Shown here one piece after another: positions 1-64,000 of a DNA stretch of 64,000 nucleotides (positions are counted from its first letter, which is position 1; each line of letters opens with the position of its first letter). A program made the translations under genes and the position numbers. Source of the stretch: Bacteroidia bacterium (GTDB lineage Bacteria; Bacteroidota; Bacteroidia; B-17B0; Aurantibacillaceae); assembly GCA_020846025.1 (NCBI GenBank), contig JADLER010000122.1, positions 1 to 64,000 of the forward strand. Direction: 5' to 3'. Below the pieces are notes generated by a model. The model had not been told where the DNA came from and searched no databases. It was given only the letters and a program-made list of their open reading frames with translations.

Positions 1-1816
1 CTATAATGATTTGTCTTGTTTTATTGAGAATGTGATGAGGCTCTGTTTCAGTTTCTATGGCTTTTTCTAAGCTGGTGATGTTGAGTAAACTCATAATAGC
101 TCCGGGCACTCCGTGGCCGGTGCTGTCGGCGGTGGCAAGAATAAAGTTCTCGACTGCGCTCGAACTGCTATTGTTCTCGACTTCGCTCGAACTGACAGGT
201 TTAGTAGTTGCGTTTGAACTGGGAGAGGGTGGTGTCACGTCGAGCGGAGTCGAGACGGACAAGTGGTTCTCGACTGCGCTCGAACTGAGAATAGAAGCTG
301 CCCAATAAAAGTCTCCGCTTACTACATCTTTGGGTTTAAAGAATACAAAGTATTCACCTAAATTTTTGTCTAAAATTTCTTTAGTGGCGAGGAAGCTACG
401 TTGGATGCGCTCTGCGTAGTTGATACTGTCAGTTATTTCTTTGTGTTTTTCTTCGATAACGTGTTTTTGCAAAGATGTTTCTTTTTCCTTTTCTTCAATG
501 ATTATTTTTTGCTTTTGCGTTACCCTAAAGCGGTTAAACATAAAAAGACCAAAGAGTGCCACCAATCCCAAACCTACATAAAGAAAAATATTTTGTCTTT
601 TTTGGGCAGCTGTTTTGGTTTTTTCTACTTCTAAATTGGCTAAATGCACTTTTTCCGCTTCTGCGGCTTTGATGCTGTCTGCTACGGCTTTCTTCTCCTG
701 CTCATACCTAAACGCCTGCTGCATGGTAGCTTTGTAGGTTTCTTCGTTTTGCATGCTATCTCGCATAAGTATGTACAGTTCGTGCATTTTTAAGGCTTCT
801 TTGTAGTTGCCCTGCTTTTTATGGATATTATAAAGCAAGTCACTCGCATCTCTTATCCACATTACATGACCAGTTTCTTCCGCCAGAGCTAAGCCTTTGG
901 CAACGTACTGTAAGGCTAAAACGATATGCCTCTGATCGTAATAAATAGTCCCGATGCTGATGTAAGAAATTGCCAAACCAGATTTCAGCCCCAGTTCTTT
1001 ACGGATTTTTAAGGCTTTAAAGAAGTATTCCATAGCAGAGGCATCATCACCCTGTGCGGAATAAATAGCTCCGATGTTGTTGTAAGAAACTGCCATAGAG
1101 GATTTCATGCCCATATCTTCATAGATTTTTAAGGCTTTCAGTTGATATTCCATGGCACGAACATAATCGCCCTGATCGTAATAAACATTCCCTATGTTGT
1201 TGTAAGAATATGTCATATCGGATTTAATCCCCAACTCTTCACGGATTTTTAAGGCTTTCAGATAGTATTCCATAGCAGAGCTATAATCAACCTGATCGTA
1301 ATAAATACCTCCGATGTTGTTGTAAGATATTGCCATATTAGATTTCATACCCAGCTCTTCATAGATTTTTAAGGCTTTCAGGTAGTATTCCATAGCACGG
1401 GCATAATCGCCCTGCTCGTAATAAACCATCCCGATGTTGGCGTAAGAGCCTGCCATATTGGATTTCAGCCCCAGCTCTTCACGGATTTTTAAGGATTTTA
1501 GGTGGTATTCCATGGCGGAGGCAAAATCGTCCTGATAGTAATAAACAATCCCGATGTTGTTGTAAGAAGATGCTATTCCCTTTTTAAAGCCGAGCTTTTC
1601 GGCTAGTGTATGGGCATTTTGGGCGTAGTACAGGGCGGTATCGTAATTTCCCACACGCCAGCCTGCTTTTTCGCTGAGTTGAATGAGGGTGTTTACTTTG
1701 TTGGTGTCTTCTTTGGCGGTTTTGAGTACGGTGAGGAGGGAATCAACTGTGGTGGTTTGGTTAAAAGCCAAAACACCTTTGAACAACAACAAGGCTATGT
1801 AAATTAGTCTTTTCAT
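1..1816 (-). CDS. TPR-repeat membrane protein with PP2C/SpoIIE-type phosphatase domain (3' end outside window)
   Basis: An open frame of 605 codons runs from the ATG at 1816 off the left edge without a stop, so the C-terminus is missing. In order I see a signal peptide (about residues 1-18), tetratricopeptide repeats of exactly 40 residues (about 80-320), a charged coiled-coil region, one membrane segment (408-426), a second coiled coil, then the start of a SpoIIE-like Ser/Thr phosphatase domain. That domain shows SGDFYWA (Asp502) and ADSTGHGVPGA (Asp564), the two metal-binding Asp motifs of the family. The architecture matches Bacteroidota sensor proteins that use periplasmic TPRs and a cytoplasmic phosphatase, probably acting on an anti-sigma antagonist. 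The odd part is residues 507-557: a Ser-rich insert encoded by palindromic DNA repeats sits between the two catalytic motifs, where relatives usually have only a short loop. The ligand and target are unknown. Confidence 0.85.
   Translation of the reverse strand, partial: MKRLIYIALLLFKGVLAFNQTTTVDSLLTVLKTAKEDTNKVNTLIQLSEKAGWRVGNYDTALYYAQNAHTLAEKLGFKKGIASSYNNIGIVYYYQDDFASAMEYHLKSLKIREELGLKSNMAGSYANIGMVYYEQGDYARAMEYYLKALKIYEELGMKSNMAISYNNIGGIYYDQVDYSSAMEYYLKALKIREELGIKSDMTYSYNNIGNVYYDQGDYVRAMEYQLKALKIYEDMGMKSSMAVSYNNIGAIYSAQGDDASAMEYFFKALKIRKELGLKSGLAISYISIGTIYYDQRHIVLALQYVAKGLALAEETGHVMWIRDASDLLYNIHKKQGNYKEALKMHELYILMRDSMQNEETYKATMQQAFRYEQEKKAVADSIKAAEAEKVHLANLEVEKTKTAAQKRQNIFLYVGLGLVALFGLFMFNRFRVTQKQKIIIEEKEKETSLQKHVIEEKHKEITDSINYAERIQRSFLATKEILDKNLGEYFVFFKPKDVVSGDFYWAASILSSSAVENHLSVSTPLDVTPPSPSSNATTKPVSSSEVENNSSSSAVENFILATADSTGHGVPGAIMSLLNITSLEKAIETETEPHHILNKTRQIII
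146..287. repeat. Cluster of four REP-like palindromic repeats inside a coding region
   Basis: Three direct copies of a 22-bp unit lie at 146-167, 173-194 and 266-287; the first and last are identical and the middle one differs by one base. An inverted, more divergent copy lies at about 234-256. Each unit is an imperfect hairpin with CTCGA/TCGA arms around a short GC-rich core. The cluster is much richer in G+C than its surroundings. The three direct copies are spaced by multiples of three and are read in the same frame on the minus strand, giving SSSAVEN or SSSEVEN each time. Repeats of this general look are dispersed between genes in many Bacteroidota genomes; that statement comes from memory and was not checked here. 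Confidence 0.8.
961..1570 (-). repeat. Tandem 120-bp coding repeat (TPR units)
   Basis: A motif around TTGTTGTAAGA recurs at 961, 1081, 1201, 1321, 1441 and 1561, exactly 120 bp apart, with long stretches of near-identity between units. The period equals 40 codons and each unit encodes one TPR helix pair of the form YNNIGxxYYxQGDYxxAMEY followed by LKALKIxEELGxKS. The DNA-level similarity suggests recent unit duplication or gene conversion within the array. Confidence 0.85.
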
Positions 1817-2123
1817 TTTTCGTTTGTTGTTATTGTTTTTATTTTTTTACCGAAAATGTTTTTCAGGTTGAACTTTTAAAGATAAAAAACAATTTGAAAT
1901 TCCCTTCAAAAAGTGTATAAGCTTTTTCTTGCTTTGTCAATCAATGCTGTTGTTGCTATACTGAACCCAATCTAAAAATTTCATTGCTCTATTGTTGGAG
2001 GATTTGGGTATAAACGAATTTGAGAAATAAAACATTTTTCTCTGTGTCATAATATCTATTATGATGAAAGAAAAGAATCACAAAATTTCGTATTGAATAA
2101 AGTAAAATAGGGAATAGATTACC
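1817..2123. other. AT-rich intergenic region
   Basis: This 307-bp gap lies between the 3' end of pyrG and the start of the TPR-phosphatase gene, both on the minus strand. I see no ORF with coding character, no RNA gene and no strong terminator hairpin. It presumably holds the promoter of the TPR gene, but no convincing TAnnTTTG box was found on the minus strand. Confidence 0.5.
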
Positions 2124-3725
2124 TTATTTCATACTTGCTTTTACAAAGTGTACAAATAATGGATGAGGGTTTTCTACTGTACTTTTATATTCGGGATGAA
2201 ATTGAACGCCCACAAAAAACGGGTGTGTAGGAATTTCAACAATCTCTACTAGGTTTGCATTGGGGTTTAATCCCGAGAGTACCATACCAGCCTCTTTGTA
2301 TGCAGGCATATAGTGATTGTTAAACTCATAACGGTGGCGATGGCGCTCTTGTATATTAGTTTGCCCGTAGATTTTATATGCTAAAGTACCTTCGGTAATT
2401 TTACAAGGATAGGCCCCTAAACGCATGGTGCCACCCATGTGCGAAATATTTTTTTGTTCTTCTAGTAAATCAATAACAGGATGTGTTGTTTGAGGATTCA
2501 TTTCCCGGCTATGTGCATCTTTTAAGTTTAATACATGACGAGCAAATTCAATCACCGCACATTGCATACCTAAGCAAATGCCAAAAAACGGAATGTTGTT
2601 TTCACGAGCATATTTAATAGCAGCAATTTTTCCTTCAATACCTCTGTTGCCAAATCCAGGAGCTACTAAAATACCCTTTAAATCTTTTAATGTTTCTTTT
2701 ATATTCTGTTCAGAAAGACTCTCGCTGTGTATCCATTTTAAATTTACTTTACAATCATTCACCGCGCCTGCATGAATAAATGCTTCAGCAATTGATTTAT
2801 AAGAATCTTTAAGCTCTACATATTTTCCTACTAAGCCAATGGTTACTTGATGCTTGGGATGATGAAATTTTTCTAAAAAGGTTTTCCATTTATCTAATTT
2901 TACAGGAGATGGCTGTGAGATATGTAATTTTTTTAATGCAATTTCATCTAATTTTTCAGCTTCCATTAATAAAGGCACCTCATAAATGGTAGGCGCATCA
3001 AGGGCCTCAATAACGGCGTCTTGAGATACGTTGCAAAATAAGGCAATTTTACGTTTTATATCAGCACCAATGGGATGTTCGGAACGACACACCAAAATAT
3101 CGGGTTGTACACCGTATTCCAATAACATTTTTACACTGTGTTGGGTTGGCTTGGTTTTTAATTCGCCCGATGTAGCTAAATATGGTAAAAGTGTAAGATG
3201 AATAACGGTACAATCATCACCAAGTTCCCATTTAAGTTGTCTTACGGTTTCAATGTATGGTAACGATTCAATATCGCCTACAGTACCGCCTATTTCGGTA
3301 ATTACAAATTGATATTGTCCTGTTTGTCCTAATATTTTGATGCGGTTTTTTATTTCATCAGTAATGTGTGGAATCACTTGAACTGTTTTTCCTAAAAATT
3401 CGCCTTTGCGTTCTTTATCAATTACAGCTTGATAAATACGTCCCGTGGTTACGTTGTTAGCTTGCGAGGTAGCTACATTTAAGAAACGCTCATAGTGTCC
3501 TAAGTCTAAGTCGGTTTCAGCACCATCATCTGTTACATAGCATTCGCCATGTTCATAGGGGTTTAAAGTACCAGGGTCGATATTAATATAAGGGTCAAGT
3601 TTTTGAATAGTAACCGTGTAGCCACGAGCCTGAAGTAATTTGGCTAATGATGCGGCAATAATTCCTTTTCCGAGAGACGATGTTACACCACCTGTAACAA
3701 AAATATATTTAGTATTGGATGACAT
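2124..3725 (-). CDS. pyrG: CTP synthase
   Basis: CTP synthase converts UTP, ATP and glutamine to CTP in the cytoplasm, the last step of de novo pyrimidine nucleotide synthesis. The 533-residue length is normal for the family. The N-terminal synthetase domain opens with [16 protein letters not shown], and [19 protein letters not shown] follows. The C-terminal class I glutamine amidotransferase domain has the nucleophile motif GICLGMQCA (Cys near residue 383) and the His/Glu pair in VQFHPEYKS (near 508). The start codon is part of a perfect inverted repeat directly behind a candidate promoter, so expression may be tuned at initiation. The fused E1 gene is about 95 bp downstream on the same strand coordinates but upstream in transcription order. 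Confidence 0.97.
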
Positions 3726-3747
3726 ACAGTTTTTAATAAACTGTATG
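3723..3747. promoter_or_regulatory. Perfect 10-bp inverted repeat covering the pyrG start codon
   Basis: CATACAGTTT at 3723-3732 and AAACTGTATG at 3738-3747 are exact reverse complements separated by 5 bases. The first three bases are the pyrG start codon on the minus strand, and the other arm abuts a TAnnTTTG box. The element could be a repressor operator or, in RNA, a hairpin at the extreme 5' end that presents or hides the AUG. Confidence 0.5.
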
Positions 3748-3755
3748 CAAAGGTA
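3748..3755 (-). promoter_or_regulatory. Candidate pyrG promoter -7 box
   Basis: The minus strand reads TACCTTTG, matching the Bacteroidota -7 consensus TAnnTTTG, 22 bases before the pyrG ATG. I found no clear TTTG at the expected -33 distance. If used, the transcript would have a very short leader. Confidence 0.45.
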
Positions 3756-3794
3756 AGTTAAATTTTTGAATTAATCTCGAAATATATATTACGG

Positions 3795-3821
3795 AATTAG
3801 GTTTAAGTCGAATACCTAATT
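3795..3821 (-). other. Inverted repeat at the E1 stop codon
   Basis: AATTAGGT (3795-3802) and ACCTAATT (3814-3821) form an 8-bp stem with an 11-base loop that includes the first bases of the E1 stop codon. No T-run follows on the minus strand, so it is at best a weak terminator. Confidence 0.3.
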
Positions 3822-5820
3822 AATAATTGATTAACTTCAATAATTTATCTTTAAAACGCTCTTTAGGTAAGAAATTCTTTTCTAAATCGGCATTCATTGG
3901 CACAGGAGTATCTAGGCTGCCTTCACGCATGACAGGAGCATCAAGATTTTCAAAACAATGTTCGGTTATTAAAGCGCTAATTTCACCAGCAATACCGCCC
4001 GTTAGCGTATCTTCTTGTAAAACAAAGGCGCGGTTGGTTTTTCTTACGGATTGATAAATGGTGTCGGTATCTAAAGGCGATAAAGTTCTTAAATCAATTA
4101 AATCGGCCGAAATTTCGGGATGTTCTTTTAAAACATCTAAAGCCCAATGTACACCTAAACCATAAGTAACAATTGTAACTTGGTTTCCTTCTTTTACCAA
4201 TCGCGCTTTTCCAAATGGGATTGTATAATATTCGTCAAGTACATCTTCGTCTATGCTTCTATAAAGTGCTTTGTGTTCAAAAAACATGACAGGGTTAGGA
4301 TCTTCAAAGGCACTTAATAATAAACCTTTGGCATCGCTCGGAAAAGCAGGATAGGCAATTTTTAATCCGGGTGTTTTAAAAAACCAAGCCTCATTACTTT
4401 GACTATGAAAAGGACCAGCAGCTACACCCGCACCAGTAGGCATACGCACCACTACATCGGCATGTTGTCCCCATCGGTAGTATGATTTTGCTAGGTTATT
4501 AGTAATTTGAGTCATTCCCTCACTCACAAAATCAGCAAATTGCATTTCTACCATGGCTTTGTATCCATTGATAGATAAACCAAAACCAGCTCCAATAATG
4601 GCCGATTCACATAAAGGCGTATTTCGTACACGTTCTTTTCCAAATTCATCAACAAAACCTTCAGTAATTTTAAATACTCCGCCATAGTCGGCAATGTCTT
4701 GTCCCATTAGTACTAAGTTATTATGTTGGCGCATCGCTAAACGTAATCCGTCGCTGATAGCATCAATCATCCGTTTATTAGTCTTTTTACCAGATTGTGA
4801 AGATGTATCATTAATATTAATAGGCTTGTACATTTCCGATAACTCTTTAAGAGTATTGGGTGGGGGCAATGTTTCAGCAAAGGCAATTTCAAGCCCTGCA
4901 TCAATCTCTTTTTTAATTTGGGAACGATATGTTTCAATAATTTCATCCGTTAAAACACCTTCGTCTAATAAAAATTTCTCAAAATTATTTACAGGATCTT
5001 TTCTTCCCCACACATCAAATAACTCTTTAGGAACATATTTAGTACCTGAAGCTTCTTCGTGTCCACGCATTCTAAAGGTTACACACTCTAGTAAAATTGG
5101 ACGTGGATTTTCTCGCAATGATTCAGCTAAATTTTTTACTGTTTCATATACTTTTAAAACATTATTGCCATCAATAGTTACACCTTCAATGCCATAGCCA
5201 ATGGCTTTATCAGCAAATGATTTACATCTAAATTGTTCGTTGCTAGGTGTAGATAAGCCATATCCATTATTTTCTATTACAAAAATAACGGGTAAATCCC
5301 ATACAGCGGCTGTATTTATACTTTCATGAAAATCGCCTTCACTTGCACCTCCATCACCCGAAAACACAATAGTTACTTTTTTGTCTTTACGTAATTTGTG
5401 AGCCAAGGCAATACCATCGGCCACACCCATTTGAGGACCTAAATGCGAAATCATTCCAACGATGTGATATTCTTGAGTACCAAAATGAAAACTACGATCG
5501 CGCCCTTGAGTAAAGCCGCCAGGTTTGCCCTGAAATTGAGAAAATAAGCGATTCATAGGAATACCACGTGTGGTAAAAACACCTAAGTTACGGTGCATTG
5601 GTAGAATATATTCGTCTTGTTGTAAAGCCGATGCCACACCTACCGAAATAGCTTCTTGTCCAATACCACTAAACCATTTCGCAATTTTACCTTGGCGAAG
5701 TAAAATCAACATTTTTTCTTCAATAAGGCGAGGGGTTAAAATGTTTTTATAGAGCTGTAATAAGGTATCATCTTTCACTTTACGACGATCAAATTTCACA
5801 GGAGTTTCGGCAGTAATCAT
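3820..5820 (-). CDS. Fused 2-oxoacid dehydrogenase E1 (alpha + beta subunits)
   Basis: This 666-residue protein joins the E1 alpha and E1 beta subunits of a 2-oxoacid dehydrogenase complex in one chain. It performs the thiamine-diphosphate-dependent decarboxylation of a 2-oxoacid, most likely a branched-chain one or pyruvate. The alpha half (about 1-330) carries the ThDP motif GDGGASEGDFHES ending in ENNGYGLSTP. The beta half (about 350-666) carries ADYGGVFKITEG, the FADF segment and MPTGAGVAAGPFHSQ. The fused form is common in Bacteroidota. No E2 or E3 gene is nearby, so the substrate cannot be read from context. It is transcribed towards pyrG, and a GH16 gene diverges upstream. Confidence 0.92.
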   Translation of the reverse strand: MITAETPVKFDRRKVKDDTLLQLYKNILTPRLIEEKMLILLRQGKIAKWFSGIGQEAISVGVASALQQDEYILPMHRNLGVFTTRGIPMNRLFSQFQGKPGGFTQGRDRSFHFGTQEYHIVGMISHLGPQMGVADGIALAHKLRKDKKVTIVFSGDGGASEGDFHESINTAAVWDLPVIFVIENNGYGLSTPSNEQFRCKSFADKAIGYGIEGVTIDGNNVLKVYETVKNLAESLRENPRPILLECVTFRMRGHEEASGTKYVPKELFDVWGRKDPVNNFEKFLLDEGVLTDEIIETYRSQIKKEIDAGLEIAFAETLPPPNTLKELSEMYKPININDTSSQSGKKTNKRMIDAISDGLRLAMRQHNNLVLMGQDIADYGGVFKITEGFVDEFGKERVRNTPLCESAIIGAGFGLSINGYKAMVEMQFADFVSEGMTQITNNLAKSYYRWGQHADVVVRMPTGAGVAAGPFHSQSNEAWFFKTPGLKIAYPAFPSDAKGLLLSAFEDPNPVMFFEHKALYRSIDEDVLDEYYTIPFGKARLVKEGNQVTIVTYGLGVHWALDVLKEHPEISADLIDLRTLSPLDTDTIYQSVRKTNRAFVLQEDTLTGGIAGEISALITEHCFENLDAPVMREGSLDTPVPMNADLEKNFLPKERFKDKLLKLINY

Positions 5821-5821
5821 A

Positions 5822-5837
5822 ACAAATTATAATTTGT
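5822..5837. promoter_or_regulatory. 16-bp perfect palindrome between divergent genes
   Basis: ACAAATTATAATTTGT is a perfect palindrome directly upstream of the E1 start and inside the divergent promoter region shared with the GH16 gene. It could be an operator, although AT-rich palindromes of this kind can arise by chance. Confidence 0.3.
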
Positions 5838-5867
5838 AGCGAAAATACCAATTTTAGCTTACTTTTG
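5833..5867 (+). promoter_or_regulatory. Candidate GH16 promoter
   Basis: TTTG at 5833-5836 and TACTTTTG at 5860-5867 fit the Bacteroidota -33/-7 pattern with a 23-base spacer, slightly long. The start codon follows 42 bases downstream. Confidence 0.35.
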
Positions 5868-5909
5868 AGATTAAATAGTAAACTATTTATGAAATAAGAA
5901 GGGGAATTT

Positions 5910-7181
5910 ATGAAAGCAATTCGGCTTATATTTTATATTTTTTTATGGAGTTACTCTTTATCAGCTCAAGTTATGTGGCAGCTAAAAACTAATGGAACCC
6001 AAAAATGGTTTTTGCAAGAAACAGATGAGTTTTCGGGTGAGCGCCTTGACGAAAGTAAATGGAAATATGGTTATCCGTGGGGTAATTATGTATATGAACT
6101 AGATTTATTATATATAAAAGAAAATGTACAATTTGATAAAGGCGTTGTGAAATTAATTACCCAAAAACCTGCTTCACCGCAACCAATTGAGAATGAAAAC
6201 TTAGATTTAGAATTTTTAAAAAAGAAAAACAAATTACCAAACGAAAAAGGTCAAATATTGTATGACTATTCAGGAGGTGCTTTTTCATCAAAACAAACCT
6301 ATAAATATGGCTATTTTGAAATGCGATTTAAAGCCAATACCGAGAAAGGGATTTGGCCAGCCTTTTGGTTATATGGCGGCAATCCAAATGAAGAAATTGA
6401 TTTTTATGAAGGGAAAGGAGAACGGGCTAATCAAATTCATGTAGATGTGCATTGTCCTTCAGGTTGTGAGGATTATAAAGGTGGTTTTTTAAAACTTCAA
6501 AAAAATTGGGGGGCATGGATAAAAACAAAACATAGTTTGGCAGATGGTTGGAATATTATTTCGGGAGAGTGGCAACCAGGTTATGTAAAGTTCTTTTTAA
6601 ATGGTGAGCCTTTGGCGTATTACGAAGGTGATTTTAAAACGGCTCAAAACCTTATACTAAATAGTGCTGTAGCTCGAGATGGTAAGGCTTTTAATCCTGG
6701 ACCGGATAATAGCACAACTTTTCCTAACGAAGTGAAAATAGATTACGTACGAATTTGGGGTGAAAAAGAAAACTTAACGAATAATATCATGAATAACTAT
6801 AAGTTATTTGAACACACCACGCGCACTATTGATGGTAATAAGTTGTACGAAACTGAGTTGAAAAAGAAAGTAAATTTTGTATATAACAAAAAGCAATTAT
6901 CTGCCGAGTTGGGAACGATTACTTTATTGCCAATTTTTTATAACAAATACAGCTTATCCATTGCAGGAAAACAATTAACAGATATAACAGTTGAGGTTTA
7001 TGATTATCAGCAAAAAATGCAAATGAGTATTCATTTGCAAAATACCACCTATCATATTTTAGATTTAAGTCAATTAGCTACTGGACCTTATGATGTAAAA
7101 ATTTTAGTGAATGGCCAAACCTTGGTACACAATGTGCCAGTGCTAAATCCAGCTAAGATTGGAGATATCAATAAAAACTAA
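5910..7181 (+). CDS. Secreted glycoside hydrolase family 16 protein
   Basis: GH16 enzymes cleave beta-1,3 or beta-1,4 linkages in glucans, galactans and related polysaccharides. A signal peptide ends near residue 19 (LSAQ). The GH16 fold spans about 30-290 and includes the catalytic signature EIDFYE at 162-167, with Glu162 as nucleophile and Glu167 as acid/base. Supporting motifs are GYFEMRFKA, IWPAFWLYGG and a closing KIDYVRIWG strand. Residues about 305-423 form a second beta-rich domain whose LDLSQLATGPYDVKIL segment resembles a T9SS type A sorting domain, but the end is atypical (no basic tail after a final strand). The polysaccharide substrate cannot be inferred. A tiny Cys-rich membrane protein begins on the last base of the stop codon. 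Confidence 0.88.
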   Translation: MKAIRLIFYIFLWSYSLSAQVMWQLKTNGTQKWFLQETDEFSGERLDESKWKYGYPWGNYVYELDLLYIKENVQFDKGVVKLITQKPASPQPIENENLDLEFLKKKNKLPNEKGQILYDYSGGAFSSKQTYKYGYFEMRFKANTEKGIWPAFWLYGGNPNEEIDFYEGKGERANQIHVDVHCPSGCEDYKGGFLKLQKNWGAWIKTKHSLADGWNIISGEWQPGYVKFFLNGEPLAYYEGDFKTAQNLILNSAVARDGKAFNPGPDNSTTFPNEVKIDYVRIWGEKENLTNNIMNNYKLFEHTTRTIDGNKLYETELKKKVNFVYNKKQLSAELGTITLLPIFYNKYSLSIAGKQLTDITVEVYDYQQKMQMSIHLQNTTYHILDLSQLATGPYDVKILVNGQTLVHNVPVLNPAKIGDINKN

Positions 7182-7303
7182 TGCAAGATATCATTGTTAT
7201 ATTTATTGTTGTTTTAGCCTTTGCGTACATTGGATATAAAGCCTATCAAAAAATTTTCAACAAGAAAAATAATTGTAATAATGGTGGCGATTGTTGCCAT
7301 TAG
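7181..7303 (+). CDS. FeoB-associated-type Cys-rich small membrane protein
   Basis: A 40-residue ORF starts at an ATG that overlaps the GH16 stop (TAATG), which suggests translational coupling. It has one membrane helix (about residues 3-20, beginning MQDIIVIFIVVLAFAYIGY), a basic stretch, and a short Cys-rich tail, NCNNGGDCCH. This is the layout of the FeoB-associated Cys-rich membrane protein family, thought to act with ferrous iron transport. No feoA or feoB is visible here, so the role is inferred from family resemblance alone. The frame is convergent with nadC, whose stop lies 15 bases further on. Confidence 0.7.
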   Translation: MQDIIVIFIVVLAFAYIGYKAYQKIFNKKNNCNNGGDCCH

Positions 7304-7318
7304 AAGTTAGAATAAATA

Positions 7319-8188
7319 CTATTTTATTGCTTTTAAGCTCAAGTCTAGGCTTTTTACATGGTGTGTTAATGCACCAACCGAGATAAAATCAACACCACAT
7401 TTTGCATAAGTTGCAATAGTTTTTTCGGTAATACCACCCGAACTTTCTATTTCGTATTTGTTGCCAATGATAGCTACTGCTTTTTTAGTATCGGCAATAC
7501 TGTAGTTATCTAACATAATTCGTTGAAAACCACCTTTGTTTACAATCAGTTTCACATCATTTAAGGTGCGTGTTTCAACTTCAATAGGTAATTTACGTTT
7601 TGATTTTTTTAGGTAAGCATGAGTAGCATCAATAGCTTCAATAATTCCACCTGCAAAATCAATATGATTATCTTTTATCATAATCATATCATATAATCCA
7701 AAACGATGATTAGCACCACCACCAATTACCACTGCCCATTTCTCAAAAAAACGGAAACCAGGTGTTGTTTTTCGAGTGTCAATTACTTTGGCTTTAGTTC
7801 CATTGCATAAATGTTGTAAGTAATTGGTTTTGGTAGCAATGGCGCTCATGCGTTGCATGATATTTAATATTAATCGTTCGGCAGTAAGTAATTTACGTGA
7901 GTTTCCTTCAACAATAAATGCAACATCGCCAACTGTAACTAAATCGCCATCATTTTTTAAGGTTTTAAATTTTATAGAAGGATCAATAATTTTAAAAATT
8001 GCTTTTGCAGCTTCTATGCCTGCAATGATACCTGTTTCTTTTACTAATAGTTGGCATTTTCCTTTTTTAGAAGCAGGTATAGTAGCTAAAGCCGAATGGT
8101 CACCATCTCCAACATCTTCTTGGAAAGCATTTTTTACAAAGAATTTTAAATTGAAGTGTTTTTTGTGTTTTAAAATGTAATTATCCAT
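7319..8188 (-). CDS. nadC: Nicotinate-nucleotide pyrophosphorylase (quinolinate phosphoribosyltransferase)
   Basis: NadC makes nicotinate mononucleotide from quinolinate and PRPP in de novo NAD synthesis. Family motifs are clear: EDVGDGDHSA near the N-terminus, TRKTTPGFR, then GGGANHRFGLYDMIMIKDNH, and a C-terminal ESSGGI and ISVGALTHH. I chose the ATG at 8188 (289 aa), which overlaps the preceding DUF4783 gene by 8 bases; an in-frame ATG at 8200 is also possible. The order rlmH, DUF4783, nadC is a common Bacteroidota neighbourhood. Confidence 0.95.
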   Translation of the reverse strand: MDNYILKHKKHFNLKFFVKNAFQEDVGDGDHSALATIPASKKGKCQLLVKETGIIAGIEAAKAIFKIIDPSIKFKTLKNDGDLVTVGDVAFIVEGNSRKLLTAERLILNIMQRMSAIATKTNYLQHLCNGTKAKVIDTRKTTPGFRFFEKWAVVIGGGANHRFGLYDMIMIKDNHIDFAGGIIEAIDATHAYLKKSKRKLPIEVETRTLNDVKLIVNKGGFQRIMLDNYSIADTKKAVAIIGNKYEIESSGGITEKTIATYAKCGVDFISVGALTHHVKSLDLSLKAIK

Positions 8189-8555
8189 TATCGTATTCAA
8201 TTCTGAACTGTGAAATTACATTTCCTCTCACTAAAATGGAAATTCTATATTTACCATTATTGGTGTCTAAAACTCCTGTAATAAATTGCTGATTGCCATT
8301 TACAATACTTGTGTGAGCTGTTTGGTAGCTTTTCACTTTATGTTTGTTAAAAAAATCCTCGATAACAGCCTGAGCCTGTGGTTTACTTAGTAAATCTTCT
8401 TGATTTAATACTTTTATCGACACCTTGTCAGAAAATATTTTAACTAATTCGGAGGTGTTTCCTTGTTTTAAAGCGCCAGCAATATCCTCTGGAATATCCA
8501 TAATTCCGAAGGAAAGACTAAAAAAACTAATTAAAATAATAACTAAGTTTTTCAT
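8181..8555 (-). CDS. DUF4783 family secreted protein
   Basis: This 124-residue protein has a signal peptide (about 1-17, ending LSFG) followed by a small alpha/beta domain similar to the DUF4783/NTF2-like family of Bacteroidota: DIPEDIAGALKQGN, then KHKVKSYQTAHTS and a closing strand ISQFRIEY. Its function is unknown. It overlaps nadC by 8 bases on the same strand and is divergent from rlmH, a placement often seen for this family. The mature domain is probably periplasmic. Confidence 0.85.
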   Translation of the reverse strand: MKNLVIILISFFSLSFGIMDIPEDIAGALKQGNTSELVKIFSDKVSIKVLNQEDLLSKPQAQAVIEDFFNKHKVKSYQTAHTSIVNGNQQFITGVLDTNNGKYRISILVRGNVISQFRIEYDNG

Positions 8556-8622
8556 TTTAGTAGATTTGCTTCAGTAAAGTAACAATTATTATGCCTAAAC
8601 TTACTGTAATTATTTTGTAGCA

Positions 8623-9096
8623 ATGAAAATTTTATTAATTCAAATAGAAAAAACAAATGATTTATACCTTTTAGAGGGGATAAAAAACTATAATGAACGA
8701 CTAAAAAACTATATTTCACTGGCTACCGAAACCATTGTTATGCCCAAATCGGTAAGGCAAAAACCAATGGATGAACAAAAAATTGCTGAGGCTAAAGAGA
8801 TACTAAACTTTATAGAACCATCTGATTTTGTGGTATGTTTGGATGAGCGCGGTAAACAGGTATCATCAACTGCCTTTGCTGAATTTTTAAACAAACGCAT
8901 GGTCTCTGGTTGCAAACGTTTGGTGTTTATTATTGGAGGGCCTTTTGGTATTGATAAAACAGTGATAGAGAAATCTCAATACACACTTTCACTTTCAGCC
9001 ATGACATTTTCTCACCAAATGGTTCGGTTGTTTTTTAGTGAACAATTATATCGTGCTTTCACTATTTTAAAAAATGAAAAATACCATCATGAGTAA
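8623..9096 (+). CDS. rlmH: 23S rRNA (pseudouridine1915-N3)-methyltransferase RlmH
   Basis: RlmH is a SPOUT-class methyltransferase that methylates pseudouridine 1915 in helix 69 of 23S rRNA. The 157-residue length is typical. The C-terminal half has the family signature: VCLDERGKQVSS, FIIGGPFGID, LSLSAMTFSHQMVRLFFSEQLYRA and a terminal KYHHE. The gene converges on the barrel-protein gene, with 7 bases between the ORF ends; both stop codons fall within a 7-bp hairpin (9092-9108). Confidence 0.96.
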   Translation: MKILLIQIEKTNDLYLLEGIKNYNERLKNYISLATETIVMPKSVRQKPMDEQKIAEAKEILNFIEPSDFVVCLDERGKQVSSTAFAEFLNKRMVSGCKRLVFIIGGPFGIDKTVIEKSQYTLSLSAMTFSHQMVRLFFSEQLYRAFTILKNEKYHHE

Positions 9097-9103
9097 TCAT
9101 TGA

Positions 9104-11620
9104 TTACTTAAAATCTAAACCATCTTGGTTTCCTTCTTGGTTACCCATATTACGCATTTGTTTACCACGTTTAAATATAGACGAATCCATTTTACCAAAT
9201 AAATAGGTAACAGTAAATCTCACATACCTCGATTCTCTTCGGCGTGATAAATCTTGAATATAATATGGTGTTTCGTAATGCGTACCCATTCTACGGGTAT
9301 TAAACACGTCGCTTAATGTGGCATTAAAGATCCATTTTGTTTTATACATATAATTAAGTGATATATCCATTGAATAAATGGCATTTGACATACCAAGTAA
9401 CATGATTTTTGGTGATTCATAATTTCCATTTACTTGTAAGGTAATGTTTTCAGGAAATTTATAAGATAAGGTTGTTTTTCCATTCCATGCGTAGCCTTCG
9501 GCTTTTACTTCAGGTTCGGTAGGTACAATTTTTCCTTTTAAATAAATGTAATAAGCGTTGGCGTTAATTGTCCAGTCTAGTTTCTTAAAGAATGTCCACT
9601 TAAAGGTGTGTTCCATTCCATAACGAATAGCATTATCGCCATTTATAGTTGTATTTACTAATACATTATTTTTGGTTGGATCAGGATCGGGATAAGCAAC
9701 ATCTGTAATAGGCTGTTCTTCGTAACGGAAATAACCTGATACTAAGTAACTACCTTTTGAGAAGAGTTTGTTGTAATTGGCTTCGGCAATGTTTTTAAAT
9801 TCAGGTTTTAGTTGAGGATTACCTATTCGGTAGTTTTGTTTATCTGCAAACATTACAAATGGCATTAGTTGGAAGAAATTTGGTCGTTGAATTTTACGAC
9901 TAAAATTTAATTGTACTTCTTGGCTCTTTTTTAATTTTTTAGAGAAATAAATGGCAGGAAATAATGATTTGAGAATGTCGTTACTTGTTGATGGATAATT
10001 ATATGAGAAATGTTGGTTTTTATCAGTTATGTGTCCGGCATAGTATGATTGTTCAAATCTTAACCCTGCTTGGTAACCAATATCCCAAAACATTTTATCA
10101 CTAAAATTAATATAAGCAGCATTTACCATATCATCAATGGAGTAACGATTACTCATAATTGTATCTTTTACATAATTATCTTCGCTACCTGTAGCTTTAG
10201 AGGTGTTATTTATACTAATAGAGTTTTTATAAAACGCTTTTAAACCAAATTCTAATTTTCTAGTTTCGGTTAGTGGATTTACGAAATCTGTTTGCAAAAC
10301 ATATTGATTAGCAGTTGTGCCTCCTATATTTTTTTGATAGCTGTTAGGAATACTAATAGTATCGGGGTTTAACAGGGTAGTAGTAGTAAAAAGGTAACCA
10401 TTGTTAGATGTTGTATAATTGTAGTTTCCATCTATGGTCCATTCTTTTCCAACTTTTGGATAAGTACGACGATACATTAGTTGTCCGTTATAATTTTGAA
10501 AGGCTGCTTTTTGTTGGTTTAATTGAGAGCCTGATAAGTAAAGTGGTATTGGTAAATCAAGGTAATCGGCTGAGTATGTTTGTTTGTCATTTGTTCCAAA
10601 TTGTCCAGCCATTACCATTCCGTTTAGTGAAATAGTATTTCGGTTGTCAATATTATAATCAATACCTAATCTTCCGAAATTAAAGATCATTTTCATTAAG
10701 GTGTTATTTTCTTGGTCATAATGCCCTGTTGTAGCACCACTATCTAATTGTTTTCTTTTAGTAAAACCAGTTGTACTGTTGATAGATTGATTATATGAAT
10801 ACATTAATGATGTATTCCATTTTCCTTGTTTAATATTAAGGTTACCCATTCCACCGTATCTGTCGCCTGTACCAACATAAGCCATTAACATACCATTATA
10901 ACCTGGTTTATTATTACGTTTCATAATCACATTAAGTACTCCACCTGTAGCACTTGCATCAAATTTTACCGATGGATTGGTTATAATTTCAACTCGTTCT
11001 ATTTGATCCGCTGGTATTTGTTGTAAAGTAAGCGTAGTAGGACGCCCATCTACATATATCATTGGCGATTGATTTCTTAGTTGTACATTGCCGTCAGCAT
11101 CAACGGTTAGTCCAGGTATGTTTTTCATTACATCAATGGCTGTTCCACCTTTTACAGATAGATCCTTATCCACATTATAAGTTCGTTTATCAATTGAAAG
11201 TACAACGGCACTTTTTTCGGCTGTTACTTCTACTTCTTTCAGTAATTTGTCATCTACTTGTAATTTTATATTTCCTAAATCCTGATCTACTTTATCAGGT
11301 GGCATGATGTAAACTTTTTGATTATAATCTTTATAACCAATAAACTTGATACGAACTCTTACTTGACCAAATGAAGGCAAACCATCAACGGCAAAATCGC
11401 CATTTTCTTTCACCAGTCCACCGTTTAATAAGCTATCTTTACTATACCATAATACTTGTACTGAGGCATATTCAACAGGTTTTCCAGTGTTAGCATCTAA
11501 CACTTTTCCATAAACTCGTCCAAGTTTAGGGTCTTTCATGCCCTTTGGTAAACCGCCTGGCATTTGGGCAAAGATGAATGAGGAAAAAAGTAAGGTAAAA
11601 ATGAAAAATATATTTCGCAT
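9104..11620 (-). CDS. TonB-dependent-receptor-like outer membrane beta-barrel protein
   Basis: The 838-residue protein has a signal peptide (about 1-19), a carboxypeptidase-regulatory-like Ig fold (about 35-125, beginning GRVYGKVLDANTGKPVEYASV), a plug-like domain (about 140-235, with SPMIYVDGRP and IERVEIITNPSVKFDASATGG), and a long C-terminal barrel rich in aromatic beta-strands. This matches the Bacteroidota family of outer membrane beta-barrel proteins related to TonB-dependent receptors. I see no SusD partner and no obvious TonB box, so the transported substrate is unknown. A candidate promoter lies just upstream, separating it from the SPOR/TSP3 operon. Confidence 0.88.
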   Translation of the reverse strand: MRNIFFIFTLLFSSFIFAQMPGGLPKGMKDPKLGRVYGKVLDANTGKPVEYASVQVLWYSKDSLLNGGLVKENGDFAVDGLPSFGQVRVRIKFIGYKDYNQKVYIMPPDKVDQDLGNIKLQVDDKLLKEVEVTAEKSAVVLSIDKRTYNVDKDLSVKGGTAIDVMKNIPGLTVDADGNVQLRNQSPMIYVDGRPTTLTLQQIPADQIERVEIITNPSVKFDASATGGVLNVIMKRNNKPGYNGMLMAYVGTGDRYGGMGNLNIKQGKWNTSLMYSYNQSINSTTGFTKRKQLDSGATTGHYDQENNTLMKMIFNFGRLGIDYNIDNRNTISLNGMVMAGQFGTNDKQTYSADYLDLPIPLYLSGSQLNQQKAAFQNYNGQLMYRRTYPKVGKEWTIDGNYNYTTSNNGYLFTTTTLLNPDTISIPNSYQKNIGGTTANQYVLQTDFVNPLTETRKLEFGLKAFYKNSISINNTSKATGSEDNYVKDTIMSNRYSIDDMVNAAYINFSDKMFWDIGYQAGLRFEQSYYAGHITDKNQHFSYNYPSTSNDILKSLFPAIYFSKKLKKSQEVQLNFSRKIQRPNFFQLMPFVMFADKQNYRIGNPQLKPEFKNIAEANYNKLFSKGSYLVSGYFRYEEQPITDVAYPDPDPTKNNVLVNTTINGDNAIRYGMEHTFKWTFFKKLDWTINANAYYIYLKGKIVPTEPEVKAEGYAWNGKTTLSYKFPENITLQVNGNYESPKIMLLGMSNAIYSMDISLNYMYKTKWIFNATLSDVFNTRRMGTHYETPYYIQDLSRRRESRYVRFTVTYLFGKMDSSIFKRGKQMRNMGNQEGNQDGLDFK

Positions 11621-11641
11621 GTATTTTTAAATAAGATAATA

Positions 11642-11677
11642 CAAATGTAAAAGTTTAATAAAACTTGATGTTGCAAA
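11642..11677 (-). promoter_or_regulatory. Candidate promoter for the barrel protein
   Basis: The minus strand reads TACATTTG at 11649-11642 and TTTG at 11677-11674, separated by 24 bases, slightly longer than usual for Bacteroidota promoters. The -7 box is 21 bases before the ATG at 11620. Confidence 0.4.
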
Positions 11678-11747
11678 TATTACAAGCGGTTTATAACCGT
11701 GATTATCTTGTTAAAAAATGAAAAATCAGCATAAAAAGTTTGCAGAC

Positions 11748-12008
11748 CTATTCTGGTTTTTTAGCGTCTGGTGTAGTTTCTTTTTTGTTTTCGTTGCTTA
11801 CAGGTGTAGCAGTTGAATTTACTTTAGCAGAACTTTTAGTTTTCTTAGGTTCAGATTTTACCGAAACACCTGGTTCGCTAATAGCTCTTTCTTGCGAGTT
11901 AGAACTTGCTGGCGCTTCAGTTGCTTTTGATTCTTTTTGTTTTGTTTCTTGAGCATTTATAGTAAATGCTGACATTATCATAAATGATGTGATGATTATT
12001 TTTTTCAT
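11748..12008 (-). CDS. Small secreted low-complexity protein
   Basis: An 86-residue ORF with a clear signal peptide (about 1-19, ending INAQ) followed by a disordered region rich in Lys, Glu, Ser, Thr and Pro. No domain is recognisable. It is the last gene of the four-gene minus-strand run starting at 16960 and lies 18 bases after the 724-residue barrel/SPOR protein, so it is probably co-transcribed and exported to the periplasm. The composition alone does not support a function. Confidence 0.6.
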   Translation of the reverse strand: MKKIIITSFMIMSAFTINAQETKQKESKATEAPASSNSQERAISEPGVSVKSEPKKTKSSAKVNSTATPVSNENKKETTPDAKKPE

Positions 12009-12026
12009 GGTGTGATATATTTATTT

Positions 12027-14201
12027 TTATTTCAGCAATTCTTGTGCCTCTTGTATCGAAATGATTTCACCTTTAAACATGGCTATTACAAATGCCTCAA
12101 TTAAACCCTTGTTGGTGAGCTCTTCTCTATATTTATCGGCTTCAGAATAGTTCTTAAAAGTTCCAGATGTATAACGTATCATACCTGAACCAGTTGCTTG
12201 TTTTTCAACATCTTTCATGTCTTTAATTTTTTCCTCCATATCATTTCCACCAGCTTTTCTTAATGCACCTAATTGAACTTTAAATGTAACTAAAGATTTA
12301 TCTACAGAGCTAAATGATTCTAACTTTGTAACGTCTTCTTTTTCGTTACTAATTACAGTAGCTTTTGTTTGACTCATTGGTATGCGTTTTCCATCTTTAT
12401 AGGCTGTAATAAAAGCATCTACATAACCTTCAAGTACTAAGTCGGCTTTTAAATTAGCAGCATCTTGAATGGTTTTTAAACCTCGTGTAGCATATCTAAA
12501 ATACTCGTCATTGGTTTTTAATTCTACAATTTCGCCAGCATTCTTAAATACATCTTTTGAAATGCGATTTTTGTAAGCTCCTAATTGAACACGATATACA
12601 ATATCGCCTTTAGCAAATACATCTTCTTTATTCTTGTTTGTGTGTGCAAGTGTATCATTAGTATTTGACATGAGTGCTTTTATTTCCTCATCTGTTAATG
12701 TTACAATATCACCATTTTTAAAGTAACCTACTTTTGCGTCTTTATTACCCTCTGCAATAAATTCATCTCTGCGTTTCACAGCTTCTTTAATTTCATTATA
12801 TGTTCCAGCAGTATATAGTACAGTAGAGTTATCAGGTAAAATAGTTGATTTAATATCTCCAATACTTAATAAGTAGGCCATTTCATCATTTGGAACTGGT
12901 CCACTATATCTAGCAAGCTCTACAGTATATTCTTTCTCATTTTTCTTTGTGTCAGATGTTTTGGTGTTGCTAGTGTCTTTTAAAGCATAAAAGTTTTCTA
13001 CAATTTCGGTTTTTACTACAGTACCACTATCCATATACATGTTATACCAATTTTGCCAATATTCATCTGTTAAGGCAACTCCTTTCGAGTTAACACCAAA
13101 ATCAAGCACCGAATTAGCTTCTTCGTCTTCATGGTTAACTACACCATCATTATCATCATCAAATGGGCAACCAAAAGCATCAACTTTAACACCTTGTGGT
13201 GTGCCGTGGCATTTATCGTCCCAATCTCTTACGCCATCACCGTCATAATCATCATTATCAATTGCTAACCAATTAACTTCGTCATAATAATCATCAGGTA
13301 AGGTATCTAATTTTGATTTTCTATTGACTATTAAATCGTATTGTAATGCAAATGATGTGTAAACGAAATTGTCTTTTTGTTTTGTGCCTTGGCGAGTCCC
13401 TAAACTGTTCTTTGTAATCCCATCAATATAATCGGTGGTTGTGAAATAATATTGAAATCCAATTTTAAAATCTACTCGATCGGTAATTTTCATTAATGCT
13501 CCAGCACCCACTGGAAAAGCCCATGCACGTTCTTGATATTTTCCAAAGCCATCTTTATTACGTTCTCTGATGTCTGTCTCATACACGTAATCTCTAGTTA
13601 GGTTGATGGCTAAAGAAGCTGTTGGCGCACTTTCATCTATGTTTTTAATAGAACCATCGCTCCAATAATAATATTTGTTTCCATATCGATCATATAAGTC
13701 TGTCTTTGACAAAAATTCAAATCCATTTACGCCTACTGACACCCAAGGTCTTATCCGGTATTCATCGGAAATAAAATTGCCAAAATCGTACATTAAACTT
13801 AAACCACCAGAGCGAATTTCAGATTGGAAATTTTCTTGTCGATTATCAATCCATTCATTTGCTCCTAACTTACCAAATAAGACATTAAAATTAAGTTGTA
13901 AGGATTTAAATAATCGTTGTGATAAATTTAGGTCGTAACCTATTCGTGCTGTCCAAGGTGCTTGATAATGTTTGGCGTATAAATCGCCATGAAAAGATAA
14001 CATGCCAGTTCCAAGAGAAATCTTAGGCTTAATAATGCTTCCTAGTGTTGGTGGAGCAGGGGTAGCTGATGCTTGAATGCTGGAAGTTGATTGGCTTGTA
14101 GGTAAAGTTTGGGTGTTTGATGAAGTAACAGTTGAGTCGGTTTGAGCTTTGAGCAAAGAACAAATTATTATAAATGATATGAGTACTATTCGCTTAAGCA
14201 T
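12027..14201 (-). CDS. Outer membrane barrel protein with TSP3 repeats and three SPOR-like domains
   Basis: This 724-residue protein starts with a signal peptide (about 1-19) and a Ser/Thr/Pro linker. A beta-barrel-like region (about 55-300) follows, with strands such as LGTGMLSFHGDLYAKH. A calcium-binding thrombospondin type 3 segment (about 315-360) reads DYDGDGVRDWDDKCHGTPQG and DDDNDGVVNHEDE. Three related C-terminal repeats (about 425-510, 545-620 and 635-724) start YTVELARYSG, YRVQLGAYKN and FKVQLGALRK, like SPOR peptidoglycan-binding domains. Together these suggest an outer membrane protein that reaches into the periplasm and holds the cell wall. It is a partial paralogue of the 424-residue protein at 15686-16960 (same barrel and TSP3 type). 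The specific role is unknown. Confidence 0.75.
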   Translation of the reverse strand: MLKRIVLISFIIICSLLKAQTDSTVTSSNTQTLPTSQSTSSIQASATPAPPTLGSIIKPKISLGTGMLSFHGDLYAKHYQAPWTARIGYDLNLSQRLFKSLQLNFNVLFGKLGANEWIDNRQENFQSEIRSGGLSLMYDFGNFISDEYRIRPWVSVGVNGFEFLSKTDLYDRYGNKYYYWSDGSIKNIDESAPTASLAINLTRDYVYETDIRERNKDGFGKYQERAWAFPVGAGALMKITDRVDFKIGFQYYFTTTDYIDGITKNSLGTRQGTKQKDNFVYTSFALQYDLIVNRKSKLDTLPDDYYDEVNWLAIDNDDYDGDGVRDWDDKCHGTPQGVKVDAFGCPFDDDNDGVVNHEDEEANSVLDFGVNSKGVALTDEYWQNWYNMYMDSGTVVKTEIVENFYALKDTSNTKTSDTKKNEKEYTVELARYSGPVPNDEMAYLLSIGDIKSTILPDNSTVLYTAGTYNEIKEAVKRRDEFIAEGNKDAKVGYFKNGDIVTLTDEEIKALMSNTNDTLAHTNKNKEDVFAKGDIVYRVQLGAYKNRISKDVFKNAGEIVELKTNDEYFRYATRGLKTIQDAANLKADLVLEGYVDAFITAYKDGKRIPMSQTKATVISNEKEDVTKLESFSSVDKSLVTFKVQLGALRKAGGNDMEEKIKDMKDVEKQATGSGMIRYTSGTFKNYSEADKYREELTNKGLIEAFVIAMFKGEIISIQEAQELLK

Positions 14202-14233
14202 GACCGCTTTTCTACAAAAATAAAAAAATGGTT

Positions 14234-15676
14234 TTATTTAAACCATTTTTGACTAGTAATCATTAATGCTTCCTGAACCGTTATACGCTTTGCTCCATTG
14301 TATGCGACTACAAATGCGCCTTGACAACCTTTTTGTTTAATTGTTTCTCTATGAGAGCGAGCTTCTTTGTATTCATTAAAACTACCCACCATAAATTTAT
14401 TATAACCTTCAGCCATTTCACTTTTTATATTTTCTGAAATATTAAATTTTTTGGCTAATGTTTCAGATTGAATGGCATTACTAAATGCACCTATTTGTAC
14501 ATTATAAACTACATTGCCTTGTTTTTTAGTTAATGGTTCACTAGTTGTGTTAGGTGTTGGAGTTGGGTTAGAAGTAGTAACAGGTTCAGGAGATGCTGCT
14601 ACAGGTTCTGTTTTTACAGGCTCAGTAGTAGTTGATGTAGGTACTTGTGTTTCAGGTTGAGTGTTATTGCTTACGGTTGCCTCAGTAGTAGTAGTAGATG
14701 TTGAATTTTCGATACGTGCAACTGCTGTATTATTACTTAGAGGTAAGTTGTCATTAGCTAATTTAATCTTTTTACTTTGGTCGTTCTCTAAATATGAGAA
14801 TTCACCTTTATCCAATGTTACATTTTCTGAAGTACTGCTTGTGTTTTCAAGTACATACGAAATAGTCATTTCTTCATCAGTTGGTAACGACACCCAAACG
14901 AATTTTAATTTACCATCTGCTATAGAAAAGGAACTACCATTTAATTGTCCACCTTTAGCACTAAAGCCATTTGGTAATGCTTCTTGAAATTTTGCAAATC
15001 CTTTAATGCTTCCTTTTTTTATTTTTACTTCAACATTATATTCTTTATCACTTGCTCCCTTTGATATAGAACGTGCACATAAGATGTTGGCATTTGGTTC
15101 AGCATGATTGTCAAAATTAGAATTAGTGGCTGAACTAGTGCTTTGAGGTTGACTAGAAGTTGAAGGTACTGGTGTGGGTTCTGTTGAACTTGGTTGCGTG
15201 TTGTTTACAGGTGTAGGTTCTGGTGTTGGTGCAACCGCAACAGCTCCGTCACCAATAGTAATATTAGCCGGAGTCATTTCAGCTACTTCTTTATTATTGT
15301 TATTAACATACGAGAATTTAGAGGCAATTGTTTTAGCACCACTGGCTGAAGCATCAGCCATTAAAGTAAACTTAACAGTAAAATCTGCATCACTTGGCAT
15401 TGATGTCCAAATAATTTTAGCAATGTTATTTGTAAATGAAAAGTTACCTCCTTTACTCTCTTGCTCTTTTACAGTGAAACCTTGAGGTACGTCTAATTGT
15501 AGCTTTGCAAATCCACTTACTGATCCTTTATGAACAGTTATCTCTGCTGTAAACTCAGAACCAACAGGTGCTGATTGAGGAATGTTACCTGTTACTGTAA
15601 CAGGGCTATCGCCCATTAATAAACTGAAAAAGAAAACCGTTACGGTGTTAAATAGGATGATGAGTGGTTTTATCAT
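14234..15676 (-). CDS. Periplasmic protein with duplicated beta-sandwich domain and C-terminal SPOR-like domain
   Basis: The 480-residue protein has a hydrophobic N-terminal signal or anchor (about 1-20). Two homologous beta-sandwich units follow (about 25-143 and 200-310). Each has the pattern VxVKIKKGSIKGFAKFQ, a glycine/serine turn, IxWxSLPxDxE and FSYxxN. A long Thr/Pro/Ser-rich linker (about 320-390) leads to one SPOR-like domain (about 392-480) with YNVQIGAFSN at its start and AFVVAYNGAKRITVQEA at its end. It sits between two barrel/TSP3 proteins with only 9 and 32 bases to its neighbours, so it is very likely in the same transcript. It may be the periplasmic partner of these barrels, bound to peptidoglycan. 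I do not recognise an established family name. Confidence 0.7.
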   Translation of the reverse strand: MIKPLIILFNTVTVFFFSLLMGDSPVTVTGNIPQSAPVGSEFTAEITVHKGSVSGFAKLQLDVPQGFTVKEQESKGGNFSFTNNIAKIIWTSMPSDADFTVKFTLMADASASGAKTIASKFSYVNNNNKEVAEMTPANITIGDGAVAVAPTPEPTPVNNTQPSSTEPTPVPSTSSQPQSTSSATNSNFDNHAEPNANILCARSISKGASDKEYNVEVKIKKGSIKGFAKFQEALPNGFSAKGGQLNGSSFSIADGKLKFVWVSLPTDEEMTISYVLENTSSTSENVTLDKGEFSYLENDQSKKIKLANDNLPLSNNTAVARIENSTSTTTTEATVSNNTQPETQVPTSTTTEPVKTEPVAASPEPVTTSNPTPTPNTTSEPLTKKQGNVVYNVQIGAFSNAIQSETLAKKFNISENIKSEMAEGYNKFMVGSFNEYKEARSHRETIKQKGCQGAFVVAYNGAKRITVQEALMITSQKWFK

Positions 15677-15685
15677 AGGTTTTGT

Positions 15686-16960
15686 TTACTGTTCAAAGAA
15701 ATAATCAATGAGTCGGTTAATTTTTTCTACATTAAATGAGTTGGCACCTTCAAAGAAACCGTCAATTGTTTGTGTGATTTCAGAAGCTGAAATTTCTCCA
15801 TCTTTATTCAAATCAGCTTCTGCGAATTCAGCAGGCAGTTTAGATGTTTTTCCAGTTGCTGCTTTCACCTCTTTAGATTTTGCTTCTACATTTTGTAAAT
15901 AACTTAAACTTGGAGCAGCATTAAATCCTTCACTTCTTTCTGTAGATAGGCTGTCCCATTCTAGTTGTCTTTTTGCTAAGGCATCTTCGTCTATTGTAAC
16001 TCCATTTCCATCTACTTTTGCGCCTTTCTTAGTCGTTAATTCCTTATCTTGATAATCAAATACACCATCTTCATCTTTATCTTCTGGGCAACCTTTACTA
16101 TCCACCTTTACTCCTTTGGGTGTACCCAAACACATATCGCTTATGTCTTTTACACCATCACCATCCGAATCTGAGTTGTCAATAGCTGAAAAATCTACAT
16201 TACTGTATGCGTCTTTTGGTTTTTTCCCAAAATGTACATTTACACCAACATAAGCAGAAGCCCAACTATCATTGCCACCTTTTTTGTAATTATCAATATA
16301 ATCGCTTAATGCAATATTATAAGTAGCGCCTACTCTTAAACTTGCTCTATAACCCATTTTAAATTTTGCACCTAATCCAACAGGAATGTAGAAAGTGTTT
16401 CGTGCATAGTTTTTTAATGAGTCTTTTAATTGGGTTTCGTAATCATAGTCTCTTTTTAAAATTACAGATGTAGATTCGTTTGCTGGTAAATCAGCTAAGT
16501 TTCTAATTGAACCATCACTCCAATAATTATAAGCTGTGCCATTTTTGTCTCTTAAATCACCGTAAGGGTCAAACATCAAGTAACCAAAGCCTGCATGAAT
16601 ATATGGAGCTACATTTTTTTCTTTTTCTCCTAGTTTGTCAAAAAAAGCAAACACATTTAATCCACCACCCATGATGGTTGATTGAAAATTGAGATGTGAG
16701 GTTTTATCATTATCGGTACCTGCTAATTTTCCATACATACCATCAATACCAATTCCAAGAATTTTACCAATTCGGTATTCAACACCTAAGTTGTACCCTA
16801 TGCGCATGTCGCTAAAAAAATTGGCATTACCGTGTTTTCCTACATCGCCTAAATACTTAAGGCCACCTGCTTGAGCTGTTACGGATAATTGGGCATAGCT
16901 TGTTAATGTAATTACACTTGAAAAAGCTACAAGAACTAATTTTGTATAAATTCTCTTCAT
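15686..16960 (-). CDS. Outer membrane barrel protein with TSP3 repeats and EF-hand
   Basis: A signal peptide (about 1-23) precedes a beta-barrel-like region (about 25-245) with RIGYNLGVEYRIGKILGIG. A thrombospondin type 3 segment (about 255-305) reads DSDGDGVKDISDMCLGTPKG and DKDEDGVFDYQDKE. The C-terminal region has a canonical EF-hand loop, DLNKDGEISASEI, in the last 50 residues. Unlike its paralogue at 12027-14201 it lacks SPOR-like repeats. It is the first gene of the operon and lies divergent from ispD across a 252-bp gap. Calcium binding is expected from the motifs; the biological role is not known. Confidence 0.75.
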   Translation of the reverse strand: MKRIYTKLVLVAFSSVITLTSYAQLSVTAQAGGLKYLGDVGKHGNANFFSDMRIGYNLGVEYRIGKILGIGIDGMYGKLAGTDNDKTSHLNFQSTIMGGGLNVFAFFDKLGEKEKNVAPYIHAGFGYLMFDPYGDLRDKNGTAYNYWSDGSIRNLADLPANESTSVILKRDYDYETQLKDSLKNYARNTFYIPVGLGAKFKMGYRASLRVGATYNIALSDYIDNYKKGGNDSWASAYVGVNVHFGKKPKDAYSNVDFSAIDNSDSDGDGVKDISDMCLGTPKGVKVDSKGCPEDKDEDGVFDYQDKELTTKKGAKVDGNGVTIDEDALAKRQLEWDSLSTERSEGFNAAPSLSYLQNVEAKSKEVKAATGKTSKLPAEFAEADLNKDGEISASEITQTIDGFFEGANSFNVEKINRLIDYFFEQ

Positions 16961-17212
16961 AAATAGATATTTATTTAGTTTTTAAGATTCTACTCAAACA
17001 GAGTAAGATGTGATTTGTTTAAGTTATCAACATCTATTCCATTTCGTGTTTGAATCATTTATTATCCGATTAAATTAGTACTTTTTTCGACCAAAACAAA
17101 ACTAAACTAAAAAAAAGACTAGTTTTTTTAGCTAAAATGTTAATTTTAAACAGATAATTGTTAGTTTCATATTTTATACTTAAAATTTAGCTCAAAAAGC
17201 TGATTTTTACAC

Positions 17213-17884
17213 ATGAATCATTCTCAATATAATATTATTGTAGTTGCTGGAGGTACTGGAACCCGAATGCAATCTACTATTCCGAAACAGTTTATTGAAA
17301 TTAAAGGTAAACCAATTTTAATACATACAATTGAAAAGTTCATTGAATTTGATGAATATATTAATGTGGTAGTAGTAGTTCACAAGGATTTTATAACGGA
17401 AGCTAATTTTATGTTAGCTGAAAATTTTCCTGATAAAAATATTCATGTTGTTGTTGGAGGTGAGACACGTTACCACTCAGTTAAAAACGGATTAAGTTGT
17501 ATTACTAATAAAAATGATATCGTCGGAATTCATGATGCCGCTAGACCTTTTGTATCGATTGAAACTATAAAGAGATGTTTTGAAACAGCGGCTTTAAAAG
17601 GAAACGCAATACCTGTGTTACCAATAAATGAAAGTTTAAGAATGGTTACGAATGGCATAAATAAGGCAGTAAGTAGAGATGATTATAAAATTATACAAAC
17701 ACCACAATGCTTTATTGTTTCTAAGATAATAGAAGCTTTTGAGCAACCCTACTCTCCTTTTTTTACAGATGATGCTACTGTTTTAGAAGGGTTAGATGAA
17801 AGCATTAATCTTGTTGAAGGAAATATAGAGAATATAAAAATTACAACTCCATACGATTTAAAATTTGCTGAATTATATTTATGA
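17213..17884 (+). CDS. ispD: 2-C-methyl-D-erythritol 4-phosphate cytidylyltransferase
   Basis: IspD couples CTP and 2-C-methyl-D-erythritol 4-phosphate in the MEP pathway to isoprenoids. The 223-residue protein shows the nucleotidyltransferase signature VAGGTGTRMQSTIPKQFIEIKGKP at the N-terminus (first 20 residues of the motif recognisable as AGGxGxRM and PKQ), GIHDAARPF at mid-length and ITTPYDLKFAE at the end. The stop overlaps the start of the polX-like gene by 4 bases (ATGA), so the two are translationally coupled. Confidence 0.95.
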   Translation: MNHSQYNIIVVAGGTGTRMQSTIPKQFIEIKGKPILIHTIEKFIEFDEYINVVVVVHKDFITEANFMLAENFPDKNIHVVVGGETRYHSVKNGLSCITNKNDIVGIHDAARPFVSIETIKRCFETAALKGNAIPVLPINESLRMVTNGINKAVSRDDYKIIQTPQCFIVSKIIEAFEQPYSPFFTDDATVLEGLDESINLVEGNIENIKITTPYDLKFAELYL

Positions 17885-19485
17885 TGACTACTGAAGACAT
17901 TGCAGAAGCTCTTGAATTAACGGGTAAATTAATGGAGTTACATAATGAAAATCCATTTAAAATTAAATCCATCAATAGCGCAGCATATAAATTAAGTAAA
18001 ACGCGTATTAATTTATTAGATCAAACTGTAGAGGATTTAACTAAAATTGATGGAATAGGGAAGAGTCTTGCAGAAAAAATTTTGGAGTTTTATACAACTG
18101 GTACTAGTAAAGAGTTAAACGATTTAATACATCAAACACCAAAAGGTGTTATTGAAATGTTAGGTATAAAAGGTCTAGGGCCAAAAAAAGTACGACAACT
18201 TTGGAAAGAGTTAGAGCTTGAAAGTGTTACAGAATTATTGTACGCTTGTAACGAAAACCGATTAGTAGAGTTAAAAGGGTTTGGTGAAAAAACCCAGCAT
18301 AGTATCATCCAAAGTATAGAGTTTAAACAAAAAAATGCAGGATGGTATCATTATGCTTATGCCGAGAAAATTGGACAAGTAATTGTAGATAAATTAAAAC
18401 AGCAAACTGATTTAGTAAGTTTTACAGGGGCTATGTATCGCCGTTGTGAAACAATTGAAGAAATAGATATTTTAATTGGTGATGAAGAGATTGATATTGA
18501 TGAATTTGAGTCGGATACAATTCCTATTAATTTTATAAAAGTAAACCCATTACAATTTCACAAAACATTAGTCGAAACATCTTCTACTGCGGCTCATTTA
18601 CAAGGTATAAATTTTAAAGATTTAGCCATTAAAAAATATGATAGCGAACAATCCGTATATCAATCTCTAAATATTCAATATTGTGAACCAGAATTAAGAG
18701 AGGGATTATTGGAGTTAGAAAAAGCAAAACAACATCAACTCCCACAACTTATTGAATATAACGATTTAAAAGGCATTCTTCACAATCACACAACGTATAG
18801 TGATGGTATGAATTCGTTAAAAGAAATGGCGTTGTATTGTAAAGAATTAGGTTATCAATATTTAGGTATTTGCGATCATTCTCAAACTGCTGTGTATGCT
18901 GATGGATTAAAGCCAGAATCAATATTACTACAACATCAAGAGATTGATAAATTAAATATCGAGTTATTTCCATTTAAAATTTTTAAAGGGATAGAAAGTG
19001 ATATTTTAGGTAATGGCGATTTAGATTATGAAGAAGCTATTTTAAAATCATTTGACTTTGTTGTGGCTTCAGTTCATGCAAATTTAAAAATGGATGAAGA
19101 AAGAGCCAATTCTCGATTAATTAAAGCAATTGAAAATCCATACACCTCTATTTTAGGACATCCCACAGGTCGCTTATTGTTAGGAAGACCAGGTTATCCG
19201 GTTAATCATAAAAAAATAATTGATGCTTGTGCGGCAAATAAAGTTGTAATTGAATTAAATGCACATCCTTATCGCTTAGATATTGATTGGCGCTGGATAC
19301 CTTATTGTTTAGAAAAAGGTGTTATGATCTCAATTAATCCAGATGCTCATCAACTAAATGGTTACCATGATATGCGTTATGGTACTTTAGTAGCTAGAAA
19401 AGGATTACTTACTAAAGAGGCATGTTTAAATGCTATGGATTTACAAAGCTTTGAGCAGTTTTTAAAAACACAGAAGTTAAAATAA
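17881..19485 (+). CDS. polX: PolX-type DNA polymerase/PHP phosphoesterase with degenerate polymerase site
   Basis: This 534-residue protein has the PolX layout: helix-hairpin-helix DNA-binding region (about 1-150, with IDGIGKSLAEKI and IKGLGPKKVRQL), a family X nucleotidyltransferase palm (about 165-260) and a PHP domain (about 295-534). The PHP metal-site motifs are intact: LHNHTTYSDG with His301 and His303, CDHSQ, ASVHANL, LGHPTGRLL and NPDAHQ. The palm looks inactive. The usual DxD reads E194-I-D196, the third Asp position appears as Asn217, and the segment between is about 20 residues shorter than in active PolX. A nuclease or phosphoesterase role through the PHP domain is therefore more likely than DNA synthesis. 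It overlaps ispD by 4 bases. Confidence 0.88.
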   Translation: MMTTEDIAEALELTGKLMELHNENPFKIKSINSAAYKLSKTRINLLDQTVEDLTKIDGIGKSLAEKILEFYTTGTSKELNDLIHQTPKGVIEMLGIKGLGPKKVRQLWKELELESVTELLYACNENRLVELKGFGEKTQHSIIQSIEFKQKNAGWYHYAYAEKIGQVIVDKLKQQTDLVSFTGAMYRRCETIEEIDILIGDEEIDIDEFESDTIPINFIKVNPLQFHKTLVETSSTAAHLQGINFKDLAIKKYDSEQSVYQSLNIQYCEPELREGLLELEKAKQHQLPQLIEYNDLKGILHNHTTYSDGMNSLKEMALYCKELGYQYLGICDHSQTAVYADGLKPESILLQHQEIDKLNIELFPFKIFKGIESDILGNGDLDYEEAILKSFDFVVASVHANLKMDEERANSRLIKAIENPYTSILGHPTGRLLLGRPGYPVNHKKIIDACAANKVVIELNAHPYRLDIDWRWIPYCLEKGVMISINPDAHQLNGYHDMRYGTLVARKGLLTKEACLNAMDLQSFEQFLKTQKLK

Positions 19486-19510
19486 TTTTTAATAGTAACT
19501 TTATTGCGTT

Positions 19511-21025
19511 ATGGCTATACTTAATTCTATTGCATCATGGTTAATGAAAAAGCGTATGCATCAAATAGAGCTTTTTATGAAATATCCGCATGATGTTCAA
19601 GAAGAATGGTTGCAAAAATTAATTTCTACAGCTAAAGACACTGAAATTGGAAAGCGATTTGGATTTCAAGCAATTAAAAATTATAAAGATTTTAAAACTC
19701 AAGTCCCAATACAGGATTACGAAAGCCTCAAACCAATGATTGAAAGAACTAGGCGAGGAGAACAAAATTTATTATGGCCTAGTGAGATTAAATGGTTCGC
19801 AAAAAGTAGTGGCACAACTGATAAGAGTAAATTTATTCCTGTAACAAAAGAATTTTTAGATGGCTGTCACTATAATGGTGGACGTGATATGATTACATTT
19901 CATTGTGTAAATAATGATGATACAAAATTGTTTACTGGTAAAAATTTAGCGCTTGGTGGTAGTTTTAAAATAGATAATTTCGGTCAATACGATTCTTATC
20001 ATGGTGATGTAAGTGCTATTATTATACAAAACTTACCAATGTGGGCAGAATATTTTAGAGCACCTGATGTTGATATTGCCTTAATGGAAAATTGGGAAGA
20101 AAAGTTAGAGAAAATGGCTCACTCTATGGCTAATGAGAATGTAACGAGTTTAGCAGGAGTTCCTAGTTGGATGTTGGTGTTGATAAAAAGAATTTTAGAA
20201 TTAAAGAAAGTAGATAATCTTAAAGATATATGGCCAAATTTGGAGGTGTATTTTCATGGAGGTGTTAGCTTTACTCCATATCGCCATTTATTTGATCAAT
20301 TATTTAATAATAATAAAGTTGCTTTTATGCAATTGTATAGTGCATCTGAAGGCTTTTTTGGAATACAGGATGAACGTGAGAGTGATGAAATGTTATTAAT
20401 GCTAGATTACGGCATTTATTACGAGTTTATTCAAACTTCCGATTCTCAAAATGAAAATCCTACTGTGTATCATTTATCGGAAGTAAAAAAAGATAAAGAT
20501 TACGCCATGTTAATTACAACCAATGCAGGTTTGTGGCGCTATCAAATAGGTGATACAATAAAATTTACAAATTTAAATCCTTATCGCTTTATAATTACAG
20601 GACGTACTAAGCAGTACATCAATGTGTTTGGAGAAGAGTTAATGATTCATAATGTTGAACGAGCTTTAAATGTTGCTTGCGAAAAAACAAAAGCACATAT
20701 TACCGATTTTACAGTAGCTCCTGTTTTTATGAGTGAAGATACTGGGGCACATGAGTGGTTAATTGAGTTTGAGCAACAACCCAATAATCTAGATTATTTT
20801 AAGAGCGTACTTGATGAATCGCTAAAACAACTCAATAGCGACTATGAAGCTAAACGGTTTAATAATTATGTATTACAGTTACCTTTAATTCAAGTACTAC
20901 CAAAAGGAACATTTTATAACTGGCTCAAGGCAAATAACCGACTAGGTGGGCAGTTTAAAGTTCCTCGATTAAATAATAATCGAACAATGGTAGATGATAT
21001 CATTAAATTTTGCATGGCTAAGTAA
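19511..21025 (+). CDS. GH3 auxin-responsive-promoter family acyl-adenylating enzyme
   Basis: The 504-residue sequence resembles the GH3 family, members of the ANL adenylating superfamily that in plants join amino acids to jasmonate or auxin. The P-loop-like motif AKSSGTTDKSKFIPVT is at about 97-112, an adenine-binding YSASEGFFG segment at about 278-286, and the C-terminal hinge region YRFIITGRTKQYINVFGEEL at about 357-376. The bacterial substrate is not known. It lies 25 bases after the polX-like gene and is probably co-transcribed with ispD and polX. Confidence 0.9.
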   Translation: MAILNSIASWLMKKRMHQIELFMKYPHDVQEEWLQKLISTAKDTEIGKRFGFQAIKNYKDFKTQVPIQDYESLKPMIERTRRGEQNLLWPSEIKWFAKSSGTTDKSKFIPVTKEFLDGCHYNGGRDMITFHCVNNDDTKLFTGKNLALGGSFKIDNFGQYDSYHGDVSAIIIQNLPMWAEYFRAPDVDIALMENWEEKLEKMAHSMANENVTSLAGVPSWMLVLIKRILELKKVDNLKDIWPNLEVYFHGGVSFTPYRHLFDQLFNNNKVAFMQLYSASEGFFGIQDERESDEMLLMLDYGIYYEFIQTSDSQNENPTVYHLSEVKKDKDYAMLITTNAGLWRYQIGDTIKFTNLNPYRFIITGRTKQYINVFGEELMIHNVERALNVACEKTKAHITDFTVAPVFMSEDTGAHEWLIEFEQQPNNLDYFKSVLDESLKQLNSDYEAKRFNNYVLQLPLIQVLPKGTFYNWLKANNRLGGQFKVPRLNNNRTMVDDIIKFCMAK

Positions 21026-21098
21026 AATCCTTACCTATACGTTTAAATTGATTATTTAATTAAAACTTTTATTAATTTAGGCTTAGATTTAACTGCTG

Positions 21099-21992
21099 TT
21101 GTTTTTAAGATGTTTCATAATTACTTTTTGTCTTTTAGGATTACAAGTCAAAGCTGCTGATTCCAGTTTGGTATTTAAGAAAAGAAAATTAGCGCTCGGC
21201 TTAACTTGTATTCCATTAGCCACAGGCTCTTTAGTTTATCTAAACCAGGCTTGGTATAAAGATTATCAAAAATCTGCTTTCCATATTTTTGATGATAATG
21301 ATGAGTGGTTGCAAATGGATAAATGTGGTCATGTGCTTTCTAATTATCAAACAGCCAGATTAATGATGGATTATATGCAATGGGCTGGGTATAAAAAACG
21401 TACTCAAATTTTGGTTGGTGGTTTAAGTGGCTTTACTTATATGACTGCTATTGAGATGATGGATGCTTATAGCACAGCATGGGGATTTAGCTGGGGAGAT
21501 ATGATAGCTAATGCAATTGGTACGGGCGTTGCCATCAGTCAAAAAGCAATTTGGAATCAACAACGTATTCAACTCAAGTTTTCCTTTTACACTTCGCCGT
21601 ATGCACAATATCGCCCTGATTTATTAGGGAAAAATTTAAGTACACAAATATTGAAAGATTATAATGGACAAACATATTGGCTAAGTATTAATCCTTCTTG
21701 TTTTATGAAACAAGAAACTAAATTTCCAAAATGGTTGAGCTTTGCTTTTGGCTATGGCGCTGATGGTATGTTAGGGGCGCGTTATAATAATATTGTTATT
21801 GAGGATAAAACAGGTAATGTAATAAATTATAACAGGTATCGTCAAGCCTACTTTTCTTTAGATGTAGATTTAAGTAGAATTCCTGTGAAATCTAAATTTA
21901 TTAAGACTGTATTCAACGCATTAAATATCATTAAATTACCATTTCCTAATATAGAGATAAGTCAAGGTAATTTAAAAGTAAATTACTATTAA
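21099..21992 (+). CDS. DUF2279 family protein
   Basis: The 297-residue protein probably starts at a TTG (21099), since no in-frame ATG or GTG precedes a good signal peptide (FIITFCLLGLQVKAA). The family region (about 30-165) has WYKDYQKSAFHIFDDNDEWLQMDKCGHVLSNYQ, of which the DKCGHxxSNY core and GGLSGFTYMTAIEMMDAYS are typical of DUF2279, followed by GFSWGDMIANAIGTG. It is probably an envelope protein; the function is unknown. Its 3' end overlaps the 3' end of porV by 4 bases in convergent orientation. Confidence 0.8.
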   Translation: MFLRCFIITFCLLGLQVKAADSSLVFKKRKLALGLTCIPLATGSLVYLNQAWYKDYQKSAFHIFDDNDEWLQMDKCGHVLSNYQTARLMMDYMQWAGYKKRTQILVGGLSGFTYMTAIEMMDAYSTAWGFSWGDMIANAIGTGVAISQKAIWNQQRIQLKFSFYTSPYAQYRPDLLGKNLSTQILKDYNGQTYWLSINPSCFMKQETKFPKWLSFAFGYGADGMLGARYNNIVIEDKTGNVINYNRYRQAYFSLDVDLSRIPVKSKFIKTVFNALNIIKLPFPNIEISQGNLKVNYY

Positions 21993-23251
21993 GGATTTAA
22001 GTTAGAGGAAGCTGGTGCAGCTTCTTCTTTGTTTTGATTTTTAAATGATGCAAAATCAAAAGTTAATGTAAAACGCAAAGTATTTTGTAATGGATTACGT
22101 TGTGTAATAGGAATTAGGTAAGCCATATCTAACCCAAACACATTATACCTTACGCCAATCCCAGCTGTAAAAAATTTACGATTACCTTTAGTTTTAGATT
22201 CATTAAAATAGCCGCCTCTTACAGCAAAAGTGTTTGCATACCAATACTCAAAACCAACACTCCAATTAATTTCGTTGAGCTCTTCTTTACCACCTCCAGG
22301 TGCGTCATTAAATGATTGAAGCATTCCTTTAGGTACTGCAACATCTGGATTTTTCCCTGCTACAATAATCTTTTCATTGGTAGAATAGTTAATCGAATCT
22401 AAGCCAGTAGCTGTTTTTAAATATACAGGCTGAGTTGGTACTAATAACTTATTGGCATCAGCATAAATACCAAATGTATTATTATCATCTATAATTTGTT
22501 TTAGCCCTGCACCTAGTCTTAGATTAATAGGAATAAAATCTTTTTTTACAGAATATGATATTTTTGAACCAATATTAGTAACTGCTAAACCAGCAGAAGC
22601 AATTGCTTTTTTATCGTTTATTTTTAATTTTTTAGATTGATAATATAAACCTAAATCAACAGCTACCGAATAACCAGGCTTTGTGGTTTGACCATTATTG
22701 AGTGTATAATTACCTGTTAAATTAGAACGAATATATCTTGCCGCTAAACCTACTGAAAAAACTTCAGATAATTTTTGAGAAAATGCCGCATCAAAAGAAA
22801 ATTCATTTGGCTTAAATTGTCCAGTAGTATTTCCAACTATATCTGTAAATACGATATTACCTAATGAAAAGTAACGCATAGAGGCTGCTACAGCCTGTGT
22901 TTTACTAATCTTTGAGTAACCAGATACATAATATAAATAAATATCTGGTACTAACTGACGTAACCAAGGTGTAACTGATATAGCAGCTCCTGCTTTTTTT
23001 TCAGCAAAAGCCAGTTTTGCTGAGTTCCAGTGAATGCTATTACCATCAGCAGGTGTGGCTACTCCAACTTCTCCCATACCACCTTGTTTTGAATCTGGCG
23101 TAATCATTAAAAATGGCACAGCAGTAGTAATAGTATTTACTCTTCCACTCAAATCTTGCGTAGATAACTGACTTGAACTACTTGTTTGTGCAACAAGTGT
23201 CGAGCTAATTAATAAACTTACTCCAACAGTTCCTATGATAATTTTTTGCAT
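21989..23251 (-). CDS. porV: Type IX secretion system outer membrane protein PorV
   Basis: PorV (LptO) is an outer membrane barrel that shuttles T9SS client proteins from the translocon to the PorU sortase. The 420-residue protein has a signal peptide (about 1-21) and the family features: TTAVPFLMITPDSKQGGMGEVGVATPAD near the N-terminus (core PDSRxGGMG-like), NSIHWNSAKLAF, FAVRGGYFNE and a terminal barrel strand LRFTLTFDF. It lies 44 bases after porU, an order known from gliding Bacteroidota, so the two are probably one transcript. Confidence 0.95.
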   Translation of the reverse strand: MQKIIIGTVGVSLLISSTLVAQTSSSSQLSTQDLSGRVNTITTAVPFLMITPDSKQGGMGEVGVATPADGNSIHWNSAKLAFAEKKAGAAISVTPWLRQLVPDIYLYYVSGYSKISKTQAVAASMRYFSLGNIVFTDIVGNTTGQFKPNEFSFDAAFSQKLSEVFSVGLAARYIRSNLTGNYTLNNGQTTKPGYSVAVDLGLYYQSKKLKINDKKAIASAGLAVTNIGSKISYSVKKDFIPINLRLGAGLKQIIDDNNTFGIYADANKLLVPTQPVYLKTATGLDSINYSTNEKIIVAGKNPDVAVPKGMLQSFNDAPGGGKEELNEINWSVGFEYWYANTFAVRGGYFNESKTKGNRKFFTAGIGVRYNVFGLDMAYLIPITQRNPLQNTLRFTLTFDFASFKNQNKEEAAPASSNLNP

Positions 23252-23295
23252 GTATGTTCCAAATTTATATTAAAAAACGGACTTCAAAGATATAA

Positions 23296-26200
23296 TTAAT
23301 TTAGAATTACCAATTTTTCAATTTTTTCTGCTTTTTTCTTATTGGAATCGGTAACTGAGACTTTGTATATATACACTCCCCGAGCTAATTTATCCCCAAA
23401 TTCATCTTTTCCATCCCATTCTATGCCTTCAAAACGGAATCCCTCATTATTTATTGTTTTAACGAGTGATTTTACCATTTTACCTGATATAGTATAAATC
23501 TGTATAACTACCTTTAAATCTGTACAACATTGGTTGTGTTCAATAAAAAATTTTGTTTTTGTCGTAAATGGATTAGGGTAATTTAAGATATGTGATATTG
23601 CTAAATCTTCTTGATTTGCAACAACAAAATCAATTTTTGTACTTGATGAATTATTTTGAACATCCCATACTTTTAAGCTTAATGTATGATTTCCTTCTGA
23701 TAAACTATTTAAAGGGTATCTAATTTTACCCGATTGAAATGTATTTAAATCTGATACATAAAAGTCATTTAATACAATGGCGTTTTTTGTATTCTCATCA
23801 ATAACCGCTACAATATCATGCCCAATCCCAGTTCCTATAGTATTAATACCGCTCTCGTCAGATACTTTGGCGTAAATTTTTGGAGATTCATTTGTCGTAC
23901 CTCCAGATACAAAATGCTCATCATTCATAAATAAATTAATCATAGGCCCTTGGATATCGCTAATGGCATTAGGGTTTGAGCCTCCTACTACTACTTTATC
24001 ATAATATCCTTGAGCATCGGTTACTCCGTTATGAGCATAATAGCTTATTTTTCCTTTACCGAATGTGTAGGATATATCTTTAGGTACTAAAAACGAAAAG
24101 CTAAAGTCTCCATTTTTTACTTCGGATTTCCCTCTATAAATATTATTTTTTTGAAGTATAAAAGGCGCTGGATATGAGCCTGTACTTGGATTTGGATCGT
24201 TTCCAAGGGTGTAAATTGTTTTTTCTTTATCAAACACTGTTGGATAAACAACGCCATTAAAGTTTGTAAGCTTATTGCCTAGCTTATCGCCTACGTAACC
24301 GCTTACAGTAATTAAAGATAAGGCACGTAATGTATCACTAGAACTTACTGATAAAGTTTGCGAATTAATGGTAGAGGTGTAAACTCGCTGTTGAGGATAT
24401 GCTAATTTTAACGCAGGGTCTCCTAGTAATGCAAAATTGATATAAACTAAACCAAGCACTACCGATTTGGTTTGTTGATAAATATCACCCAAATGAGGCA
24501 TTTTGCCATTACTCATGGGAGTTAAAGCATAGTCAAACAATTTATCATTTAAGATGGCATTGGGTCCTGAAAATGCCAGCCTCACGGTTGTAAGTAATGC
24601 TATGGCCCCACCATTAGGATTTAATAGACAATACTCACCAGCTGAAGTTCTATCAGGATCATCATAGCGACTAAACTCACATGTAGCTGTTACAAATAGC
24701 GGAAGATTATTTTTATTTTTCCATTCTAAAATTTGAGAAACTTCTAAAATGCGTTCTTCTGTAAGCCCTAACTCACCCCCATGTCCTGTATAATTTACAA
24801 TTAAAGCGCCTTTCTCTACTCTACGATTTAAGTCATTAACTGCATCAGGATACCGATCGCCTCCAGGTGTAGAGTATTGGACATAAGCATCAATAAATAT
24901 TTTATCTACGTTGTAAAGTTTATTAAAATTATACACCTTATCGGCTAAAGTATTTGCTGCATTAAAATGTAAATTTCTATCTTCATCATCTGCCAAAAAA
25001 CAAACCCAATTTCTCCAATCGCCTTGAGGATAATCGTTTTCGGCAGTTACACAAGATGATTCTACTGCATTTGGATCAAACCCATGATTTAACTTATAGT
25101 AATGTTCAATTTTAGAAATAATAGCATCTGCCTCTGATGTGTTATGTGCCATTATTCTTCCAACACCAATATCTACAGCGTCTGAACCAGTAACAGTTCC
25201 TTCATTTAAATCCATCATGCCAAAATAATCATCGGAAACAAACGAACTTGTGTATGACCAAGAGTTAGGGGTTTGATAAGTTGGTATTAAAGCAGTGTTA
25301 CCAGAAACATTTATATCTTTATTTTTATAAGACCCGTCACCTAACAATAATAAATATTTTGCGGATTGGTTTGGATTACTTGGCCTAAAATATAACATCT
25401 TTGCAAAGTCTCTAATAGCACCTATATCAGGTGTTCCTGATGAAAATTCGTTATATATCTGATTAGTAGTAGCTATCACATAAGTTAATGAATCATAGTC
25501 TTGATGAAGTTTTGCTAAACGTTGAGCATGAGGTAAAAACGAGGGGTGTGTTACAATAATGTAATCTGCTTGTTGTACAGCATGTAAATTCTGGTTTTCA
25601 ATATTACCATACAAAACAGGTGTGTAAGTTAAAGCACTTATAAATGCAACAAATTCCTTTAAGGAATCAGATGTTGTTGTGAAATCTAATTGATTACTGT
25701 TAATATTTACAAGCTGTTCTTTAATATTAAATTTATCGGTTACATCCCAAATGGTGGGTGTTACACTATTATTATTAGTTATTATATATTTAGCAAAACT
25801 GCCACTTCCTAATACAGTTTTTCTATCTCTGAAATTAAATTGAAATTGATTAAATATTAAGTTGCGTCGAGCACAAAATTCAATTTTATCTAACCAACCC
25901 ACTGCTTGCGAAGTTTGTTTAGATACATTTATAGTTAAATAACTTGATGATAAAATACCACCCTTCCATGATTCGCCAGGATACCCAACATCAGCGAGGT
26001 ATGAACTAATAGAAGTAGTAGCACAGGTTACGGCAAATGTCCCAGAATTGAAACTAAAATTATAAACTGAATTTGGTTGCGGCGGACCACATCTACTTAA
26101 AACACTACCATATACATAAACACTATCACCAACAACTGCATCAGGAATATTAAACGAAAAATTATAACTAGTAGTAATGTCAAATTTTTCACCATAAAAT

Positions 26201-27231
26201 TCTCTACCACTTTTCACAAGGTTGGTAGTGTTTTGTTCATGATAATCATAAAAATCTTGCGTGCTTGTAGTTGTATTCGGGCTATTAACTGATGAGTTTT
26301 GAGAAGTTATGCGTTTGCCATTCCCTAAATCAGTTGTAATAAAATAATAAGAGGTATCACTAAAATAATGCAACTGATGAGAGAAAGGCATGGCTGACCC
26401 TGATTTTTTATACCATTGATCAGTACCTTCACCATAAAATAAAACATAATCATTTGCATCAAATTTCCCGTCACCTTCGCCAGTTACAATTATGGCGTTT
26501 TCTAATAAATCATCATACCTATATGTATTATTGGCTTCAGGCAATAATTTTCCACCATTTCCATAAATTCTAATATGACGAGGGTCAATATCGGAAACAT
26601 TTATTCCTAATTTAGTCAATGCCGTTTTATCTAACTTATAAACACCTTTTTTTGTAACTGCTATTTTATACCAGCTTCCGCTTGCTAATACAGAAGAATT
26701 GGCAACTGAAAATGTTTGAGTTGATTGAATTTGTTTTTGTTGGATGTTGGTATTTGGTTTACTCAAATCCCATTTTGGGGTATATTGCATTAATCCCTCG
26801 TATTTATTCGTGATTGGATTTAGTCGAACGGCAATAATATGAGAATAAAGATATTTTTGGAAACGAGCTGTAGCAACATAGTTTTCAATTCTAAAGTCTG
26901 AAGTAATATAAGGCATACAATCTTCTATTTCTTTTAATTCCGAAGTAGTTAATTCTCTAATTTGCGTAGCTTCAATTTGTATAAAAGGTACTTTATTCCC
27001 TTGCAAAGCATATCGTTCCGAATAATATGGTAGTAATTTTTTTTCGGAGTCACGAAAAGTTTTAGTAAAAAAGCCTTCATTTTTAACAGAACCTTCAATC
27101 GATTTAGATAAAGGCACCTTCATTAGGTTGTTTTTATTACCATTACTTTGAGAATGTCCACTAAGTAAGCTAAAACATAGTATTAAAAGAATATACTTTT
27201 TTATAAATATTGAAATTTGAGCTTTTTGCAT
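23296..27231 (-). CDS. porU: Type IX secretion system sortase PorU
   Basis: PorU is a gingipain-like (C25) cysteine endopeptidase on the cell surface. It removes C-terminal sorting domains from T9SS clients and attaches many of them to anionic lipopolysaccharide. In this 1311-residue protein the catalytic His lies in NYTGHGGELGL (near 816) and the Cys in VTATCEFSRYD (near 851). A C-terminal domain like a sorting domain (about 1215-1311) begins ILNYPNPFTTKTKF and ends in KLVILN, as in other PorU proteins, where it is thought to be retained. porV follows directly and a porP/sprF-like gene diverges upstream. Confidence 0.95.
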   Translation of the reverse strand: MQKAQISIFIKKYILLILCFSLLSGHSQSNGNKNNLMKVPLSKSIEGSVKNEGFFTKTFRDSEKKLLPYYSERYALQGNKVPFIQIEATQIRELTTSELKEIEDCMPYITSDFRIENYVATARFQKYLYSHIIAVRLNPITNKYEGLMQYTPKWDLSKPNTNIQQKQIQSTQTFSVANSSVLASGSWYKIAVTKKGVYKLDKTALTKLGINVSDIDPRHIRIYGNGGKLLPEANNTYRYDDLLENAIIVTGEGDGKFDANDYVLFYGEGTDQWYKKSGSAMPFSHQLHYFSDTSYYFITTDLGNGKRITSQNSSVNSPNTTTSTQDFYDYHEQNTTNLVKSGREFYGEKFDITTSYNFSFNIPDAVVGDSVYVYGSVLSRCGPPQPNSVYNFSFNSGTFAVTCATTSISSYLADVGYPGESWKGGILSSSYLTINVSKQTSQAVGWLDKIEFCARRNLIFNQFQFNFRDRKTVLGSGSFAKYIITNNNSVTPTIWDVTDKFNIKEQLVNINSNQLDFTTTSDSLKEFVAFISALTYTPVLYGNIENQNLHAVQQADYIIVTHPSFLPHAQRLAKLHQDYDSLTYVIATTNQIYNEFSSGTPDIGAIRDFAKMLYFRPSNPNQSAKYLLLLGDGSYKNKDINVSGNTALIPTYQTPNSWSYTSSFVSDDYFGMMDLNEGTVTGSDAVDIGVGRIMAHNTSEADAIISKIEHYYKLNHGFDPNAVESSCVTAENDYPQGDWRNWVCFLADDEDRNLHFNAANTLADKVYNFNKLYNVDKIFIDAYVQYSTPGGDRYPDAVNDLNRRVEKGALIVNYTGHGGELGLTEERILEVSQILEWKNKNNLPLFVTATCEFSRYDDPDRTSAGEYCLLNPNGGAIALLTTVRLAFSGPNAILNDKLFDYALTPMSNGKMPHLGDIYQQTKSVVLGLVYINFALLGDPALKLAYPQQRVYTSTINSQTLSVSSSDTLRALSLITVSGYVGDKLGNKLTNFNGVVYPTVFDKEKTIYTLGNDPNPSTGSYPAPFILQKNNIYRGKSEVKNGDFSFSFLVPKDISYTFGKGKISYYAHNGVTDAQGYYDKVVVGGSNPNAISDIQGPMINLFMNDEHFVSGGTTNESPKIYAKVSDESGINTIGTGIGHDIVAVIDENTKNAIVLNDFYVSDLNTFQSGKIRYPLNSLSEGNHTLSLKVWDVQNNSSSTKIDFVVANQEDLAISHILNYPNPFTTKTKFFIEHNQCCTDLKVVIQIYTISGKMVKSLVKTINNEGFRFEGIEWDGKDEFGDKLARGVYIYKVSVTDSNKKKAEKIEKLVILN

Positions 27232-27309
27232 TATCTAACCAACTGGCTTAAAAACGACAAAGAAAATGAAATATTGTTACTTAAAAGTTTTTATTTTTAA
27301 AATTAGTAT

Positions 27310-27317
27310 TATATTTG
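27310..27317 (+). promoter_or_regulatory. Candidate -7 box before porP/sprF-like gene
   Basis: TATATTTG matches TAnnTTTG 32 bases before the ATG at 27350. No TTTG is present at the usual -33 distance, so support is partial. Confidence 0.35.
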
Positions 27318-27349
27318 TAGTTACCAAAAGATTAACATAAAAAATATTT

Positions 27350-28303
27350 ATGGCTAAGAAACTGATATTTTTATTAACCATTGCTTGTTTGACTGGGTTT
27401 TGGAATCAAGCGTATGCACAAGATCCTCAATTTACACAGTTCTATGCAAATCCATTATATTTAAATCCGGCTTTTGCTGGTACAGCTAGATGCCCCAGAA
27501 TTTGTATGAATTACCGTAATCAATGGCCAAATTTATCAGGTACTTATGTAACTTACAGTGCTTCATACGACCAACATATTGATGCGATTAGTGGAGGTAT
27601 AGGTTTATTAGTTACCCAAGACGATCAAGCTCGTGGAACTTTAAAATCTACTAATGCTAGTTTAATGTATTCATACTTATTGCCTGTAACTCGTGAATTT
27701 TCTATTAAAGCAGGCTTACAAGCTGGTTTTTTTCAAAAATCTTTAGATCGCACTAAATTAAACTTTGGAGATATGATTGATGCTAGAAGAGGTTTTGTTT
27801 GGAATACAAATGAAGCAATTCCGGCACAAACGAAAACAAATATGGACTTTTCTGCTGGTATTTTAGGATATAGCAAACGTTATTTCTTTGGTTTTGCAGC
27901 AAATCATATTACTCAACCAGATGAAGGATTATTAGGGCCGTCTAAGCTGCCAATTAAATTTACTGGACATGCTGGTGCTGTAATTCCATTAGAAAAAGGA
28001 AACGAATCGTATATTTCACCAAATATCTTATTCCAACAACAACAAAATTTTACTCAACTTAATCTCGGATTATATTTTGTTAAAGGAAGTTTTGTGGGAG
28101 GATTATGGTATCGTAATGCCGATGCTTTTATTGTTTTATTAGGCGTACAAACCGATCATTTTAAAGTTGGGTATAGTTATGACGTAACTATCTCAAGATT
28201 AGCAAGTAACACTGCTGGTTCACATGAGGTTTCCATGCAAATCCAGTTCGAGTGTCGTCCAAAAAAGAAGAAATATAGAACTATTAGTTGTCCATCTTTC
28301 TAA
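27350..28303 (+). CDS. PorP/SprF family type IX secretion system membrane protein
   Basis: PorP/SprF proteins are outer membrane barrels that work with the T9SS, often in export or surface anchoring of a particular client. The 317-residue protein has a signal peptide (about 1-23, ending AYAQ) followed by the family hallmark DPQFTQFYANPLYLNPAFAG and CMNYRNQWP, then repeated barrel strands such as GFAANHITQP and KVGYSYDVTIS. It lies 60 bases upstream of gldJ on the same strand and is divergent from porU. Because this family has many paralogues per genome, I leave the symbol open. Confidence 0.92.
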   Translation: MAKKLIFLLTIACLTGFWNQAYAQDPQFTQFYANPLYLNPAFAGTARCPRICMNYRNQWPNLSGTYVTYSASYDQHIDAISGGIGLLVTQDDQARGTLKSTNASLMYSYLLPVTREFSIKAGLQAGFFQKSLDRTKLNFGDMIDARRGFVWNTNEAIPAQTKTNMDFSAGILGYSKRYFFGFAANHITQPDEGLLGPSKLPIKFTGHAGAVIPLEKGNESYISPNILFQQQQNFTQLNLGLYFVKGSFVGGLWYRNADAFIVLLGVQTDHFKVGYSYDVTISRLASNTAGSHEVSMQIQFECRPKKKKYRTISCPSF

Positions 28304-28363
28304 AAATAATTGTAACCTTTTTATAAAAATATCGTTATAGCCTTACATTAATATCTAGAACCT

Positions 28364-30010
28364 ATGAAGTTTAATTTCATTAAAAGCAAAAAATCACTAG
28401 CACTTATTTTATCCGTGTTAGCTGTATCTTGTGGCACAGAGCGTTCCCCAGTTACGGGCTGGTCATACAACGACCCAGATAATGGTGGCTTTGAAAAAGT
28501 ACCTTATGAAGAGCAAGAAACAGGACCTGGATTGGTTTTAATAGAAGGTGGTACCTTTACAATGGGTAGAACTGAACAAGAAGTAACCTACGAATGGAAC
28601 AATGTGCCTCGTCGTGTTACTGTTTCTTCGTTTTATATGGATGAAACTGAGGTAAGCAATTTCTCTTATCTTGAATATTTATATTGGACAAACCGTGTTT
28701 TTGGGCCAACTTTCCCAGATATTTATTATAAAGCACTCCCAGATACTTTGGTATGGAGAGAAAAGTTGGCTTATAATGAACCTTATGTTGAGTACTATTT
28801 GCGTCATCCTTCTTATAGAGATTACCCTGTAGTGGGAATTAATTGGTTACAAGCAAATGAGTTTTGTGCTTGGAGAACTGACCGCGTAAATGAGTTTATT
28901 TTAATTCGTGAAGGTTTATTAGATCACGTTCCAAATCCATCTGATCAGGACTATTTTAGTACTGAAGCATATTTATCTGGTAAGTGGCAAGGTCAATTAA
29001 AACAAAAATTACCTTCATTTGATGAGCAAAACCCTGAAAGAGATGTAAGAATGGAAGATGGTATATTTTTACCAAAATACCGCCTACCAACCGAAGCTGA
29101 GTGGGAATATGCTGCTTATGGTTTAATTGGAAACACCATTGGTGAGCGTATAACAGATAGAAGAATTTATCCTTGGAATGGTCATGGAGTTCGTAATTCA
29201 TCAGATAAATATATTGGACAAATTGCAGCTAACTTTGTACGTGGTGCTGGTGATATGATGGGTACTGCAGGTTTCTTGAATGATAATGCCGATGTTACTG
29301 CTCCAGTTTATTCATATTGGCCTAACGACTATGGTTTGTATAATATGGCTGGTAACGTATCTGAGTGGGTAATGGATGTATATAGAGCCTCTACAGTTAC
29401 TGATGCTGATGAGTTCCGTCCTTTCCGTGGTAACGTATTTGTAACTCAAGTAAAAGATAGTACTGATAATACAATTGCTACAAATATTGATGGACCTGTT
29501 TTTCAAAAGTTTATTCATAAAGTTAACCCTCCAGGAGCGCACGGTGTGAGTCAAGAAACAGCCGAAGTAACAGATAGCGTATTAACTGTTTTAACTAACG
29601 ATGCAGAAAATTATAAAAATGCACCTGCTGATGGTAAATCAGATATTCCTGGTCGAGTAAAATGGAGAGAAGTAAGTGCTGCTATTGCTTCTGATAACTT
29701 AGATGAGCGTAGAAATTATAAAACAGCAGATTATATCAGTTATTTAGATGGAGATGTAAATTCTAGTATTTATTATGCCGAAGGAGAAGAAGCTTATGGA
29801 GATAAAGCCAATAGCTTAATGTATGAGTATGCTAAAACATCTTTAATTAATGATAAGGCGCGTGTGTATAAAGGTGGTAGCTGGAGAGATAGAGCATATT
29901 GGTTAAACCCAGGAACACGTCGTTATTTAGATCAACGTCAATCTACTGCACACATTGGTTTTAGATGTGCGATGGTTAGAGTTGGTAGCCCAGTTGGTTT
30001 AGGTAAATAA
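28364..30010 (+). CDS. gldJ: Gliding motility lipoprotein GldJ
   Basis: GldJ is an outer membrane lipoprotein required in Flavobacterium for gliding and T9SS stability. The 548-residue protein has a lipoprotein signal with the modified Cys at residue 23 (LAVSCGTE). A formylglycine-generating-enzyme/sulfatase-modifying fold follows: GGTFTMGRTEQE, MDETEVSNFSYLEYLYW, YRLPTEAEWEYAAYG, YNMAGNVSEWVMDVY, and a final GGSWRDRAYW and HIGFRCAM. The context of porV, porU and murF fits gldJ in related genomes. A strong terminator follows directly. Confidence 0.94.
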   Translation: MKFNFIKSKKSLALILSVLAVSCGTERSPVTGWSYNDPDNGGFEKVPYEEQETGPGLVLIEGGTFTMGRTEQEVTYEWNNVPRRVTVSSFYMDETEVSNFSYLEYLYWTNRVFGPTFPDIYYKALPDTLVWREKLAYNEPYVEYYLRHPSYRDYPVVGINWLQANEFCAWRTDRVNEFILIREGLLDHVPNPSDQDYFSTEAYLSGKWQGQLKQKLPSFDEQNPERDVRMEDGIFLPKYRLPTEAEWEYAAYGLIGNTIGERITDRRIYPWNGHGVRNSSDKYIGQIAANFVRGAGDMMGTAGFLNDNADVTAPVYSYWPNDYGLYNMAGNVSEWVMDVYRASTVTDADEFRPFRGNVFVTQVKDSTDNTIATNIDGPVFQKFIHKVNPPGAHGVSQETAEVTDSVLTVLTNDAENYKNAPADGKSDIPGRVKWREVSAAIASDNLDERRNYKTADYISYLDGDVNSSIYYAEGEEAYGDKANSLMYEYAKTSLINDKARVYKGGSWRDRAYWLNPGTRRYLDQRQSTAHIGFRCAMVRVGSPVGLGK

Positions 30011-30030
30011 ATTTGTTGAAAACTATATCT

Positions 30031-30066
30031 AAAGCCCTTCCGCAAAATTGGAAGGGCTTTTTATTT
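30031..30066 (+). terminator. Intrinsic terminator after gldJ / upstream of murF
   Basis: AAAGCCCTTCC (30031-30041) pairs perfectly with GGAAGGGCTTT (30050-30060) and a T-rich run follows. The hairpin ends about 14 bases before the chosen murF start codon, so it could also attenuate murF. Confidence 0.85.
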
Positions 30067-30074
30067 TTATCCAC

Positions 30075-31394
30075 ATGCCAAAATATCTATCCACCGAAGA
30101 GTTATATCAGTTGTTTATACAATGCGATCATAAAATAACAACTGACACTAGAAAAGTTATTAATGACTCTATCTTTTTTGCCTTAAGAGGTGTAAATTTT
30201 GATGCAAACACATTTGCAACTCAAGCTATTGAAGAGGGTTGTAAATTTGCCATTGTTGATAATGAACAGGTTTCAAATAATCAAACTATATTTTTGGTAA
30301 AAGATGTATTAAAATCGTTACAAGATTTAGCTACATTACATCGCAAAAAATTAGCTATTCCAATTATTGCTATTACGGGAAGTAATGCTAAAACAACGCA
30401 CAAAGAATTAATTAATGCGGTATTATCTAAAAAATTTAATACTTATGCAACAATTGGTAATTTAAATAATCATATTGGAGTTCCATTAACTCTCTTAGCA
30501 TTAACTTCGCAGCATCAATTGGCAATTGTAGAAATGGGCGCTAATCATCAAGGTGAGATTGAGCAACTCTGTGAAATTGCTGATCCAGATTTTGGGTTAA
30601 TTACAAATATTGGAAACGCTCATCTTGAAGGATTTGGGGGGCCAGAAGGTGTAAAAAAAGGAAAAGGTGAGTTGTATCAATTTCTGAAGAATAAAGCAGG
30701 AAAAGTATTTGTAAATGCAGATGATATAGTGTTAATGGATATGGTGAAAGGATTACAGGTTATAACTTATGGATTAAATAAGATGTATGATGTGTATGGG
30801 ATTTCGGTTGAACAATCGGAATTTGTTGAGTTTAAATGGACTCAAAAGAATAAAGATCTGCAAAATCAACCAATTGTAAAGACTCATTTATTTGGTCATT
30901 ATAATTTTATAAATGCACTTTGTGCGGCATGCGTTGGGAATTATTTTGGTATTTCTGAAGAAAATATTAATGATGCACTATCTATGTATTTGCCAGAAAT
31001 GAACCGCTCTCAGGTGAAAAAAACTAAGGACAATACACTGATTTTAGATGCATATAATGCGAATCCAAGTAGCATGAGATTAGCTATTGAAAATTTCGCG
31101 AATCAAGATTTGAAAAACAAAGTACTAGTATTGGGTGATATGTTTGAGTTAGGAGATTATAGTATCGAAGAACATCGTAAGATATTATTTCAACTCGTTG
31201 CATTACATTTTAATCATGTTTATTTGGTAGGTGAAAATTTTAAAAAACATACTCAGGATTTTAACCAGTTTCAATTTTTTAATAATTCAGATGATTTAGC
31301 GGCATATTTTTCAGTTCATCCAATGAAAAATTATACTATTTTAATAAAAGGCTCTAGAGGTATAAAACTCGAAAAAATTGTAGGTTTCTTGTAG
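30075..31394 (+). CDS. murF: UDP-N-acetylmuramoyl-tripeptide--D-alanyl-D-alanine ligase
   Basis: MurF adds D-Ala-D-Ala to the UDP-MurNAc-tripeptide, the last cytoplasmic step of the peptidoglycan precursor. I chose the ATG at 30075 (439 aa) rather than an upstream TTG at 30048 that lies inside the terminator stem. Motifs include ITTDTRKVINDSIFFALRG, the ATP-binding ITGSNAKTTHKELI, EMGANHQGEIEQL, ITNIGNAHLEGFG and LILDAYNANPSSM. The P-loop reads GSNAKTT where the usual MurF form is GSNGKTT. The gene sits apart from the murG-murC cluster at the right end of the window. Confidence 0.93.
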   Translation: MPKYLSTEELYQLFIQCDHKITTDTRKVINDSIFFALRGVNFDANTFATQAIEEGCKFAIVDNEQVSNNQTIFLVKDVLKSLQDLATLHRKKLAIPIIAITGSNAKTTHKELINAVLSKKFNTYATIGNLNNHIGVPLTLLALTSQHQLAIVEMGANHQGEIEQLCEIADPDFGLITNIGNAHLEGFGGPEGVKKGKGELYQFLKNKAGKVFVNADDIVLMDMVKGLQVITYGLNKMYDVYGISVEQSEFVEFKWTQKNKDLQNQPIVKTHLFGHYNFINALCAACVGNYFGISEENINDALSMYLPEMNRSQVKKTKDNTLILDAYNANPSSMRLAIENFANQDLKNKVLVLGDMFELGDYSIEEHRKILFQLVALHFNHVYLVGENFKKHTQDFNQFQFFNNSDDLAAYFSVHPMKNYTILIKGSRGIKLEKIVGFL

Positions 31395-31449
31395 TTTTTT
31401 GTGAAGAACTTGTTTTTTTAGATAATTAGTTTTTAAAGATTTTTTTAAT

Positions 31450-31457
31450 TATATTTG
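31450..31457 (+). promoter_or_regulatory. Candidate -7 box before the sialidase-like gene
   Basis: TATATTTG matches TAnnTTTG 33 bases before the ATG at 31490. No good -33 TTTG was found. Confidence 0.35.
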
Positions 31458-31489
31458 ATTTGTTGTTTAATTTATTAAAAAAACTAATC

Positions 31490-33466
31490 ATGAAAAAACA
31501 CTTACTAATCACTACGGGTATTTTAGCAGGAGGAATACTCAGTGCACAAGTAGCTAGAGTTGCAAAGATTCCAGCAAACTTAGCAAATCAAAAATTATTG
31601 AAATCTGCAGTTGTTGATGAAAAAATAACACCTCAACAAATGAAGGCTATTCAAAAAGCAAAAGCAATTTCAGCTCATAATAAAAAAGTGGCAGCTTATT
31701 CTGAAACTCCAGTTGGTTTTACAAATTATGATTTACAATCAAATGGTAGCGTTGGAGATAGAATAGTTGTAAATGCTGACGGTTCTATCGCCTTATGCTG
31801 GACATCATCTGCTGGTGATGGTGGATCTTATGCTGATAGAGGTACTGGTTATAATTATTATAACGGTACAGCATGGGCAGTTTCTGGACCGTTTAATTCA
31901 GGAAACACATCTAGAGTGGAGAATGTACGTGTAGGTTGGGGAAATGTTGTAAATACACGTAATGGTAAAGAAGCAATTATGGCTCATGGCGCAGGTAATT
32001 CATCATTAAATATTGCTACTCGTGCTACTAAAGGTACAGGTACTTGGAATAATAGTACTACTGCTTTACCAAATATAACAGGTGGAAATTGGTGGCCTCG
32101 TATGGTAACTTCTCATCCAACTGGTGGGGATACAATTTATTCAATCTCTATCACATATCCTGTTGCTAACGGTGGTGCAGCTTATAATGGACTAGATGGT
32201 GCTTTATTATTTTCCCGTTCTACTGATGGTGGAATAACTTGGGATATACAAAATACTCAACCAAATGGACTTACTTCGACGGAGTTTTTAGGTTTTAGTG
32301 GCGATGGTTATGCTATTGCGGCTAGAGGTGCTACTGTAGCTATTATTGCAGGTGATTCGGGTACTGATTTGGTTTTATCTAAATCTACTGATGGCGGTAA
32401 TACTTGGACATCTTCTATAGTTTTAGATTTTCCAGTAAATAAATGGGATCCAACTACTACAATATCAGATATTGATAATGATGGGATTGCTGATACTGTA
32501 GAAACAAATGACGGAAATTTATCAATTGCTGTTGATAATAACGGAAAAGCCTTTGTTGCTTATGGACGTATGAGAATCTTAAATGATGCCCCATCTGCAA
32601 ATGGTTATAGTTATTTTCCTTACACTGATGGATTATATATTTGGAACGAAAGTATGCCTACTCAAACTGTAAGTACAGTAATGGGAACTAATATTGCCGC
32701 TGGTATGGAAGATTTATATCAACAAGGAACTATTTATTTTCCTACTGTTGCATCTGGTTCTTGGCCATTTGGTTTAACACGCGCTAATTCACTAACATCT
32801 TTTCCAAGTTTAGCATTTGATGCTGCTAATACTTTATATTTATCATATAGTTCTGTAGTAGATAGCTGTATCTCAATTACTGGAGATAAATTAGTAAGAC
32901 ATCAATATATTACTAAATCTACAGATGAAGGAGTTAACTGGGAGTGTCCTTATGACATTGTACCTTTTGCTGTTAATGCTGAACAAGAAGGGATTTATGG
33001 TTCATTAGCTAAAAATGTAAATTCTGATGCGCATATCATTTATCAAAGAGATTTTTATCCAGGAAATGGTATCCCCGCTGCTTCTGGAACTAACCCTGAT
33101 GGTATTCAGTTAGACCAAGGTAATGATATGATTTATGTAAAAGTGCCTACATCTGATATTGGTAATAATTGTTCTGTTCCAACTGGAATTAAAAATAGTA
33201 ACTCACCAATTGCATCTGTAAATGTTTATCCAAATCCTGCTCAAACAAGTGCTACAATTGAAGTTCAATTAACAGATAATGCTAAATTGGATGTGGTAAT
33301 TTTAAATGCCGTAGGACAAACAGTTTATACAACTTCTACACAAGCTAATGCAGGTTTAAATACTGTAGCTTTAAATATTTCTGATTTAAGTGCTGGAATT
33401 TATTTCTACCAAGTAAAAATTGGAAATGGTTATGCAGTTACTAAAAAGTTTGTAGTAAATAAATAA
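31490..33466 (+). CDS. Secreted sialidase/BNR-repeat protein with T9SS type A sorting domain
   Basis: I chose the ATG at 31490 (658 aa), which gives a good signal peptide (about 1-20). The central part looks like a beta-propeller with three Asp-box motifs: SRSTDGGITWD (near 242), SKSTDGGNTWTS (near 297) and TKSTDEGVNWE (near 478). These are found in sialidases and in many non-enzymatic propellers. A calcium-binding-like DIDNDGIADTVE lies near 330. The last 80 residues are a T9SS type A sorting domain (VNVYPNPAQTSA to GIYFYQVKIGNG and KKFVVNK), so the protein should be exported by the T9SS and processed by PorU. I cannot see a full sialidase active site, so hydrolase activity is not claimed. 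Confidence 0.82.
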   Translation: MKKHLLITTGILAGGILSAQVARVAKIPANLANQKLLKSAVVDEKITPQQMKAIQKAKAISAHNKKVAAYSETPVGFTNYDLQSNGSVGDRIVVNADGSIALCWTSSAGDGGSYADRGTGYNYYNGTAWAVSGPFNSGNTSRVENVRVGWGNVVNTRNGKEAIMAHGAGNSSLNIATRATKGTGTWNNSTTALPNITGGNWWPRMVTSHPTGGDTIYSISITYPVANGGAAYNGLDGALLFSRSTDGGITWDIQNTQPNGLTSTEFLGFSGDGYAIAARGATVAIIAGDSGTDLVLSKSTDGGNTWTSSIVLDFPVNKWDPTTTISDIDNDGIADTVETNDGNLSIAVDNNGKAFVAYGRMRILNDAPSANGYSYFPYTDGLYIWNESMPTQTVSTVMGTNIAAGMEDLYQQGTIYFPTVASGSWPFGLTRANSLTSFPSLAFDAANTLYLSYSSVVDSCISITGDKLVRHQYITKSTDEGVNWECPYDIVPFAVNAEQEGIYGSLAKNVNSDAHIIYQRDFYPGNGIPAASGTNPDGIQLDQGNDMIYVKVPTSDIGNNCSVPTGIKNSNSPIASVNVYPNPAQTSATIEVQLTDNAKLDVVILNAVGQTVYTTSTQANAGLNTVALNISDLSAGIYFYQVKIGNGYAVTKKFVVNK

Positions 33467-33488
33467 TCTATTTAATATACATTAATAA

Positions 33489-33523
33489 AAGAAGCTACCA
33501 CAAATGGGTAGCTTCTTTTTTTT
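33489..33523 (+). terminator. Intrinsic terminator after the sialidase-like gene
   Basis: AAGAAGCTACC (33489-33499) pairs with GGTAGCTTCTT (33507-33517) and is followed by a run of T. Confidence 0.85.
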
Positions 33524-33606
33524 GTTTGAATAATTTGTCTGCTCTATAAATAATAAATAAGAAACTTCATACTTGGTGTTAGCTCATATTTGAATTGCTA
33601 ACACTT

Positions 33607-34275
33607 TTATTTAGTGTTTTCTAGGCCATCTTCAATTTGTTGTTTCCCCCAATGTGGATATAATGGGGAAGATGTTTTAGCTTTATTATATTTATCCAAT
33701 GCAATTTTAAATATTGGTAATGCTTTTTCTTTGCCACCTCCTAATACTTTTGGTGTATTCAGTATATTTTGTGCTTTTAATAAATAAGCTCTCGGATTTT
33801 CTGAATCTAAACGAATAGCTTCGTTGGCATATTTTAAAGATTGTACGCCATATTTATGCGCACGATTTTGTTGGTTTACTAAAATTCTTGCTGCACAAAT
33901 CATGGATTTTAAAACTAAAACTTCCGAATTGTTCTTATAAAGTGAATCGGCTGTTTTTGCTAATTTATCTGCTTGTTGGCATAAATTATCAATTTCATCT
34001 TTTGGAGATTCAAGCGCAAATATAGCATAACAAGTTGCGGCATAGTAATAAGGTAGCCAATCGTTTTTTTGTACATCAGCAAGTTGTTTAAATGTTGCGC
34101 CTAATTTTTTGAATGATTGATGATTTTTTGTTTGATGAAATAATATGATTTGTTTTTGTAATTGATGATTATAGTTGCTCTGTTGAGCTTTAATGGTTTT
34201 ACTAATCCCAACTCCAATTAAGATTAAGAAAATATAGAATGCTGCATGTGATTTACCATATTGACAACTAAACAT
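33607..34275 (-). CDS. TPR-like protein of unknown function
   Basis: A 222-residue protein with an N-terminal hydrophobic segment (about 11-27) that is either a signal peptide or an anchor, ending near KAQQ. The rest is helical with TPR-like repeats: WLPYYYAATCYAIFAL, SEVLVLKSMICAARI and ENPRAYLLKAQNIL, then KALPIFKIALDKY. It is probably periplasmic. It follows the double-thioredoxin gene by 7 bases on the same strand and may be co-transcribed with it. No specific function can be assigned. Confidence 0.72.
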   Translation of the reverse strand: MFSCQYGKSHAAFYIFLILIGVGISKTIKAQQSNYNHQLQKQIILFHQTKNHQSFKKLGATFKQLADVQKNDWLPYYYAATCYAIFALESPKDEIDNLCQQADKLAKTADSLYKNNSEVLVLKSMICAARILVNQQNRAHKYGVQSLKYANEAIRLDSENPRAYLLKAQNILNTPKVLGGGKEKALPIFKIALDKYNKAKTSSPLYPHWGKQQIEDGLENTK

Positions 34276-34282
34276 GATGTTG

Positions 34283-35290
34283 TTATTTTTTATTTTCGTG
34301 GTATGCTTTTATGTAATCTGCCCAAGGAGTGGTTTTGTATTTGTCTTCGGCATAATATTTTAAGATAGGAAGTAAATTCTTAGGTGTTAAAAAAGCGTTA
34401 AGTGCATCTAAAGTATTTTGTTTATCATCTAAAACTGCAATGCTTGGAAATTGTAAACGGTTATTGGTTGCTCTTAATGCAAATGTATGTAAAGGATAAC
34501 CGTTTAGGATTGTTTTATAACATTTCTCACCCCTAAATATTAAAGTGTCATTACTTTCAGCATCAAAGTTTATGAAGTAGAAATTCTTGTTTATATAGGC
34601 TGCAATGGTAGAATCTTTTAATGTGGTGGCGTATTGAACTTTGCAGGAATTACAAAAACCAGCCGAGATATTAACCAAGATTTTCTTTGGCGATTTTTTA
34701 GATAGTTTTTCTATTTCTTTTAATGTGAAAGTTTTTACAGGTAGTTTAGTGAAAACAGTATCGTAAAAAGTATGATTGAATTGCGTAGAAAACTCGTCGT
34801 AGGTAGCGCTTTTAAACACGCTTTCTACAGTATAAATTAATAATGGTTCAATCTTTTTGTCTTCTAAATAACCTTGTGATAGTAAATTAAACTCAAAATT
34901 ATTAGCAATAAAAATAGTGGAGGGGTAACTTAAACTGTTTCCTAAAAATTTAATTGCTAACTCATGTGGTGTTTTAGGATTTGGTGAGGTTGGTTTGTAA
35001 ACTTTACCATTAAATTCAATAGTATCTTTAGTTTCAGCGTTAAATTTTACTGGGTAAAAATATTGATTAATGTAACCTGCAATGTTAGGATTAGAGTAAG
35101 TAGTTTTCATCATGTGTTTACACCATCCGCACCAATCGGTATAAATATCAACTATAAAAGGCTTTGGCTGTTGTTTGTTTAATTTCTGAGCCTCATCAAA
35201 CGATAGCCATTTTACTAAGCCATCTTCAGATTGTGAATATGAGATTAATGTAAAAGATAAGAAGAAGAATAGGGTGTATAGTTGTTTCAT
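34283..35290 (-). CDS. Periplasmic protein with two thioredoxin-like domains
   Basis: I chose the ATG at 35290 (335 aa) because it gives a clean signal peptide (MKQLYTLFFFLSFTLISYSQ). The first thioredoxin fold (about 22-150) has a CGWC redox motif in YTDWCGWCKHMM, and the second (about 175-305) has a CNSC motif in SAGFCNSCKVQ. Both folds share a KFNAE/NFDAE segment and a following DTIEFNGKVY / DTLIFRGEKCY element, so they look like an internal duplication. It probably acts as a periplasmic thiol-disulfide oxidoreductase. The TPR-like gene follows and the YdcF-like gene precedes it. Confidence 0.82.
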   Translation of the reverse strand: MKQLYTLFFFLSFTLISYSQSEDGLVKWLSFDEAQKLNKQQPKPFIVDIYTDWCGWCKHMMKTTYSNPNIAGYINQYFYPVKFNAETKDTIEFNGKVYKPTSPNPKTPHELAIKFLGNSLSYPSTIFIANNFEFNLLSQGYLEDKKIEPLLIYTVESVFKSATYDEFSTQFNHTFYDTVFTKLPVKTFTLKEIEKLSKKSPKKILVNISAGFCNSCKVQYATTLKDSTIAAYINKNFYFINFDAESNDTLIFRGEKCYKTILNGYPLHTFALRATNNRLQFPSIAVLDDKQNTLDALNAFLTPKNLLPILKYYAEDKYKTTPWADYIKAYHENKK

Positions 35291-35339
35291 AATTGAAAAA
35301 TACAGGTAAGGCAAGTTAGCGAAAAATTTTAATAAACTA

Positions 35340-36005
35340 TTACCGTTGTTTTTTCTTGTGTTTAATGTTAAGTCCTAATGTTCCTTTTAGACGGTACCAT
35401 TTACTTTGAGTTTCAACTATTGATGCGAAATTTTCTACTTTTAATGGTTTATAATCTATTAGCATAGTATCGCTATGAGGCAATGTTCTTAAAGTATCAA
35501 GGTTTACTGGCAAAAATTTTAATGGTTTTAACCAACGTCTCCCAAAACGATAGGTCATTCGCGTTTGGAATGGATCGGTTGCTAATGCAATGGTGTTAAA
35601 TTCTTTTGATTTAGCCAATAAATAACCATACCATAAATTCTCCGTACTATGCTCGGCTTTATTTTCTACAATAATATGTTCGGTAGGTACTCCCAAAGTA
35701 ATGGCGTAAGCTTTCATAATTTCACCTTCTATGTAGGGCGAATAAACAGAGCTACCACTCATAATTAAATTTTTAGCAATTCCTTTTTTGTATAGATGCA
35801 CAGCCCAAGCTACTCGCATTTGCATAACTTTACTCCAAGTGGGTTCAAAAAATGGGACACCTGGCACTATTACAGCATCGTAGTTACTATGCGCTTTTAT
35901 TGCTCTATTGTATAACTTTGAGGCAGACGGTTGGAATAATGAGCAGGATGAACAGGTCAAGCTGATGAATGCGATGATAAGAAATTTTTTCCCCATATCA
36001 TTCAA
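35340..36005 (-). CDS. YdcF/SanA (DUF218) family lipoprotein-like protein
   Basis: The 221-residue protein has a hydrophobic N-terminus rich in Cys (ISLTCSSCSLF), consistent with a lipoprotein or anchored signal, and a DUF218/YdcF domain (about 40-190): YDAVIVPGVPFFEPTW, LIMSGSSVYSPYIEGEIM, VPTEHIIVENKAEHSTENL and ALATDPFQTRMTYRF. Family members such as SanA and ElyC affect envelope barrier function or peptidoglycan synthesis; the precise reaction is not established. An in-frame ATG at 35996 is an alternative start. The gene diverges from recQ. Confidence 0.82.
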   Translation of the reverse strand: MNDMGKKFLIIAFISLTCSSCSLFQPSASKLYNRAIKAHSNYDAVIVPGVPFFEPTWSKVMQMRVAWAVHLYKKGIAKNLIMSGSSVYSPYIEGEIMKAYAITLGVPTEHIIVENKAEHSTENLWYGYLLAKSKEFNTIALATDPFQTRMTYRFGRRWLKPLKFLPVNLDTLRTLPHSDTMLIDYKPLKVENFASIVETQSKWYRLKGTLGLNIKHKKKQR

Positions 36006-36076
36006 AAATACAATTTCAATTGAATAGCTTTGTAAATTGCATTATAAAAAATGTTATTTTAACGTATCTGTTTCTT

Positions 36077-37990
36077 TTGACTTCAACATCTGACATATTC
36101 TTTTATCTAAAAAAGTATTGGAATTATGATACATTTCGTCCATTACAACAAGTCATCATTGAATCTGTATTAAATAAAAATGACACTTTGGCTTTATTGC
36201 CTACGGGTGGTGGTAAATCTATTTGTTTTCAAATCCCTGGTTTAGCTATTGGTGGAACTTGTTTAGTTATTTCTCCGCTTATTGCATTAATGAATGATCA
36301 GGTTCAAAATCTTAAAAAGAGAGGTATTAGTGCTGTTGCTATTACATCTTCAATGAACGCTAAAGAGATAGATATTGCACTTAATAATGCGGCTTTAGGA
36401 CATGTACAATTTTTATATGTTTCTCCCGAACGTATTGAGGGTAAGACATTTCAAGAACGCTTAAGTTATTTACCAATTTCATTAATTGTAGTAGATGAGG
36501 CGCATTGTATATCGCAATGGGGATATGATTTTCGACCGTCTTATTTAAAAATTGCTGAAATAAGAGCCTACTTTCCAGAGGTAAATGTGATTGCTGTAAC
36601 AGCAAGTGCAACTAAAGATGTGGTAAGTGATATTCAAGAAAAACTTGGATTCAAGAAACCTAATGTGTTTCGTCAATCATTTGAGCGGAAAAATATTAGA
36701 TACGTTGTTCAGTTAGAGGAAAATAAATATTCTCGAATGATGAAAATCATTAAAAACATTGGAGGTTCAGGGATTATTTATGTGCGCAATAGGAAGAAAA
36801 CAGAAGAAATTAGCCGTTGGTTAAATCAACAACATATTACATCATCATTTTATCATGCTGGATTAACACCACATGATAGAGAACTCATTCAAAAAAATTG
36901 GATTAATAATAAAACGCAAGTGATGGTGGCTACAAATGCCTTTGGAATGGGAATAGATAAACCTGATGTGCGTTTTGTGGTTCATATTGATTTACCAGAC
37001 AGCTTAGAGGCGTACTTTCAAGAAGCAGGTAGGGGAGGTAGAGATGAAAAAACAGCTTATGCTGTTTTGTTGTATGATAAAGGAGATGTATCTGCTTTAC
37101 ATGAATATTTTGAAAAACAAACACCAAGTAACGAAGAAATAAAACAATCTTATCAAGCGATATGTAACTTTTATCAAGTTCCGGTTGAGAGCGGCGAAGG
37201 ACTTGCAATAGATTTTGATATCAATGAGATTTCTAGGAATTATAACATTAAACCTATAGTTTTATATAACTCAATTTTAGCACTCGAAAAAGAAGGTTAT
37301 TTCTCTTACAATGACACCAATGGTTTTGAGCCTGCCAAATTAATGTTGGTAATGAATAAAGAGGAGATATATAATTTTCAATTAAAATTCCCGAGATACG
37401 ACTTGTTACTAAAAACTATATTACGAAGTTATGGAGGTGTGTTTGAGCAGTATTGTTATATCAATGAGAATCAGTTAGCCTTTCGAGCTAAATTTCCTGA
37501 GGCAGAAGTTAAGGCTATGCTAAATAATTTACATACACAAGGTGTAATATCATATATACCACAATCCATACTGCCCAAATTAATCTTTTTAAGAAATCGT
37601 GTTAATGTAAAGTTTACTCCATTACAACTAATAAATTATCCTATTTTAAAAGAAAAAGCTAAGCAAAGAATCAATAGCGTTGTAAATTATGTACATACAA
37701 CAACAACTTGTAGAAACCGCTTATTACTGACTTATTTTGATGAAAATGAGCACCATGATTGTGGTTATTGTGATGTGTGTGTGGAAAATCAGAAACATTA
37801 TTTGGAGAAAGAAGAACAAATTAAATATGATATTAAGATTGCCATACAACAAAAGCCTTATTCTTTACAAGAAATAACAGAGAAATTTAATGCTATTAAT
37901 TCATTACGTTTTCATCAAATTATAAATAGGATGATTGATGATGATGAAATTGAATGGAATCAACACCAATTATTAAGTATAAAAAAATGA
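36077..37990 (+). CDS. recQ: RecQ family ATP-dependent DNA helicase
   Basis: RecQ helicases unwind DNA 3'-to-5' in repair and recombination. Superfamily 2 motifs are clear: FRPLQQVIIES, Walker A LLPTGGGKSICFQIP, DEAH in VVDEAHCISQWGYDFRPSYL, VTASATKDV, and motif VI QEAGRGGRDE. A zinc-binding RQC region has CRNRLLLTYFDE and CGYCDVC. No HRDC domain is apparent at the C-terminus. No ATG lies upstream of the conserved region; I chose the TTG at 36077, and another TTG at 36020 would add 19 residues. The downstream methyltransferase overlaps the stop by ATGA. Confidence 0.93.
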   Translation: MTSTSDIFFYLKKYWNYDTFRPLQQVIIESVLNKNDTLALLPTGGGKSICFQIPGLAIGGTCLVISPLIALMNDQVQNLKKRGISAVAITSSMNAKEIDIALNNAALGHVQFLYVSPERIEGKTFQERLSYLPISLIVVDEAHCISQWGYDFRPSYLKIAEIRAYFPEVNVIAVTASATKDVVSDIQEKLGFKKPNVFRQSFERKNIRYVVQLEENKYSRMMKIIKNIGGSGIIYVRNRKKTEEISRWLNQQHITSSFYHAGLTPHDRELIQKNWINNKTQVMVATNAFGMGIDKPDVRFVVHIDLPDSLEAYFQEAGRGGRDEKTAYAVLLYDKGDVSALHEYFEKQTPSNEEIKQSYQAICNFYQVPVESGEGLAIDFDINEISRNYNIKPIVLYNSILALEKEGYFSYNDTNGFEPAKLMLVMNKEEIYNFQLKFPRYDLLLKTILRSYGGVFEQYCYINENQLAFRAKFPEAEVKAMLNNLHTQGVISYIPQSILPKLIFLRNRVNVKFTPLQLINYPILKEKAKQRINSVVNYVHTTTTCRNRLLLTYFDENEHHDCGYCDVCVENQKHYLEKEEQIKYDIKIAIQQKPYSLQEITEKFNAINSLRFHQIINRMIDDDEIEWNQHQLLSIKK

Positions 37991-38700
37991 GTCAAAAAGG
38001 TATATTATATTTATTTCCAGTTACACTTGGAAATAGTGTGCTTGAAGATGTTTTACCAAAACGAAATATTGATTTAATAAAACAACTTACTTTCTTTATT
38101 GCCGAGAACGCGAAAGAGGCTAGAGCATTTTTAAAACAATGTCAATATCCAGATATTACTAAAGCGCAATTCTCATTAATCAATCAACATGTTAAATCGG
38201 AGGAATTAAGTTCATTTATTAATCCTTTAATAAAGGGGAAGGACATGGGTTTAATGAGCGATGCGGGTTGCCCTGGTATTGCCGACCCAGGTGCTGATAT
38301 TATTAAACTTGCTCATAAAAATGGAATTAAAGTAGTGCCGCTTGTTGGGCCAAGCTCCATTGTTTTATCAATTATGGCAAGTGGATTTAATGGACAAAAT
38401 TTTGCTTTTAATGGTTACTTACCTATTGAAAAACCTAACCGATTAAACAGAATAAAGGCATTAGAATTATTAACACAGAAAAATAAGCAAGCACAATATT
38501 TTATTGAAACACCTTATCGAAACACCTCGTTGTTTCAAGATTTAATACAACACCTCCAAGCACATACTCAATTATTAATAGCATCTGCACTAACTACAAA
38601 TGAAGAGTTGATTATTGTGAAAACCATACAACAATGGAAGTGTGAAGAAATGCCTCCTTTTAATAAAATTCCAACTGTTTTTGGTATTTATTCTGAATAG
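37987..38700 (+). CDS. RsmI-like SAM-dependent methyltransferase (tetrapyrrole methylase fold)
   Basis: The 237-residue protein belongs to the tetrapyrrole methylase/RsmI superfamily: LYLFPVTLGN at the start, MGLMSDAGCPGIADPGADI, VVPLVGPSSIVLSIMASG and FIETPYRNTSLF. RsmI 2'-O-methylates C1402 of 16S rRNA, but this shorter Bacteroidota form lacks the usual C-terminal extension, so the substrate is uncertain. I chose the ATG at 37987, which overlaps the recQ stop (ATGA); an ATG at 37954 would overlap recQ by 37 bases. Confidence 0.85.
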   Translation: MSQKGILYLFPVTLGNSVLEDVLPKRNIDLIKQLTFFIAENAKEARAFLKQCQYPDITKAQFSLINQHVKSEELSSFINPLIKGKDMGLMSDAGCPGIADPGADIIKLAHKNGIKVVPLVGPSSIVLSIMASGFNGQNFAFNGYLPIEKPNRLNRIKALELLTQKNKQAQYFIETPYRNTSLFQDLIQHLQAHTQLLIASALTTNEELIIVKTIQQWKCEEMPPFNKIPTVFGIYSE

Positions 38701-38949
38701 AATTTGACCCATTATTTATAAAAAATCATTTTGTGTTTTTTTAGCATTTAGAATATTCTAAGAGTATTTTAACTTAAAAATTCAATTTTTATACAAATTC
38801 GATTGAATGTTTTTATTTAGGTTTTGTATTTTAAAGAAAACAAATGATTTGTAATAAGTTTAAAATCATGTAGTTATGAATTTAAATAAGAATTCAAGAA
38901 TCGTTGAAAATTAATACAAAAATTTACCTCATTTCTTTTTAATTACAAT

Positions 38950-38983
38950 TTGGGTTTAATAACTTGAGCTAAACTAAACCCAA
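38950..38983 (+). promoter_or_regulatory. Hairpin just upstream of the first M43 protease start
   Basis: TTGGGTTTA (38950-38958) and TAAACCCAA (38975-38983) form a perfect 9-bp stem with a 16-base loop, ending 6 bases before the ATG. No T-run follows, so it is not a terminator; it could control translation or stabilise the mRNA. The remaining upstream gap (38701-38949) is AT-rich with no gene seen. Confidence 0.4.
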
Positions 38984-38989
38984 TAAAAC

Positions 38990-41900
38990 ATGAAAAAAAC
39001 ATTTTTACTAATTGCAATGGCTTGTTTAAGTATAATTGCTTTTGCACAAATGCCTACACAACGTACGTGTGGTACGATGGATCATCATGAATATTTAAAA
39101 CAAACTCGGCCTAATTACGAGAACGATCGTATTCAATATAATCAAATGCTTGATCAATATTTATTGAATAAGGCTGCTTCTAAATTAGCAGGTACTGCTT
39201 CTGCTGCATCAACACCTACAGTTATTCCGGTAGTTGTACATGTAGTGTATGCTAATGCAACTCAAAGTATTTCATTGGCTCAAGCAACTTCGCAAGTTCA
39301 AGTATTAAATGATGATTTTGCAAAACTTAATACTGATGCAAGTAACGTTACTCAACCTACTTTCTCAACAGTAGCGTCGGGTGCTAATATTCGTTTTTGT
39401 TTAGCACAACGCGATCCAAATGGAAATCCAACTACTGGTGTTGTTTATAAATCTACTGGTGTTTCTTCCTTTAGTACAAATGATGCGGTGAAATCGAGTG
39501 CATCTGGTGGAGATGATCCATGGGATGTAACAAAGTATGTAAATATATGGGTATGTAACATGGGCGGAGGAATTTTAGGATATGGTGAATTTCCTACTGG
39601 AAGTTTGAGTAATACTTGGGGTTTAGTATTACACTACCAAGCTACCGGAATTGGTGGAACGGCTCAATCTCCCTATAACTTAGGAAGAACAGGTACACAT
39701 GAATTTGGTCACTGTTTTAATTTATTTCACATTTGGGGAGATGATAATGGAGCCTGTTCTGGTTCCGATCAATGTGCCGATACACCTAATCAAGCAAATA
39801 TGCATTATGGTTGCTATACAGCAGGATCTATTCAAACGGATGCTTGCTCTCCAAGTAGCCCTGGAACAATGTGGATGAATTATATGGATTACTCAGATGA
39901 TGCTTGTTTATATATGTTTACAGCTGGTCAAGTTGCAAGAATGGAAGCGGTGGTAAGTAATCCACCTTGGAATGTGTTAGCAACATCTAATGCATGTAGT
40001 CCGCCTACAGCATTAGATGCAGGCATTTCAAGTATTTTAAACCCAGTAAGTGGTTCATCTTCTTGTAATAATACAGTAGTTCCTAAGGTTACTTTAGTAA
40101 ATGCAGGTTCTACTACTTTAACTTCTGCATCTATATTGTACAAAATGGATGCTATGGCAACACAAACATTAAATTGGTCAGGTTCATTAGCTACTGGAGC
40201 TTCTACTGTTTTAACTTTAAATACTTATTCAGGTTTAACAAACGGTGCACATACATTCTCAGTTTCTGTAACTAATCCAAATGGTGGTGCTGATGGTTAT
40301 GCAGCTAATAATTCAATGACTTCTACATTTACAATTACATCTGCACCATCTGGTGCAGCATTACCATTTACAGAAGGATTTGAATCAACGACATTCCCAC
40401 CAACAGGATGGGTTAAATTAACGGCTAATACCCTTAATTCAGCTAACACTTGGACAAGAGTTGCTAACTCAACTGGATTAGTGGCGGGAAGTACTGCAAT
40501 TGCTAAGATGGATAATTATTCGGGTAGTACAGACATCACAGGACAATTAGATGCCTTAAGAACACCAGCATTAAGTTTTGCTACGGCTAATAGTAGCTTA
40601 AAGGTAAAATTTGACGTATCTCATCGTTATTATGGAACTTCAAATTTAGATACCTTGAATGTATATATCTCAACAGATTGTGGAGGTACTTGGACTAAAC
40701 TATATGGAAAAGGCGGTACGCAACTAGCAACTGTTGCAGGTGCTTACACTTCTGCTTATACTCCTACAGCAAATGCACAATGGCGTAGAGATAGTATTAG
40801 TTTATCATCTTATGCTGGACAAAGTAGTGTGTATTTAAAATTTGAAAATAAAAGCGGTTGGGGAAATAACTTATATTTAGATAATATCAATGTTTCATAT
40901 ACAACTGCTGCAGCACCACCTACAGCCAGTTTTACAAGCTCTTCAACTAAATGTGTAGGCCAATCAATTACATTTACAGATGCTTCTACAAACTCTCCAA
41001 CCAGTTGGACTTGGTCTTTCCCAGGTGGTAGCCCTACTTCATCTACTGCTCAAAACCCAACTGTAACTTATACTGCTGCTGGAACTTATACAATAACACA
41101 CACAGCTGCTAATTCTTCAGGTACAAGTACTCCTGTTTCTCAAACCATTACTGTAAATGCCTTACCGAGTATAACTAGTACAAGTGCTTCTATTTGTAGA
41201 GGATCTTCGGCAACTTTAACTGCTGGTGGAGCATCAACTTACGTATGGAATACTGGAGCAACAACTGCTTCTATTTCTGTTTCTCCTACTGTAGCAACAG
41301 TTTATACAGTAACTGGAACATTGGCTTCAACTGGTTGTTCGAATACAAGGACCACAACGGTTACTATTAAAACAACCCCTACTGTAACTGCTTCTTCTAA
41401 AACAGTATGCCTTGGTTCTGCCACTACTTTAACAGCATCAGGTGCAACTTCTTATACATGGAATACTGGAGCAACAACATCTTCAATCTCTGTTTCTCCT
41501 ACATTGACTACTAACTATACAGTTACAGGAACTAATAGTGTTGGATGTACTCATTCTCGGTCATTAACAGTAACAGTAAATCCTTTACCAAATGTTACTG
41601 CTAATTCAGCTACAATTTGTGCTGGGGCAACTGCTACTTTAATAGCTAGTGGTGCAAGTACTTTCAGTTGGAGTACAGGTTCTACTTCCGCCACATTAAC
41701 AACAAGTCCATCTTCTAATACTACATACACCGTTCTTGGAACTTCAACAGCTGGATGTTCTAAAACAATTACTGCGTCTGTAGTAGTTGGTGCAGCACCT
41801 GCTATTTCTGTAAACACTTCTACTATTTGTGCAGGACAAACAGCAACATTAACTGCAAGTGGAGTTAATACTTATACCTGGAGTACATCATCAAATTCTC

Positions 41901-42499
41901 CATCTATTGCAGTTACGCCTACAGCTACTTCTGTTTATACTGTTTCAGGAAACATGACGGGATGTACAACTACTGCAATTAAAACAACAACAGTAAATGT
42001 AAATCAACTACCATCAGTAAGTATGGGAACATTAACTAGTCCAATGTGTACAAACGGCCCTACTGTAAACTTAACTGGATCTCCTGTTGGTGGTACATTC
42101 TCTGGTGTAGGTGTAACTGGAAATGTATTTAATCCAGCTTCTGCTGGTGTAGGTACTTTTACTATTACATATAATTATACTGATGCTAACTCGTGTTCAG
42201 CTTTAGCTACTAGAACCGTTTCTGTAAGTTCATGTACTGGAATTATGGAATTAGCGGGCTCGTATCTAGCTATTTATCCAAATCCAGCAAAAGATGTTTT
42301 AAATATTTCAATGGATGCTACTTTAATTAATGAATTAACGACTTTAGAATTATATGACGCTACAGGTAAGTTATTAATTTCACAAAGTATAAAAGACGAA
42401 CAAACAATGATTCCACTTCAATATTATGCAAGTGGAATATATGTTGTAAGAGTATTAAATGGTGGTAAACAAGTAACTAAACGAATTGTAAAAGAATAA
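38990..42499 (+). CDS. Secreted M43 (pappalysin-like) metalloprotease with PKD and Ig-like repeats and T9SS sorting domain
   Basis: The 1169-residue protein has a signal peptide (about 1-20). An M43 metalloprotease domain (about 75-320) contains the zinc site HEFGHCFNLFH (His237, Glu238, His241, His247) and the Met-turn MNYMDYSDD. The usual Gly of HExxHxxGxxH is Asn. Then come a CARDB-like segment, a jelly-roll-like domain (about 455-640), a PKD domain (about 645-725), and four similar Ig-like repeats with the pattern ICxGxxxTLTAxGAxTYxWNTGATT. A T9SS type A sorting domain closes the chain (IYPNPAKDVLNIS to KRIVKE). It should be exported by the T9SS. The second M43 gene follows directly. Confidence 0.9.
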   Translation: MKKTFLLIAMACLSIIAFAQMPTQRTCGTMDHHEYLKQTRPNYENDRIQYNQMLDQYLLNKAASKLAGTASAASTPTVIPVVVHVVYANATQSISLAQATSQVQVLNDDFAKLNTDASNVTQPTFSTVASGANIRFCLAQRDPNGNPTTGVVYKSTGVSSFSTNDAVKSSASGGDDPWDVTKYVNIWVCNMGGGILGYGEFPTGSLSNTWGLVLHYQATGIGGTAQSPYNLGRTGTHEFGHCFNLFHIWGDDNGACSGSDQCADTPNQANMHYGCYTAGSIQTDACSPSSPGTMWMNYMDYSDDACLYMFTAGQVARMEAVVSNPPWNVLATSNACSPPTALDAGISSILNPVSGSSSCNNTVVPKVTLVNAGSTTLTSASILYKMDAMATQTLNWSGSLATGASTVLTLNTYSGLTNGAHTFSVSVTNPNGGADGYAANNSMTSTFTITSAPSGAALPFTEGFESTTFPPTGWVKLTANTLNSANTWTRVANSTGLVAGSTAIAKMDNYSGSTDITGQLDALRTPALSFATANSSLKVKFDVSHRYYGTSNLDTLNVYISTDCGGTWTKLYGKGGTQLATVAGAYTSAYTPTANAQWRRDSISLSSYAGQSSVYLKFENKSGWGNNLYLDNINVSYTTAAAPPTASFTSSSTKCVGQSITFTDASTNSPTSWTWSFPGGSPTSSTAQNPTVTYTAAGTYTITHTAANSSGTSTPVSQTITVNALPSITSTSASICRGSSATLTAGGASTYVWNTGATTASISVSPTVATVYTVTGTLASTGCSNTRTTTVTIKTTPTVTASSKTVCLGSATTLTASGATSYTWNTGATTSSISVSPTLTTNYTVTGTNSVGCTHSRSLTVTVNPLPNVTANSATICAGATATLIASGASTFSWSTGSTSATLTTSPSSNTTYTVLGTSTAGCSKTITASVVVGAAPAISVNTSTICAGQTATLTASGVNTYTWSTSSNSPSIAVTPTATSVYTVSGNMTGCTTTAIKTTTVNVNQLPSVSMGTLTSPMCTNGPTVNLTGSPVGGTFSGVGVTGNVFNPASAGVGTFTITYNYTDANSCSALATRTVSVSSCTGIMELAGSYLAIYPNPAKDVLNISMDATLINELTTLELYDATGKLLISQSIKDEQTMIPLQYYASGIYVVRVLNGGKQVTKRIVKE

Positions 42500-42517
42500 T
42501 ATATAAAAATGATAACT

Positions 42518-44938
42518 ATGAAACATGGATTTTTAAAATTGTCGGTGGGAGCTATGCTCCTCGGGACAACAATGCTTGCACAAACGGGTAGAACGGTTAA
42601 ACAAGTTGCCCCAATATTAAATGATAATCATACACCTATGAATGTTGTAGGGAGAGGTTGTGCCACACAATCTCCTAACGCACAATGGGAAGCTGATTTT
42701 CAGCAATTAATAGCTCAGTTTAAAAGTAATTCATCTGAGGCAAATAAAACAATGGCAAATTACACAATACCGGTTGTAATCCATGTTATTCATGGTGGGC
42801 AAGCAGTAGGATCTTATCCTAATTTGTCTAACGCTCAGGTAACCTCTCAAATTTCTGTGCTTAATAATGATTTTGCAGCAACGGGCTTAAACGTAGCAAA
42901 TTATCCTGCAACTGCTTTTACTACTTATGCAACCAAGGCAGGTTTGCCAGCAGCTAATAAAGATGCTAATGGACGACCTAAAATTTCCAACTTCAATATT
43001 AGTTTTTGTTTAGCAACTATTGATAAAAATGGAAATACAATGTCGGAGCCAGGTGTAGATAGGGTAAATTATACTTCTATTTCCACACCTACATCTGCTT
43101 CATATCCAAGTAAAAATCCTGCGTCTTATACTTCTATCAGTACCTTTCAAAGCTTCATTGATGGATACATTAAGCCAGCTACTATTTGGGATCCTACTAA
43201 GTATATGAATATTTGGGTTACTGATGAGAGTTCGAGCGTAGGATTACTAGGTTATGCAACATTTCCAATGGGCGTTTCTTTAGCTGGTATAACTGGTAAT
43301 GGAACAGCCACAACGGATGGTTTATGGTGTTGGTCAAGAGCTTTTGGAAATACTGGAACACTTCAAGCGCCATATAACAAAGGACGTACAGCAACACATG
43401 AAATTGGACACTGGCTTGGTCTTCGCCACATTTGGGGTGATGGAAGTTGTGCAACAGATTATTGTTTAGATACACCTCCAGCTAGTTCAAGTAATTCAGG
43501 CTCTCCTTCATACCCTTATGCGGCTAATTCATGCAATAGCCCATCTGGAACCAATAATACAACACCAAATGGAGCTAATGGGGAGATGTTTATGAATTTT
43601 ATGGATTATACGGATGATGCCGCTATGTATATGTTTACTGAAGATCAACGTACTCGTGCACAAACTGTTATGGCTAATGGTACTTATCGTAAATTCTTAG
43701 GAACACACGGATTATGCGCTACTGGTTCTTCAACACCAGCTGTAGCAGCATTTACAATGACAAATAGTGCATGTAGTGGTGTTGCTGTTTCTGTAACTAA
43801 TAATTCAACTGGAAATCCTACTCCTACTTATACTTGGTCGGCTTCACCTGCAACGGGTGTTACATTTAATCCTAATGCAAATTCAGCTAATCCTACAATT
43901 ACATTTGCTAATAATGGTAGCTATGTAGTTACTTTATCCGCTAAAAGTGGTACAACGGCTGTAAGTACCAAAACAAATGCTATTACTGTAAGTACATGTA
44001 CTGGTTCGGCTTGTAGCGCAACTATAACAAACATTTCATCTACTGATACAATGTATGTAGGAAGGGCAGGAGCTGAAGCAGTATCTGGTTGTACACCAAA
44101 TGCTGGTTGGGTTTTTGGATCTAATTGTTATAAGGATAAAGAAAAGGCTAGTTTCTTTGCGCCTGCAAAGTATAGCAGTATTACTAACGCACATGTAACA
44201 GGAGCAGTTGTTGTTTTCTTTAAAGATGGAACTCAAGGTACTACGGGTACAGCTTCAAGGGCAGTAAATTTAAAAATGTATAATGGAACCTTAGCCGCTG
44301 GCCCTACAGGGATAACTGGTATTGCAACGGCAACGGCTAATTTAGGTTTAATAACTGCTGCTACTGCAACTAATAATGTTGGTTATTTAGCAGGTGATCC
44401 GTCTGTTACTTATGTAAGTAATGTTGCTATACCTTATAAATATACTTTCCCTACGCCTGTTGCTGCACCTGTTGGTGGATTCTTCTTGTCTGTTACAACT
44501 CCTACAACAGCTGGTGATACAGCGGTTATTATGAATGATTTTCATGCTTCTACAAATACTTCATGGGAAATGTTTGATGACAATACATGGCATGATATGA
44601 ATGTGTCTTGGGGTGGTTTAGTTAATAACATGGCTATTTTTCCATTAATGACTTGTGTAACAGGAATAGATGCATCAAGTTTATTAGCCGCTAATTTTAG
44701 TATTATGCCTAATCCATCTAATGGAATATTTAATTTATTATTAACATTACCAAAAACTCAAGATGTAAGTATTAATGTGTCGAATACACTTGGACAAGAA
44801 GTGTATAAACAAGATTATAAAGCCTTCTCTGAAGGTGTATTATCACTTGATTTAAGCAACAAAGAAGCAGGTGTTTATTTTGTAACCATTACAAATGGAA
44901 CTGAAAAATTAGTACAAAGAATTATTATAGCAAAATAA
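42518..44938 (+). CDS. Secreted M43 (pappalysin-like) metalloprotease with T9SS sorting domain
   Basis: I chose the ATG at 42518 (806 aa), giving the signal peptide MKHGFLKLSVGAMLLGTTML; an ATG at 42509 adds three residues. The M43 domain (about 70-390) has the canonical zinc motif HEIGHWLGLRH (His294, Glu295, His298, His304) and Met-turn MNFMDYTDD. A PKD domain (about 405-490) and an unassigned beta-rich region (about 495-715) follow. The chain ends in a T9SS type A sorting domain (IMPNPSNGIFNLL to QRIIIAK). It is only 18 bases after the upstream protease gene and shares its protease fold, so the two look like a tandem duplication with different C-terminal modules. Confidence 0.9.
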   Translation: MKHGFLKLSVGAMLLGTTMLAQTGRTVKQVAPILNDNHTPMNVVGRGCATQSPNAQWEADFQQLIAQFKSNSSEANKTMANYTIPVVIHVIHGGQAVGSYPNLSNAQVTSQISVLNNDFAATGLNVANYPATAFTTYATKAGLPAANKDANGRPKISNFNISFCLATIDKNGNTMSEPGVDRVNYTSISTPTSASYPSKNPASYTSISTFQSFIDGYIKPATIWDPTKYMNIWVTDESSSVGLLGYATFPMGVSLAGITGNGTATTDGLWCWSRAFGNTGTLQAPYNKGRTATHEIGHWLGLRHIWGDGSCATDYCLDTPPASSSNSGSPSYPYAANSCNSPSGTNNTTPNGANGEMFMNFMDYTDDAAMYMFTEDQRTRAQTVMANGTYRKFLGTHGLCATGSSTPAVAAFTMTNSACSGVAVSVTNNSTGNPTPTYTWSASPATGVTFNPNANSANPTITFANNGSYVVTLSAKSGTTAVSTKTNAITVSTCTGSACSATITNISSTDTMYVGRAGAEAVSGCTPNAGWVFGSNCYKDKEKASFFAPAKYSSITNAHVTGAVVVFFKDGTQGTTGTASRAVNLKMYNGTLAAGPTGITGIATATANLGLITAATATNNVGYLAGDPSVTYVSNVAIPYKYTFPTPVAAPVGGFFLSVTTPTTAGDTAVIMNDFHASTNTSWEMFDDNTWHDMNVSWGGLVNNMAIFPLMTCVTGIDASSLLAANFSIMPNPSNGIFNLLLTLPKTQDVSINVSNTLGQEVYKQDYKAFSEGVLSLDLSNKEAGVYFVTITNGTEKLVQRIIIAK

Positions 44939-44960
44939 CCATCTCCTAAATTACTAGAAT

Positions 44961-45000
44961 AAAAAGGAGGCTGTCGTATGAATGACAGCCTCCTTTTTTT
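44961..45000 (+). terminator. Intrinsic terminator after the M43 gene pair
   Basis: AAAAAGGAGGCTGTC (44961-44975) pairs perfectly with GACAGCCTCCTTTTT (44984-44998). Its AGGCTG/CAGCCT core is shared with the terminator at 58436-58478. Confidence 0.9.
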
Positions 45001-45011
45001 GCTAATTGATT

Positions 45012-45116
45012 TTATAAAAACTCATTCGTGTCAGCAGCCATAGTGTCATTGAAAATTCCTTTATACAGGCTTTGTGGCCACTTACTTTCTTTACTTGTCT
45101 TTGGAAAAACAAGTGT
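45012..45116 (-). other. ORF-like remnant with a near-perfect palindrome
   Basis: Downstream of rnc on the minus strand an open frame without a usable start reads a protein-like end, KWPQSLYKGIFNDTMAAD followed by TNEFL and a stop at 45012-45014. Its upstream part overlaps a 22-bp near-palindrome, ACTTGT to ACAAGT (45093-45114, 20 of 22 bases symmetric). It may be the tail of a decayed gene or a dispersed repeat. Confidence 0.25.
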
Positions 45117-45181
45117 TTATGAAGAATAAATCTTCTACTATTTGTTTTGTGTTAAGGAATATGAAGAATATTGCATATAGT

Positions 45182-45901
45182 TTAGTCTTTAGATAATATC
45201 TCTAAAGCTAATTGAGCAACTTTTTGCTCGGCTACTTTTTTAGAACTATGTTCAAACTCAACAATAGGAACATTCTCAATAATTAGTTGGACATGGTATA
45301 ATTTACCTTTCTCGGTTTTATATTCATTCAGCAGTTTGTATTCAAATGTGTTTTTTTGCTTTTGCATTAGAATCTGCAATTGAGATTTATAATCTGTATT
45401 ATTCTGCAACACAGTATTCATATCTAAATGAAGTTTAATGATTTTATTTAAGATAAAATTTTTTGTAACATCAAATCCTTTATCTAAATATAGGGCACCA
45501 ATAAATGCCTCGAAAGCATCACCATAAGCAGAAGAGTTGATTCTATCTTTTTGAGTTAGTTTAGATGTAAGTAAGGTGTCAAATCCAAATTTTTTTGATA
45601 ACATTTGTAAGTTTTGCCCATTTACGATTCTACTTCTTATTTGAGTTAAAAAACCTTCATTTTCTTTAGGATATAGTTTAAATAAATATTCGGCTACTAC
45701 CATACCAAGCACAGCATCACCTAAAAATTCTAAACGTTCATTACTTTGTTTAAATTCACTAACGTTTGTGCTACTATGTCTAAAGGCTTGATAATACAAA
45801 GCTAAATTTGATGGGTAAAAGCCTAAAATGTTTTTTAGCTTTTGCCTAAAGGCTTTATCGTTTTTGGGAAGTGGTTTTAAGGCTGATAAAATCTTTATCA
45901 A
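45182..45901 (-). CDS. rnc: Ribonuclease III
   Basis: RNase III cleaves double-stranded RNA, including the rRNA precursor stems. The 239-residue protein has the catalytic signature NERLEFLGDAVLGMVVAEYLF, an AYGDAFEAFIGALYLDKGF motif, and a C-terminal double-stranded RNA binding domain (about 170-236, with DYKSQLQILMQKQ and KKVAEQKVAQLALEIL). It follows fabF by 10 bases, so acpP, fabF and rnc form one operon, as in many Bacteroidota. Confidence 0.96.
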   Translation of the reverse strand: MIKILSALKPLPKNDKAFRQKLKNILGFYPSNLALYYQAFRHSSTNVSEFKQSNERLEFLGDAVLGMVVAEYLFKLYPKENEGFLTQIRSRIVNGQNLQMLSKKFGFDTLLTSKLTQKDRINSSAYGDAFEAFIGALYLDKGFDVTKNFILNKIIKLHLDMNTVLQNNTDYKSQLQILMQKQKNTFEYKLLNEYKTEKGKLYHVQLIIENVPIVEFEHSSKKVAEQKVAQLALEILSKD

Positions 45902-45911
45902 AACAATAAAA

Positions 45912-47165
45912 CTAAGCGTTGTACTTTTTAACTACAATAGCTGCATTATGACCACCAAACCCGAATGTGTTGCTAAGAGCTACTCGAATAGGGCGTTTTT
46001 GAGCTTTATTGAAAGTTAAGTTTAATTTTGGGTCAATTTCAGGATCTACGGTTACATGATTGATGGTTGGTGGGACAACATCATTTTGAACCGCTAAAAC
46101 AGTTGCAATAGCTTCAACAGCACCTGCTGCACCAAGTACGTGTCCAGTCATAGATTTTGTTGAGCTAATATTCATTTTATAAGCTTGTTCTCCAAATACA
46201 TTGATGATCGCTTTAAGTTCTGCGCCATCACCAAGTGGAGTACTAGTACCGTGTGTATTTATATAATCAACTTCGTTAGGAGAAATATTAGCATCTTTAA
46301 TGGCACGTTCCATAACTAATGTAGCACCTAATCCTTCTGGATGTGGAGCTGTAATGTGGTAAGCATCGCCACTCATACCTCCACCTATAATTTCAGCATA
46401 AATTTTTGCACCACGAGCTTTGGCATGTTCTAGTTCTTCTAAGATTAAACAAGCACCACCTTCTCCTAATACAAAACCATCACGTTCTTTATCATAAGGA
46501 CGAGAGGCTGTAGTCATGCTGTCATTTCGTGTACTCATTGCCTGACATGCGTTAAATCCACCAATGCCACTTTCATTGATCGCAGCTTCGGAACCACCAG
46601 CTACAATAGCATTTGCTCTTCCTAATCGAATATATGTAAATGCATCAATTAAAGCTGTTGTAGAAGATGCACAAGCTGAAACGGTAGTGAAATTTGGACC
46701 TCTAAAACCAAATCGAATAGAGATATGTCCAGAGCAAATATCTGCTATCATTTTTGGAATAAAGAATGGATTGAAACGGGGATTTCCGTCGCCTTTAGCA
46801 AAGTTAAAGGTTTCAGTTTGAAAAGTATCCAGTCCTCCAATTCCTGAACCCCAAATGACTCCTATTTCATTTTTATCTAGGTTTTCAGCATCTAACCCCG
46901 CATCTTTTACTGCTTGTACAGAAGCTGCTATTCCGTAATGCGAAAAAGCATCTAAGCGTTGGGCTTCTTTTCTGTCAAAATATTCTTCTAATTTAAAACC
47001 CTTTACTTCGCAAGCAAAACGAGTTTTAAATTTAGATGCATCAAAACGCGTAATAGGTGCGGCACCACTTACGCCATTAATCAGATTTGTCCAATAATCA
47101 TTTACATTATTGCCCAAAGGTGTAACAGCACCAAGTCCCGTAACTACTACGCGCTTAAATTGCAT
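45912..47165 (-). CDS. fabF: 3-oxoacyl-[acyl-carrier-protein] synthase II
   Basis: FabF extends the acyl chain in type II fatty acid synthesis by condensing malonyl-ACP with acyl-ACP. I chose the ATG at 47165 (417 aa), where the conserved start KRVVVTGLGAVTPLGN begins; the frame is open to 47216, which would overlap acpP. The Cys-His-His active site is seen in VSACASSTTAL, NTHGTSTPLGD and KSMTGHVLGAAGAVE, and SNTFGFGGHNA is at the C-terminus. It lies 28 bases after acpP. Confidence 0.96.
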   Translation of the reverse strand: MQFKRVVVTGLGAVTPLGNNVNDYWTNLINGVSGAAPITRFDASKFKTRFACEVKGFKLEEYFDRKEAQRLDAFSHYGIAASVQAVKDAGLDAENLDKNEIGVIWGSGIGGLDTFQTETFNFAKGDGNPRFNPFFIPKMIADICSGHISIRFGFRGPNFTTVSACASSTTALIDAFTYIRLGRANAIVAGGSEAAINESGIGGFNACQAMSTRNDSMTTASRPYDKERDGFVLGEGGACLILEELEHAKARGAKIYAEIIGGGMSGDAYHITAPHPEGLGATLVMERAIKDANISPNEVDYINTHGTSTPLGDGAELKAIINVFGEQAYKMNISSTKSMTGHVLGAAGAVEAIATVLAVQNDVVPPTINHVTVDPEIDPKLNLTFNKAQKRPIRVALSNTFGFGGHNAAIVVKKYNA

Positions 47166-47193
47166 ACAGAAAATTTTTAAGTTAAAAAGTTGT

Positions 47194-47433
47194 TTAGTTT
47201 TTAGCGTTTGCCTCAATATAAGCGATAGCGTCGCCTACAGTAGCAATTTTTTCAGCTTGATCGTCTGGAATTGCAATATTGAATTCTTTTTCAAATTCCA
47301 TAATTAACTCCACTGTATCTAATGAATCTGCCCCTAAGTCGTTAGTAAAGCTAGCAGTTGGAGTTACTTCTTTTTCTTCTACACCTAATTTATCTACAAT
47401 AATAGATTTTACTTTTGATGAAATGTCTGACAT
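47194..47433 (-). CDS. acpP: Acyl carrier protein
   Basis: The acyl carrier protein carries growing fatty acyl chains on a phosphopantetheine arm. The 79-residue acidic protein has the attachment site [20 protein letters not shown], where the Ser of DSL is modified. It is the first gene of the acpP-fabF-rnc run and has a good promoter 27 bases upstream. Confidence 0.97.
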
Positions 47434-47459
47434 TGTGTTTTAGTTTTAAAAATTCGCCA

Positions 47460-47489
47460 CAAAGATAATGTAATGCTACAAAAAACAAA
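47460..47489 (-). promoter_or_regulatory. acpP-fabF-rnc promoter
   Basis: The minus strand has TTTG at 47489-47486 and TATCTTTG at 47467-47460, an 18-base spacer, matching the Bacteroidota vegetative promoter. The -7 box lies 27 bases before the acpP ATG. Confidence 0.6.
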
Positions 47490-47580
47490 AAAAAAAGACA
47501 CTTGTTAAATAATTGAAATCCAATTATTTAACAAAAATGTCTTTTATTAAGTTCAATCCGTAGATAAAACAATCAGGTGA

Positions 47581-47868
47581 TTAGGCTGATTTTCTAATAA
47601 CTCGACGGTGATGTCGAGGATGACTGTGTTTCATGAATGGATGAGTCTGTGAATCATCATCTTTTCTTAAGGCTTTATTGTAAATAACATAGGCAAATAC
47701 TCCAAAAACAATAACGCCGCCTATAATGTAAAAGCTAGCAATATTATCCTTTGCTACAGTGCCAATTTGTTTAGTTACACTTTCTTGTGCCCAAACACTT
47801 GAGGTAAGAAAAACAAATAATACGTTTAAAAGTACCCCTTTTGCTGAATTTTTTTTGATTGATTTCAT
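47581..47868 (-). CDS. Small membrane protein with His/Arg-rich tail
   Basis: A 95-residue protein with a signal peptide (about 1-28, ending VWAQ), a short extracytoplasmic stretch, one membrane helix (about 47-65, IIGGVIVFGVFAYVIY) and a cytoplasmic tail that is rich in His and Arg near the end (HPFMKHSHPRHHRRVIRKSA). I do not recognise a family. It stands alone between the acpP operon and the divergent rimP operon. The tail could bind metal or nucleic acid, but this is only a composition-based guess. Confidence 0.6.
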   Translation of the reverse strand: MKSIKKNSAKGVLLNVLFVFLTSSVWAQESVTKQIGTVAKDNIASFYIIGGVIVFGVFAYVIYNKALRKDDDSQTHPFMKHSHPRHHRRVIRKSA

Positions 47869-47997
47869 AATATTGAGTTTTAAGGTTAAACATTGGTAAT
47901 GGTGTAGTTTTGTCCAAAATTTAGGGTTTAAATACTCTTTTAGGGGATTGCTTAGTTAAATTTAAGACAAAAAAAATAGTGTTACAAGCAAAGTTTA

Positions 47998-48029
47998 TTT
48001 GGTAATTAATAAATATTTAAGTACATTTG
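47998..48029 (+). promoter_or_regulatory. rimP-nusA-infB promoter
   Basis: TTTG at 47998-48001 and TACATTTG at 48022-48029 with a 20-base spacer are a near-ideal Bacteroidota promoter. It is the best match found in the window. Transcription would start near 48036, giving a leader of about 63 bases. Confidence 0.7.
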
Positions 48030-48056
48030 TATCCGAAAAAATAGATGAAAAGATTG

Positions 48057-48080
48057 AGGGACGATAAAGTCCCTTTTTTA
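48057..48080 (+). terminator. Terminator-like hairpin in the rimP leader (possible attenuator)
   Basis: AGGGAC (48057-48062) and GTCCCT (48069-48074) form a 6-bp stem with a 6-base loop, followed by a T-rich run. It lies between the promoter and the rimP ATG at 48099, so it would stop or slow RNA polymerase before the operon. Confidence 0.6.
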
Positions 48081-48098
48081 TTTTTTAATTTTTTTTAG

Positions 48099-48563
48099 AT
48101 GATTAAAAAAGAAAAAATATTACAACTCATAGAGGAGCATTTGCTAAATACCGAAAAGTTTTTAGTAGATGTTAAAATATTACCTGGTAATGTAATAGAA
48201 GTATATATAGATTCGCCTACTCATGTTGTTATATCAGATTGTGTAGCTTTAAGTCGTCATATAGAAGGAAATTTGGATAGAGAGAAAGAAGATTTTGAAT
48301 TATCAGTGTCTTCACCAGGTGCTACACAACCTTTTAAAGTGTTGCAACAATATAAAAAATATGTTGGCACTAAAGTGAAAACACAAACCCTTGAGGGTAA
48401 AAAATTTGAAGGCATCTTATTAAAAGCAGATGATATTGGTTTTGAAATAGAAGAAACAAGACGTGAGAAAAAACCAATTGGGAAAGGTAATCATACCGTA
48501 ATTGAAAAAATCAACTTAACATATAATCAAGTAAAAGAAACAAAATCAGTTTTACCATTTTAA
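48099..48563 (+). CDS. rimP: Ribosome maturation factor RimP
   Basis: RimP assists maturation of the 30S ribosomal subunit. The 154-residue protein has the two-domain family pattern: an N-terminal alpha/beta domain with VIEVYIDSPTHVVISDCVALSRHIE and LSVSSPGATQPF (VSSPG is the family core), and an SH3-like C-terminal domain with VGTKVKTQTLEGKKFEG. It starts the rimP-nusA-infB operon; nusA follows after 13 bases. A terminator-like hairpin precedes it. Confidence 0.93.
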   Translation: MIKKEKILQLIEEHLLNTEKFLVDVKILPGNVIEVYIDSPTHVVISDCVALSRHIEGNLDREKEDFELSVSSPGATQPFKVLQQYKKYVGTKVKTQTLEGKKFEGILLKADDIGFEIEETRREKKPIGKGNHTVIEKINLTYNQVKETKSVLPF

Positions 48564-48576
48564 AAACAACAAAGCA

Positions 48577-49839
48577 ATGGAAAGTGTAAATTTAATAGAG
48601 TCATTCTCATTATTTAAGGAAGATAAAAACATTGATCGCGCAACCTTAATGAGTATCATCGAAGATGTATTTCGTACGATGTTAATTAAAAAATATGGTA
48701 CAGATAAAAACTTTGATATTATTGTAAATCCTGATAAAGGAGATATTGAAATCTATAAAAACAGAAAGATAGTTGATGATGAGTTTGCTGAAGATTCATT
48801 TGATTATGATCCAAACAAACATATTAGCTTAACTGATGCTCAAAAAATTGAGCCTGATTTTGAAATTGGTGAAGAGGTTACAGAGTTAGTTAATCTTGAA
48901 GAGATAGGCAGACGTAATGTATTAGCTGTTCGTCAAAATTTAGTTCAAAAAATTCTTGAATTAGAGAAAACAGGAATTTATAATAAATATAAAGAACGTG
49001 TTGGGGATATTATTAATGCTGAAGTTTACCAGGTTTGGAAAAAAGAAATTATGTTAGTGGATGACGAAGGCAATGAACTATTATTACCAAAAACAGAACA
49101 AATCCCTTCTGATTTCTTTAAGAAGGGTGATTCAGTAAAGGCGGTTGTATATAAAGTAGAAATGAAAAATGGAACCCCTTCAGTAATTGTTTCACGTACA
49201 GCTCCTTCATTCCTTGAAAGATTATTTGAAATGGAAGTTCCTGAAGTATTTGATGGATTAATCACCATTAAGAAAATTGTTCGTGAACCAGGTGAAAGAG
49301 CAAAAGTAGCGGTAGAGTCTTATGATGATAGAATTGACCCGGTAGGAGCTTGTGTGGGCATGAAAGGTTCTCGTATTCATGGTATTGTTCGCGAATTAAA
49401 AAATGAAAATATTGATGTTATAAACTATACAACAAATCCTCAGTTATTAATTCAACGTGCATTAAGCCCTGCTAAAGTTACTTCTGTGAAATTAGATGAA
49501 GAAACTAAACGTGCTGAGGTGTTTTTAAAACCAGATCAAATTTCATTAGCTATTGGAAAAGGAGGTTACAATATTAAATTAGCTGGTAAATTAAGTGGTT
49601 ATGAAATTGATGTCTATCGTGATAGCGAAGAAAGCGATGTAGATATTGATGATGTGGACTTAATTGAATTTAATGATGAAATTGAAGAGGATGTTATTCA
49701 AAAACTTCAAGCTATAGGTTGTGATACTGCAAAAGCTGTTCTAGAAATTGAAAATTCAGACTTAGTACGTCGTACTGGCTTAAGTGAAGATGTAATTGAA
49801 GATGTTAAACAAATCTTACAATCTGAATTCGAAGAATAA
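48577..49839 (+). CDS. nusA: Transcription termination/antitermination factor NusA
   Basis: NusA binds RNA polymerase and RNA to control pausing, termination and antitermination. The 420-residue protein has the N-terminal RNAP-binding domain (about 1-130), an S1 domain (about 135-205, with GDIINAEVYQVWKKEI) and KH domains (about 210-345, with DPVGACVGMKGSRIHGIVREL and SLAIGKGGYNIKLAGKLSG). A short acidic C-terminal part includes a helix-hairpin-helix-like segment (ENSDLVRRTGLSEDVIEDV). It lacks the long acidic repeats of E. coli NusA. Confidence 0.96.
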   Translation: MESVNLIESFSLFKEDKNIDRATLMSIIEDVFRTMLIKKYGTDKNFDIIVNPDKGDIEIYKNRKIVDDEFAEDSFDYDPNKHISLTDAQKIEPDFEIGEEVTELVNLEEIGRRNVLAVRQNLVQKILELEKTGIYNKYKERVGDIINAEVYQVWKKEIMLVDDEGNELLLPKTEQIPSDFFKKGDSVKAVVYKVEMKNGTPSVIVSRTAPSFLERLFEMEVPEVFDGLITIKKIVREPGERAKVAVESYDDRIDPVGACVGMKGSRIHGIVRELKNENIDVINYTTNPQLLIQRALSPAKVTSVKLDEETKRAEVFLKPDQISLAIGKGGYNIKLAGKLSGYEIDVYRDSEESDVDIDDVDLIEFNDEIEEDVIQKLQAIGCDTAKAVLEIENSDLVRRTGLSEDVIEDVKQILQSEFEE

Positions 49840-49853
49840 ATAAATTCATTAAC

Positions 49854-49926
49854 CTGTTTTGAGAATGAGTTGTTGGTAACTCAAACAGATTAATTCATAA
49901 GAGTACTAAAAAAACAACCAACAACT
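49854..49926 (+). promoter_or_regulatory. Structured nusA-infB intergenic RNA, possible pseudoknot
   Basis: CTGTTT (49854-49859) pairs with AAACAG (49883-49888), and GAGTT (49867-49871) pairs with AACTC (49878-49882) inside it. The hairpin loop GTTGGT (49872-49877) can pair with ACCAAC at 49917-49922; as a separate alternative, the 10 bases 49868-49877 are fully complementary to 49917-49926. The whole element ends 43 bases before the infB ATG. Confidence 0.45.
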
Positions 49927-49969
49927 AATTCAATAACCCGGAATTAAAAAGACGAGAGGAAAAATAGAT

Positions 49970-52798
49970 ATGTCAGATGTAAAACAAATGCGATTAAGTA
50001 AAGTAGCAAAAGAATTTAACCTTTCTATTGGAAAGATTGTAGAGTTCTTGGCTGCTAATGGTCGCCCTATAGATAGTAATCCCAATACTAAAGTTGGCGA
50101 AGAAGAATACAATTTATTATCAAAAGAATTTTCGGGAGATAAATCTGCAAAGGAAGAGGCTCAAAGTGTGGGATTAAGTTTAAATAGACTTAAAAAAGAA
50201 TCAATTGTTATTGAAGACACTAAAGCCATTAAAGCAAAAGAACTAGAGTTACAGAAAGAAAAAGAATTATTAGAAGCTGCTGCATTAAAAGCTGCCGAAA
50301 ATAAACGATTAGAAGAGGCAAAACAACTTGCAATAAAGCGTGCTCAGGAGGAAGAAGCTATAAAAGAAAAGGAGAAAGCAGTAAAAGTAGAAGATGAAAG
50401 CGTTTCAATTTCGGGACCAAAAGTTTTAGGTAAAGTGGATTTAGCGAGTATTAATACTAAAACTAAACCTGATAAAAAATCGAAGAAAGAGGAGCCTACA
50501 GAAACCAAAGCTAAAACCACTAAAGGCAGAAAGAAAAAAATAGAGGTGGAAGAAGAAGTAACTCCTGAACCACTTCCTGCAATTGAACCACTAGTTGAAG
50601 AAGAACAGAAAGAAGAATTTATTGAAACTGTTTATCAGAAATTAGAAGGGCCAAAAATTATGGGTAAAATAGATTTGCCCGTTAATAAGGAGGTAAAGAA
50701 GAACCCTAATGAACAAACTTCTCAAGCAGATAAGAAAAAACGTAAGAGAATTCGTAAGGGTGGAATGAGTGAAGAGGAAATTAAGAAAGTAGGTTCTGAA
50801 CAAGCTCAAATAGCAAGAGAAAGAGCTAAAGAAAAATATGGCGACCCAAGACAAAAAAAGCAACATACTAGAGAATCGCGCCCTGCACTTACTGATGAAG
50901 AAATTCAAGCACAGATAAAAGAAACTTTAGCTCGTTTAAGTAGCAAGGGTACTAAATCTAAAGCCTCTAAACATCGTAGAGATAAACGTGATGATGTAAG
51001 AGATAGAATGGCAGAGGAACAAGAATTAAGCGACCTTGAGAAAAAAACTTTAAAAGTTACTGAATTTGTGTCTGCTAATCAGTTAGCACAAATGATGAAT
51101 GTTCCAGTAACTCAAATTATCTCTACTTGTATGAGTCTGGGGTTATTTGTATCTATTAATCAACGATTAGATGCTGAAACCTTGGCGATTGTTGCCGAAG
51201 AGTTTGGATATAAAACGGAATTCGTGAGTGTTGATGTTCAAGAATCGATTGCTGAGCAAGAGGAAGTAGATGATCCAAATGATATGATAGAACGTCCTCC
51301 AATTGTAACAATTATGGGACACGTCGATCATGGTAAAACTTCATTATTAGATTACATACGTAAAACAAATGTATCGGCAGGTGAAGCTGGAGGTATTACG
51401 CAGCACATTGGTAGTTATAATGTGAAATTAGAGAACGGAAAATCAATAACATTTCTAGATACTCCTGGTCACGAGGCATTTACTGCTATGCGTGCACGAG
51501 GTGCAAAAGTTACTGATATTGTAATTATTGTGGTTGCAGCTGATGACAGTGTTATGCCTCAAACTAAAGAAGCGATTAACCATGCGCAAGCTGCGGGTGT
51601 ACCAATGATTATTGCTATTAATAAAATTGATAAACCAGGAGCTAATTCGGATAAAATTCGTGAAACATTAGCTGCCATGAATATACTCGTTGAAGAATGG
51701 GGTGGAAAATACCAATGTCAAGAAATATCTGCTAAGAAAGGAACTAATATCGAATTGTTACTCGAAAAAATTATTTTAGAATCCGAAATACTAGAGTTAA
51801 AAGCAAATCCAAAGGCAAAAGCTTTAGGTTCAGTTATTGAAGCTAAATTAGATAAGGGTAGAGGGCATGTGGCAGATATTATTGTACAAAAAGGTACATT
51901 AAGAATTGGTGATGTGTTAGTAGCTGGTTTTTATAGTGGTCGTGTAAAAGCCATGACAAACGAACACGGACAACATGTGAAAGAAGCTGGTCCATCAATG
52001 CCTGTTCAATTATTGGGTTTAAATGGTGCGCCTACGGCAGGCGATAAGTTTAATGTAATGTCTGACGAAAGAGAAGCTCGAGAGTTGGCAAACAAACGTT
52101 TACAATTACAACGAGAACAAGGTATTCGTACGCAAAAACATATTACTTTGGATGAAATTGGTCGTCGATTAGCAATTGGTGATTTTAAAGAATTAAACAT
52201 TATTGTAAAAGGTGATGTGGATGGTTCTATTGAGGCTTTATCTGATTCGTTATTAAAATTATCTACCGAAAAAGTACAGGTAAATATTATTCATAAATCG
52301 GTAGGTGCAATTAGCGAAACAGACGTGATGTTGGCGAGTGCCTCTAATGCTATTATTGTTGGCTTCCAAGTTCGTCCATCAGTAGCAGCTCGTAAATTAG
52401 CAGAAACAGAAGAAATTGATGTTCGATTATATTCTATTATCTATGATGCTATCAACGAAGTAAAAGCTGCTATGGAAGGCATGTTGGCACCTGAATTTGA
52501 AGAAAAAGTAGTATGTAATATTGCAGTTAGAGAGGTGTTTAATATCTCAAAAGTAGGTACTATTGCTGGATGTTATGTGCTTGATGGAAAAGTAACGCGT
52601 AATACAAAAGTGCGAGTTATTCGTGATGGAATTGTTATTCATACAGGCGCTTTAGGCTCATTAAAACGCTTTAAAGATGATGTAAAAGAAGTTGCTGCTA
52701 ATTACGAATGTGGATTGAACATAGATGGCTTTAATGATATTAAAGTGGATGATATAATTGAAGGGTACGAAATGGTAGAAGTAAAAGCCAAATTATAG
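49970..52798 (+). CDS. infB: Translation initiation factor IF-2
   Basis: IF-2 is the GTPase that brings initiator tRNA to the 30S subunit. The 942-residue protein has an IF2 N-terminal helix region ([21 protein letters not shown]), then a long charged Lys/Glu-rich extension (about 60-370). The second IF2-N domain is at about 360-410, the GTPase domain at about 445-615 ([37 protein letters not shown]), and domains II to IV follow. The length fits Bacteroidota IF-2. A purine-rich stretch, GAGAGGAAAAA, lies just before the start. The intergenic gap from nusA is 130 bases and holds a candidate RNA structure. Confidence 0.97.
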
Positions 52799-52803
52799 AT
52801 TAT

Positions 52804-52811
52804 TACATTTG
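52804..52811 (+). promoter_or_regulatory. Candidate -7 box upstream of tRNA-Ala
   Basis: TACATTTG matches TAnnTTTG 62 bases before the tRNA gene and just after the infB stop. No clear -33 box is seen, so it is weakly supported. Confidence 0.3.
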
Positions 52812-52872
52812 TAATTTTTAAATTCGCAAAATCATTTAGTTCATAAATTTATTTAATGAAACTGGGTATAAA

Positions 52873-52946
52873 GGGGGATTAGCTCATTTGGCTAGAGCGC
52901 TTGCCTGGCAGGCAAGAGGTGACCGGTTCGAATCCGGTATTCTCCA
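52873..52946 (+). tRNA. tRNA-Ala (anticodon GGC)
   Basis: A 74-base cloverleaf: acceptor GGGGGAT paired with ATTCTCC (G-U pairs included), D-arm with GCTC/GAGC, anticodon stem CTTGC/GCAAG with loop CTGGCAG giving anticodon GGC, and T-arm ACCGG/CCGGT with loop TTCGAAT. The discriminator is A and the CCA end is not encoded. GGC reads GCC and GCU alanine codons. Confidence 0.95.
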
Positions 52947-52953
52947 CTTAAAT

Positions 52954-52988
52954 AAAAAGGCTATCTCTCTTAGAAGTAGCCTTTTTTT
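52954..52988 (+). terminator. Intrinsic terminator after tRNA-Ala
   Basis: AAAAAGGCTA (52954-52963) pairs with TAGCCTTTTT (52977-52986), with a 13-base loop and T-run. Confidence 0.8.
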
Positions 52989-53079
52989 ATTCGGGTTTAA
53001 ATTAACACCTTTTATAACTTAAATAGGTAATTTTTTGTCTAATTTCGGCTAAAAGCGTAAATTCGGCGTTCTATAAACT

Positions 53080-53826
53080 ATGAGTTTAATACATCAGATT
53101 AATACCCAAAATATACCCCAACACATCGCTATTATAATGGATGGAAATGGACGTTGGGCTAAGCAACATGGAGAAAATCGTATATATGGTCATTATGAAG
53201 GAGTAAATTCAGTAAGAGAAGTAGTAGAGGCGGCAGGTACGATTGGTGTAAAATATATGACTTTGTATGCTTTTAGTACCGAAAATTGGAACCGTCCGAA
53301 AGAAGAGGTTGAGGCCTTAATGGAATTATTGATTTCTACTATAAGTGCAGAAACGCCACAGTTAAATAAAAAAAATGTACGATTACAAGCAATTGGAAAT
53401 TTAAATTCGTTGCCAACTAACTGCTTAAATGAATTGAACGAGTCTATTGAGCAAACAGCTAATAATACAGGATTAACCCTAATACTTGCTTTGAGTTATT
53501 CATCTAAATGGGAAATTCAAAATGCCATGCAACAAATCGCAACAAAGGTAAAAGCTGCTGTCTTGCAACCAGAAGATATTACAGAGAAGATAATAGAACA
53601 ACATTTATGTACAAATAAATTTCCTGATCCAGAGTTGATGATTCGGACAAGTGGCGAGAGACGAATTAGTAACTTTTTATTGTGGCAACTAGCTTATGCC
53701 GAGTTTTATTTTACAGATAAACTTTGGCCGGACTTTAGAAAAGAAGATCTATTTGAAGCCATAATTAATTATCAAACTAGAGAACGCCGTTTTGGCAAAA
53801 CAAGTGAGCAAATAACCCAACACTAA
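53080..53826 (+). CDS. uppS: Isoprenyl transferase (undecaprenyl diphosphate synthase)
   Basis: UppS builds the C55 lipid carrier for peptidoglycan and O-antigen precursors by cis-condensation of isopentenyl diphosphate. The 248-residue protein has the family motifs HIAIIMDGNGRWAKQHG (catalytic Asp), GHYEGVNSVREV, TLYAFSTENWNRP, LALSYSSKWEI and a C-terminal ELMIRTSGERRISNFLLWQLAY with a following ELxFTDxLWPDF-type end. It is followed after 4 bases by bamA, a frequent Bacteroidota pairing. Confidence 0.96.
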   Translation: MSLIHQINTQNIPQHIAIIMDGNGRWAKQHGENRIYGHYEGVNSVREVVEAAGTIGVKYMTLYAFSTENWNRPKEEVEALMELLISTISAETPQLNKKNVRLQAIGNLNSLPTNCLNELNESIEQTANNTGLTLILALSYSSKWEIQNAMQQIATKVKAAVLQPEDITEKIIEQHLCTNKFPDPELMIRTSGERRISNFLLWQLAYAEFYFTDKLWPDFRKEDLFEAIINYQTRERRFGKTSEQITQH

Positions 53827-53830
53827 ACAA

Positions 53831-56401
53831 ATGACACTAAACAAAAGTCTTTTTCTAATTCTTATTTTGTTAGCTAGTGTTGGGATAATGGCTCAAGAGA
53901 CCATTTCTGAACCCGCAACAAATACATTGCTTGATTGGGCGAAACCTAAGGAATATACAATAGCAGGTATAGAAGTTGAATGTTCAGAATATACTGATAA
54001 GAATATCATTAGATTATTGTCTGGTTTAAATTATGATGATAAGATTCATATTCCTGGTGATGATATCTCTGAAGCTATTAAGAACCTATGGAAACAAGGA
54101 TTATTTGAAGATGTACAAATATACTTAGTAAAAACAATTGGTGACAAAGCATTTCTTAAAATTGTAGTTATAGAGAAACCAAAATTATCAGGATTTTCTT
54201 TCAGAGGTAAAGTAAAAAAGAATGATGCAGATGAGATTAGAGGGAAGATTAGATTAGTGAAAGAAAAGGTAGTTACTGATTATACTTTGGGTTATGTGAA
54301 AAACATTGTGCGAGATTTTTATGTTAATAAAGGCTTTTATAATGCTAAAGTAGATATAACTACCGAGGTGGATAAAAAAGCAAAAACTCCGCACGTTATT
54401 GTATATATACAAGTTACTAAAGGAAAAAAAGTAAGAATTAAAAACTTAAATATTTATGGTAACAGTGTTGTGGCTGATTGGAAATTGCGTCGTAAGATGA
54501 GCGATAGTAAGCCTTTTAGACTTTATACTTTTTGGAACTCTGGAAAATACTTAGAGGATAATTTAGAAAAAGATTTACCAACTATCATTACTAAATATAA
54601 CAGTAAAGGATATAGAGATGCACGTATAGTAAAAGACACAGTTTATTTTGTGAAAAAGAATAGAGTAAACATTGATATTACTATAGAAGAAGGTCGTAAG
54701 TTTTATTTTGGTAATATTAAATGGTATGGTAATTCTAAGTATCGTAGCGGACAATTAGATACAATCCTTAACATTAAAAAAGGAGAAGTGTTTGATCAAT
54801 CACATCTTGACCAAAAATTATTTATGAATCCTAATGGGTATGACATCTCATCTCTATACATGGATGATGGATATTTGTTTTTTAATGTTACACCTCAAGA
54901 AGTAAATGTACATAATGACACGATTGACATTGACATACACATGTATGAGGGTAAACAAGCTACTATTAATAAGGTTACTGTGTTAGGAAATACTAAAACA
55001 AACGATCATGTTATATATAGAGAAATTAGAACAAAGCCAGGACAGTTATTCCGTCGTTCGGATATTATTAGGACTCAACGAGAGTTAAGTCAGTTAGGTT
55101 ATTTTGATCCCGAAAAATTGGGCGTAACACCTACACCTAACCCTGCAGATGGAACTGTAGATATTGAATATAAAGTAGAGGAAAAACCATCAGATCAAAT
55201 AGAGTTGTCTGGTGGATGGGGCGGAGGTCGTGTAGTTGGTACTCTCGGACTTTCATTTAATAATTTCTCAATGAGAAATATTTTTAAACCAGAGTCTTGG
55301 AGTCCGCTTCCTACTGGTGATGGTCAAAAATTTAGTATTAGAGCTCAAACTAATGGTGTGTATTATCAATCTTATAATATATCTTTTACCGAACCTTGGT
55401 TAGGAGGTAAAAGACCAAATTCATTAAGTGTGTCGGGTTATTTCTCAATGTTTAATAATACAGGAGAAAAGAAATATACTAAGGATAGTGAAGGAAATAA
55501 AATTTTGAATCCTTATCGTAGTACAATGCAAATTACTGGTATGTCTATTGGATATGGTAAAAGATTAAAGAAACCTGATGATTATTTCTCTCTTTATACT
55601 GAATTAAGTTATAATTATTATGAATTACATCAATATCCATATTTTATCTTAACAAATGGTTATGCTAATGATATAAATGGAAGAATTAATTTATCACGAA
55701 ACAGTATAGATTCACCGATTTTCCCTAAAAACGGTTCCAATATTTCATTACTTGGACAGTTTACTCCCCCTTATTCATTATTTAATGGTAAAGATTATCA
55801 AAATGCCACCCTAGCAGAGAAATATAAGTTTATTGAATATCAAAAATATAAATTGACCATTGAATGGTTTACACAATTAACTAATAAAAAAGCTGGTGAA
55901 GGAAAAGAAGCTCGTAACTTGGTATTAAGAACAAAAATAGGTTATGGTATCTTAGGCTGGTATAATCGAAAAGTAGGAGTGTCGCCTTTTGAGCGTTACT
56001 ATATGGGAGGAAGTGGTTTAAGTGGTTATCAAAATTTTGTAGCGCGCGAAATTATTGCATTACGTGGATACACTGATAATTCATTGTCAAGCACAAATGG
56101 AGATCCAGTGTGTGCAAGATATACAATGGAATTGCGTTACCCAATTTCATTAAATCCACAAGCAACTATATTTGTTTTAGGATTTGCTGAGGCAGGAAAC
56201 ACTTGGGCAAAATATAAAGATATTAATCCTTTTCAGGTTAAACGTAGTGCTGGTTTTGGATTAAGAGTGTTTTTACCTATGTTTGGTTTATTAGGATTAG
56301 ATTATGGCTGGGGCTTTGATAATATTCCTGGTAATACTGGATCGGGTAATGGTAAAGGACAATTCCATTTTACTTTGGGTGCTCAGTTAGGTGAATTATA
56401 G
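53831..56401 (+). CDS. bamA: Outer membrane protein assembly factor BamA
   Basis: BamA is the Omp85-family core of the machine that inserts beta-barrel proteins into the outer membrane. The 856-residue protein has a signal peptide (about 1-21), successive POTRA domains (about 35-445, with repeated patterns such as VRIKNLNIYGNSVV, YFGNIKWYGNSKY and INKVTVLGNTKTNDHVI), and a C-terminal 16-strand barrel. The barrel includes the family region GGSGLSGYQNFVAREIIALRGY (core RG-Y-like) and ends LGLDYGWGFD then FTLGAQLGEL. uppS precedes it and two ompH genes follow. Confidence 0.95.
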   Translation: MTLNKSLFLILILLASVGIMAQETISEPATNTLLDWAKPKEYTIAGIEVECSEYTDKNIIRLLSGLNYDDKIHIPGDDISEAIKNLWKQGLFEDVQIYLVKTIGDKAFLKIVVIEKPKLSGFSFRGKVKKNDADEIRGKIRLVKEKVVTDYTLGYVKNIVRDFYVNKGFYNAKVDITTEVDKKAKTPHVIVYIQVTKGKKVRIKNLNIYGNSVVADWKLRRKMSDSKPFRLYTFWNSGKYLEDNLEKDLPTIITKYNSKGYRDARIVKDTVYFVKKNRVNIDITIEEGRKFYFGNIKWYGNSKYRSGQLDTILNIKKGEVFDQSHLDQKLFMNPNGYDISSLYMDDGYLFFNVTPQEVNVHNDTIDIDIHMYEGKQATINKVTVLGNTKTNDHVIYREIRTKPGQLFRRSDIIRTQRELSQLGYFDPEKLGVTPTPNPADGTVDIEYKVEEKPSDQIELSGGWGGGRVVGTLGLSFNNFSMRNIFKPESWSPLPTGDGQKFSIRAQTNGVYYQSYNISFTEPWLGGKRPNSLSVSGYFSMFNNTGEKKYTKDSEGNKILNPYRSTMQITGMSIGYGKRLKKPDDYFSLYTELSYNYYELHQYPYFILTNGYANDINGRINLSRNSIDSPIFPKNGSNISLLGQFTPPYSLFNGKDYQNATLAEKYKFIEYQKYKLTIEWFTQLTNKKAGEGKEARNLVLRTKIGYGILGWYNRKVGVSPFERYYMGGSGLSGYQNFVAREIIALRGYTDNSLSSTNGDPVCARYTMELRYPISLNPQATIFVLGFAEAGNTWAKYKDINPFQVKRSAGFGLRVFLPMFGLLGLDYGWGFDNIPGNTGSGNGKGQFHFTLGAQLGEL

Positions 56402-56480
56402 ACGATTAAAAAATGTTAATTGATAAAATAAGCGTATCTTGGCACAGCTTATGATAATTTAAAATAAAAAAATAAAGAAT

Positions 56481-57005
56481 ATGAAAAAAGTTATAAGTTT
56501 ATTAGTTGTTTTTATTGCAATGTCATCTGTTGCAATAGCCCAAAAAATAGGTTACATAGATTCTGAGTATATTTTATCTAACATACCAGAGTATAAAGCT
56601 GCACAATCAGAAATTGATAAATTATCAGTTGATTGGCAAAAGGAAATTGAAGCTAAATACACTGAAATTGATAAGTTATATAAAATTTACCAAGCAGAGT
56701 CTGTGTTACTAACAGATGATATGAGAAAGAAGCGCGAGAATGAAATTATTAATAAAGAAAAAGAAGTAAAAGATTTACAGAAACAACGTTTTGGTGTAGA
56801 TGGTGAATTGTTTAGTAAACGTATGGAGTTAGTTAAACCGATTCAAGATAAAATTTATAGTGCTGTAAAACAAGTTGCTGAGAGACAAGGATTAGCTTTT
56901 ATTTTCGATAAGGCAGGTCAAGTTTCAATCCTATATTCTAATAGTAAATATGATAAGAGTGAAGATGTACTTACTTTTATGGGATATAATAAAACAAAAA
57001 AATAA
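56481..57005 (+). CDS. OmpH/Skp family periplasmic chaperone (first copy)
   Basis: Skp-like chaperones hold unfolded outer membrane proteins in the periplasm on their way to BamA. The 174-residue protein has a signal peptide (about 1-20, ending IAQ), the family start KIGYIDSEYILSNIPEYKAAQ, a long coiled-coil arm (about 45-115) and the return strand GLAFIFDKAGQVSILYSN. A second copy follows 12 bases downstream, and bamA is upstream. Confidence 0.92.
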   Translation: MKKVISLLVVFIAMSSVAIAQKIGYIDSEYILSNIPEYKAAQSEIDKLSVDWQKEIEAKYTEIDKLYKIYQAESVLLTDDMRKKRENEIINKEKEVKDLQKQRFGVDGELFSKRMELVKPIQDKIYSAVKQVAERQGLAFIFDKAGQVSILYSNSKYDKSEDVLTFMGYNKTKK

Positions 57006-57017
57006 ATAATAGAAAAC

Positions 57018-57620
57018 ATGAAACACTTAGTAAAAACAATTGCGATTGTGGCTTTAACAGTTGGATTGAGCACGACAGTAAATGCGCAAAAAATTGCACA
57101 CATCAGTTTAGATTCGTTGATTACCTTAATGCCTGAGAGTAAAGTGGCTCAAGAGGTGGCTCAAAAATATTTAAAGGACCTAGAAAATCAGGTAGCAACT
57201 ATGAATACTGAATTGCAAACAAAATATGCTGAATATATGAAAAATAAAGACACATATTCTGCATTAGTTGCATCTACCAAAGAGCAAGAATTACAAGATT
57301 TGAATCGTCGTATCGAGGAGTTCCAGGCACAAGCTCAACAAGATTATCAACGTAAATATGGTGAGTTATCAAAACCTATATATGATAAAGCTAAAAAAGC
57401 AATAGAGGCTGTTGCTAAAGAAAATAGTTATAAGTATGTTTTAGATACAAGTACAGGAAATGTACTTTATTCAGAAGCGGCTGACGACATAATTGGATTA
57501 GTAAAAAAGAAATTAGATGCTATGCCTGCTGCACAAATACCAGGTGCTAACACATCTGGAAGCACAACACCTGCTACTCCTAAAACTAATACACCTGCTC
57601 CTAAACCTGCAGGAAAATAA
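57018..57620 (+). CDS. OmpH/Skp family periplasmic chaperone (second copy)
   Basis: The 200-residue protein has a signal peptide (about 1-23, ending NAQ), KIAHISLDSLITLMPESKVAQ, a coiled-coil arm (about 50-120) and the closing strand YKYVLDTSTGNVLYSE. Unlike the first copy it has a Pro/Thr/Ala-rich C-terminal tail (about 170-200) that is probably disordered. It is a tandem paralogue of the gene before it, and an intrinsic terminator follows. Confidence 0.92.
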   Translation: MKHLVKTIAIVALTVGLSTTVNAQKIAHISLDSLITLMPESKVAQEVAQKYLKDLENQVATMNTELQTKYAEYMKNKDTYSALVASTKEQELQDLNRRIEEFQAQAQQDYQRKYGELSKPIYDKAKKAIEAVAKENSYKYVLDTSTGNVLYSEAADDIIGLVKKKLDAMPAAQIPGANTSGSTTPATPKTNTPAPKPAGK

Positions 57621-57642
57621 AGAGTAATAGGATAATTTCTAT

Positions 57643-57678
57643 AAAGAGTCAACTATATTATAAGTTGGCTCTTTTTTT
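57643..57678 (+). terminator. Intrinsic terminator after the ompH pair
   Basis: AGAGTCAACT (57645-57654) pairs with AGTTGGCTCT (57663-57672, one G-U pair), followed by a T-run. Confidence 0.8.
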
Positions 57679-57720
57679 ATATGTATTATTAAAAACAGAT
57701 TTAGTCGCCCTTTTTATAAA

Positions 57721-57767
57721 ATACCCAATACAGGGTATCTTTAAATAATATCATTTTGATAGTTTTG
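57721..57767 (+). promoter_or_regulatory. Candidate promoter with an inverted repeat near -33
   Basis: TAGTTTTG at 57760-57767 matches the -7 consensus 15 bases before the start codon. ATACCC (57721-57726) and GGGTAT (57733-57738) form a 6-bp inverted repeat around the -33 position, where no TTTG is found; a regulator could bind there. Confidence 0.35.
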
Positions 57768-57782
57768 CCGAAAAATTAAACT

Positions 57783-58418
57783 ATGAAAAAAATATTGCTT
57801 TCAGTTATTACATTATTTATTGCACAATCTGTGTTTTCTCAAGCATTCAAATTTGGAACTGTTGCTGCGGATGCTGGTGTAGGTTTTGGAATTTATGGAA
57901 TTAAAGCCTATTCGCCGGTAAATAATTCAAATATTTCTGGTGTTGGAATTATTGGTACTTTACCAAGGGTAAATGCTGAGTTTGGAGTTTTTAAATTCTT
58001 GGGCGTTGGTGTTTCTTATCGTCGTGGTACTTATGGTAAATCATCAGCTGGACCAATACGAGGAAGTGATGTGATGGTGAGAGCCAATTTTCATGTGGCA
58101 AACAAAAATGAAAAGTTTGATTTACCAATAGGTATTGGATATGGTTATAGTAAATTTAACGGCGATTACACTGCAACACAATATATATATGCAAAAGGTG
58201 GAATTTTAAATGTTCATGTTTCTCCACATTTTTATTTTGGTAAGTATGTAGGTATGCACTTAAGTGTGGGCTATAATAAACATCTATACAATAAATGTGA
58301 AATAAATGATGAAGGTACTATCTATACTGAAGCTGATGGTGCGAGTTGGAGAATGGGTGGTGTGTATTTTGAATTTGGTGTATCTGGTCGTTTTCATCTT
58401 TTTAATAAAGGCGAATAA
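57783..58418 (+). CDS. Outer membrane beta-barrel-like protein of unknown function
   Basis: The 211-residue protein has a signal peptide (about 1-20, ending FSQ) followed by alternating beta-strands with Gly and aromatic residues (VGFGIYGIKAYS, FLGVGVSYRRGTYG, PIGIGYGYSKFNGDY, VGMHLSVGYNKHLY, GGVYFEFGVSGRFHLF). This is consistent with a small outer membrane barrel of 8 to 10 strands. No family name can be given with confidence. It is a single-gene unit flanked by terminators, converging on ftsZ. Confidence 0.75.
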   Translation: MKKILLSVITLFIAQSVFSQAFKFGTVAADAGVGFGIYGIKAYSPVNNSNISGVGIIGTLPRVNAEFGVFKFLGVGVSYRRGTYGKSSAGPIRGSDVMVRANFHVANKNEKFDLPIGIGYGYSKFNGDYTATQYIYAKGGILNVHVSPHFYFGKYVGMHLSVGYNKHLYNKCEINDEGTIYTEADGASWRMGGVYFEFGVSGRFHLFNKGE

Positions 58419-58435
58419 TAATCTGGTAATTGGTT

Positions 58436-58478
58436 AAAACAAAGAGGCTGCCCCTTTTGAGACAGCCTCTTTGTTTTT
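58436..58478. terminator. Bidirectional terminator between the barrel gene and ftsZ
   Basis: AAAACAAAGAGGCTG (58436-58450) pairs perfectly over 15 bp with CAGCCTCTTTGTTTT (58463-58477). A-rich and T-rich flanks suit both directions, and the two genes converge here. Confidence 0.9.
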
Positions 58479-58492
58479 TATAAGTTCGATTA

Positions 58493-60100
58493 CTAATCTA
58501 CATTATCGTGTAAAAATGAGTTGTTCGATCTGATCTCATTATTTTCACCTAAGGTATAACGCGAAATTTGAGAATCAGTAGATGGATTAGAATTATGATT
58601 TTCTAAATTAACTTGTTTTCGTTGCCATGCTGATTCTTTTTCTAAAGATGCTAAGCCTTCTGGCGTTTTCATCTTTAAAGTTAGTTCTTTTAATTTTTTA
58701 ATTCGTTCTTGAGCTAATCTAATTTGTTCTTCACGGTTATTGGATTCTTGAGAGGTGGTTGTGTCTCCTGATTGATTATTAGATGTGTTGTCAATCTGGA
58801 TATTTGAAATATTATTTATTGTATTACCCGGTACTTGAAGATTATCATTTGAGTCAATTTCTAGAGAATCGTCGAGTGTATAAATTTTTATAGATGGTTT
58901 TTCTTCCTTTACTTCATTTATGCTAGGCTCTATATAAGACTCTGTAGTCTGATTTGTTACAGATTTTTCTACTTCAGTAGCCTTAATGTACACAAATGGC
59001 TCTTCTGGTTTTACCTCATTGCTTGGTGTAGTTTCAATATTATTAGTAGATTCAACAATATTAGTTGGAGTTTCATCTAATCTTACAACTTTTCTTTCTA
59101 CAACAGTTGGCGCTTCGTAACCAGAATTTATTTTAGTATTAAATCCAGTAGCTACAATTGTTACAGAAACATTATCGCCTAATGAAGGATCAGTTCCATA
59201 ACCTGTAATTAATTCAGCAGTGCCGCCTGCAGCTTCTTGAATATAATCGGTAATTTCTCCAAACTCATCCATTTCAATATCATCACTTCCACTCATGATA
59301 TTTAATAATACATGGCGAGCACCAGAAATATCATTATCATTTAATAAAGGTGAAACTAGAGCATTTTCAACTGCACGCAATGCGCGTTTTTCACCACTTG
59401 CAATTGCAGAACCCATAATGGCTACGCCACTATTTTGCATCACTGTTTTTATATCGTTAAAATCAACATTTATATGCATGTGTAAACTGATAATTTCTGC
59501 GATTGATTTAGCAGCACTAGTTAATACATTATCTGCATGAGCAAATGCCTCACTCATCTTCAAGCTACCATACATCTCACGTAATTTATCATTGCCAATT
59601 ACAATTAATGTATCTACATATTTTTTTATTTCATCTAATCCTTTTTCAGCTTGTTCTTTACGTTTTTTACCTTCAAATGAAAAAGGAATGGTAACGATAC
59701 CAACAGTTAAGATGCCTAATTCTTTGGCAATTGATGCAATAACAGGAGCTGCGCCAGTACCAGTACCACCACCTAGTCCAGCTGTAATAAATACCATTTC
59801 AGTGTTATCTTTTAATAAAGATTTTATCTCTTCAATACTTTCTAGTGCTGATTCTCGACCTACTTCAGGTTTTGCACCAGCTCCTAAGCCTTTTGTAAGT
59901 GATGAGCCTAACTGTATCTTATGAGGTACAGGGCTTTTATCTAAAGCTTGTTTGTCGGTATTGCAGATTATAAAATCTACTCCTTTTATACCTAAACGAA
60001 ACATGTGGTTTACAGCGTTACTTCCGCCTCCACCCACACCAATTACTTTTATAATTGAGCTTTCTTCTTGTGGTAATTCGAATTGCATCATGGTATTCAT
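58493..60100 (-). CDS. ftsZ: Cell division protein FtsZ
   Basis: FtsZ is the tubulin-like GTPase that forms the division ring. The 535-residue protein has GVGGGGSNAVNHM, the tubulin signature GGLGGGTGTGAAPVIASIAKELG (core GGGTGTGAAP) and the T7 loop NVDFNDIKTVM. A long variable linker (about 330-500) follows, and the C-terminal peptide ends SNNSFLHDNVD, similar to other Bacteroidota FtsZ tails that bind FtsA. In-frame ATGs at 60091 and 60088 are alternative starts. It is the last gene of the minus-strand division cluster. Confidence 0.97.
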   Translation of the reverse strand: MNTMMQFELPQEESSIIKVIGVGGGGSNAVNHMFRLGIKGVDFIICNTDKQALDKSPVPHKIQLGSSLTKGLGAGAKPEVGRESALESIEEIKSLLKDNTEMVFITAGLGGGTGTGAAPVIASIAKELGILTVGIVTIPFSFEGKKRKEQAEKGLDEIKKYVDTLIVIGNDKLREMYGSLKMSEAFAHADNVLTSAAKSIAEIISLHMHINVDFNDIKTVMQNSGVAIMGSAIASGEKRALRAVENALVSPLLNDNDISGARHVLLNIMSGSDDIEMDEFGEITDYIQEAAGGTAELITGYGTDPSLGDNVSVTIVATGFNTKINSGYEAPTVVERKVVRLDETPTNIVESTNNIETTPSNEVKPEEPFVYIKATEVEKSVTNQTTESYIEPSINEVKEEKPSIKIYTLDDSLEIDSNDNLQVPGNTINNISNIQIDNTSNNQSGDTTTSQESNNREEQIRLAQERIKKLKELTLKMKTPEGLASLEKESAWQRKQVNLENHNSNPSTDSQISRYTLGENNEIRSNNSFLHDNVD

Positions 60101-60144
60101 TGTTTAATTATATTTATGGTAATAGTTAATTATATGGTTTTGTT

Positions 60145-61512
60145 TTATTCTATATCATCACTCATCCAATCTTGTACTTTTTTTAGTAAACTATCAAAGC
60201 CGATATTTCTTTGTTTTGAATGTCCTACTACTTTTTTATCTTCTTTTATATTGTCATTTTTAGACGGAGCATCTTTTTGTTCTACTTGTGGTTTTAAGGT
60301 ATTATTTCCACGTCTTGTTTCACGTTCATATTTCTCAATTCCTTTCATTACTAATCCAATTCCAGTTGCGTACATTGGATTTTTTAATTCATCGTCTGCG
60401 CTAGCTAAATGTTCGTTAGGAGTCCCAATACGACAATCCATTCCAGTTGTAAGCATTACTAATTGCTGTAAATGTTTTAATTGAGCACCACCTCCAGTAA
60501 CAACGATACCTCCAGCAATTTTACGTTCGTAACCAGAGTTTTTAATTTCAAGTAATACAAATTCTAAAATTTCAGTCATACGAGCTTCAATAATTTGAGC
60601 TAAGGTATTTACCGAAATTTCTTTATGAGGACGACCTCTTAATCCAGGAATTGAAATTACTTCGTTTATTTGATTTTCTTGAGCCAATGCTGAACCAAAG
60701 CGTAACTTAAGATGTTCTGCTTGATTCTTAATAATACTACAACCTTCTTTAATATCTTCGGTAATGATATTTCCACCAAACGGAATGACAGCAGTATGAC
60801 GTACAATTCCATCATAGAAAATAGCTACATCGGTTGTTCCACCTCCAATATCAACTAATACAACACCCGCTTCTTTTTCTTCATCACTTAATACGGCATC
60901 AGAACTTGCTAATGGTTCTAAATGTAGTTCAACGGTTTTTAATTTAGCTCGTTCAACACATTTATAGATGTTTTTTACAGCAGAAACTTGTCCGGTGATA
61001 ATATGAAAACTGCCTTCTAAACGAATACCCGAATGTCCAATAGGATTACGAATTCCACCCTCGTTATCAATGATGTATTCTTGTGGAATAACATGAATAA
61101 TTTCCTCACCTGGATTCATCATTAGGCGATGCATATTGTCAATTAAATAATCAACATCAGCCTGATTTACCTCTTCATCTAATGATTTACGAGTAATCAT
61201 GCCGCGATGTTGCATGCTTTTAATGTGCTGTCCTGCAATTCCAACAATCACTTCATTTATTTCAAAGCCAATTTTATCACTAGCTATTTTTATAGCTTTA
61301 TTTATTGACTCAATAGTTTGTTCAATATTAGCCACTACACCACGGTGTACACCGAGTGATTCGGATTTTCCAACGCTTATAATTTCTACTTTCCCGTGTT
61401 CATTTTTAAAGCCAATAATAGCAGCAATTTTGGTTGTGCCAATGTCAAGACCAACAATAACATCAGCATTTCCTACACGTTCTTCTAATTTTTTACGTTC
61501 TTCTAGATTCAT
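60145..61512 (-). CDS. ftsA: Cell division protein FtsA
   Basis: FtsA is the actin-like ATPase that tethers FtsZ to the membrane. The 455-residue protein has VGLDIGTTKIAAIIG, the SHS2 inserted domain, VLVDIGGGTTDVAIFYDG, and IVVTGGGAQLKHLQQL. A charged linker and a short amphipathic end (GFDSLLKKVQDWMSDD) likely form the membrane-targeting helix. It is separated from ftsQ by only 4 bases. Confidence 0.96.
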   Translation of the reverse strand: MNLEERKKLEERVGNADVIVGLDIGTTKIAAIIGFKNEHGKVEIISVGKSESLGVHRGVVANIEQTIESINKAIKIASDKIGFEINEVIVGIAGQHIKSMQHRGMITRKSLDEEVNQADVDYLIDNMHRLMMNPGEEIIHVIPQEYIIDNEGGIRNPIGHSGIRLEGSFHIITGQVSAVKNIYKCVERAKLKTVELHLEPLASSDAVLSDEEKEAGVVLVDIGGGTTDVAIFYDGIVRHTAVIPFGGNIITEDIKEGCSIIKNQAEHLKLRFGSALAQENQINEVISIPGLRGRPHKEISVNTLAQIIEARMTEILEFVLLEIKNSGYERKIAGGIVVTGGGAQLKHLQQLVMLTTGMDCRIGTPNEHLASADDELKNPMYATGIGLVMKGIEKYERETRRGNNTLKPQVEQKDAPSKNDNIKEDKKVVGHSKQRNIGFDSLLKKVQDWMSDDIE

Positions 61513-61516
61513 ATAC

Positions 61517-62329
61517 TTATTTTTTTGTACAAACCACTTGGTTTTTATATTTTATATTAACTATTGCGTATTTGTTCCATCCATCGGTTTTATTTAAACC
61601 TTCTTTATAAAATAGTTTTAACTTGTTAAACTTATCTTCAATATTTTCAACGCTTCCAAAAACTATTTTATGATCTCCAATTGAAGGATATAATTCCAAT
61701 TCGTTTTCATTTGTTATATTTATTTGGTGTATCAGGTTTGATAAAATAGAGTCTTTATTAATATAAGTTGCTACTGTGTAGATATCGTCAAGTACACTCA
61801 GAGAAGCATACGTTTTATTTTTTGTTATATCATCTACAGAAAGTGTATGACGAATGGCGTATGGCTCTATGATGTTTCCGGTTGCAACTATCACTCTTGC
61901 TGTGTATTTATCGCTCAAAGGCATAAGTTTTGAGGTGTTGTCAATGTAATAACTTTCTCCACTTGTATTAATAATTCGCACAACTGGTGTACGTTGTGTA
62001 ACTTCCACAATGATATCGCCATTCACATCAACAGCTACATCAGCATTCTCAATAACAGGGTGTGAGTTTAATGCTTTCTCTAATGAATTTACATCAATTT
62101 TTTTTACGCTTGTATGAAGGATAGAATCCTCTCTCTCATTAAAAAAATCTTTAATATCTTCTTCATCAATAAATGTGTTTACATCAGTATTACTCACATT
62201 AATTAATAAATTCTCAGATTTTATCTCTTTTTCTTTGTTACCAACAAAAGCTAAAGATGTCATTAATCCTGATAATCCAATAATCCAAAGAACGATGTTT
62301 AATATTTTTTTTATGTTCATTCTATTCAA
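61517..62329 (-). CDS. ftsQ: Cell division protein FtsQ/DivIB
   Basis: FtsQ is a single-pass inner membrane protein that links early and late division proteins. The 270-residue protein has an N-terminal membrane helix (about 9-28), a POTRA-like region (about 42-115, with VKKIDVNSLEKALNSHPVIENA) and a beta domain (with VEVTQRTPVVRIINTSGESYYID). Sequence conservation in this family is low, so the assignment also rests on position between murC and ftsA. Confidence 0.88.
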   Translation of the reverse strand: MNRMNIKKILNIVLWIIGLSGLMTSLAFVGNKEKEIKSENLLINVSNTDVNTFIDEEDIKDFFNEREDSILHTSVKKIDVNSLEKALNSHPVIENADVAVDVNGDIIVEVTQRTPVVRIINTSGESYYIDNTSKLMPLSDKYTARVIVATGNIIEPYAIRHTLSVDDITKNKTYASLSVLDDIYTVATYINKDSILSNLIHQINITNENELELYPSIGDHKIVFGSVENIEDKFNKLKLFYKEGLNKTDGWNKYAIVNIKYKNQVVCTKK

Positions 62330-62346
62330 GATTTAAAACTTAGTAT

Positions 62347-63732
62347 TCAAATCTTTTTTAATAACTCTTCAATCGGTTCAACAAGTGTATCAATATCCCC
62401 AGCACCTAATGTCATAACTACTTCTACAGGATGTGTTTTTAAAAACGACACAACTTCCTCTTTTTTGATGATGAATTTATTTTTTAGTTTCATTTTATCA
62501 AGTAGCATCTGTGAATTTATTCCTTGAATTGGTAACTCACGAGCCGGATAGATTTCTAATAACATACATTCATCTAATAAATCTAAACTCTCTGCAAACC
62601 CGTCAGCAAAATCTCTTGTTCGGGTGTATAAATGAGGTTGAAATATGCCCGTTACTTTTTTATGAGGATACAACTGTTGAGCGGCTGTAATGGCTGCTTT
62701 TAGTTCCTCTGGATGATGAGCATAATCATCAATATACACCACTGATTTTGATTTTACTCGATAATCAAATCTGCGTTTCACTCCTTTAAAAGAACGTAAG
62801 GCTTTATTAATCACTTCGCCTTTGATACCTAATTGTTGTGCCACAGCTACTGCAGCTATTGAATTTTCCACATTATGTAAACCTGGTAAGCCTATGGCTA
62901 CTTGATTTATTGTTTCTATTGGACTATTGATGTTATAACAAAATTCTCCATCAATAATTTGAATAGAATCAGCAGAATATTCAGTATCTAAATTTAAGGA
63001 GTAGAGCAGTCGTTTATTTTTGATATTCAAATCGTTATCAACATTTTTTTTAACAATCAACGTGCCTCCATCTTTTACTTGTGAGGCAAATTGAGTATAA
63101 GTTTCATGCATGGCATGTGCATCTCCATAAATATCTAAATGATCCGCATCTACACTGGTTATCACCGAAATAAAAGGAGAAAGTGTTAAAAATGAACGAT
63201 CGTATTCATCAGCCTCAACTACTACATAAGCTTCTTTGTTGTCTGAATTGCCAAGAATTAAATTGGTGTGATAATTTTGAGAAATACCTCCTAAAAACGC
63301 ATAACAATCTATTCCAGCTGATTTTAACAAATGTGTTACCAAGGTTGTAGTGGTAGTTTTGCCATGTGTACCAGCTATGGCAATTGTTTTGAATTGTTTG
63401 GTAATTTCACCTAAAACTTGTGAGCGTTTTAAGATTTGAAATCCATTTTCTAATATGTATTGGTATTCGGAATGTTCTTTTGGAATTGCAGGTGTGTAAA
63501 TCACTAAAATTTCTTCCTTTTTATAATTAGAAAACAAACTTTTTACATACTCCACATCTTCGTTAAAATGAATCTTAATATGTTCTGATTTTAATTCATT
63601 AGTTAAAGTACTTGCTGTTTTATCATAACCATCTACTGTTTTTTGATAATGATTAAAATACCTAGCTAAAGCAGACATGCCAATTCCGCCAATACCTAAA
63701 AAATAATACAGTTTATAGTTAAGTATTTTCAT
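62347..63732 (-). CDS. murC: UDP-N-acetylmuramate--L-alanine ligase
   Basis: MurC adds L-alanine to UDP-MurNAc, the first peptide step of the peptidoglycan precursor. The 461-residue protein has FLGIGGIGMSALARYF, the ATP loop IAGTHGKTTTTTLV, VVEADEYDRSFL, ITSVDADHLDIYG and DDYAHHPEELKA, with GIFQPHLYTRTRDF near the end. Its start overlaps the 3' end of murG by 14 bases, indicating coupled translation. Confidence 0.96.
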   Translation of the reverse strand: MKILNYKLYYFLGIGGIGMSALARYFNHYQKTVDGYDKTASTLTNELKSEHIKIHFNEDVEYVKSLFSNYKKEEILVIYTPAIPKEHSEYQYILENGFQILKRSQVLGEITKQFKTIAIAGTHGKTTTTTLVTHLLKSAGIDCYAFLGGISQNYHTNLILGNSDNKEAYVVVEADEYDRSFLTLSPFISVITSVDADHLDIYGDAHAMHETYTQFASQVKDGGTLIVKKNVDNDLNIKNKRLLYSLNLDTEYSADSIQIIDGEFCYNINSPIETINQVAIGLPGLHNVENSIAAVAVAQQLGIKGEVINKALRSFKGVKRRFDYRVKSKSVVYIDDYAHHPEELKAAITAAQQLYPHKKVTGIFQPHLYTRTRDFADGFAESLDLLDECMLLEIYPARELPIQGINSQMLLDKMKLKNKFIIKKEEVVSFLKTHPVEVVMTLGAGDIDTLVEPIEELLKKI

Positions 63733-64000
63733 CTGTGTATCCTGCTAATTTTAGTACTTCTTTTGCAATAACATTGGCCGAATTATAATAAGCCATGTGG
63801 CTTATATTTTTGGTTAATGTTTCTTGTAAGGAGTTATTCTTAATTAAATCAATGGCATGTTTTACTAATTTGTCATTAGCTTCGTGGTCTTTTACAAGAA
63901 TAGCGGCGTTTTTATTTACCAACGCCATGGCATTTTTGGTTTGATGATCTTCAGCAACATTTGGCGAAGGCACCAAAACACAAGGCATACCTATATTACA
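63719..64000 (-). CDS. murG: UDP-N-acetylglucosamine--N-acetylmuramyl transferase, C-terminal part (5' end outside window)
   Basis: MurG adds GlcNAc to lipid I to form lipid II at the cytoplasmic face of the membrane. Only the last 93 codons are in the window and the frame continues past the right edge. The visible part contains the donor-sugar-binding region PCVLVPSPNVAEDHQTKNAM, characteristic of MurG, and a helical C-terminus. It overlaps murC by 14 bases and would be upstream in the same operon. Confidence 0.93.
   Translation of the reverse strand, partial: CNIGMPCVLVPSPNVAEDHQTKNAMALVNKNAAILVKDHEANDKLVKHAIDLIKNNSLQETLTKNISHMAYYNSANVIAKEVLKLAGYTDENT

Follow-up and report, generated by a model that had tools for sequence, protein, structure and literature searches.

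How could a palindromic DNA repeat come to lie, in frame, between the two metal-binding motifs of a phosphatase domain? The question is raised by a gene at one end of the DNA analyzed here (the window, a contig segment of 64,000 nucleotides). Its minus-strand open reading frame (ORF) is open at the contig edge, and the last part of the phosphatase domain lies outside the window. The visible product matches the Pfam families TPR_12 (E = 2e-49) and, over the truncated domain, SpoIIE (PF07228; E = 7e-4), and its metal-site Asp residues are invariant in the alignments. The contig start interrupts the gene, and the draft genome has 6.4% contamination; we therefore consider the product only a putative phosphatase. 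Its assignment to the SpoIIE/PP2C fold draws on PF07228, on these alignments, and on a Foldseek search with the model of a homologue from genome G223, whose best solved match is the PP2C domain of SiaA (6k4e; TM 0.88 by target length). (Labels beginning with G, C, and L are our handles for genomes, contigs, and loci.) The TPR repeats of the gene (932–1576) have a 120-nt period at the DNA level as well (~73–82% identity), a tandem expansion separate from the array discussed below.

A first-pass annotation of this DNA described a 22-bp unit present three times in direct and once in inverted orientation, in frame between Asp502 and Asp564, with the direct copies offset by 27 and 120 bases and each encoding SSSAVEN or SSSEVEN. 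The coordinates, frame, peptides, and offsets all hold (Table 1), and a fifth, decayed copy that had been missed occupies part of the same loop. Similar decayed units are found in contigs C217 and C95. The inverted copy and copy 3 together constitute an inverted pair, which is present also, along with decayed units, in an intergenic cluster of C217 (L128, 614–820) and in C95. The first-pass annotation also pointed to the absence of a stop or frameshift. The frame through the repeats is indeed open, but this is weak evidence because four of the six frames of the unit are free of stop codons in every variant.

Table 1. Positions of the putative phosphatase gene, its metal-site motifs, and the repeat copies within the window.
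Feature	Position	Strand	Remarks
TPR-SpoIIE/PP2C phosphatase gene (putative)	2..1816	-	605 aa seen; C-terminal end cut by contig start
GDFYW, first metal-site Asp502 and strand before loop	302..316	-	invariant in alignments
DSTGHG, Asp564, second metal-site motif after loop	110..127	-	Asp invariant
Expanded hairpin loop, residues 508-557, made of repeat units	146..295	-	~132 nt longer than usual loop
REP copy 1	146..167	+	minus strand reads SSSAVEN
REP copy 2	173..194	+	reads SSSEVEN; 1 mismatch
REP copy 3	266..287	+	reads SSSAVEN
Inverted REP copy	236..256	-	reads STPLDVT; exact 14-nt core at 240-253
Decayed direct copy, same 27-nt register	197..220	+	reads SSNATTKP

Across 112 copies from the window genome and its relatives, the consensus is NN-TCTCGACTNCGCTCGA-NN-TGACA. 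The TGACA tag (reverse complement TGTCA) is exact in 96 of these copies. The outermost two bases at either end form complementary arms in 104 of the 112; 2000 shuffles averaged 39 such copies and never exceeded 54. Seven types of complementary arm occur (GT/AC, CT/AG, CA/TG, and less common ones). A lone unit is an imperfect palindrome that is predicted to fold weakly (-1.5 kcal/mol, z 0.24), whereas an inverted pair is predicted to form one long hairpin (-25 kcal/mol, z -8.2). Inverted pairs are frequent; genome G002 has 15, with cores 30–47 nt apart, an organization like that of REPINs. The tag, the co-variation of the arms, and the strong folding of inverted pairs identify the unit, as judged from its sequence, as a REP/REPIN-type element that carries TGTC in place of the GTAG tag. 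A variant unit whose loop contains an additional small palindrome was observed in loop 1 (defined below) of a G251 gene (L305) and at L139 of G002.

These features bear on the possibility that the loop is simply a low-complexity, Ser-rich stretch belonging to no repeat family. Loops in this protein family do vary in length, and some long ones are free of repeats, such as one of 46 residues at L070. However, exact 14-nt cores are expected zero times by chance, dinucleotide shuffles of the window gave no matches, and the core belongs to a family that is spread through the genome, bears a tag, and has co-varying arms. The exact cores and the tagged family refute this explanation, and we assign it practically no probability.

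The closest described relatives are the CGTC/TGTC-tagged REPs, in which TGTC is a stated variant of CGTC and four families are recognized (Di Nocera et al. 2013, PMC3733652). Bacteroidetes are among the five phyla from which CGTC-tagged REPs were reported; no RAYT gene there is flanked by the repeat, and intragenic clusters encode 43–82 residues, and two recB genes carry a repeat at nearly the same position (PMC3733652). The elements RPE-4 and RPE-6 of R. conorii were treated alongside these REPs (PMC3733652). The repeat examined herein shares with them the tag, the inverted dimers, a stem preserved by compensating changes, a mostly intergenic location with some copies in frame within genes, and the lack of a flanking RAYT gene. 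In contrast, their hairpins have a stem of 8–9 bp with AT at positions 1 and 2, a loop of 4–5 nt, and a CCA tail (PMC3733652), whereas our unit has a stem of ~6 bp across a 2-nt bulge, a 6-nt loop, no AT at the first two stem positions, and no CCA tail that we could see; it is also concentrated in the loops of one phosphatase family. Given that the tag, dimers, and intragenic copies are common to both and the stem, loop, and tail are not, the element appears to work like CGTC/TGTC REPs while standing outside their four families.

Two other systems invite comparison. REPINs with RAYT transposases (PMC3116915) likewise consist of two inverted units around a variable spacer and form a long hairpin, but the window repeat differs from GTAG REP/REPIN-RAYT systems in having neither that tag nor a RAYT gene found to be linked to it. 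Rickettsia palindromic elements are mobile palindromic DNAs that are tolerated in frame within protein genes (Ogata et al. 2000, via PMC10969869); they are ~150 bp long and occur in many unrelated genes (PMC10969869). The window repeat resembles them in its in-frame insertion into coding genes and is unlike them in its ~25-bp unit, its phylum, and its repeated use of one family, in a comparison made at the level of properties. Our literature search found no description of this repeat in Flavobacteriia. RepRanger (PMC12306157) reports high REP counts in Flavobacterium, and we found in it no mention of intragenic copies.

The first-pass annotation had further suggested looking for a REP-associated transposase of the RAYT/Y1 type, and such a link is not supported. 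Matches to PF01797 (Y1 transposase) are absent from the window genome. Among 20 genomes of the genus, 12 have PF01797 and six match a RAYT profile, but none of the 15 RAYT-like loci in the genus is flanked by the repeat (a single weak match with two mismatches at the end of L215 was not counted), and RAYT number does not correlate with repeat copy number (Spearman 0.16, p 0.51). Three repeat-rich genomes, G002, G007, and G008, have no RAYT. What stands of the original insertion reading is a REP-type element spread through the genome and a net in-frame gain at this locus.

The unit is by no means confined to the locus. Its exact core occurs 12 times in the window draft genome, in 18 of the 20 genomes searched of the genus (0–65 copies per genome), and in 48 of 295 genomes across the class; these counts are of the exact core and include decayed copies only in part. 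A reversed control pattern produced essentially no matches in the same searches. As had been assumed from the usual behavior of such repeats, copies in relatives are mostly intergenic, with 57 of 65 outside ORFs in G002.

We next consider the loop itself. In the window gene, loop 1 (from GDFYW to GHG) has 69 residues, compared to a median of 25 among 111 relatives lacking the repeat there, so the orthologues do not carry an unrelated loop of equal length. The net gain is thus 44 residues relative to the usual loop, or 40 relative to paralogues with a single copy, rather than the ~50 first proposed. Paralogues on contigs C69 and C3 have a 29-residue loop 1 with one copy, decayed in C3, and C219 carries copies at the same site. 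Copy 3 of the window adjoins the strand after which all three carry theirs, and the DNA flanking the loop is 88% identical between C3 and the window gene. The best explanation, which we regard as very probably correct, is that the segment consists of a small group of copies of a TGTC-tagged, REP/REPIN-like repeat that entered, in frame, the β-hairpin turn joining the metal-site strands of the SpoIIE/PP2C domain.

Three sites in this domain accept the repeat. Loop 1 lies at GDFYWAA / F.LATADSTGHG; loop 2 at NPVWIVR / EIIEIKPDKMPVG (NPVWIVR...EIKPDKMPVG), where 53 relatives lack it; and the third is the linker before YFVFFKPKDVVSGD, where 63 relatives lack it. Altogether, 17 phosphatase genes from 10 genomes and at least three genera carry the repeat in loops of the domain, a set widened by hairpin-directed searches that favor such genes by design. 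The window genome (G000) has 34 SpoIIE domains, a large expansion of TPR/sensor-SpoIIE phosphatases, and some relatives give up to ~80 loop-1 matches.

With the repeat so close to the contig start (within 300 nt), and several repeat loci of this draft genome near contig ends, one might suspect an artefact of assembly or binning. Nevertheless, G165 (6 contigs), G223 (99% complete), and other genomes show the same arrangement, the reading frame is uninterrupted, and the flanks match paralogues on both sides. We consider an artefact very improbable. The window contig (C122; window 1–2) and C95 (L129, position 1) start inside complementary halves of a SpoIIE domain, with a gap of ~10 residues by comparison with C3. 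This coverage is suggestive of one gene with inserts in both loops, but it falls short of proof, and the idea was set aside; a tree places the two halves, which do not overlap, with different paralogues.

Structural models place the inserts in turns and in a pre-strand linker. AlphaFold modeling of a G223 homologue that carries all three inserts (mean pLDDT 89.6) puts the loop-1 insert in the turn between two strands and the third one in the segment leading into a strand, while the long loop-2 insert is predicted to be disordered (pLDDT ~44–64). The model of the window fragment, whose confidence is low overall because the domain is truncated, renders the expanded loop as a low-confidence coil between two strands. 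The simplest reading of these models is that exposed, length-variable turns would accept short, stop-free, hydrophilic insertions. Values of dN/dS in the domain are mostly 0.04–0.15 (dN 0.029 and dS 0.80 for the window gene vs C3); on these estimates the host domain is under purifying selection, with its metal ligands kept.

Were these inserts acquired repeatedly, or did each loop receive one ancestral insertion that then spread solely by gene duplication and descent? The second alternative has points in its favor. C69, C3, three G223 genes, and a G318 gene agree in the junction and the 29-residue length of loop 1, so that part of this sharing probably goes back to an ancestor, and the insert-bearing G223 genes form one clade. 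However, on a tree built from 103 SpoIIE domains, with columns dropped when fewer than half of the rows fill them, the repeat label has to change 12 times, at least six of these changes being forced by well-supported branches, with close relatives lacking inserts lying in between. Separate events are also needed for a distant subfamily (L243) and for frames other than SSSxVEN, such as HLERSRE in L280 and SVRAKSR in L305, and loop 2 has 40 extra residues in C95 and no insert in C3. We therefore find a history of single insertions improbable. Since the paralogues have common ancestors and may pass copies among themselves, any count of independent insertions is uncertain. On either side of the C95 insert, GTGCGAAC and GTACGTAC resemble each other only loosely, too little to represent a target-site duplication, and no clean target duplication was seen.

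As for the growth of the array, Tandem Repeats Finder detects arrays with a 27-nt period in C219 and C217 and no 27-nt array in the window itself, where the register can be seen directly only for copies 1 and 2 and the decayed copy. Since the period occurs in an intergenic array too, it is probably a property of the unit and its 2-nt spacer and not of selection on the frame; that 27 nt equals nine codons would then be happenstance. Repeated insertion into these turns can be pictured as follows. A single loop-1 copy would be ancestral, and growth would have proceeded through duplication of the unit in the 27-nt (9-codon) register and copying of the inverted pair. What may let insertions survive is a unit that is short and lacks stops in four of six frames, together with a Ser/Glu-rich, disordered peptide that would fall in exposed turns whose length already varies. 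The many paralogues would both add to the available sites and, through gene duplication or conversion, pass copies to one another.

One possibility is that these loops are diversified adaptively, with the repeats favored because they alter phosphatase regulation or partner choice, and with selection keeping and refreshing them. Several results are in keeping with this view, beginning with the strong concentration in one family and in three of its loops. When genes with interior copies were sampled by the repeat pattern alone, 11 of 17 proved to be SpoIIE phosphatases, whose share of the genome is estimated at ~2.5% (34 domains in genes of ~2.1 kb). The enrichment (binomial p ~3e-14, or ~2e-7 if close relatives are counted as one), which also counts in favor of the main insertion reading, is approximate, as the copies of G007, G008, and G012 were sampled in part. 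In addition, most exact copies are well inside ORFs in the window genome (8/12) and in G223 (15/19), compared to 3/65 in G002 (Fisher p 3e-6 and 2e-10, respectively). Finally, when the window gene is compared with genes from another genus that have a copy at the same site, third codon positions of the repeat are identical at 8/8 sites, whereas those of the right flank match at 6–7/12 and dS across the domain exceeds 1. This contrast, from few sites, hints at re-insertion or conversion.

Selection for the inserts is nonetheless, in our estimation, unlikely. G002 and G007 are rich in both the repeat and these phosphatases, yet no copies were found in these loops (30 of the 45 G007 copies were sampled), a given loop can hold unrelated peptides read from different frames, and C3 has let its copy decay. 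The word "domesticated," as applied to the repeats at the outset, goes further than the results: the protein tolerates the repeats, while a benefit to the protein is only possible.

The recurrence of one repeat in three loops, in many paralogues and species, alongside sister lineages that are nearly empty, makes tolerance, repeated insertion, and benefit separable from one another; nature has here run, with replicates, an experiment on the making of protein from selfish DNA. We speculate, with considerable reservation, that the mobile REP family and the expanded family of signaling phosphatases are coupled, such that copies repeatedly land in the loops and are exchanged there, and the repeats diversify the paralogues. 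If so, the repeats would be a standing source of in-frame loop variation that is added, expanded, refreshed by conversion, and lost. That mobile palindromes can create protein sequence is an idea already published (PMC10969869, PMC3733652), and palindromes in frame within genes are known. What is new is that a single family of paralogues has had the same loops used again and again. More broadly, REPs with no known transposase keep turning up inside genes in this bacterial group.

Several smaller observations accompany these results. The SpoIIE domain of the C219 paralogue ends directly after its own repeat array (L130, 6060–6190), and no remainder was found farther downstream; the gene may have been truncated there by recombination or deletion. 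In-frame single units were also noticed in unrelated long ORFs that, by resemblance, apparently encode a PurL-like enzyme (L207 1501, in G223) and a proton pyrophosphatase (L023 1472, in C32), and in a possible restriction/helicase-like ORF (L018 1070, in C153). Finally, the variant unit of G251 is itself used in loop 1, where it reads SSS-LPSRQTGG-VEN.
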